A stretch of DNA of 28,211 nucleotides. Origin: a virus. The stretch is from positions 1 through 28,211 of the IMG/VR virus record IMGVR_UViG_3300042006_000265. One strand, 5' to 3'. Position 1 is the first letter of the stretch, and every line of letters starts with the position of its first letter. The position numbers and the translations under genes are program-made. Of the stretch, positions 1 through 28,211 are shown one piece after another. The notes under the pieces are model-generated. The model was not told the origin of the DNA and ran no database searches. It saw nothing but the letters and a program-made list of their open reading frames with translations.

Positions 1-1
1 A

Positions 2-2107
2 AAAGGTATTGTTCAGTTAAGTGATACACTCACTTCAACAGCTATAGATCAAGCGCTCACAGCAAGACAAGGTAAAGTCTTGGCAGACATCAAAGCAAAT
101 TTATCTGGGGCCACATTTACCGGTTCGGTGAGTTCACCTAATTTTATTGTTGGTAATGGTTCATCATCTTATCCAGCTGTGCACTTTAAGCCTAAAGATG
201 CTGTGAATGGCGCTATTCTTGAGATGGCTTCAAGTGGATATCCATATTTTGCAATTCGTCCTATTGATAGTTTGGGATCATCTACTGGTCAGGTTGCCTA
301 TTTCGCTATCCCAAATACAAAAGTTGGTTCACATACTTTTGCTATGGTGTCTGATATTCCGAATATCGTAAATAACCTAACAACTAATGATGAGACTAAA
401 ACGCTCTCTGCAGCACAGGGCAAAGTTCTAAATGACAATAAAGTTAATCATGGTGATTATGGCCTTGGCCAAACATTAAATGTCCCTGAAAATGTTTTGT
501 TGTCAGGTTTAAATATTCAAAACTCGTTCTGGTCACGTGGCAGTGGCACTATGCCTGCTGACTCACCAGTAAACGGTGCTTTTAAAGCTATTAACTTTGG
601 ACCAGCATCGTGGAATTCGCAGATTGTAGTTCCAGCTTACACTAATCAAATGTTTTTACGTTCCCGTAAGACAGCAGATGGTGCATTTGCCCCATGGCGT
701 GAATTTGCTTTCACTGATAGCAGTATTAGTGGAAATGCTGGTTCTGCAACTAAACTCCAGACACCACGTACTATTAACGGTGCTTCATTTGATGGAACGT
801 CAAATATTACAGTCTACGATACTTCTAAACTGCCTTTAACAGGGGGAACAATTTCAGGGAATCTTACTGTTACAGGTAATCTTTCAACTGACAGACTTAA
901 TGGTAATGCTGATGCTTTATCTATTTTAAATGGCTCATCTGCAAGAGGTATTAATATTGGACAAGTACTGGTTTCTAATCAGTATTCTGATGTAAGCAAA
1001 GTACCTGTTAATGGCGGCTATATAAAAGGAAGTTTAATTGTCGGTGGTGGTATAACCGGAAATGCTAGTTCGGCTTCCAAACTTGCTACGGCCCGTACTA
1101 TTTCAGCTACTGGTGATGGTAGCTGGTCAGTTTCATTTGATGGAAATACAAACGTAAGTGCGGCATTTACACTAGCAAATTCAGGCGTAGCAGCTGGCAC
1201 ATACCAATCAGTTACAGTCGATGCAAAGGGGCGTGTTACAGCAGGCCAAACTGTTACAACTGGTCTTGTCACTAGTAATGCCGCAACTGGAACAACTAAT
1301 ACAGCAACATCTAATACCAATACATTTTTAAATGTAGTTGAGTCAAAAGGTGGTATCGCTTCATCCGTTGGGACCTCTACACAAGTAACAGGGGCTGGTA
1401 GTGTTACTGTTTCATCTGATACCGCAGGCAAATTAGTAATTACTGGTACAAATACGACTTATACCGCAGGTAATGGCTTGTCACTGACTGGCACAGTGTT
1501 TAGCGCAAAATTACTTAATGTACTGAACTCAACGGATGCAACCTCTGCTTTAACTGCAGCACAAGGTAAAGTTCTTAAAGACACAGTAGATATAAAGCTT
1601 GATAAAGCTGGTGGCACCATTACTGGAGACTTAGCGGTAAAAGGTAAGTTCACTTTAGATCAATCAAATCTCGTAGTTGTGTCAGGTTCTAATTATCAAA
1701 TTACGTATGACTATGCGACACGCATTGCAACGATTGAAATGACTTTGTTTGAAAACAAAAGAATTATGGATGCGATGCCGCGATATAGCTCACGTAATGC
1801 ATGGGTTTTTGCATTAGAAGTTTCATTACCTATTCAATTAAAGAAAAGACTTACAGAACATTTTTACATTTCAGAATATTTAGAAGGTCAAACCCAGTTT
1901 GGTGAAGAGGCTTCTGAGTGGATGTTTAACTGTATGCCATCAAATTATCAACCCTATTCCAAAGATGCCAATGGTGCATATGTTGATGACCCAACTAAGC
2001 GTGTCTCTGCTGTAGGTGATTCAAAAGTATTTATTTTGGCGCGTCGTTGGTCTGGCGACCAGGATGAACCTTGCAATGGTTATTTACGAGTAACAGGATT
2101 TTTCTAA
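2..2107 (+). CDS. Tail fibre protein (5' end outside window)
   Basis: The frame is open from the first bases of the window, so the N-terminus, which would attach to the baseplate, is missing; about 701 residues are visible. The protein is Gly/Ser/Thr/Asn-rich and built of fibre-type repeats. The segment AAQGKVL or a close variant occurs three times (near bases 60-80, 410-430 and 1555-1575), and TYQSVTVDAKGRVTAG near base 1200 is a motif common in phage fibres. The last 140 residues lose the repeat character and probably form the receptor-binding tip. It is followed by a fibre-assembly-type gene that overlaps its stop codon by one base, then by the sheath gene. The position corresponds to P2 gene H. 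The receptor cannot be read from sequence. Confidence 0.9.
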   Translation, partial: KGIVQLSDTLTSTAIDQALTARQGKVLADIKANLSGATFTGSVSSPNFIVGNGSSSYPAVHFKPKDAVNGAILEMASSGYPYFAIRPIDSLGSSTGQVAYFAIPNTKVGSHTFAMVSDIPNIVNNLTTNDETKTLSAAQGKVLNDNKVNHGDYGLGQTLNVPENVLLSGLNIQNSFWSRGSGTMPADSPVNGAFKAINFGPASWNSQIVVPAYTNQMFLRSRKTADGAFAPWREFAFTDSSISGNAGSATKLQTPRTINGASFDGTSNITVYDTSKLPLTGGTISGNLTVTGNLSTDRLNGNADALSILNGSSARGINIGQVLVSNQYSDVSKVPVNGGYIKGSLIVGGGITGNASSASKLATARTISATGDGSWSVSFDGNTNVSAAFTLANSGVAAGTYQSVTVDAKGRVTAGQTVTTGLVTSNAATGTTNTATSNTNTFLNVVESKGGIASSVGTSTQVTGAGSVTVSSDTAGKLVITGTNTTYTAGNGLSLTGTVFSAKLLNVLNSTDATSALTAAQGKVLKDTVDIKLDKAGGTITGDLAVKGKFTLDQSNLVVVSGSNYQITYDYATRIATIEMTLFENKRIMDAMPRYSSRNAWVFALEVSLPIQLKKRLTEHFYISEYLEGQTQFGEEASEWMFNCMPSNYQPYSKDANGAYVDDPTKRVSAVGDSKVFILARRWSGDQDEPCNGYLRVTGFF

Positions 2108-2601
2108 TGAAGTATTTTTTCCAATTTGAAACACAGCTTTTTGATATTGCTATCAATGAACAGACAAAACCCAAGGCGGGTTTTGTCGAAGTAACCAAAG
2201 CCAAATATGACCAGTTACTTAATGCAGTGAACAAAGGATTAATGATTTTTGAAGACCTAACTTGTTCCGGTCCTAAACCAAGCTCATATCATGTTTGGGG
2301 TGAACATGGATGGTATGATCCACGTACACCAGAGCAAAAACGTTCAGAATACTTATTATCGTTAAAACCACTTACACGACGCCAATTCAAATTAGCTTTA
2401 TTACAGAATGATTTACTGGATACGGTTGAAAAGCAAATGGCTGAGATCGACGATCCGGTGATGAGAAATAAGATTCAAATTGAATATAACGAGTCTTTAA
2501 ATTTTGAACGAAATAATGACTCAGTTTTATTTATGGCAAGTGTTTTAAATTTAGCTGAAGGAGAGGTCGACAAGATGTGGGAATATGCGATGACCTTATA
2601 A
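2107..2601 (+). CDS. Probable tail fibre assembly protein
   Basis: This 164-residue protein starts at an ATG that overlaps the tail fibre stop (TAATG), so it is probably translationally coupled. A start 36 bases upstream is possible but lacks this logic. The N-terminal half has a Tyr/Trp-rich segment (HVWGEHGWYDPRTPEQ). The C-terminal half starts with LTRRQFKLALL and includes IDDPVMRNKIQIEYNE, a pattern seen in small phage proteins that sit next to fibre genes. The position fits P2 gene G, whose product helps fold or attach fibres. The assignment rests on position and this weak pattern, and homology to P2 G itself is not evident by eye. Confidence 0.65.
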   Translation: MKYFFQFETQLFDIAINEQTKPKAGFVEVTKAKYDQLLNAVNKGLMIFEDLTCSGPKPSSYHVWGEHGWYDPRTPEQKRSEYLLSLKPLTRRQFKLALLQNDLLDTVEKQMAEIDDPVMRNKIQIEYNESLNFERNNDSVLFMASVLNLAEGEVDKMWEYAMTL

Positions 2602-2607
2602 AGCGTT

Positions 2608-2632
2608 AGTTGTAATAGTGCCATTTACAACT
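2608..2632 (+). promoter_or_regulatory. Inverted repeat, candidate Ogr site of the FI operon
   Basis: AGTTGTAA and TTACAACT form a perfect 8-bp inverted repeat with a 9-base spacer in the 110-bp gap before the sheath gene. P2 late promoters are activated by Ogr at a TGT-N12-ACA dyad about 55 bp upstream of transcription start. This dyad is TGT-N13-ACA, at a suitable distance before FI. No convincing -35/-10 pair follows, as expected for an activator-dependent promoter. The one-base difference in spacing is a caveat. Confidence 0.5.
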
Positions 2633-2663
2633 GCCATAGAATGAAATCAAACGTGCAATTTGA

Positions 2664-2704
2664 AAACCTGTGATCTGACAAAAAACCAAACAGACCACAG
2701 GTTT
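2664..2704 (+). terminator. Hairpin before the sheath gene (terminator or translational switch)
   Basis: AAACCTGTG at 2664-2672 pairs with CACAGGTTT at 2696-2704, with a further CTG/CAG pairing inside, and a T-rich run follows up to the ATG at 2712. It could terminate transcripts of the fibre genes. The only Shine-Dalgarno-like AGG for the sheath gene (2699-2701, 10 bases before the ATG) lies inside the 3' arm, so it could also control translation. Confidence 0.5.
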
Positions 2705-2711
2705 ATTTTTT

Positions 2712-3881
2712 ATGGCAGATTCATATCACCACGGGGTCCGGGTTTTCGAAATCAACAACGGAAGCCGCCCCATTCGCACTGTATCTACAGCCGTTATCGG
2801 TATGGTGTGTACTGCATCAGATGCAGATGAACAAACATTTCCACTCAATACCGCAGTTCTAATTACTGATATTCAGTCCGCTATTGGCAAAGCTGGCGTT
2901 CAAGGTACTCTCGCTCGCTCTCTACAAGCAATTGTAGATCAGACAAATGCAGTTGTTATTGTCGTACGTGTTGTTCAAGAACAAGATGAAGCGGCTCAAA
3001 CGACTGCCGTTATTGGTGGTACAGCTGACGGTAAATATACCGGTATGAAGGCGTTATTAACTTCAGGTTCTAAATTTGGAATTAAACCACGTATTTTAGG
3101 AATTCCCGGGTTAGATAATGCTGCAGTAGGCGCTGGTCTTACATCCATTGCTCAACAGTTACGTGGTTTTAGTTACGTTTCTGCTTGGGGGTGTGACACA
3201 AAAGAAGAAGTTGTCGCTTATCGCCAGACTTTTGGTGCTCGTGAAACTATGGTCATTTGGCCAGAGTTTTTAGGTTGGGACACAGCCACCAACAAAACGA
3301 CCTCATTAGATGCTACCGCGAGAGCCTTAGGTCTACGGGCCAAGATTGACCAAGAAACGGGTTGGCATAAAACATTATCAAACGTTCCAGTAAATGGTGT
3401 CACTGGCATCAGTAAAGATGTGTTTTGGGATTTACAGTCTTCAGCTACTGACGCCAACTTCCTCAATGAAAATGATGTAACCACATTAATTCAACGTGAT
3501 GGTTTCCGCTTCTGGGGATCACGTACTTGTTCTGAAGATCCACTCTTTGCTTTTGAAAACTACACCCGAACTGCACAAGTCATTATGGACACTATGGGTG
3601 AAGCTCATATGTGGGCAGTTGATAAGCCACTTCACCCTTCTTTAGCACGAGACATCATCGAAGGTATCAATGCAAAACTTCGGGACTGGACTACGAATGG
3701 TTATCTCATTGGTGGTGAAGCTTGGTTTGACCCGGCACTCAACACAGCTGACATTCTAAAAGCCGGCAAGTTACGCATTTCTTATGACTACACACCAGTT
3801 CCACCTTTAGAAGATTTAAGCCTACGTCAGCATATCACTGACAGTTATTTGGCTGACTTTGCTTCACGTATTACTGCATAG
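2712..3881 (+). CDS. FI: Tail sheath protein FI
   Basis: The product is the contractile sheath subunit that polymerises around the tail tube and drives DNA injection. At 389 residues it is close to the P2 FI length. The start MADSYHHGVRVFEINNG with RPIRTVSTAVIGMVCTASDAD is the family's N-terminal strand-exchange region. SYVSAWGCDTKEEV and the C-terminal region around RISYDYTPVPPLEDL are also typical. It is the first gene after the candidate late promoter and hairpin and lies 13 bases before the tube gene, as in the P2 FETUD operon. Confidence 0.95.
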   Translation: MADSYHHGVRVFEINNGSRPIRTVSTAVIGMVCTASDADEQTFPLNTAVLITDIQSAIGKAGVQGTLARSLQAIVDQTNAVVIVVRVVQEQDEAAQTTAVIGGTADGKYTGMKALLTSGSKFGIKPRILGIPGLDNAAVGAGLTSIAQQLRGFSYVSAWGCDTKEEVVAYRQTFGARETMVIWPEFLGWDTATNKTTSLDATARALGLRAKIDQETGWHKTLSNVPVNGVTGISKDVFWDLQSSATDANFLNENDVTTLIQRDGFRFWGSRTCSEDPLFAFENYTRTAQVIMDTMGEAHMWAVDKPLHPSLARDIIEGINAKLRDWTTNGYLIGGEAWFDPALNTADILKAGKLRISYDYTPVPPLEDLSLRQHITDSYLADFASRITA

Positions 3882-3894
3882 GAAGAAATAGCAA

Positions 3895-4410
3895 ATGGCA
3901 TTACCTAAGAAACTCAAATTAATGGACCTCTTCAATGAAGGGGTTAGCTATTTCGGTCAAACCGGTGAAGTAACTATTCCAAAGCTAGCACGTAAGTTAG
4001 AAAACTGGCGCGGTGGCGGTATGGAAGGCAACGTTAAGGTCGATTTAGGTTTTGGTGACGATATCTCAACCTTCCAGTGGAAACTTGGTGGTGTAGATCC
4101 ACTCATTCTTGAGCAATTCGGTGCTTCGACAGTTGGTGCACACATGTTGCGCTTTGCTGGTTCATATCAACGCGACGACACAGCAGAAATTGATGCTTAT
4201 GAAATTGTTGTTCGTGGACGTCATGAGGAAATCGATTTCGGTAATCAGAAAGCTGGTGATGACACTGAAACCACAATTAAAACCATCTGGAGCTATTACA
4301 AGCTCAGCATCAATGGAGTGGTTTATTTGGAAATTGATATTCCATCAAACAAATTCATTGTCAAAGGCGTCGACCGCAACGCTGAGCACATGAAAGCAAT
4401 TGGCCATTAA
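3895..4410 (+). CDS. FII: Tail tube protein FII
   Basis: This is the major tail tube subunit, which stacks in hexameric rings inside the sheath. Its 171 residues match the usual P2 FII length. Family features are the start MALPKKLKLMDLFNEG, the central GGGMEGNVKVDLGFGD strand region and the C-terminal YLEIDIPSNKFIVKGVDR. A clear ribosome site (AGGAAG) precedes the ATG. It directly follows FI, and the two are made in bulk together. A hairpin with a T tail follows and probably lowers expression of the next gene, whose product is needed in smaller amounts. Confidence 0.95.
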   Translation: MALPKKLKLMDLFNEGVSYFGQTGEVTIPKLARKLENWRGGGMEGNVKVDLGFGDDISTFQWKLGGVDPLILEQFGASTVGAHMLRFAGSYQRDDTAEIDAYEIVVRGRHEEIDFGNQKAGDDTETTIKTIWSYYKLSINGVVYLEIDIPSNKFIVKGVDRNAEHMKAIGH

Positions 4411-4424
4411 TCATTTTTCCTTAC

Positions 4425-4453
4425 CTCCGGTTGGCATCAGCCGGAGTCTTTTT
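4425..4453 (+). terminator. Rho-independent (partial) terminator between FII and E
   Basis: CTCCGGTT at 4425-4432 pairs with AGCCGGAG at 4439-4446 around the loop GGCATC, followed by TCTTTTT. Being inside the tail operon, it is likely an attenuator that lets the abundant sheath/tube message exceed that of the chaperone and tape measure. Confidence 0.8.
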
Positions 4454-4474
4454 AATTCTTTTTAGGACAAAACC

Positions 4475-4840
4475 ATGAATACTCAAGACCAAACACCAAA
4501 TAAAGAACTTGAAGAGCAACAAGTTGAAAATCAACAGGCCATTAACCCGGATGTTGAAACAATTGATTTAGATAAACCTATCAAAATGGGTTCGATTGAA
4601 ATTGCAAAATTAGATATCCGCAAACCTAACGTTATGGCCCTTCAGGGCGTGAAAATCACGGATTTGATGCAAGGTGATGTATCTGCAATTTGTACAGTTA
4701 TCCCGCGTGTATCAAGCCCAACCCTAACAAAAGCTCAAATTAATCAGCTAGAGCCTTCAGATCTCGCTCAAATTGGTGCAGCGCTCATCCTTTTTTTGCA
4801 ACCGAGCTCAGTACGTGCAGCAATCTTACAGCAACAGTAA
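4475..4840 (+). CDS. E: Tail assembly chaperone gpE (short product)
   Basis: This 121-residue, Gln/Glu-rich protein is the unshifted product of the tail chaperone gene. It would coat the tape measure protein during tube assembly and is absent from the virion. The core IDLDKPIKMGSIEIAKLDIRKPNVMALQGVKITDLMQ (split here: IDLDKPIKMGSIEIAKLDI then RKPNVMALQGVKITDLMQ) matches the gpE family. An acidic N-terminal extension makes it longer than P2 E. The slippery site lies at 4792-4798, close to its 3' end. Confidence 0.9.
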   Translation: MNTQDQTPNKELEEQQVENQQAINPDVETIDLDKPIKMGSIEIAKLDIRKPNVMALQGVKITDLMQGDVSAICTVIPRVSSPTLTKAQINQLEPSDLAQIGAALILFLQPSSVRAAILQQQ

Positions 4841-4971
4841 ATGACGCGATTGCGAATATCGCGGTGGTCTTTCATTGGCCACCGCAAACCTACACGAATA
4901 TGACCTTATCGGAATTGATGCAATGGCATCAAAAAGCCATTGAAAGAAATGGAAATGATGCTGAAATATGA
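4475..4971 (+). CDS. E': gpE-E' fusion made by programmed -1 frameshift
   Basis: The heptamer T TTT TTG at 4792-4798 is in the E frame, exactly the arrangement of the P2 E/E' slippery site. Slipping back one base after codon 108 joins E to a 57-codon extension read from 4798 to the TGA at 4969-4971, giving about 165 residues. The extension contains IAVVFHWPP and LSELMQWHQKAIERNG, which resemble the E' tail that binds the tape measure. The fusion stop overlaps the tape measure start (ATGA), as in other tailed phages. The shift itself is inferred from the site and the conserved extension. Confidence 0.88.
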
Positions 4972-7900
4972 AGCAACTTAAACTAGAAGTTATCTTCGGA
5001 TCCCAAGATAAACTCAGTCCCGCACTTAAAATCCTTTCTGGCAACAGTAATGCTGCTGCCAGAGCACTTAAACAGACTAAAGATCAAGTTAAAAGTCTCG
5101 AATCCCAATTAGCTAAAATTGAAAGCTACGAGAAACAAAAAGTTGTCGTACAGCAAAGCAGCCTTGCATTAAAAAACATGCAGGATCATGTCAAACATTT
5201 AAAAGCTGAAATTGCCCGGAACCCGACAAATAATCTGGCCAACTCACTGGAGCAAACTCAGCAACAATTAAAAGCGACTGAAGCTGCAAAAAAGCAATTG
5301 GATGTACAACTCAAACGTATTGATGCCTTCAGACAACAAAAACAAGCTGCTTTAGATACGACAAAAAGTTATCAAGCTGTTCAGACCCGTATTGCTGATT
5401 TAAAGCGGCAAATGGATGCACAACCAAGTCAAAAACTAACTCAGGATTTCAACCGGGCATCACGAGAAGCTGAGCAACTAAAGAATCGTATTAATGAGCA
5501 AGCCGTTTCACTACAACGTGCTCGTAATGATCTTAGCCAATATAGTATTAGCACCAAAAATCTAAGTTATGAACATATCCGGTTGCGTAGAGAACTAGAA
5601 CAATCTAATCGGACCATAGGTACGCAAAAGCAAAGTCTTCGCCAATTAAAAGAAGAGCATAAACAGAGTCAATCTTCATTGCGTGGCCTAACTCAGCAAC
5701 TCACTAGCAGCGAGAGGGAGGTAGGTAAATTAACCGCTGAATATGACAAGCAAAAACAACATTTAAAAAGCTTAAGCCGGGAGCTAGATCAATCTGGGGT
5801 ATCAGTAAGCCAGCTTGCAACGCATCAAGGTAAATTAAAAGATCGTTTATCTACTACAAATACGGAGTTAGATAAACAGCAGCGGCAAATGTCGCAATTG
5901 ACTCGAATGCAGCAGAACTACCAAAAGGTACAGCAACATTCACGTACTGCGATGATTTATGGTGCAGGTACTGCAGCAGCTGGTACAGCGGCCATGTATC
6001 AGCTGAGAAAACCAATTGAAGAAAATAAGCGGGTAGAAATAGAGGAAAACAGGATTGCATCTTTAGGTTTAGGGGAAAAAGCTACTAAGGAAGCGACCGC
6101 CTATGCCAAAGCGATGAAAACCTTCGGTACAAGTACCTTTGATAACTTGCAATTAATGCGTGATGGTGTCACTGCCTTTGCAGACGTTCATCATGCCGAA
6201 ATGGTTGCACCGACACTCTCACGAATGAAATTTGCCAATGAAGCCATGTATGGCCATGAACAGGGCAGTGAGAATGAACGCAAATTCATGGACATGTTGA
6301 AGGTTATTGAACTGCGAAATGGTTTAAGAAGTGAAAAAGCTTTCCAAGAGCAAGCCAACATCATTCAACAGGTTATCACTGCGACTGGTGGACGTGTTCA
6401 AGCCGGAGAATGGTTAAATGCTATTAAAACAGGTGGGGTAGCTGTTAAAGGTTTAACGAACGAAGCTTTCTATTACAAGATGGAGCCAATCGTTCAGGAA
6501 CTTGGTGGACATAGATTCGGTACATCGGCCATGTCCGCATACCAAAACATTTATCAGGGACGTACAACCAAACGCGCAGCAAATAATTTGTTGGAATTGG
6601 GCCTAATTGCTGACCAAAGTAAAGTAACTCATGACAAAGCTGGTCAAGTATCTTTTTTAAACCCTGGTGCACTAAAAGGTGCTGATCTATTTAAAAAAGA
6701 TCAGTTTGCATGGCTTGAACAGGTACTCTTACCAACTTTAGCTGAAAAGGGGATTACATCACGCGATCAGATCCATGACACCATCGGAAGTATTTTTACA
6801 AACCGCAACGCATCAAATCTGTTTACGACCATGTATGACCAGCGTGAACAGATCCATAAGAATGCAAAATTAAATTCAGGGGCAGATAATATTGACCAGC
6901 TCAATAGTAAAGCCATGAACACCACATCGGGTAAAGAACTTGAAGCCCGGGCAAAACTGAATGATGCCTATCTCAACTTTGGCCAGAATATTTTACCGAT
7001 TTATACCAGTGCGATTGAAGTAGCTACTGAAGCTTTGAAAGGCTTCAACACTTGGATGCAGCAAAACCCAACGCTGGCCAAGATGCTTGGAGCCGGATTA
7101 TTGGTGATTGCTACTTCATTAGTGGCCATTGGTGGTGCTTTAGTTGTGTTTTCACCTTTGATTCTCAGTATGTTGAGCCTTCGACTCATGATGGCCACGG
7201 TTGGTGCTAAAGGAAGCTCTCTCGGTTTCGTTTTTAAAATGCTTTCTGGGCCAATTGGTTTATTGCAGAAAGGTTTCGCCTTCTTAGGTCGATCAGTGCT
7301 TTGGTTAAGCCGCTTATTTATGGCAAATCCAATTTTATTGGCCGTGACAGCTATTGCTGGAGCTGCTTATCTGATCTATCAAAATTGGGGGGCGATAACC
7401 GGGTTCTTCAGTGGAGTTTGGAATAGCGTAAAACAAATATTCAGTGATGGTTGGAATGCAATTAAATCAGTTATTCAAGGTATAGATAGTGTTTTTGCCA
7501 ATAATCCTATTCTGACATTCATGTTCCCTTTTATTGGAATTCCACGGCTTATTATTGCGAACTGGTCAAGTATAGCTGGGTTCTTTAGTGGTTTATGGAG
7601 CGGTATTGTCTCAGGTGCCAGTTCCTTATGGTCAAGTGTCACACAGATATTTTCACCGATTGGGTCTTGGTTCCTAAATCAATGGAATACTGTCAAAACA
7701 AATACAACTCAGGCATGGGCAGCAATTAAAGCGGCTGTTTCAAATGCATGGAATAATCTAGTTGCAAGTATTCAGACTAATCCGATACTTCAGAAGATCA
7801 TGAGCGGATGGCAAAGTATTTTTGCCTATTTACAGTCGCTTAAAGACCATATGGTTGGGATAGGTCGTAACATTATTGATGGGTTAGTTAGTGGTATTAA

Positions 7901-8894
7901 ATCTGGCTTTAACGGGCTTAAATCCCTATGGGGGCAGATCAACAACTATATGCCAGACTTCATGCGGAAAAAGATGGATATCCATAGTCCATCACGAGTC
8001 ATGCGTGGTATAGGCCGATTTATTGTTGCAGGTCTCGAGGTTGGCTTGGGCCAACAACATGGATCTCTTCAGAAAACTTATAAACGTATTGTTGATACAT
8101 TTACTGCACCTATGCCTGTGACACTTTCTCCTGGTGCAAATCCTCCCGATCAACAACAAACCCTTTGGCAACGTGTGGTTTATGCAACCTTGCCTGAAGT
8201 TATGGATCAGAAGCAGAATATTCAACAGGTATTACAACCAGCAGAAATTCCAGCTATAGCTGATCAAAAACAAGGGATTTGGCAAAAGTTATTTAAAGTT
8301 GACTTGCCAAAAGTTTTAGATCAAAACCAAAGCATCAGTCAGGTATTACAACCTGCAAATATTCCCGGAATCTCTGATCAGCAACAGAATATTTTGCAAC
8401 GTTTAAACCGGGCAATTATTCCAAATGTACCTGATCAGAAGCAAAACATACTGCAGAAAGTAACCGCTATAACTAAGCCAGTTCTTGAACATACTCCAAT
8501 ATTTAAATTATTTGGCCAGATCAAGAATGAATGGAACCGCCTATGGGATGGTTTAGACAATATCGCGGATAAGCTCCCAGAACGATTGAAAATGCTGCTC
8601 GATGTACAGCCTTCAGTAGAACAGCCAACTTTGGCCACGCCATCTTTTAATGTTCCAGTGCAACTGCCTCCAGTAATGACTAAACCGCTTCGTGCTGGTG
8701 TTTCACCTTCAGCTGGAGAGCAAACATCAAAACCTCATCAAATTAAAGTTGAAGGGGACAGCATTGCGATTTATGTAACTGCTCAACCGGGTCAATCAAC
8801 GAATGATATCGCTGCACAAGTCAGACGTGAATTAGAAAGTTATCAGCGCGAAAAAGAAATGCGTATCCGTGATCAGTTTTGGGATAACCAATAG
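4968..8894 (+). CDS. T: Tail tape measure protein gpT
   Basis: The length of this protein sets the tail length; it fills the tube lumen and is ejected with the DNA. It has 1308 residues, much longer than P2 T (about 815). Residues 1-340 are Gln/Lys/Leu-rich coiled coil. Hydrophobic segments lie near 706-738 and 788-805, with further Trp/Gly-rich membrane-active segments to about 960. HSPSRVMRGIGRFIVAGLEVG near 1005-1025 is a typical tape-measure motif. Residues 1061-1174 are six tandem 19-residue repeats, listed separately. The start overlaps the E' stop. The protein is well over 1.5 times P2 T, which suggests a longer tail. Confidence 0.95.
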   Translation: MKQLKLEVIFGSQDKLSPALKILSGNSNAAARALKQTKDQVKSLESQLAKIESYEKQKVVVQQSSLALKNMQDHVKHLKAEIARNPTNNLANSLEQTQQQLKATEAAKKQLDVQLKRIDAFRQQKQAALDTTKSYQAVQTRIADLKRQMDAQPSQKLTQDFNRASREAEQLKNRINEQAVSLQRARNDLSQYSISTKNLSYEHIRLRRELEQSNRTIGTQKQSLRQLKEEHKQSQSSLRGLTQQLTSSEREVGKLTAEYDKQKQHLKSLSRELDQSGVSVSQLATHQGKLKDRLSTTNTELDKQQRQMSQLTRMQQNYQKVQQHSRTAMIYGAGTAAAGTAAMYQLRKPIEENKRVEIEENRIASLGLGEKATKEATAYAKAMKTFGTSTFDNLQLMRDGVTAFADVHHAEMVAPTLSRMKFANEAMYGHEQGSENERKFMDMLKVIELRNGLRSEKAFQEQANIIQQVITATGGRVQAGEWLNAIKTGGVAVKGLTNEAFYYKMEPIVQELGGHRFGTSAMSAYQNIYQGRTTKRAANNLLELGLIADQSKVTHDKAGQVSFLNPGALKGADLFKKDQFAWLEQVLLPTLAEKGITSRDQIHDTIGSIFTNRNASNLFTTMYDQREQIHKNAKLNSGADNIDQLNSKAMNTTSGKELEARAKLNDAYLNFGQNILPIYTSAIEVATEALKGFNTWMQQNPTLAKMLGAGLLVIATSLVAIGGALVVFSPLILSMLSLRLMMATVGAKGSSLGFVFKMLSGPIGLLQKGFAFLGRSVLWLSRLFMANPILLAVTAIAGAAYLIYQNWGAITGFFSGVWNSVKQIFSDGWNAIKSVIQGIDSVFANNPILTFMFPFIGIPRLIIANWSSIAGFFSGLWSGIVSGASSLWSSVTQIFSPIGSWFLNQWNTVKTNTTQAWAAIKAAVSNAWNNLVASIQTNPILQKIMSGWQSIFAYLQSLKDHMVGIGRNIIDGLVSGIKSGFNGLKSLWGQINNYMPDFMRKKMDIHSPSRVMRGIGRFIVAGLEVGLGQQHGSLQKTYKRIVDTFTAPMPVTLSPGANPPDQQQTLWQRVVYATLPEVMDQKQNIQQVLQPAEIPAIADQKQGIWQKLFKVDLPKVLDQNQSISQVLQPANIPGISDQQQNILQRLNRAIIPNVPDQKQNILQKVTAITKPVLEHTPIFKLFGQIKNEWNRLWDGLDNIADKLPERLKMLLDVQPSVEQPTLATPSFNVPVQLPPVMTKPLRAGVSPSAGEQTSKPHQIKVEGDSIAIYVTAQPGQSTNDIAAQVRRELESYQREKEMRIRDQFWDNQ
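8148..8489 (+). repeat. Six tandem 19-residue repeats in the tape measure
   Basis: Codons 1061-1174 of gpT contain six in-register units of exactly 57 bp. They begin DQQQTLW, DQKQNIQ, DQKQGIW, DQNQSIS, DQQQNIL and DQKQNIL. The consensus is DQxQxIxQxLxxxxIPxVx. Units 2 and 4 share QVLQPAxIPxI and units 1 and 3 share WQ...LPxV, which suggests an older 38-residue doublet. Confidence 0.9.
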
Positions 8895-8905
8895 GAATTA
8901 AAATT

Positions 8906-9325
8906 ATGATGATGATTTTTGGTGTATTCGTTTTTTCATTACCAACTGCCACTTATCAAAAGCTGCAGAGACAAACGAACTGGAGGCATGCTTCTAGTTC
9001 CCGGGTAGGAGATATGCCGGACTATCAGTTTGTGGGACGCGGGGAGGATGTTATTACACTTGATGGAAGTATTTTGCCTGAATTTATGGGGACACCACTC
9101 AGTTTAACTGCATTACGTGTAATGGGTGACACAGGCAAATCTTTTCCACTTATCAGTGGTACCGGGAAAATTTTTGGTTTGTATTTTTTAGAAGATTTGG
9201 AAGAAACACAGACTTATTTTTTTCCCAATGGAGCTGCTCGTAAAATTGAGTTCCGAATGACTTTAAAACAGAAAGTTAAGCCGGGGACATTGGTGAATAA
9301 CGTTATTAGTAGTGTGTTGGGCTAA
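8906..9325 (+). CDS. U: Tail terminator/baseplate-region protein gpU
   Basis: The 139-residue protein belongs to the P2 gpU family (phage_P2_GpU), needed for tail completion. Typical features are the start MIFGVFVFSLPTATYQKL, the segment DYQFVGRGEDVITLDG and the motif PLSLTALRVMGDTGKSFPL. Three ATG codons in a row follow AGGAAT, so the exact start is uncertain by two residues. It sits 11 bases after T and 2 bases before D, in the invariant T-U-D order. Confidence 0.93.
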   Translation: MMMIFGVFVFSLPTATYQKLQRQTNWRHASSSRVGDMPDYQFVGRGEDVITLDGSILPEFMGTPLSLTALRVMGDTGKSFPLISGTGKIFGLYFLEDLEETQTYFFPNGAARKIEFRMTLKQKVKPGTLVNNVISSVLG

Positions 9326-9327
9326 TT

Positions 9328-10548
9328 ATGTTTCTAGATATCAGCAATACCAATGCACAGGCTATTTATAAGGTGGTTGTTAATGGTATAGACATCACTT
9401 CTAAAGTTAATTCACGTCTGATTAATATGACAGTTACAGATAATCGGGGTATAGAGGCGGATTCGGTTAGCTTAGAACTATCAGATCACGACGGGTTACT
9501 TGATATACCACCAAAGGATGCAATTGTAGAAGTATGGATCGGCTGGAGTACGACCGGTCTTGTTTTTAAAGGCAAATATCTGGTTAAAGAGCGTATACAT
9601 TCTGGTACACCAGATATTCTATCTATTCGAGCTATAAGTGCTGATTTAAAAGCAAGTCTGAAGCGTAAAAGAGAAGGTAGTTTTCACGATAAAACAATCG
9701 GCGAAATCATTAGCAGTCTTGCTGCTAGAAATGGTCTAAGCGTAGTTATTCAAGAGAAGTTGGCCAGCATTAAACTAGCCCATATTGATCAGAATGAATC
9801 GGATGCTAATTTAATGACCCGTATTGCTGACGAACACGACGCAATTGCTACGATTAAAAATGGGACCTTACTTTTTATGGCCAAAGGAAAAGCTGAAACA
9901 GTAAGTGGCCAAAGCCTCCCAGAAATTGAAATTACACGGAGACAAGGGGACAGGCATAACTTTAGTGATACAACGGAAGGTGATGATATTTCTGGAGTAA
10001 CTTGTTACTACTACGATCTAAAAAAAGCCCTTAAACAACATGTAATGGTTGGAAATAGCTCTCTTAATGTTCGAGAAGTACGTCATATCTTCCGAGACCG
10101 GGAAACAGCATTCCATAAAGCACAAGCTGAATATAATCAAATTAAGCGGAAGGCAACCAGCTTCAGTTATTCATTTTCACGTGGGCGCCCGGAACTAATA
10201 CCAGAGATGACCTTTAAATTCACTGGTTTAAAATCTCCGATCGATGACATTATCTGGTTAGGAACAAGAGTAGTTCATGTTCTCGATGGAGCTGGTGGCT
10301 TTAAAACTGACGTTTTACTTGAAGTTATGATGCCGGATGCAGATGACGTGAGTCAGTTAATTGATAATGAACGTGGGGATTATACTGGGATTGTAGCGTA
10401 CTATGGAAAAGCTAAATCACCTGAGAAAGTTACTCTAGGGGATCAATCAAATCCAAAACGGTTAACGTATTTGTATAAAAATAAAATTACTGCGTCAAAA
10501 GCCGCTGAACGAGAGTTCAAGCGGCTTCAGGATGAGAAGAGCACTTAG
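9328..10548 (+). CDS. D: Tail hub protein gpD
   Basis: This 406-residue protein matches the late control gene D family, a gp27-like hub ring at the base of the tail tube that carries the spike. IYKVVVNGIDITSKVNSRL, the N-terminal hub domain, is followed by DSVSLELSDHDGLLDIP, then DNLMTRIADEHD-type and RREGDRH-like segments (here ANLMTRIADEHDA and ITRRQGDRHNFS). It is the last gene of the tail operon. Its stop overlaps that of the leftward methyltransferase gene by two to three bases, so the two transcription units converge here with no room for a terminator between them. Confidence 0.94.
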   Translation: MFLDISNTNAQAIYKVVVNGIDITSKVNSRLINMTVTDNRGIEADSVSLELSDHDGLLDIPPKDAIVEVWIGWSTTGLVFKGKYLVKERIHSGTPDILSIRAISADLKASLKRKREGSFHDKTIGEIISSLAARNGLSVVIQEKLASIKLAHIDQNESDANLMTRIADEHDAIATIKNGTLLFMAKGKAETVSGQSLPEIEITRRQGDRHNFSDTTEGDDISGVTCYYYDLKKALKQHVMVGNSSLNVREVRHIFRDRETAFHKAQAEYNQIKRKATSFSYSFSRGRPELIPEMTFKFTGLKSPIDDIIWLGTRVVHVLDGAGGFKTDVLLEVMMPDADDVSQLIDNERGDYTGIVAYYGKAKSPEKVTLGDQSNPKRLTYLYKNKITASKAAEREFKRLQDEKST

Positions 10549-11336
10549 AAATTACAGATGATCAACTCATTGCCATTATGACTTTCCGCTGCGGCTTTGT
10601 TATTAACAGTCCAGCGGATTTTTTTGTTCTGAATGTTGAAGTCTTTAAATAACTCACGAACTTCAGGCACATCATTTAAGCTCAAAATAAACTTACCTTG
10701 GATACTTGATAACTTGTCCTTCAGTGCAAAAAAATCATCGTTACCGAAGATATTCTTGCCATAGTCTTTTTCACAATTCCAATATGGAGGATCTAGATAA
10801 AATAGGGTGTCTGGGCTATCCATTCGATTAATTACATAGTCATAACTAGCATTTTCAATTGTTACCCCTTGCAAACGTTCGTGCACTGAATGCAAGTGTG
10901 CACGGAGTTCATCACCAAGTTTTAACCCAGCTTTACGTGTTTTTGAATAACTGAATGCACCATCAAGCTGGCAACTAAACGCAGCACGAAGTAAGTAATA
11001 GAATTTTGCTGCACGTTGGATATCAGTAAGTCCACGATTATTTTTTTTCATATCATCAAAAATAGTTCGTGAAAATAACAATAGATCAAACTCAGCTAGG
11101 AACGCATCAAAATGGAATTTAAGAACACGATATAAATTAATCAGGTCATCATTTACATCATTAATTACTTCAACTGGAGAAGGTGTCTTTTTAAATAACA
11201 CCCAACCAGCACCGCCAAAAACTTCCACATATGTTTTATGTTCTGGCATAAGTTCAACAATAGTTCTGGCTAGTTGCGATTTTCCACCTAACCAACCACT
11301 GAAGCTATGACCTTGGGGATTGTATTGAACGTTCAT
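10545..11336 (-). CDS. D12-class DNA N6-adenine methyltransferase
   Basis: This 263-residue protein transfers a methyl group from S-adenosylmethionine to adenine in DNA. FSGWLGGKSQL (residues 12-22) is the S-adenosylmethionine-binding motif, VEVFGGAGWVLF follows, and DPPYW at residues 182-186 is the catalytic motif. The start at MNVQYNP is chosen because AGGTAAG lies 5-11 bases upstream; a longer frame to 11381 exists but has no ribosome site. The gene overlaps the Com-like gene by 32 bases. It has no partner endonuclease, so it probably shields phage DNA from host restriction or changes gene control. The target site is unknown; Dam-like GATC specificity is possible but not shown. Confidence 0.93.
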   Translation of the reverse strand: MNVQYNPQGHSFSGWLGGKSQLARTIVELMPEHKTYVEVFGGAGWVLFKKTPSPVEVINDVNDDLINLYRVLKFHFDAFLAEFDLLLFSRTIFDDMKKNNRGLTDIQRAAKFYYLLRAAFSCQLDGAFSYSKTRKAGLKLGDELRAHLHSVHERLQGVTIENASYDYVINRMDSPDTLFYLDPPYWNCEKDYGKNIFGNDDFFALKDKLSSIQGKFILSLNDVPEVRELFKDFNIQNKKIRWTVNNKAAAESHNGNELIICNF

Positions 11337-11496
11337 AGTTCTTACCTGTTTTAGGGTGCTCAAGGCGCTCAGGTAAGGCACTCTCGGTGCTCAGGATATT
11401 AAGTGATTTACAACGTGAACATTTGATCTCTAGTGAATCAAAATGCCCAATTTTGGCAAGCAGCTTATAACAGCAGCGACATCTGATCGTGTGCAT
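11305..11496 (-). CDS. com: Com-like zinc-finger regulator upstream of the methyltransferase
   Basis: This 63-residue protein starts with MHTIRCRCCYKLLAK and continues with LEIKCSRCKSLNIL and ALPERLEHP. It has two Cys pairs (C-x2-C each) and the LLAK/LN spacing of the Mu Com family. Mu Com is an RNA-binding zinc protein that activates translation of the mom DNA-modification gene by opening a hairpin over its start. Here the gene directly precedes and overlaps a DNA methyltransferase gene, and a hairpin covers that gene's ribosome site. A longer frame upstream to 11631 exists, but its N-terminal part is hydrophobic and unrelated, so the start at 11496 is preferred. Confidence 0.85.
   Translation of the reverse strand: MHTIRCRCCYKLLAKIGHFDSLEIKCSRCKSLNILSTESALPERLEHPKTGKNYERSIQSPRS
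11342..11376 (-). promoter_or_regulatory. Hairpin over the methyltransferase ribosome-binding site
   Basis: Reading the minus strand, TTACCTG (11376-11370) pairs perfectly with CAGGTAA (11348-11342) around a 21-base loop. The 3' arm contains the AGGTAA Shine-Dalgarno sequence of the methyltransferase gene, so folding would hide it. It lies within the end of the Com-like coding sequence, as expected for Com-dependent translation. Confidence 0.65.
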
Positions 11497-11613
11497 AAGG
11501 ATTTTGATTACAAAAAGAAAAATCTTGGCAATAGTATTCAAAATTACGTTAACACACAAATATTTAACCGTATAATAAAAAAAGACATATTTATTGTACT
11601 TTTTGAGAGAGTT

Positions 11614-11901
11614 ATGCGGGGAAAACACCAATTATATTGTCCACATTGCAACGCAAAACTGACGATTAGAAGTAGTAGGCAACAACACGTATTACTCAGA
11701 TCAATTTGGCTTCAGTGCACAAATATTATGTGTGGATTTACTGGAGCTGGGATTATCGAAATTACACATCAGATTTCACCTAGTTCCCAAAAGAATCCTG
11801 AAATTAATCTCAAGAAACTAAAACGAAGGCCTGACAAATATGTCAAGGATATAGAGCCTATTCCTAATCTTAATTTATTCCCTGAACTGGAGGAGAATTA
11901 A
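11614..11901 (+). CDS. ogr: Late transcription activator, Ogr/Delta family
   Basis: This 95-residue zinc-binding activator would switch on the late (tail and head) promoters by contacting RNA polymerase alpha. YCPHC near residue 9 and C-x4-CGF (CTNIMCGF) near residue 35 are the four metal ligands, in Ogr spacing, with RSSRQQ between them. The ATG at 11614 follows GAGAGAG. An open frame upstream is not coding-like. It is divergent from the Com-methyltransferase pair, with a 117-bp gap for promoters. The basic tail after residue 55 is longer than in P2 Ogr (72 residues). The next gene overlaps its stop (TAATG). Confidence 0.9.
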   Translation: MRGKHQLYCPHCNAKLTIRSSRQQHVLLRSIWLQCTNIMCGFTGAGIIEITHQISPSSQKNPEINLKKLKRRPDKYVKDIEPIPNLNLFPELEEN

Positions 11902-12260
11902 TGGCTAAGTGTGAAATCTGTAAAAAACGCTGGTTATTTTCAAAAATGGTGAAATGCGATTGCCCCAAAAAACGAGTCATTACACATACTCATCAGGGCA
12001 CAACGGGTATTGCTTTAACATCCAATCCACCAAAATATTCTGATCCAAATCTACAATATTTCTCAACCATAGCCCTTAAAGATATTGAGCCTAAAATAGA
12101 TGATTGCTCGGAAGACCAATATCGATCCCAGTACCATCACGATACTAGTCATTCCAATCACAGTAGCCATAGTTCAAGTGATTCATCCGGATGGAGTTCT
12201 GGATCAAGCGATAGCAGTAGCTGTGATAGTGGAAGTTCTTCAAGTTCGGATTCTTGGTAA
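11901..12260 (+). CDS. Small protein with Cys knuckles and Ser/Asp-rich tail
   Basis: This 119-residue protein is not recognised. The N-terminus has C-x2-C (KCEICKKRW) and C-x-C (KCDCPKK), a possible zinc site. From about residue 85 the chain is almost entirely Ser, Asp, His and Gly, ending SSSSSDSW, and is probably disordered. Its start overlaps the ogr stop (TAATG) and its own stop overlaps the next small gene the same way, so the three are probably translated in a coupled chain. The low-complexity tail makes any similarity search unreliable there. Confidence 0.7.
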   Translation: MAKCEICKKRWLFSKMVKCDCPKKRVITHTHQGTTGIALTSNPPKYSDPNLQYFSTIALKDIEPKIDDCSEDQYRSQYHHDTSHSNHSSHSSSDSSGWSSGSSDSSSCDSGSSSSSDSW

Positions 12261-12358
12261 TGAAAGCAGTTTTATTATCAATCTTTTTTCTAACCGGGTG
12301 TACAGCTCATACAATCAATACTAATGTTGAGGTCGGGATTTATATTAGAGCAATATAA
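12260..12358 (+). CDS. Tiny lipoprotein (32 residues)
   Basis: The frame opens at an ATG overlapping the preceding stop (TAATG). MKAVLLSIFFLTGCTAHTIN shows a charged start, a hydrophobic stretch and a lipobox LTGC at residues 11-14. The mature part would be only 19 residues (CTAHTINTNVEVGIYIRAI). Size and lipobox recall Rz1-type lipoproteins, but no overlapping Rz gene is present and P2-type lysis genes lie elsewhere, so that is not claimed. Its last codons are duplicated downstream of the first lipoprotein gene of the neighbouring pair. Confidence 0.6.
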   Translation: MKAVLLSIFFLTGCTAHTINTNVEVGIYIRAI

Positions 12359-12361
12359 AAA

Positions 12362-12382
12362 AAAGCCGCTTTAAGCGGCTTT
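12362..12382. terminator. Bidirectional terminator between convergent units
   Basis: AAAGCCGCT and AGCGGCTTT pair around TTA, with A-rich sequence before and T-rich sequence after. It would end the ogr unit rightward and the lipoprotein unit leftward. Confidence 0.9.
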
Positions 12383-12387
12383 TTTAT

Positions 12388-12840
12388 TTATAAACATGGA
12401 TAGTCAAAAATTTCTGGATTTTCCTTTTTCAAAGTTTCTTGCCATTTGGGCTGTTTTTCCTTGAGCCAGTTATTTAAATCTGGCATTTGTTCAATATTAC
12501 GCTTAACTGACTTTATATAAGTTGGGTTAGTAACAAACTTACCCATTAAACATAAAGTATTTAGAGGTATCGGCTCTACAGTTTTTTCAAGCTTGAAGTT
12601 TGAACTTGCTTGGTCATCATATCTTTTTAATAAACCAAGTTTAAATATTGCGTCTTCATACATTTGTTTAGTTAAGGCTGTAGGTGCTTCTTTTGCAACC
12701 AGTGCATAAGTACCAGCATCAAGATTATAAGCTGTAGGTAAAAATCTAGCTTGGAGATTTAGTTCTTTTTGAGGGCTTGGTTTTGTACTACATGCGGTTG
12801 TAAAAATGGACAAAAGACAAATTAATAAGAATTTCTTCAT
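12388..12840 (-). CDS. Lipoprotein, paralogue 1 (candidate immunity protein)
   Basis: The 150-residue protein has a lipoprotein signal (MKKFLLICLLSIFTTAC), so it would be anchored facing the periplasm. It is homologous along its whole length to the next protein upstream in the operon: shared landmarks are KPSPQ, ELN.QA.FLPT, KLGLLKRY, LCLM.KF and FDYPC. Two Cys besides the lipidated one are conserved in both and could form a disulfide. It is the last gene of the leftward operon that begins with the membrane and PAAR genes. Tandem lipoproteins behind a PAAR gene are the usual look of immunity proteins against a periplasm-acting effector. That role is inferred; the family is not recognised. Confidence 0.8.
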   Translation of the reverse strand: MKKFLLICLLSIFTTACSTKPSPQKELNLQARFLPTAYNLDAGTYALVAKEAPTALTKQMYEDAIFKLGLLKRYDDQASSNFKLEKTVEPIPLNTLCLMGKFVTNPTYIKSVKRNIEQMPDLNNWLKEKQPKWQETLKKENPEIFDYPCL

Positions 12841-12875
12841 TCTAAAAAATTCCTTTATATTAGAGCAATATAAAA

Positions 12876-12896
12876 AAAGTCGCCTATAGCGACTTT
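12876..12896. terminator. Hairpin between the two lipoprotein genes
   Basis: AAAGTCGC and GCGACTTT pair around CTATA, with a run of A before and short T/A sequence after. It mirrors the hairpin at 12362 and belongs to the duplicated unit. It may trim expression of paralogue 1. Confidence 0.7.
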
Positions 12897-12901
12897 AAAA
12901 T

Positions 12902-13351
12902 TTAAAAACATGGGTAATCGAAAGCATTTTTGCCTTCTTTCTCTAACATTGGTTTCCAAATTTTTTGCTTATCTTCAATCCATTTAAGTAATGAAGCATG
13001 ATATTGCTTATCCATTTTCATATCAGAACGTTGGGTATTAGATTCTACAAATTTACTCATTAAGCAAAGTGAGTTGATTTGAACAATATTACTTTGTTTT
13101 TCAATTTGAACACCTTTCGCTTGAGACTCATATCTTTTTAATAGTCCCAGCTTTAAAACAGCAGCTCGATAAAGTTCTTGTGTTAAGGGCGCTGATGGTT
13201 CCTTTAATGCTAGGGCATATACACCACCATCTATTCCTAAAATAGTAGGTAAAAAGCTGGCTTGAATGTTTAATTCCTCTTGTGGGGAGGGCTTTGCATT
13301 ACAGGCAGTTATAAAAACTGATAGAAATAAAATACTTATTAATTTTTTCAT
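12902..13351 (-). CDS. Lipoprotein, paralogue 2 (candidate immunity protein)
   Basis: The 149-residue protein has the signal MKKLISILFLSVFITAC with lipobox ITAC, and the same arrangement of conserved segments as its neighbour, including INSLCLM.KF and the terminal FDYPCF. It starts 16 bases after the stop of the 204-residue gene, so it is in the same operon. The middle part (about residues 75-130) differs most between the paralogues, which fits divergence toward different partners. No known domain is recognised. Function as immunity protein is inferred from context only. Confidence 0.8.
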   Translation of the reverse strand: MKKLISILFLSVFITACNAKPSPQEELNIQASFLPTILGIDGGVYALALKEPSAPLTQELYRAAVLKLGLLKRYESQAKGVQIEKQSNIVQINSLCLMSKFVESNTQRSDMKMDKQYHASLLKWIEDKQKIWKPMLEKEGKNAFDYPCF

Positions 13352-13367
13352 TAAATATTTTCACTTT

Positions 13368-13982
13368 TCAGAGGAATTTAACATCGTCAGGATACAAACC
13401 TTGTTGTGAAAGGACTTTTAACATAGATGGATTGTAATCTTGATTAAAAAGGTGTCTATACATTTTCCGATTAATTTGTGTAGCGAACCCCCCATTCATT
13501 GCAATTAAATCAGCACCAACCATGATTTTATCAATTCTTAAATCTTCAATAGTGCCTTTTAAACTAATCAAGTCTTCAATCGCAAATGAAGTCGTAAAAC
13601 GAGTGGTAAAGGCTGTTTGTTGAAAAATAGCTTGTAGTACCGCTGCCTCTTTTAAATAGTGTTTTCTTAAATAATGTTGAAATTTTACATACATACCAGT
13701 ATGAAAGCCGGTAGTACTTAACATGCCATCATTAAGTTTAGATACGTCATATTCCATTCCAAATCTTACAGCAAGGAGAAATTCTAATTTATTGTTTCGT
13801 GCTACAGCCTCCCAATGATGTGCTGGCATCATAAATGTATAGGGTTGTGCAATTGGCTTATTGAATTGGAAAAAGCAAAAAGGCTGAGGAACACTACAGC
13901 TTTCCACTTCAGATGGAAAACCTTCCCATGCTTCACTTGATGAAGGAATATGCTTGGTTGCAGGGGGTAATTTATTATCCAT
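13368..13982 (-). CDS. Unknown protein behind PAAR (candidate effector)
   Basis: This 204-residue protein is not recognised. It has no signal peptide or membrane segment. Its ATG lies 3 bases after the PAAR stop, with GGAG in front, so the two are tightly linked. Visible features are a Pro/Ser-rich N-terminus, an aromatic stretch QPFCFFQFNKPIAQPYTF, MMPAHHWEAVARNN, and a C-terminal half with TTRFTTSFAIEDLISLKG and MVGADLIAMNGGFATQ. A gene directly after a PAAR-with-extension gene and before paired lipoproteins is where a type VI effector usually sits. No catalytic motif can be named, and it might instead be an adaptor. Confidence 0.7.
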   Translation of the reverse strand: MDNKLPPATKHIPSSSEAWEGFPSEVESCSVPQPFCFFQFNKPIAQPYTFMMPAHHWEAVARNNKLEFLLAVRFGMEYDVSKLNDGMLSTTGFHTGMYVKFQHYLRKHYLKEAAVLQAIFQQTAFTTRFTTSFAIEDLISLKGTIEDLRIDKIMVGADLIAMNGGFATQINRKMYRHLFNQDYNPSMLKVLSQQGLYPDDVKFL

Positions 13983-13985
13983 ACT

Positions 13986-14519
13986 CTACTCCAAAGGTGG
14001 CATTGGTTTTGAAAGGTCTAAAGTTTCGATTTTGACTTGTTCAGGTTTAACACCAGTAACAGCAAGCTCAGTTTTTCCTGCTCTATTAGTTTTCCCTTGA
14101 ATTTTTTCACCAGTTGGAAGAGTTAGCTCATATGGGAAGTCGGTTAATGGTTTACCTGATTTCGGATCGTTAAATTGAAAAACGACACTATTTTCTTTTT
14201 CTGTATTTTGAACAAAACTATCGTTTGTTGCAGAGCTTCCCGAACCACCGGAGCTGCCTTGATCGCGTACCCATAAACTTTGACTTGGTAAGAATGTTGC
14301 ACCGCAACTGGCTTTGTCACCAGCTACAATAATTGCACGACCATTTATAACAACAAGAGGACTACTTGAGAGAGCAGTGACCGTAACTTTGCATTTAGGG
14401 CAGAAGTGTGTCATACCCTCAACATGAGCAGCTTTACCATCAATTAAATATGTACTATCACCAGTACTAACTATTCCACCGTGGTCGGTAACATTACCAA
14501 TAACAATCGCTGGTTTCAT
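13986..14519 (-). CDS. PAAR-domain spike-tip protein with C-terminal beta extension
   Basis: The protein has 177 residues. Residues 1-85 are a PAAR domain: GNVTDHGGIVSTGDST, AHVEGMTHFCPKC, PLVVINGRAIIVAGDKASCGA, with the usual His and Cys ligands for the metal at the cone tip. A Gly/Ser linker (GSSGGSGSS) leads to a domain around residues 115-165 (FQFNDPKSGKPLTDFPYELT, then KTNRAGKTELAVTG) of the transthyretin-like type found on PAAR proteins that carry effectors. PAAR proteins cap VgrG/gpV-type spikes of type VI systems and contractile phages. It could load onto a host type VI system or onto this phage's own tail spike; the sequence does not decide. Confidence 0.88.
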   Translation of the reverse strand: MKPAIVIGNVTDHGGIVSTGDSTYLIDGKAAHVEGMTHFCPKCKVTVTALSSSPLVVINGRAIIVAGDKASCGATFLPSQSLWVRDQGSSGGSGSSATNDSFVQNTEKENSVVFQFNDPKSGKPLTDFPYELTLPTGEKIQGKTNRAGKTELAVTGVKPEQVKIETLDLSKPMPPLE

Positions 14520-14537
14520 AATTTTTTCCCTAAATCT

Positions 14538-15224
14538 TTATTCATCTTTAAGTTCATCTAAATTAATTCTTTTCATTTCTAAAATCATTAGAGCATGTTT
14601 TTTCCTCATCATATAGCGCATAAACAACCAACCTAAATAAATTTGAATAATAACAAAAGGTATAATTACAAAAAGAATTAATAATGCATTTTCCCAAGAA
14701 ACTTTTTCAGGCTTAATTAACATGGGTGTCATAAATAGAAGATAAGAAAACATTCCATTTAATACAAAAATATATCCACCTATTTTAGAGTTTCTATTTG
14801 CTTTTTTTGGATCTATAGGTTCATTCAGTTCAAGTATCTTTTCTTCTTTATTAAATTTTAAATACTTACAGCTATTTTTGTACATACTTCTGAAGGCATT
14901 TTGATCTTCAAACCCATTTACATACTGAAAGAATGCTAAGTTATTTTCGGGTATTTTATAAAAACTTTTATATTCGAAAATTTTTCTTTTATACCGAAAA
15001 TATTCTTTTTCCTTTTCTGTATACAGAGGGGAGCTAATTCTTTCATCAATCCTTTTTAAATCTCTGTTTTTTATAGACGAATATAACTTATATCCCCCTT
15101 CAAAAAATTCATTTTTTTTAATGTAATTAATGAGGTAGATGAAAAGTGATACACCAATAATAATATAAATATAAGGCTGGCCAAGAAGTTTATATTCTAA
15201 AGCAAGTCTAAAGAGTTCAGTCAC
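14538..15224 (-). CDS. Membrane protein, first gene of the PAAR operon
   Basis: This 228-residue protein is very AT-rich at the DNA level and is not recognised. Hydrophobic segments are near residues 17-36 (YIYIIIGVSLFIYLINYI), 145-168 and 178-205, so three membrane spans are likely, with a charged Lys/Glu-rich domain of about 110 residues between the first and second. A CCTCC complement upstream (AGGAGG on the coding strand) gives a strong ribosome site. Base composition differs from the tail genes and suggests separate acquisition. It may be an immunity or delivery factor for the cassette, but nothing in the sequence shows which. Confidence 0.75.
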   Translation of the reverse strand: MTELFRLALEYKLLGQPYIYIIIGVSLFIYLINYIKKNEFFEGGYKLYSSIKNRDLKRIDERISSPLYTEKEKEYFRYKRKIFEYKSFYKIPENNLAFFQYVNGFEDQNAFRSMYKNSCKYLKFNKEEKILELNEPIDPKKANRNSKIGGYIFVLNGMFSYLLFMTPMLIKPEKVSWENALLILFVIIPFVIIQIYLGWLFMRYMMRKKHALMILEMKRINLDELKDE

Positions 15225-15279
15225 TAATTCCTCCTATAAATAAACTTGAACTAGTTACTGAGCATATTTATAGCAGAAA

Positions 15280-15322
15280 AATAAAGATAACAATGTGTTG
15301 ACAACGCATTGTTATCTTTATT
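15280..15322. promoter_or_regulatory. 43-bp near-perfect palindrome, probable repressor operator
   Basis: Two 21-bp arms around a central A at 15301 match at 20 of 21 positions. Each arm carries AACAATGYGTTG. The centre is the -35 element TTGACA of the rightward promoter. It lies between the PAAR operon and the leader of the Rha operon, so a bound dimer or tetramer could block transcription both ways. Confidence 0.8.
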
Positions 15323-15327
15323 ATATT
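15298..15327 (+). promoter_or_regulatory. Promoter of the immunity leader/Rha operon
   Basis: TTGACA at 15298-15303 and TATATT at 15322-15327 are separated by 18 bp; start near 15334. The -35 is the centre of the palindrome and a further operator-like dyad follows, so strong repression in the lysogen is expected. A leftward promoter for the membrane/PAAR operon (TTGTTA at 15293-15288, TATAAA at 15272-15267, 15-bp spacer) overlaps the same palindrome but is weaker by eye. Confidence 0.65.
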
Positions 15328-15331
15328 GATT

Positions 15332-15352
15332 TAGCACATTGTTAAATGTGTT
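15332..15352. promoter_or_regulatory. Second operator-like dyad
   Basis: GCACATT, GTTA, AATGTGT form a short dyad 10 bp after the big palindrome. Its left half read on the minus strand is AACAATGTGCTA and its right half is AAATGTGTTA, both matching the motif in the palindrome and at 17.7 kb. Confidence 0.6.
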
Positions 15353-15375
15353 ACACCGCAAAATCGGTGGCAGAT

Positions 15376-15404
15376 GTGGAAGTCTGTTAAGTAATCACTA
15401 AGCG
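15376..15404 (+). promoter_or_regulatory. Leader segment A (seqA-like target)
   Basis: GTGGAAGT (15376-15383) and CACTAAGCG (15396-15404) are complementary to the two blocks of segment B at 15505-15526 and repeat the blocks of segment C at 15551-15592. In P4, seqA plays this role as a pairing target of the CI immunity RNA. Confidence 0.6.
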
Positions 15405-15415
15405 CAGAAATAATA

Positions 15416-15438
15416 GTCGCGCAAGCGGCATTTTTTTT
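15416..15438 (+). terminator. Leader terminator with GCAA tetraloop
   Basis: GTCGC and GCGGC pair (one G-T) around GCAA and are followed by ATTTTTTTT. It lies inside the leader just after segment A, so pairing at segment A could change read-through. Confidence 0.7.
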
Positions 15439-15464
15439 GTCAAAAGAGTCTGATCGGCTATACT
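15437..15464 (+). promoter_or_regulatory. Internal promoter of the immunity RNA
   Basis: TTGTCA (15437-15442) and TATACT (15459-15464) with a 16-bp spacer would start RNA near 15472, after the leader terminator and before segment B. No operator motif overlaps it, so it could be constitutive in a lysogen. Confidence 0.6.
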
Positions 15465-15471
15465 TTATGGT

Positions 15472-15592
15472 AGATCGGACAGGGCAGTCTTTGACTGGCC
15501 GTTAGCTTAGTGTACGGTACTTCCACCCCTGTTCGGTCTATCACCATTCTGTGGAAGGGATGGCGGTAGGTTTGTAAAACTTACACTAAGCG
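15472..15592 (+). ncRNA. c4/CI-type immunity RNA candidate
   Basis: The region folds into a long hairpin: GCTTAGTGTA (15505-15514) pairs with TACACTAAGC (15582-15591) over 10 bp, and CTTCCAC (15520-15526) with GTGGAAG (15551-15557) over 7 bp. The same left blocks can pair with segment A at 15376-15404 instead. Two-block complementarity to targets before and after the RNA is the layout of the c4 antisense RNA of phages P1/P7 and of the P4 CI RNA, which silence the downstream operon. The next genes, a small ORF and a Rha-family gene, match the icd-ant position behind c4. The ends of any processed RNA are unknown, and no covariance-model search was possible. Confidence 0.6.
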
Positions 15593-15601
15593 AAAACTAT
15601 C

Positions 15602-15916
15602 ATGACTTTTAAAAATCATGGCGTAGCTACACGCCCAACAAATAATAATATCCATCCGTTCCCGGCATTCGTCGGCCCCGTACACCCTCAAGTTGTTTTC
15701 CATAACGTACTGGACTATTCAGTTCAGGAGCGTATGTATCAAGTTTGTCTGAAACGTTTACTTTCTTCAGACTTCGCTGGTCAAACTGTTTCTTTAATTC
15801 CTGAGTACCAGGAGGAGGATTTTCAAGGAGGCATTAAACTCTATATGCATCCCGGAGTGATCGCATTTTTACTTATACTGTTTTTAACATCTGTTTATTT
15901 GCTAGTAGGGGTATAA
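15602..15916 (+). CDS. Small ORF in icd position, C-terminal membrane segment
   Basis: This 104-residue protein begins MTFKNHGVATRPTNNNIHPF and ends in one hydrophobic span, residues 80-103 (VIAFLLILFLTSVYLLVGV). The ATRPTN start recalls the small Icd/Ash-like proteins that follow immunity RNAs in P1- and P4-type elements, but the rest is not recognisably similar. There is no clear Shine-Dalgarno sequence, and segment C of the leader ends 9 bases before the ATG, so translation is probably set by leader folding. It stops 4 bases before the Rha gene, so it could couple to it. A toxic or division-blocking role is only an analogy. Confidence 0.65.
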   Translation: MTFKNHGVATRPTNNNIHPFPAFVGPVHPQVVFHNVLDYSVQERMYQVCLKRLLSSDFAGQTVSLIPEYQEEDFQGGIKLYMHPGVIAFLLILFLTSVYLLVGV

Positions 15917-15920
15917 GCCA

Positions 15921-16727
15921 ATGACGACACTCGAATTACAAAATGCTGTATTTATCCAAAATGACCAAATCAAAACTGACAGTCTTAAAGTTGCCGACGT
16001 ATTTGGAAAACGTCACAGTGATATTATTCGTGCAATAAAAAATATTGACTGCTCAACTGAATTTAGCGAACGCAATTTTGCGCTGGCTGATTATTTAGAT
16101 GAGCAAGGAAAATCCCGCCCAATGTACGAAATGACCAAAGACGGCTTTATTTTCCTTGCGATGGGCTTTACAGGAGCAAAAGCAGCTCAAATTAAAGAAG
16201 CTTATATAAAAGCTTTTAACCAAATGGCAGAGCTGCTTTTAAAACAGCAGAATCAGTTGCAAACAATTCAGGTCGGCTCGGTAGTTCAATTACGTTCAGG
16301 TAGCCCAAATTTAACCGTAAATAATATTTTTGATGATATTGCCGAGGTAATTTGGTTTAGAGGAGGGCGGATCGTTCGTGAACATCTTCCGCTCAGTTGC
16401 TTAAGTTTGGGGGAAAGTGATCGGATTGCACCAAATTTTGTGAGTTTACTTGAAGCATTTTGGTCAAATATGTATGCACATGGCATTCATAACTTTAATC
16501 ATAGCAATCGAACTGATCAGATTGCGATTAACCTTACGCAAGTCTTAGACCTCTTTCCAGAGCTATTTAAGCGCTCAGAACTAATTCAGACTTTACCACA
16601 CAGTAAAGCTCCTTACCCTGTGTATTTGGAGCACAATATTGCGATTCAAAGCAGATTGGAACGTAAAACCATTCGTTGTTGGGTGTTTAAAAGTAACCAA
16701 CCTACAATGATTGATGTCGGTCGCTAA
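15921..16727 (+). CDS. rha: Rha-family phage regulatory protein (antirepressor-like)
   Basis: The protein has 268 residues. Residues 18-108 are the pRha domain: VADVFGKRHSDIIRAIKNI, then EFSERNFALADYLDEQGKS and the hallmark MTKDGFIFLAMGFTGAKAA. Rha proteins interfere with growth in some lambdoid phages and are related in position to antirepressors. The C-terminal half (from about residue 115) is a different domain with IFDDIAEVIWFRGG and a Trp/His-rich segment, not recognised. GGGG lies 8 bases before the ATG. Its place directly behind an immunity-RNA-like leader supports a role in leaving lysogeny. Confidence 0.88.
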   Translation: MTTLELQNAVFIQNDQIKTDSLKVADVFGKRHSDIIRAIKNIDCSTEFSERNFALADYLDEQGKSRPMYEMTKDGFIFLAMGFTGAKAAQIKEAYIKAFNQMAELLLKQQNQLQTIQVGSVVQLRSGSPNLTVNNIFDDIAEVIWFRGGRIVREHLPLSCLSLGESDRIAPNFVSLLEAFWSNMYAHGIHNFNHSNRTDQIAINLTQVLDLFPELFKRSELIQTLPHSKAPYPVYLEHNIAIQSRLERKTIRCWVFKSNQPTMIDVGR

Positions 16728-16739
16728 GGGAGTATGACA

Positions 16740-17315
16740 ATGAAAGAAGATATGATTCCTTATGTACCTCTTACTCCCCGTGTCGTTGTAGCTGATCCGA
16801 ATCAAATGCCAATACTTGCTTATTTCATGACAATACTAGATGCAGCAAGCCAAAAGGAATTGGATTTTAATCATACCCCTGAAATTTTTGGTTTTTTGAG
16901 TATTAATCCTGAACAAGTTAATGATTTAGCTGAATTAACATCGTTAAAGCCAATCGACATGGCAGATTTGAAAGAAGCTTTGGGTAGTTTGATTTATCCT
17001 GTTTTCCGGGGGGAAACTACGATAAATAGCCCGCTCTGGAATAATCAACCGACTGTCGTTTGGCAATTTCAATTGAATGTTATGAATAGTTGGAACTTTA
17101 AAACGATGAAGAACTCAGTAGATAAAGCGGTAATGTCATTTGATCAAGTGTTAGGTATGGTTCGTATTTTAAGAAGTTCGCTAGAAGCAAGACATCAAGA
17201 TCCAGAAATTACTTTTAATGCTAATGACTTTGCCAATGTACTTCTAATGGTTGAAGAGAAGTTGTCTGAAGCTCAGCAACTTCTCGACCCTGATAATGGG
17301 TTTTTGGAAGATTAA
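16740..17315 (+). CDS. Unknown protein, last gene of the Rha operon
   Basis: This protein of about 191 residues is not recognised. It is acidic at the C-terminus (LLDPDNGFLED) and has no membrane segment; PTVVWQFQLNVMNSWNFK lies in the middle. An ATG at 16734 is only one base from GGGAG, whereas the ATG at 16740 has normal spacing, so the latter is preferred. It follows rha by 12 bases and its stop overlaps by four bases the stop of the convergent repressor gene, so transcription of one unit could disturb the other. Confidence 0.8.
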   Translation: MKEDMIPYVPLTPRVVVADPNQMPILAYFMTILDAASQKELDFNHTPEIFGFLSINPEQVNDLAELTSLKPIDMADLKEALGSLIYPVFRGETTINSPLWNNQPTVVWQFQLNVMNSWNFKTMKNSVDKAVMSFDQVLGMVRILRSSLEARHQDPEITFNANDFANVLLMVEEKLSEAQQLLDPDNGFLED

Positions 17316-17662
17316 TTCTGTAATTGTTGAAGATCAGTTGCATAACCTTCGATTAAAGACATTAAACTGCGCTGAGCATGTTCAGGTAATTGTCGATAGG
17401 CTTTGAGCATCACTGACTCTTCTAATGTCAGGCCCTGATGATCAGGGTCTGCACCAAGCAAAATGTAATGAATATCCAAACCCTTTTTATGCATTTGCTG
17501 TAAATAAACCCATTGATATGGGACATGATCACGAAGATAGTTTCCTACTGTATTTTCGTGAGCTCCAATCTCACGTGACAACCGTTTAGCTGGATAACTG
17601 CATCGACGTACTTCTCTCTGGAAGCGTTCGGTCATTTCTTTGGTTACGACATCAACGGACAT
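17312..17662 (-). CDS. CI-like phage repressor (short form)
   Basis: This 116-residue protein has an N-terminal helix-turn-helix of the phage CI/XRE type: SYPAKRLSREIGAHENTVGNY near residues 22-42, followed by YQWVYLQQMHKKGLDIHYILLG, which is the typical end of that domain. There is no S24 self-cleavage domain, so RecA-stimulated autolysis is not expected, as with P2 C repressor, and induction may depend on an antirepressor. It is divergent from the replication operon, and operator-like motifs lie in the shared promoter region (17694-17727) and at 15280-15352. Confidence 0.85.
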   Translation of the reverse strand: MSVDVVTKEMTERFQREVRRCSYPAKRLSREIGAHENTVGNYLRDHVPYQWVYLQQMHKKGLDIHYILLGADPDHQGLTLEESVMLKAYRQLPEHAQRSLMSLIEGYATDLQQLQN

Positions 17663-17693
17663 ATATTGAACCTTTTATACTTAAAACGGTGCA

Positions 17694-17727
17694 AACAATG
17701 TGTTATCTTTATTGTAAGCACATTATT
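17694..17727. promoter_or_regulatory. Operator-like motifs before the replication operon
   Basis: AACAATGTGTTA at 17694-17705 and, inverted, AAGCACATTATT at 17716-17727 match the half-sites at 15280-15352. They lie between the repressor gene and the early operon. A rightward -35/-10 pair TTGTAA (17712-17717) and TAGGAT (17735-17740) overlaps the second site, and TATAAA on the minus strand near 17677 could serve the repressor gene. Confidence 0.65.
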
Positions 17728-17745
17728 AGAACCTTAGGATACATC

Positions 17746-17903
17746 ATGAGCACACAAACAACACCATATCCACGACCTACCTCACAGAAGAACAAAAAAA
17801 GGAGTTAGAAGACACAGCCAATGAACGCTGTATCAGTCAGGGACTCTTAGCTATGAGTCGCTACGAAGCCGGCGTGAAGCTAGAACAACAAGAGGAGGAA
17901 TAA
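17746..17903 (+). pseudogene. Frameshifted small early gene
   Basis: The ATG at 17746, behind TAGGA, opens a frame that stops after 20 codons. A different frame then continues without an own start codon to 17903 and reads TTYLTEEQKKELEDTANERC and LLAMSRYEAGVKLEQQEEE, which looks like real protein with good codon use. One extra base near 17770 would explain this; the intact product would be about 52 residues. Either the gene is broken, a sequencing error occurred, or a frameshift is used. RNA support would decide. It is the first gene of the early operon. Confidence 0.55.
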
Positions 17904-17906
17904 CCA

Positions 17907-18146
17907 ATGTCACATTACTCAAGCTTTAGTAAAAGACAGCCTCGAGACAACAGACGCAATGTCAACCTCAACAATGCAGAACATATGCTTTTTGAAGCAA
18001 TGTCACGTATTACCAAGACTCCCATTGCAATCATCATCCGGGAGTTTGCATTACGTCACGCTATCTATCTTCTAATGGATAACGACAAATCTATCTTGGA
18101 TCAGTTTGCAAATACAGGTGCTCTAGAGCACCTCCAGAGGGGCTGA
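17907..18146 (+). CDS. Small early protein, possibly ribbon-helix-helix
   Basis: The 79-residue protein has a basic start (SKRQPRDNRRNVNLNNAEH) followed by MLFEAMSRITKTPIAIIIREFALRHAIYLL (split: MLFEAMSRITKTPIAI and IIREFALRHAIYLL), the strand-helix-helix pattern of Arc-type DNA-binding proteins. A strong AGGAGG precedes it. As an early-operon regulator next to the repressor it could have a Cox-like role, but the fold is judged by eye only. Confidence 0.65.
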   Translation: MSHYSSFSKRQPRDNRRNVNLNNAEHMLFEAMSRITKTPIAIIIREFALRHAIYLLMDNDKSILDQFANTGALEHLQRG

Positions 18147-18148
18147 TT

Positions 18149-18319
18149 ATGCAGCATGCCATGCACCTGACAGATCAAGAAGAGCAGCTTTTTGAAAAGA
18201 TTCGCCAGCTATATGAACTGGAAACAATTGAAGAAGCCATCGAGATTGTTATCGCGCATGGCATTCAAATTAAGCTGCAAAGCATTGCAGAACGTGCAGT
18301 ACAACCAAGAAAATCTTAA
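18149..18319 (+). CDS. Small early protein (56 residues)
   Basis: The frame starts at an ATG 2 bases after the previous stop with GAGGGG in front and encodes a Glu/Ile-rich, mostly helical protein: MQHAMHLTDQEEQLFEKIRQ, then ETIEEAIEIVIAHGIQIKLQ, ending VQPRKS. It is not recognised. The long frame of the primase also overlaps this stretch, but codon use and the ribosome site favour this gene here and a later primase start. Confidence 0.75.
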   Translation: MQHAMHLTDQEEQLFEKIRQLYELETIEEAIEIVIAHGIQIKLQSIAERAVQPRKS

Positions 18320-18326
18320 GAGTTTT

Positions 18327-21056
18327 ATGATGTATCCAGAGACGCAAAGAGAAGCTGTCCGCAGACTTGAAAATGAATTTCACTTTAAGAAACGAGGGGA
18401 ATATCTAACTCAGGGCATATGCCCAAACTGTAAGCATAAGGAGCTATATACCTATGCTGAAGCCCCGTGGACAATCCAATGTAATCGACGCAGTAAATGT
18501 GCACATGTTGTTTACTTACGTGATCTCTATCCAGATCTCTTTGAGAACTGGGAAAAACGCTTTGAACCTACTGAGAAAAACCCGACCGCTACTGTTGATG
18601 CATATTTAGTAGAAGGTCGTGGTTTCCCGATTGAAAAATTACGTGGCCACTACACTCAAGAATATTACAAACACTTCGGGAGTGGGCTTGGTTCAGTCAC
18701 CATACGCTTCCCAATTACTGACGATCCAAACAATGTTGGTTATTGGGAGCGTTGTCTCGATGACAACGGTAAATTGCCAAAAACCCCAAATCCTAAGAAT
18801 TTCAAAATGCAAGGTCACGGTTGGGCACCACCTGAAACCGACCTGATTAATGTACAAGAAATATGGATTACTGAAGGGATTTTTGATTCGATTGCCTTAT
18901 GGCTCTCCGGTGTAACAACGTTCTCCGCTTTAACCTGTAATAACTATCCATTTATATTGCTGAACCGAATTGCAGAGCAATGTAAGAAAGAAGATAAACC
19001 ACGCCCAAAAATTGTATGGGCATTTGATGCCGATCAAGCTGGTCGTGATGGCATCGATAAAAATATGGAACGTGCCAAATCGGATGGGTGGGAGTGTGCA
19101 GCTGCACTCCCTCCAGCGGGCTGGAATAAAACAGACTGGAATGATCTATATAAACAAGAACGATTAACAGAAACAGATCTAAAAAACTATCGTTATTACG
19201 GTGATCTTCATACAGCGGAACGGCCTGCTGATAAAGCCATTCTTATGTTCAAACGCACAAAAACTCATAGCTTTCCGTTTGACTTCAATAACCGTTTGTA
19301 CTGGTTCAAAATGGATGCCGATGCTTATAACGCTAAACTCCGTGAAATAGGCATGGAAGACGATGACAATGAAGATTGGTTGCAAAAAGAAAAAGATGAA
19401 TTTGATGAAAAATTAATTGATCAAGCTATCCGTAGTTGTTACTCAGTTACTGAAATTGCCAACTGTAAACCTACAGCTCTCTATTACCAATATTCAGCCG
19501 AAATTGATGACGCGAAATACTATTTCCGTATCGATTTTCCGAAGAATGCTCACCCGGTAAAAAACACATTCACTGGTGGACAGCTCTCCGCAGCTTCTGA
19601 ATTTAAGAAACGTCTTTTAGCCGTTGCTCCGGGCGTGATTTATACCGGGAATGGTGCACAGCTTGACAGAGTTTTAAGGAATACGATCGAGAACATTCGC
19701 CGGGTTCAATTAATCAATTACATTGGTTATCACCATGAACTTCAAACCTACGTGCTAGGTGATATTGCTGTTCAACACGGGAAAACCTATCACATCAATG
19801 CTGATGACTATTTCGCTTTACCTCGTCAAATCAATCTAAAAGCAAACGTGCCCTTTAATTTAAAAATTAATAAAGAATTTGGCGAATATAAAAAAGAGTG
19901 GGTTAAGGACCTGATCCAAGCCTATGGCGTGCGTGGTCTTGTCACCTTAACGGCATTTTTTGGAAGTTTGTTTGTTCAGCAAATTAGAAAAAAACATAAG
20001 TCATTTCCATTTCTTGAGATTGTTGGTCATGCGGGTACCGGTAAATCTACGATGCTCAATTTCATGTGGAAACTTCTTGGTCGTGAAGATAATAACGGAG
20101 ATTATGAAGGTCTTGATCCAAATAAAACATCGGAATCAGGCTTAATTCGAACATTCCGCCAAGTCTCAAACTTACCTGTACTTTTGATTGAATCCGATCG
20201 CTCTGGAGAAAACCAACCTTATACGCGCCAGTTCAATTGGGACATGCTCAAAACTTTATATGATGGTGGTTCACTTGGTGCGCGTGGTATGAAAACCGGT
20301 GGCAACGAAACTTATGATCCACCTTTCATGGGATCATTGATTGTCAGTCAGAATGCTGAAGTAAATGGATCTGAAGCAATTAAGGGGCGTTTTCTACACA
20401 TTGGATTTGAGAAAAAACACCTCACTCCGCAATCACTTGCTGCCAGTAAACGCCTTCAGAAATATAAAATTGAAGATGTCAGTTATTTCATTCTGAGCTG
20501 TCTGGAAAAAGAAGAAAAAATATTAGAAACGTATGAACAGCTGCAGGAAGAATACGATGAAATGATCCGCAGTTCATACACGATTGAAAGCTCTCGAATC
20601 ATTCATAACCATTCCCAATTTATGGCTTTATTCAAAAGCATGGCTCAGCACGTTATTCAGATAGATGAAGAAACACAACGCCAAGTAATTGAAGAATTAG
20701 GTGAGATGGCCATCCTTCGTGACAAGTCACTTAAACAAGACAGTACGATCGTTCAAAACTTTTGGGATACATACGAGCAAATCGAGGCTCAAAAATCTCT
20801 CACTGAAGATACCGTACTCAACCATCACAGCAAACGCCATAAATATATCGCAATCAATTTTGCCCACCTCTACAACGTCGCTGCAAATTTACGTTTCAAC
20901 TTACCAGAAATGCGCGAGCTTCAGGATGCGCTACGTCAGAGTATGCATTACAAATTTTTAGATTCAAACAAGATGGTGGCCAGCAAGATCCAGAACGGGA
21001 AGTCCGTTCGTTGCTGGTTGTTTGAGGTTCCATCTGCAACTAACACCAATGACTAA
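18327..21056 (+). CDS. Primase-helicase, P4-alpha-like replication protein
   Basis: The protein has 909 residues from the ATG pair at 18327/18330, chosen because AAGAG precedes it and the upstream extension overlaps another gene. Domains in order: a CHC2-type zinc finger (C32, C35, C52, C58), a TOPRIM domain (WITEGIFDSIAL near 182, WAFDADQAGRDG near 231), a linker, and a helicase ATPase with Walker A GHAGTGKST near 566. It would unwind the origin and lay primers for theta-type replication. P2 instead uses the rolling-circle initiator gpA, of which there is no trace here. A possible origin was not found. Confidence 0.92.
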   Translation: MMYPETQREAVRRLENEFHFKKRGEYLTQGICPNCKHKELYTYAEAPWTIQCNRRSKCAHVVYLRDLYPDLFENWEKRFEPTEKNPTATVDAYLVEGRGFPIEKLRGHYTQEYYKHFGSGLGSVTIRFPITDDPNNVGYWERCLDDNGKLPKTPNPKNFKMQGHGWAPPETDLINVQEIWITEGIFDSIALWLSGVTTFSALTCNNYPFILLNRIAEQCKKEDKPRPKIVWAFDADQAGRDGIDKNMERAKSDGWECAAALPPAGWNKTDWNDLYKQERLTETDLKNYRYYGDLHTAERPADKAILMFKRTKTHSFPFDFNNRLYWFKMDADAYNAKLREIGMEDDDNEDWLQKEKDEFDEKLIDQAIRSCYSVTEIANCKPTALYYQYSAEIDDAKYYFRIDFPKNAHPVKNTFTGGQLSAASEFKKRLLAVAPGVIYTGNGAQLDRVLRNTIENIRRVQLINYIGYHHELQTYVLGDIAVQHGKTYHINADDYFALPRQINLKANVPFNLKINKEFGEYKKEWVKDLIQAYGVRGLVTLTAFFGSLFVQQIRKKHKSFPFLEIVGHAGTGKSTMLNFMWKLLGREDNNGDYEGLDPNKTSESGLIRTFRQVSNLPVLLIESDRSGENQPYTRQFNWDMLKTLYDGGSLGARGMKTGGNETYDPPFMGSLIVSQNAEVNGSEAIKGRFLHIGFEKKHLTPQSLAASKRLQKYKIEDVSYFILSCLEKEEKILETYEQLQEEYDEMIRSSYTIESSRIIHNHSQFMALFKSMAQHVIQIDEETQRQVIEELGEMAILRDKSLKQDSTIVQNFWDTYEQIEAQKSLTEDTVLNHHSKRHKYIAINFAHLYNVAANLRFNLPEMRELQDALRQSMHYKFLDSNKMVASKIQNGKSVRCWLFEVPSATNTND

Positions 21057-21072
21057 CAATAGGAGAGAAGTC

Positions 21073-21663
21073 ATGTACCAATTAACTGTAAAAGAAACTT
21101 ATGGCTCACAGGCATGGTCACTTAATTTAGGTGATACAGCTCCACGATGCCCAGCTTCTTTTAACGCTAGAAGAGATGAGCTAAAAATGGCAGCAATATT
21201 TTTTCCAGATAATAGTTTAAAGAACCTTTTTACAATGATTCTGAAAGAAAGTTCTCAACTTAATTTTTCATTTAACGTAGCAAAATTAAGTGCGGAAGAG
21301 AGTCAAACGGTCGCTATTTTTAAAGGTATGGATGTCATTCCAGAATCTGGTCGAGAACTGGTTTTACATATGGTAACCGGGCAATTTTTGGCTCCAGCAA
21401 TTTATAAAAAAAGCTGTGGCCACTTTCATACACCGGGTGGGGATGCTCGACCATATATGATTAAAGAATGGGCTTATCAAGATGAGCTGAATCAAATCTT
21501 AGGGCTTGAACCAGTTGATCCAGAAACATTAGAGCAACTTAACAAACGTGCGGATGCAGATAATCCGAATACACGCTTTAACCCAGAGAAACTTTTTGAT
21601 GCTTTAGCAGATGCAATAAGTGAAATTTTCCCTGAAGCAAAAGTTCAAGTACGTAAATCTTAA
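21073..21663 (+). CDS. Unknown early protein
   Basis: This 196-residue protein starts at ATG 21073 behind AGGAGAGAAGTC, a far better signal than the frame extension to 21022. It is not recognised. Features are YGSQAWSLNLGDTAPRCPAS near the start, ELVLHMVTGQFLAPAIYKKS, a Cys/His pair SCGHFHTPGGDARPY near residue 120, and an acidic C-terminal helix region. It sits between primase-helicase and SSB genes, so a replication or recombination accessory role is plausible but not shown. Confidence 0.8.
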   Translation: MYQLTVKETYGSQAWSLNLGDTAPRCPASFNARRDELKMAAIFFPDNSLKNLFTMILKESSQLNFSFNVAKLSAEESQTVAIFKGMDVIPESGRELVLHMVTGQFLAPAIYKKSCGHFHTPGGDARPYMIKEWAYQDELNQILGLEPVDPETLEQLNKRADADNPNTRFNPEKLFDALADAISEIFPEAKVQVRKS

Positions 21664-21675
21664 ATATTAAGAGGC

Positions 21676-21707
21676 ACACATACAGAAGCGGCCACTTCTG
21701 TATGTGT
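21676..21707 (+). other. Perfect 13-bp hairpin inside the early operon
   Basis: ACACATACAGAAG (21676-21688) pairs perfectly with CTTCTGTATGTGT (21695-21707) around CGGCCA. No T run follows, so it is not a classical terminator. It may be an RNA processing or stability element, or a protein-binding site, between two early genes. Confidence 0.75.
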
Positions 21708-21730
21708 CACATAACCACTGGAGAGAAGTC

Positions 21731-22249
21731 ATGCAAAGCGATTCTAACGCACTAAATATTTCAAACAATAAATTTCCTGCAGCTTTAGCTGAAGAAATGT
21801 TTAATAACAACGTCAAATTTCACCGAATCTTGCATGTTCCGACATTAAATGTTGGTCTTAAAGTCAGTGAAGATTTTGAAGAATTTTTGTGGGATTTAGA
21901 AGGTCAAAATTCAGATACTTTGATTGAACAGCATCCAAAGTTGGAAGGCTTCATCAAAAATGTTCAAAGGAATATGAGTAGAGGATGGTTTGAAGACCAT
22001 GCAAATGATTTAGTAACTGATCATTCTAATTTCGAATTTTTAGTAAATCTTGAAATAGCCATTCCATTTAATTTTCGCTTTAGTGCAGATGGAAAATACC
22101 TTTCTAATTCACTTGGTGGATCGTTCCGATGCCAATGGATTTTTGCAACAAACATAAAAGATGCAGCAGAACAAGCAATTAAAATTGCTGAAAAGTTACA
22201 TGCTGAAGAAGAACAAAAAGCTCGTATAGAGCAAGGATTAGAGGGTTAA
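21731..22249 (+). CDS. Unknown early protein
   Basis: The 172-residue protein starts at ATG 21731 behind GGAGAGAAGTC, the same 14-base initiation region (GGAGAGAAGTCATG) as the gene before the hairpin; a GTG-started extension to 21704 runs through the hairpin and is rejected. It is acidic (FEEFLWDLEGQNSDTL near residue 50) and ends in a charged helix (AEKLHAEEEQKARIEQGLEG). No domain is recognised. Confidence 0.78.
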   Translation: MQSDSNALNISNNKFPAALAEEMFNNNVKFHRILHVPTLNVGLKVSEDFEEFLWDLEGQNSDTLIEQHPKLEGFIKNVQRNMSRGWFEDHANDLVTDHSNFEFLVNLEIAIPFNFRFSADGKYLSNSLGGSFRCQWIFATNIKDAAEQAIKIAEKLHAEEEQKARIEQGLEG

Positions 22250-22252
22250 GTC

Positions 22253-22441
22253 ATGCAAGATTTTCTAGTTAAATGTTGTCGTTGTCGCAACAAACATAAA
22301 GAAAGTGAGAGAGTTCAGAAGCCCAATAATAAATATGGAATTAAATGTGATGACTTAGTTTGCCCTCGATGTGAATGCAAATCTTACTATCGTTTAGAGG
22401 AACTTAAAAAAGAAGATAAAGAGGGGGCCGACAATGTCTAA
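22253..22441 (+). CDS. Small zinc-ribbon-like protein
   Basis: The 62-residue protein has two Cys clusters, KCCRCRNKHKE near residue 8 and VCPRCECKSYYRL near residue 36, consistent with a single zinc ribbon, then a charged Lys/Glu tail. GAGGG precedes the start, which is 3 bases after the previous stop. Possible nucleic-acid binder or regulator; not recognised further. Confidence 0.72.
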   Translation: MQDFLVKCCRCRNKHKESERVQKPNNKYGIKCDDLVCPRCECKSYYRLEELKKEDKEGADNV

Positions 22442-22739
22442 ATATTATTGTAAATGTGGCGGTCTTATTCTTCCTGACTTTGATGCTTTTAAAGTTGGTG
22501 ATGAAGTAAATTTTATGGTTCAAAAAAGGGAGACAAGACATCAAGGGAAAATCTTCGTAAGCCAAAAGGCTTATAACGGAGAAATAACTGAAATTGATGG
22601 AGATGCAGTCACGGTAAAGGCCCAAGTAAGAACTTACATTCTTTACCGCTACGAAATTACACCTAAAGATGCACCGGGACCGATTGACTATTTACGTATT
22701 GGTAGTTGTCGCTGCACGTTAGCCAAAGGAGTGAATTAA
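22434..22739 (+). CDS. Unknown small protein with terminal Cys pairs
   Basis: The 101-residue protein overlaps the preceding gene by 8 bases, with GAGGGGG upstream. C-x-C occurs at both ends (YYCKCGG and GSCRCTL), which could join in one metal site. Between them is a beta-rich stretch around GEITEIDGDAVTVKAQV resembling a small SH3-like barrel. Its stop overlaps the SSB start (TAATG). Confidence 0.72.
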   Translation: MSKYYCKCGGLILPDFDAFKVGDEVNFMVQKRETRHQGKIFVSQKAYNGEITEIDGDAVTVKAQVRTYILYRYEITPKDAPGPIDYLRIGSCRCTLAKGVN

Positions 22740-23092
22740 TGCGCGGAATAAATAAAGTCATTCTTGTGGGGAGTCTTGGTGCTGATCCATTAAGTAAACA
22801 TTTTACGAATGGTAGCCCGTATGCACAGTTTTCTATTGCTACTTCAGAAAAGTATCAAGATAAGAATACTGGCCAGTGGATTGAGAATACAGAATGGCAT
22901 CGTATTGTTGCACTAGGTCGACTAGGCGAAATTGCTTGCCAATTCCTGAGAAAAGGCTCAAAGGTTTATATTGAAGGGTCTTTACGTACTAGACAATGGA
23001 CTGATCAACGAGGGCAGCAAAGTTATATAACTGAGGTAAAAGTGATTACATTGCAGTCTTTAGATAGCCTTCCACAAGCCAATCCTTATTAA
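22739..23092 (+). CDS. ssb: Single-stranded DNA-binding protein
   Basis: The 117-residue SSB has the OB fold of the bacterial family: MRGINKVILVGSLGADPLSK, then TEWHRIVALGRLGEIA and KGSKVYIEGSLRTRQW. It would coat single strands during phage replication, together with the primase-helicase in the same operon. The start at 22739 fits the family N-terminus and GGAG upstream. The protein ends LPQANPY right after the OB fold. The flexible linker and acidic DDDIPF-type tip through which host SSB recruits partners are missing. Confidence 0.93.
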   Translation: MRGINKVILVGSLGADPLSKHFTNGSPYAQFSIATSEKYQDKNTGQWIENTEWHRIVALGRLGEIACQFLRKGSKVYIEGSLRTRQWTDQRGQQSYITEVKVITLQSLDSLPQANPY

Positions 23093-23107
23093 ATTAGGGT
23101 AGTAACT

Positions 23108-23311
23108 ATGAATAGAAATAATAACCTGACTTATGGCCAATGGTGGACGTGTGAAGAAAACGTTTTGATCACTATGCTTGAGGACAAAAAGCCTGTTACT
23201 TTTATTGCAGAAGTCTTAACTCGGGATTACCACGGAGTTAAAACAAAAATTGATGTTTTACTCCGCAATGGTCGAATCCCATTGGAAATAGCCAAAAAAC
23301 GCATGAAATAA
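23108..23311 (+). CDS. Small protein, possible helix-turn-helix
   Basis: The 67-residue protein contains WWTCEENVLITMLEDKKP then FIAEVLTRDYHGVKTKIDVL, a pattern like Myb/SANT-type or recombinase-associated helix-turn-helix domains (W-x2-EE ... IA..L.R...GV..KI). AGGG precedes the start. It is the last gene before a strong terminator, so it ends the early operon. It could act as an excision or control factor beside the integrase; this is a guess from position. Confidence 0.65.
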   Translation: MNRNNNLTYGQWWTCEENVLITMLEDKKPVTFIAEVLTRDYHGVKTKIDVLLRNGRIPLEIAKKRMK

Positions 23312-23320
23312 GCACTTTTA

Positions 23321-23356
23321 AAGCACCTTTAGCGCACCTCGCTAAGGTGCTTTTTT
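23321..23356 (+). terminator. Terminator of the early operon
   Basis: AAGCACCTTTAGC (23321-23333) pairs, with one bulged T, with GCTAAGGTGCTT (23341-23352), followed by a T run. It separates the early operon from the integrase gene. Confidence 0.92.
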
Positions 23357-23398
23357 ATGTCCAAAATTTTGTAAAAGTACCCATATTGCAGGAAAAAC

Positions 23399-24559
23399 AT
23401 GTCAGCAGGACTAGAAATACGCGGAAAATCGTTAAGGATTTGGATGCGTCCGGTACCAACAGAACCAGTGATAAAAGAGACTTTAGATTGGGAGTTTACC
23501 CCTGAAAATCAGAGTAAAGCGGAGAAGCTTGCCAATTATATTAAGTTAGAAATTCAACTTGGCCAGTTTAATCTTGCTAAGCATTTTCCAAATTCTAAAC
23601 ATTTAAAGAAGAATCAAATTAGCTATTATGCACAGCTTTATTTGAGCCAGACGATTAAGGAAGTTGCCCCTAGTACATTCGATTCATACAAAGGTCATGT
23701 TTATAACCATATCCTTCCTAAATGGGGCCAGACAAATCCTAAAGACATCAATACAAATATGTTAAAGAAATGGATTGAGGCGTTAAAAGAGAATTTAAAT
23801 AACAAGACTGTCCGAGAAATTGTCACACGTTTTTCTCAGATCCATGCAATCTGGCGTGATGAAAGGCAAATGCCATATAACCCATTTGAAAATATCGTAA
23901 TTCATCAAGTCGATACTCCAGAGCCTGATCCGTTCAGTAAAGTCGAAATTGCCATGATTTTAAATACTGAGACAGACTTAGATATTCAAAACTTACTGCC
24001 TTGTTTATTCTGGACGGGGCTTTCAATGTCGGAACAAATCCCGATTGCATGGGAAGATATTGATCTTGAGAAAGGGACTATTCAAATTTCGAGATCTTAT
24101 GTCCGGGGAATTTACCGGGTGACTAAAAACAGAAGAAGAAAGCGGAGAATCAAGTTACTCGAACCGGCAATTACTGCGTTAAAAAAACAATATCAACTCA
24201 CTGGTAATGCTCGAGCAAAAACAATCGAAGTACTTCAGCGTGATAACAAAACAAAGCGAACTGAAAAAGTCCGTTTTGTATGGATTAATCCCGAACGGTC
24301 GAACCACTTTGAATATCATGAATTACGGTACCGCTGGAACAAACATTTAAAGAAAGCAAAAGTACGTAAACGTGGTATCAATCAGGGACGCCATACATTT
24401 GCTAGTCAACTTCTAACGTCTGGCCAAGTCCCCCCGGAGTGGATTGCAGAGCAACTTGGTCATAGTGATACATCAATGATTTATAAACATTATGGAAAAT
24501 TAATTGCTGAAGATATGCCTGATTACATAACGAAGCTGAATAATTACATCATGATGTAA
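23399..24559 (+). CDS. int: Tyrosine integrase
   Basis: The 386-residue site-specific recombinase starts with an arm-binding domain (LEIRGKSLRIWMRPVP), then a core-binding SAM-like domain (about residues 75-165) and the catalytic domain. Catalytic Arg II and the following His are in GRHTFASQ, box III is EQLGHSDTSMIYKHYG, whose Tyr is the nucleophile. Box I reads TGLSMSEQ where TGLRxSE is usual, so Arg I is not at its normal place, and the box II His is Asn (INQGRH). The gene lies just before the tRNA-His fragment, so that is its likely attachment site. AGGA precedes the ATG. Confidence 0.9.
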   Translation: MSAGLEIRGKSLRIWMRPVPTEPVIKETLDWEFTPENQSKAEKLANYIKLEIQLGQFNLAKHFPNSKHLKKNQISYYAQLYLSQTIKEVAPSTFDSYKGHVYNHILPKWGQTNPKDINTNMLKKWIEALKENLNNKTVREIVTRFSQIHAIWRDERQMPYNPFENIVIHQVDTPEPDPFSKVEIAMILNTETDLDIQNLLPCLFWTGLSMSEQIPIAWEDIDLEKGTIQISRSYVRGIYRVTKNRRRKRRIKLLEPAITALKKQYQLTGNARAKTIEVLQRDNKTKRTEKVRFVWINPERSNHFEYHELRYRWNKHLKKAKVRKRGINQGRHTFASQLLTSGQVPPEWIAEQLGHSDTSMIYKHYGKLIAEDMPDYITKLNNYIMM

Positions 24560-24608
24560 TAAAAGACTACTTTAAAAATACTTCAAAATTTACATTCAAC
24601 TTTTTTTT

Positions 24609-24638
24609 AAGTGCTTAGAACTCTAAGCACTTTTTTTT
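24609..24638. terminator. Terminator after the integrase gene
   Basis: AAGTGCTTAG and CTAAGCACTT pair perfectly around AACT, with eight T on each side, so it can work in both directions. Confidence 0.93.
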
Positions 24639-24826
24639 AATTATTACTACCTTACTTCAACTTTGGGGATAACCCGTAGATTTATAAATAAAGATCATCA
24701 ATCAGAGCGATCAAATAAAAAGCTTTATTTCATCCTTTAATACTACTTCATTCCCATATTCGGTACTTTTAGCTTTTTAGTATTCTTTAAGTTGTTAATT
24801 TATATTAAAATAGGTCTGAAATTGTG

Positions 24827-24854
24827 GTGGGTTCGAATCCCGTCATTCACCCCA
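24827..24854 (+). other. tRNA-His 3' fragment, integration core
   Basis: GTGGGTTCGAATCCCGTCAT followed by TCACCCCA is the T arm, acceptor strand, C discriminator and CCA end of a bacterial tRNA-His. The upstream sequence does not continue into an anticodon arm, so no complete gene exists here. A phage carrying such an end restores the host tRNA on integration. Confidence 0.85.
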
Positions 24855-24858
24855 ATTT

Positions 24859-24935
24859 CGGAGCATAGCACAGCCTGGTAGTGCACCTGGTTTGGGACCA
24901 GGGGGTCGTAGGTTCGAATCCTACTGCTCCGACCA
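24859..24935 (+). tRNA. tRNA-Pro (UGG anticodon)
   Basis: A complete 77-base tRNA: acceptor CGGAGCA/TGCTCCG, D arm with GCCTGGTAG, anticodon stem CCTGG/CCAGG with loop TTTGGGA (anticodon TGG), T arm GTAGGTTCGAATCCTAC and encoded ACCA. It begins 4 bases after the tRNA-His end, the order found in argX-hisR-proM type clusters. It may be the native host copy or one carried by the phage. Confidence 0.97.
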
Positions 24936-25155
24936 TATTGTTGAATTATATAAGAAAATTATCCTCTAGTTTTCTATACAATCCCTAGATTAATCCTCTT
25001 ATTAGCCGTAAGCATTACTTTGCTCAGTGTCTTAATAAGTCTGTTTTAGTCAATTTCTATTCCCATTTCATTCCCATCAAAATTCTTTTCAAAGTTTAAA
25101 AACTAGTCAAAATCATCTGTTTTTTAGATCAAGAAAAAAGTTGGGGAGTACCGAA

Positions 25156-25418
25156 AATTTGAAGTAATAAAGTAATATTTTATAAATATAATAATAATTT
25201 CAATATCTTATACAAGTTTTCAAATGAAATAATTTAGTAATTCTCAGGTAATTTAATACTGTATACAAAGGTATTGTATCTCTAAAAATCTTGTTAATAA
25301 AATCAAATACTTATATTTTATTACTTATGAAATTACAAAAAATTACCTTTAAATGTAATAATATTTATTTTTAATTTTCATGTAGTTAAGATAGTTTCTT
25401 ACTTTATTACTTCAAATT
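25156..25418. repeat. 20-bp perfect inverted repeat, 223 bp apart
   Basis: AATTTGAAGTAATAAAGTAA at 25156-25175 is the exact reverse complement of 25399-25418. Each arm contains the TTACTTCAA motif also found left of the attachment core. Confidence 0.85.
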
Positions 25419-25428
25419 AAAGTCCTAC

Positions 25429-25483
25429 CTGAAAAAAGGTTTTATATTTGTGTCATAAAACTGAAAAAGGTTTTATTTATGTC
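25429..25483 (+). repeat. Two direct repeats 32 bp apart near cos
   Basis: CTGAAAAA(A)GGTTTTAT followed by TTGTGTC or TTATGTC occurs at 25429-25454 and 25461-25483. The spacing is about three helical turns, suggesting a protein-binding array, possibly for terminase or integrase. Confidence 0.65.
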
Positions 25484-25624
25484 CTTTTTAGATCAGATAT
25501 GTGGCGTGTAGTAAAATGCAGTAGTCTTTTTTCACTTAATTAGCTGTGAAGCCCACGTAATGGCGCTTATTGCAGCCTAATTTCACCACTTTTGGCCTTG
25601 CAGTAAAACGGTCCTACATAGAGA

Positions 25625-25655
25625 CCGCAGGTGGGGCGGGCAACTGCGCGGCGGC
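25625..25655. other. Candidate cos (cohesive end) site
   Basis: This 31-base patch is almost all G and C (with GGTGGGGCGGG and ACTGCGCGGCGG) in strongly AT-rich DNA. From memory, the P2 cohesive end is a 19-base G+C-rich sequence, GGCGAGGCGGGGAAAGCAC followed by TGCGCG; this patch has a similar G run then ACTGCGCG. In P2, cos lies just beyond gene Q, as here. The cut positions cannot be assigned. Confidence 0.45.
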
Positions 25656-25716
25656 TACAAGAGGCAAAAGAATGTTGTGGATAGATTAGAAACAAGTGTG
25701 GATAAGTTCAGACAAC

Positions 25717-25744
25717 AAAAAAGCCAGCATTTGCTGGCTTTTTT
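25717..25744. terminator. Bidirectional terminator after hicB
   Basis: AAAAAAGCCAGC pairs perfectly with GCTGGCTTTTTT around ATTT. It ends the leftward hicAB transcript before the cos region. Confidence 0.93.
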
Positions 25745-25759
25745 GTTTGGATCAATTGA

Positions 25760-26173
25760 TTATGCAACAACAATATCGAGATCTTTACCTAATGCATTAA
25801 ATGCACTTTCGATAGATTCCAATTTTGTTGAATGTTTTAACGATAGTAAACGATCAGCTTGCTTTTGCAGCCAACCAAGTCGACGAGCTAGTTCAGCTTT
25901 AGTTACATTTTGAGAAATCATCTCATTATATAAACGTACCTTCGCTGCTACTCGTACTGGAAGATGAACTTCGTATTCAACTTTCTTTACTTTCGTTGGT
26001 AATGGAATCAATTCTCTTTCATCCATATAGATTTCAAATGTGGTTTCTATACCATCCAATGCTTCCGCCAAAGCCTCATCCAAAGAATAGCCCACACTAT
26101 TTAATAGAGGGAGATCACGTGAAGTGACTATAAAAGCCTCTCCTTCACGATTGATCTTTACGCCATATTTCAT
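25760..26173 (-). CDS. hicB: HicB antitoxin with C-terminal helix-turn-helix
   Basis: The 137-residue antitoxin would bind and neutralise HicA and repress the operon. The N-terminal partial RNase H-like domain has YGVKINREGEAFIVTSRDLP and LDEALAEALDGIETTFEIYM; the C-terminal helix-turn-helix is VTKAELARRLGWLQKQADRL. It follows hicA after an unusually long gap of 98 bases. That gap has an exact TATAAT (minus strand, 26208-26203) but no good -35, so a separate antitoxin promoter is possible. A strong terminator lies 16 bases after the stop. Confidence 0.92.
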   Translation of the reverse strand: MKYGVKINREGEAFIVTSRDLPLLNSVGYSLDEALAEALDGIETTFEIYMDERELIPLPTKVKKVEYEVHLPVRVAAKVRLYNEMISQNVTKAELARRLGWLQKQADRLLSLKHSTKLESIESAFNALGKDLDIVVA

Positions 26174-26271
26174 TTCCCACTGCTCTCTTAATTAATTATT
26201 AAATTATAATTTGTGAAAAAATTCACTGGTGATGATGATGAAGAGTAGCCTAGCTACATAGGATTTGAGAC

Positions 26272-26451
26272 TTAAAGTCCCAAATCCTTTTTGATTTTTA
26301 AACGAGTGCCTTCAGGAATTTCTTTTTTCCCATGGTTAGGGAAAACAGTCTTCTTACCGTTAAATTCAATAATCATGTGTGATCCCTTACCTTTACGCAC
26401 AAAGATAACTCCATGTGCAATTAGCCATCGTTTAAACTCGTTGTAGCTCAT
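26272..26451 (-). CDS. hicA: HicA toxin (mRNA interferase)
   Basis: The 59-residue toxin starts MSYNEFKRWLIAHGVIFVRK and carries the catalytic His in KGKGSHMII, with PNHGKKEIPEGTRLKIKKDL at the end, all typical of the double-stranded-RNA-binding-like HicA fold that cuts mRNA. The start at 26451 is chosen because GGGGC lies 6 bases upstream and the family length is about 60; the frame is open to 26508 but runs through the promoter. In a prophage, the pair could stabilise the element or defend against other phages. Confidence 0.92.
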   Translation of the reverse strand: MSYNEFKRWLIAHGVIFVRKGKGSHMIIEFNGKKTVFPNHGKKEIPEGTRLKIKKDLGL

Positions 26452-26460
26452 AAGCTGCCC

Positions 26461-26474
26461 CATGTTTAAACATG
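26461..26474. promoter_or_regulatory. 14-bp perfect palindrome in the hicA leader
   Basis: CATGTTTAAACATG lies between the promoter and the hicA ribosome site. It could be a regulator site or a small leader hairpin. Confidence 0.5.
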
Positions 26475-26479
26475 TAGTT

Positions 26480-26508
26480 ATTGTAGGACAAAAATGTCTT
26501 ATTTGCAA
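26480..26508 (-). promoter_or_regulatory. hicAB promoter
   Basis: On the minus strand TTGCAA (26508-26503) and TACAAT (26485-26480) are 17 bp apart. One operator copy fills the spacer, so HicB or HicAB binding would directly exclude polymerase. Transcription would start about 20 bases before the hicA ATG. Confidence 0.75.
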
Positions 26509-26540
26509 TTAATAAATGGGACAATTTTGTCTTATTTGCA
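26486..26540. promoter_or_regulatory. Two hicAB operator repeats
   Basis: The 22-bp unit GGACA-N6-TGTCTTATTTGCA-like sequence occurs at 26486-26507 and 26519-26540, 33 bp apart (three turns). Each contains a 12-bp dyad: GACAAAAATGTC at 26487-26498 and the perfect palindrome GACAATTTTGTC at 26520-26531. One copy covers the promoter spacer and the other lies upstream. Confidence 0.75.
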
Positions 26541-26554
26541 TCTGGTGTCTAAGT

Positions 26555-26587
26555 ATGAAAAAAGCCCCTTATTAAAGGGGCTTTCTT
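26555..26587. terminator. Terminator after the P-Q operon
   Basis: AAAGCCCCTT and AAGGGGCTTT pair perfectly around ATTA, with A and T runs outside. It overlaps the end of the small gene after Q and isolates hicAB from it. Confidence 0.9.
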
Positions 26588-26793
26588 TTATAGACTGAGC
26601 TTTCACGCCAGAGGTACTCTTTTCCTTCTATAACGACTCGATCAGTACCAATAATTTTAAATAGCTTTCCATCAGTGCTGGAAAGGGTTTTAAAATAACC
26701 ATCATTGTCCAAAGTAACTAAGGCTAAGACTGGTAAACTGTCTCTTTTGTCGGTTTGATATAGATAGGTAAATTCAACACTCATCGCATACAT
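26572..26793 (-). CDS. Unknown small protein after the portal gene
   Basis: The 73-residue protein is not recognised. It starts 4 bases after the portal stop and its stop codon lies in the terminator hairpin, so it is the last gene of the P-Q unit. The sequence is beta-rich and hydrophilic: SVEFTYLYQTDKRDSLPVLA then FKIIGTDRVVIEGKEYLWRE. The start at 26793 or the ATG at 26784 are both possible. Whether it is structural or accessory cannot be told. Confidence 0.7.
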   Translation of the reverse strand: MYAMSVEFTYLYQTDKRDSLPVLALVTLDNDGYFKTLSSTDGKLFKIIGTDRVVIEGKEYLWRESSVYKRKPL

Positions 26794-26797
26794 AGTC

Positions 26798-27847
26798 TTA
26801 CTGTGATTTTTTCAAATCATATTCTTTAAATCGAATTAATTCTATGCCAGTTATTTCATTAATTTGTGAAAGTCTTGCTTGTAATGGCATGATCTCATTG
26901 TGATAGAAAACATCAGCTGCATCCATCACAGAACCAAAGCCTCCAGTATTGTTTGGAACTATCCCCATAAGTTGAGGTGGAATACGCAAAGAGGCAAGGA
27001 CATCATCACGAGTAATAGATTTAATATTTGCAAAGTCATCTTTTGCAGCTATCTCTGACACTGGAATGATTTGGACACCATCTTTTTTTCCGTTAGGACT
27101 ATAAAAGAATAAATTACGGAAATTACCCGGCCCTTTACTGTTCTTTAATGCTTCTCGCAAATTATCAATATCCTTTGGGTCATTGGCTGGATCATTCACA
27201 TACATAATAAACCCTGCATGACTGCCATTATTATAGTATTTACGACGGAATAACGTTGCTGATTCATTCAGCCATGCACTTTGTAGAGTTGCGATGTATT
27301 CAGGTTTGCCATAAATCTCCTGATCAATATCAGATTCTCTCACATGAATAATTCGCCCTTCAGGAAATTCGTATTCTGAATACCCAAGATGATCATTCGT
27401 TATCATGAAATAACGGTTGTCTTCGCCAACTCGCATATATTTAGAGAGGCTAGGTTTGAATTTAATAGTTCGTTTAGTAACAGATCTGATTTCTTCTAAA
27501 TATGTATTGCCTGACCAAATAAAATCAAACACCACTTGTTCAAAAGCAGGGCGGCTTAAAAGAGGATGTGGTTTAAATAAATTTACAAGGAAGTTCCGTT
27601 TATAAATAATTCCACTTGAAAGGTATGGCGTAGAACTGAAAGATTTTGATAACCCAGCAAGACTAACAGCAGGTTCAAACCAACGACCATTAAACCAACA
27701 TTCCGCATATTGTGATAATTCATTTCCATCTAAGACTGGAACAGGGTCTCCAAATGTAAAAGCTTCTGTTCTTCCACGTGGACCAACGGTCTGGACCTGT
27801 GTTGAAAACGTGTTGAAGGCAGATTTTAAAAGCTGCATAGGTTTCAT
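26798..27847 (-). CDS. Q: Portal protein gpQ
   Basis: At 349 residues this is close to P2 Q (344). The portal ring sits at one capsid vertex and passes DNA during packaging and ejection. Typical family features are the start with EAFTFGDPVPVLDG and ECWFNGRWFEPAVS, the segment IIHVRESDIDQEIYGKPEY, MYVNDPANDPKDIDNLREAL, and IPPQLMGIVPNNTGGFGS near residue 290. The ATG overlaps the terminase stop (ATGA), as in the P2 PQ operon, which also runs leftward toward cos. Confidence 0.96.
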   Translation of the reverse strand: MKPMQLLKSAFNTFSTQVQTVGPRGRTEAFTFGDPVPVLDGNELSQYAECWFNGRWFEPAVSLAGLSKSFSSTPYLSSGIIYKRNFLVNLFKPHPLLSRPAFEQVVFDFIWSGNTYLEEIRSVTKRTIKFKPSLSKYMRVGEDNRYFMITNDHLGYSEYEFPEGRIIHVRESDIDQEIYGKPEYIATLQSAWLNESATLFRRKYYNNGSHAGFIMYVNDPANDPKDIDNLREALKNSKGPGNFRNLFFYSPNGKKDGVQIIPVSEIAAKDDFANIKSITRDDVLASLRIPPQLMGIVPNNTGGFGSVMDAADVFYHNEIMPLQARLSQINEITGIELIRFKEYDLKKSQ

Positions 27848-28211
27848 TGGTAAATCTCCAAGATCGATGAATTTGATAAATTTGTGCCTTCAAGAGGTTC
27901 ATTGTATACGGCATGCATAAGTGCCCATGCCAAATCAGCGTGACCGATTTCTTCAGATCGACCTGCTGTAAAAGTCATTTGACGCTGGCTTGCAGTAAGT
28001 GTTTTTTTAATACTCATAAGAGATTGAGCGATATCTGTATGACCAGCATCAAACTCAAGACGACCATTACGAATGACATCAAGTGTTTTTAATACAAGCT
28101 GGGTTTTTACCTCTGGGCTATAACTAAAAGTCGTAAGGCTCGGGAAGAATTGGCGGACCAATTGCGCAACGCCTGTTCCCATACCTGTAGTGTCTAGGCC
28201 GATATACGTGA
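27844..28211 (-). CDS. P: Terminase large subunit gpP, C-terminal part
   Basis: The frame is open to the window edge, so the ATPase domain lies outside; 121 residues of the C-terminal nuclease domain are seen. YIGLDTTGMGTGV carries the first catalytic Asp of the RNase H-like nuclease. VKTQLVLKTLDVIRNGRLEF and the terminal GHADLAWALMHAVYNEPLEG, with another catalytic Asp, match the P2 family. The protein cuts concatemers at cos and drives packaging. It overlaps the portal gene by four bases. An ATG at 28182 is internal and not the start. Confidence 0.95.
   Translation of the reverse strand, partial: TYIGLDTTGMGTGVAQLVRQFFPSLTTFSYSPEVKTQLVLKTLDVIRNGRLEFDAGHTDIAQSLMSIKKTLTASQRQMTFTAGRSEEIGHADLAWALMHAVYNEPLEGTNLSNSSILEIYQ

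Follow-up and report, generated by a model that had tools for sequence, protein, structure and literature searches.

The window analyzed here, which is the whole stretch of DNA under study, is a virus record of 28,211 bases that carries the genes of a P2-like phage. Pfam searches assigned tail sheath, tail tube FII, GPD, portal, and terminase genes, as well as a D12 methyltransferase, and the P2-type tail, portal, and terminase genes with their P2-like order across cos point, by gene content, to a member of the Peduoviridae. The features around the attachment region follow one another in the order integrase, terminator, attachment core, tRNA-Pro, arm sites, cos-like site, and portal/terminase. 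The integrase gene (23399–24559, plus strand) encodes a tyrosine-family integrase of 386 aa (Pfam Phage_integrase, PF00589, E 4.4e-13; Arm-DNA-bind_2, PF12167, E 1e-11) and lies beside attP, 269 bp from the core. Its relatives in Acinetobacter and Alkanindiges prophages are 66–98% identical, and they led us to the Acinetobacter lysogens described below. An intrinsic terminator with a 10-bp stem and a T-run lies between the integrase gene and the core (24609–24632, plus strand) and is the only terminator-like site within 24300–25800; similar hairpins were seen by inspection in the relatives, and phage phiCTX has an annotated terminator at the same place.

The attachment core comprises the 26-nt 3' end of tRNA-His, GGGTTCGAATCCCGTCATTCACCCCA (24829–24854, plus strand), which is identical to the host tRNA-His. 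It is followed on the same strand by the spacer ATTT (24855–24858), which is phage-borne as judged from the attL and attR spacers of two lysogens, and by a complete tRNA-Pro(UGG) gene inside attP (24859–24935, plus strand). A complete tRNA-Pro four bases past the tRNA-His end had been proposed by an earlier sequence-only reading of this DNA, and both ARAGORN (TGG anticodon) and Rfam (RF00005, 68.5 bits, E 1.7e-14) called the gene, which rules out a chance tRNA-like match.

That reading had also pointed to candidate arm sites and a cos-like patch, and both were recovered. A candidate P-arm integrase site, ATTCCCAT, lies at 24750–24757 (plus strand), 79 bp before the core, and the same motif is found 77–79 bp ahead of GGGTTCGA in 16 of the 18 loci examined. 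Two further copies of ATTCCCAT, at 25059 and 25070 and thus 11 bp apart (25059–25077, plus strand), are candidate P'-arm sites; an identical pair is present in the related loci L252, L257, and L258, and positions 25060–25079 are 100% conserved in the midst of poorly conserved flanks. The P' region also contains a 20-bp exact inverted repeat of the GAAGTAATAAAGTAA type (25156–25175 and 25399–25418). The putative cos-like site, GGTGGGGCGGGCAACTGCGCGGCGGC (25630–25655, plus strand), corresponds to a pattern of GGTGGGG(C/T)GGG and then (C/T)AACT that occurs in 8/14 related left ends, and it was compared with the cosR region of phiCTX, GGCGTGGCGGGG.

Beyond the cos-like site, the genes of the phage left end lie on the minus strand. 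The portal gene (26798–27847; Pfam Phage_portal, E 3.1e-15) and the partial gene of the terminase large subunit, which runs off the window (27844–28209; Terminase_6C, E 3.9e-23), are both present in the same orientation in the left ends of all 14 other contigs or prophages compared. The presence of portal and terminase genes here was correctly anticipated, but the distance of 1.9 kb from the integrase was slightly off, since the portal coding sequence begins ~2.2 kb after the integrase gene and a HicB-like antitoxin ORF (25760–26173, minus strand; HicB-like_2, E 2.5e-11) lies nearer. With a small HicA-like ORF upstream of it, found by inspection, this ORF fills 25760–26463 between the cos-like site and the portal gene, and such HicB-like/HicA-like toxin-antitoxin cargo is carried by only some relatives (left ends L252, L254, and L256).

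The tRNA operon in prophage-free and lysogenic Acinetobacter

Acinetobacter genomes without the prophage have nadA, tRNA-Pro, tRNA-Arg, tRNA-His, and tRNA-Pro in this order, and then host DNA. In prophage-free Acinetobacter baumannii, nadA is followed by tRNA-Pro, tRNA-Arg, tRNA-His, 4 bp, and a second tRNA-Pro, and then by add on the opposite strand. Positions 24822–24939 of the window match the His-Pro part of this cluster with 98.3% identity over 118 bp, which is far beyond chance. The two tRNA-Pro genes of the A. baumannii operon are identical to each other, and nothing else in the 3.66-Mb record NZ_CP077849 matches the query. Host genes at 24936–25600 in prophage-free strains had been named as the observation that would overturn phage carriage of the tRNA-Pro; when this was checked, other DNA was found to follow tRNA-Pro in those strains, and past 24939 the window matched only phage left ends. 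Two public records titled "Acinetobacter phage MD-2021a" (CAKLQF020000034 and CAKLQH020000046) look mislabelled: the stretches read are host chromosome and include argJ, nadA, and genes for copper resistance.

In lysogens, the order is Pro-Arg-His-Pro, the prophage with the integrase gene at its far end, the 3' end of tRNA-His, tRNA-Pro, and host DNA. At attL the full Pro-Arg-His-Pro cluster leads into phage DNA, and at attR the integrase gene is followed by the tRNA-His 3' end, tRNA-Pro, and the host chromosome. The core is identical to the 3' end of a host tRNA, and every lysogen with a left end that was read has a complete tRNA-His at attL. Such lysogens occur in A. seifertii, A. calcoaceticus, A. 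tandoii, A. junii, and others, and the prophage ends are 36.9–41.4 kb apart. We searched 176 Acinetobacter genomes for His-Pro junctions, and each of the 10 that carry a related integrase at this site had at least two of them, either at prophage distance or on separate contigs. Across this genus set, the remaining genomes with a match had one His-Pro junction or tight host tandems, and none had junctions spaced 37–41 kb apart. A control junction, tRNA-Ser-Arg, gave one match per genome in 166/166 genomes having that junction. Two or more His-Pro junctions in the lysogens against single control matches indicate that the prophage duplicates tRNA-Pro. The complete downstream tRNA lies inside the block shared by attP and attB and is found at both prophage ends in the 10 genomes. 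The tRNA-Pro copy number of an Acinetobacter strain depends on the prophage.

Two His-Pro units only 235–276 bp apart were found in ten genomes (G042, G134, G137, G148, G151, G164, G169, G186, G193, and G200). These pairs are too close together for a prophage and are host tandem duplications. Native duplication of this kind was considered as a source of all repeated junctions and rejected, because the tight pairs explain neither the pairs 37–41 kb apart nor the junctions in which the integrase gene, core, and tRNA-Pro run into phage DNA.

Position of the crossover and origin of the operon's tRNA-Pro

The spacer between tRNA-His and tRNA-Pro differs between the two ends of the prophage in two lysogens. 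In G023 it is CAAA at attL and CTCTTTTAAAGAGAGTAT at attR, and the long spacer CTCTTTTAAAGAGAGTAT is also present in the prophage-free genome G199, which is 100% identical to the host flanks of G023 (886 bp and 60 bp). In A. junii G007 it is CAAA at attL and CTCTTTTATAGAGTAAT at attR, and CTCTTTTATAGAGTAAT is likewise found in the prophage-free genomes G048 and G174, the flanks of G048 being 92–96% identical to those of G007. Because the attL and attR spacers differ and the attR spacer is of the host type, the exchange took place 5' of the spacer. The bases right before GGGTTCGA are of the host type at attL and of the phage type at attR, and this switch places the exchange 3' of position 24828. 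The crossover thus falls in the ~26 nt at the 3' end of tRNA-His; the operon is left with the phage-borne tRNA-Pro, and the copy beside the integrase gene is the displaced gene of the host. A crossover after tRNA-Pro is ruled out by the spacers of both lysogens. The sequence-only reading was right that the phage carries tRNA-Pro and that the operon stays intact, but its proposal that both tRNAs are replaced holds in part, since only the 3' ~26 nt of tRNA-His are exchanged and the host tRNA-Pro is not lost but shifted to the far end, behind the terminator.

As that reading had also suggested, the window crosses either attP or a tandem-prophage junction, which agrees with the attL/attR pairs and with two further loci, L065 and L075, where the integrase gene, core, and tRNA-Pro run into the phage left end as in the window. 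Among these three, the 110-bp block at 24829–24938 is invariant, while the P arm is 55–64% and the P' arm 53% identical, and phage-calling tools can misplace the prophage boundary by ~110 bp. L065 sits on contig G016 together with a second junction in which the integrase gene, core, and tRNA-Pro lead into host DNA. This contig is a tandem double lysogen, with the integrase gene, tRNA-His 3' end, tRNA-Pro, and phage left end preceding another integrase gene, tRNA-His 3' end, tRNA-Pro, and host DNA, and it provides an example of what the window could be if it spanned the junction of two tandem prophages. The sequence would then be the same as that of a free attP, and the phage would still carry tRNA-Pro. 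We give a tandem junction a sizeable minority chance; no point speaks against it, the 28.2-kb window stops short of a second copy, and it does not conflict with our main reading.

By contrast, we reject as extremely improbable an alternative that the sequence-only reading had raised, in which the tRNA-Pro in the window is a host gene at attR and an unrelated second prophage has entered directly behind it. The tRNA-Pro next to the integrase gene at attR of lysogens is indeed the host's, but the window has no host DNA after tRNA-Pro, and its portal/terminase side is the left end that follows the attL tRNA-Pro in 14/14 left ends. One and the same prophage, in A. seifertii NIPH 973, has matches on either side of the junction (integrase 96%, terminase 98%, HicB 90%, portal 85%), and the invariant block stops just past tRNA-Pro in both L065 and L075, which contradict this alternative together with the attL spacers.

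The spacers may also hold a record of earlier prophages. It is possible, although we think it unlikely, that gain and loss of phages repeatedly rewrote the end of this tRNA operon across Acinetobacter and that switches of the spacer are the scars. With each integration, phage versions of the tRNA-His 3' end, spacer, and tRNA-Pro would be put in place of those of the host, and recombination between the two tRNA-Pro copies would remove the prophage but leave the phage spacer behind. On a tree of the upstream host region, in which many forks are weakly supported, the spacer changed between short and long 11 times; these changes are suggestive of scars, and indels could give the same pattern. The genomes G070 and G199, which group in the tree and have related host DNA downstream, differ in the spacer (CAAA in G070 against an 18-nt hairpin-like spacer in G199), and G070 may bear the scar of a lost prophage.

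Further observations concern other loci. In IMGVR_UViG_2663762643_000006, a 70% identical integrase lies at the 3' end of a tRNA-Ser match that is followed by two complete tRNA-Arg(ACG) genes. For this second operon, tRNA-Ser-Arg-Arg, the contig contains attR only, and no other lysogen was found in the 176 genomes or in IMG/VR. In A. guillouiae (G004, contig C8, 299500–307882), ~8.2 kb separate the two tRNA-Arg genes of the Ser-Arg-Arg cluster, and the gap is perhaps another inserted element. An Alkanindiges prophage has two successive similar tRNA 3' fragments ~246–420 bp after its integrase gene, which look like stacked attachment sites.

Role of the carried tRNA and comparison with known systems

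We are highly confident that the window represents either the attP of an Acinetobacter P2-like phage or the equivalent junction between tandem prophages, that this phage exchanges DNA within the 3' end of tRNA-His, and that its tRNA-Pro keeps the host operon whole. The mechanism that we propose builds on the observed gene content, the duplication, the crossover interval, and the phage origin of the attL copy. The integrase recombines the ~26 nt at the 3' end of the host tRNA-His with the identical stretch of the phage, which brings along the short spacer and the complete tRNA-Pro situated between the crossover and the P' arm. After integration the operon again reads Pro-Arg-His-Pro; the phage now provides the tRNA-His end as well as the spacer and tRNA-Pro, and the attL tRNA-Pro would be transcribed from the promoter of the host operon. 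The host tRNA-Pro comes to lie at a distance of ~37–41 kb, past the integrase terminator, and is probably silent there; the tRNA-Pro of the free phage would be silent too, since a terminator stands ahead of both and no promoter-like site was found on the tRNA-Pro strand from the integrase gene to tRNA-Pro by a promoter scan that is weak in AT-rich DNA. Given its placement between the integrase gene and cos, tRNA-Pro is probably packaged in the virion. Selection for an intact operon would retain the carried gene.

The carried tRNA-Pro is intact and identical at 77/77 positions in 14/14 copies of the attL or attP type, and the one mutated tRNA-Pro seen, a single case, belongs to the displaced host copies and comes from A. 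calcoaceticus. An identical tRNA-Pro is also the first gene of the same operon, so it does not follow that the phage copy is essential; what it preserves may be gene dosage or the processing of the operon, not viability. The perfect identity could also have been kept by recombination with host copies and not by functional selection. In its full form, this would make the long identity an extended recombination target maintained by homologous exchange, with tRNA-Pro a passive part of it that brings no benefit to the lysogen. The identity with the first gene of the operon fits passive carriage, and so does the uniformity of all phage-side copies, as recombination would produce it. Yet the His-Pro spacers of phage and host differ in two lysogens, which shows that exchange has not fully evened the block, and the gene has stayed intact in every attL- or attP-type copy. 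We regard passive carriage as rather unlikely.

Temperate mycobacteriophages that integrate at tRNA genes bring a tRNA gene that matters on integration (PMC10865867), and the Acinetobacter phage resembles them in carrying a tRNA gene next to attP and in using a tyrosine integrase. In those phages the target tRNA is destroyed and the phage tRNA has the same isotype (PMC10865867), whereas here tRNA-His is rebuilt at attL and the carried tRNA (Pro), which follows the target (His) in the operon, differs from it in isotype; the core spans at least ~26 bp, and the cell keeps a second tRNA-Pro(UGG). We therefore judge it highly improbable that lysogeny depends on an essential phage tRNA in the same sense.

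In our collection of phages, the closest integrase is that of the Pseudomonas phage phiCTX (Peduoviridae, Citexvirus; 41.5%), which shares the order integrase-terminator-attP core-cos and has arm repeats on both sides of the core whose motif, TTCCCA, resembles ATTCCCAT. Unlike the window, phiCTX has a 30-bp core and an attP without a complete tRNA, and its P' repeats lie ~100 bp from the core start, compared with 230 bp in the window, where tRNA-Pro intervenes. In relatives at other tRNA ends (L016, L110–L112, and L117), the core on the integrase side is likewise not followed by a complete tRNA (ARAGORN covered L016 and L111), and they can serve as natural controls.

The same architecture is found in the Haemophilus phages HP1 (Peduoviridae, Hpunavirus) and S2, which we checked from sequence records. 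Their attP also lies between the integrase gene and cos and combines the 3' part of an upstream tRNA-Leu with a complete downstream tRNA-Lys, as it combines His and Pro here. The annotation of S2 lists a complete tRNA-Lys and a partial tRNA-Leu in attP and notes that this portion is almost identical to attB. HP1 carries the same tRNA-Lys, and in an HP1-type lysogen contig (G210) the two prophage ends, separated by 32.2 kb, each have a complete tRNA-Lys(TTT). Around 1990, Hauser and Scocca reportedly described the position of the HP1 site within a cluster of tRNA genes. HP1 and S2 differ from the Acinetobacter phage in the tRNAs involved and in a shared block of ~180 bp (361–539 in the S2 record), and the HP1 integrase has almost no similarity to that of the Acinetobacter phage by BLASTP, which suggests that the arrangement arose more than once, with independent origins in the two groups. 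We found no report of this attachment site in Acinetobacter in the open-access library searched. A tRNA-carrying attP is already known from HP1 and S2, and the present case adds a second example, seen across a genus, in which direct evidence shows that the tRNA-Pro of the operon came from the phage. With a different integrase and in another group of hosts, P2-like phages that enter in the middle of a tRNA operon bring the rest of it with them, and preserving complete operons, beyond repair of the split tRNA alone, seems to recur as a solution.
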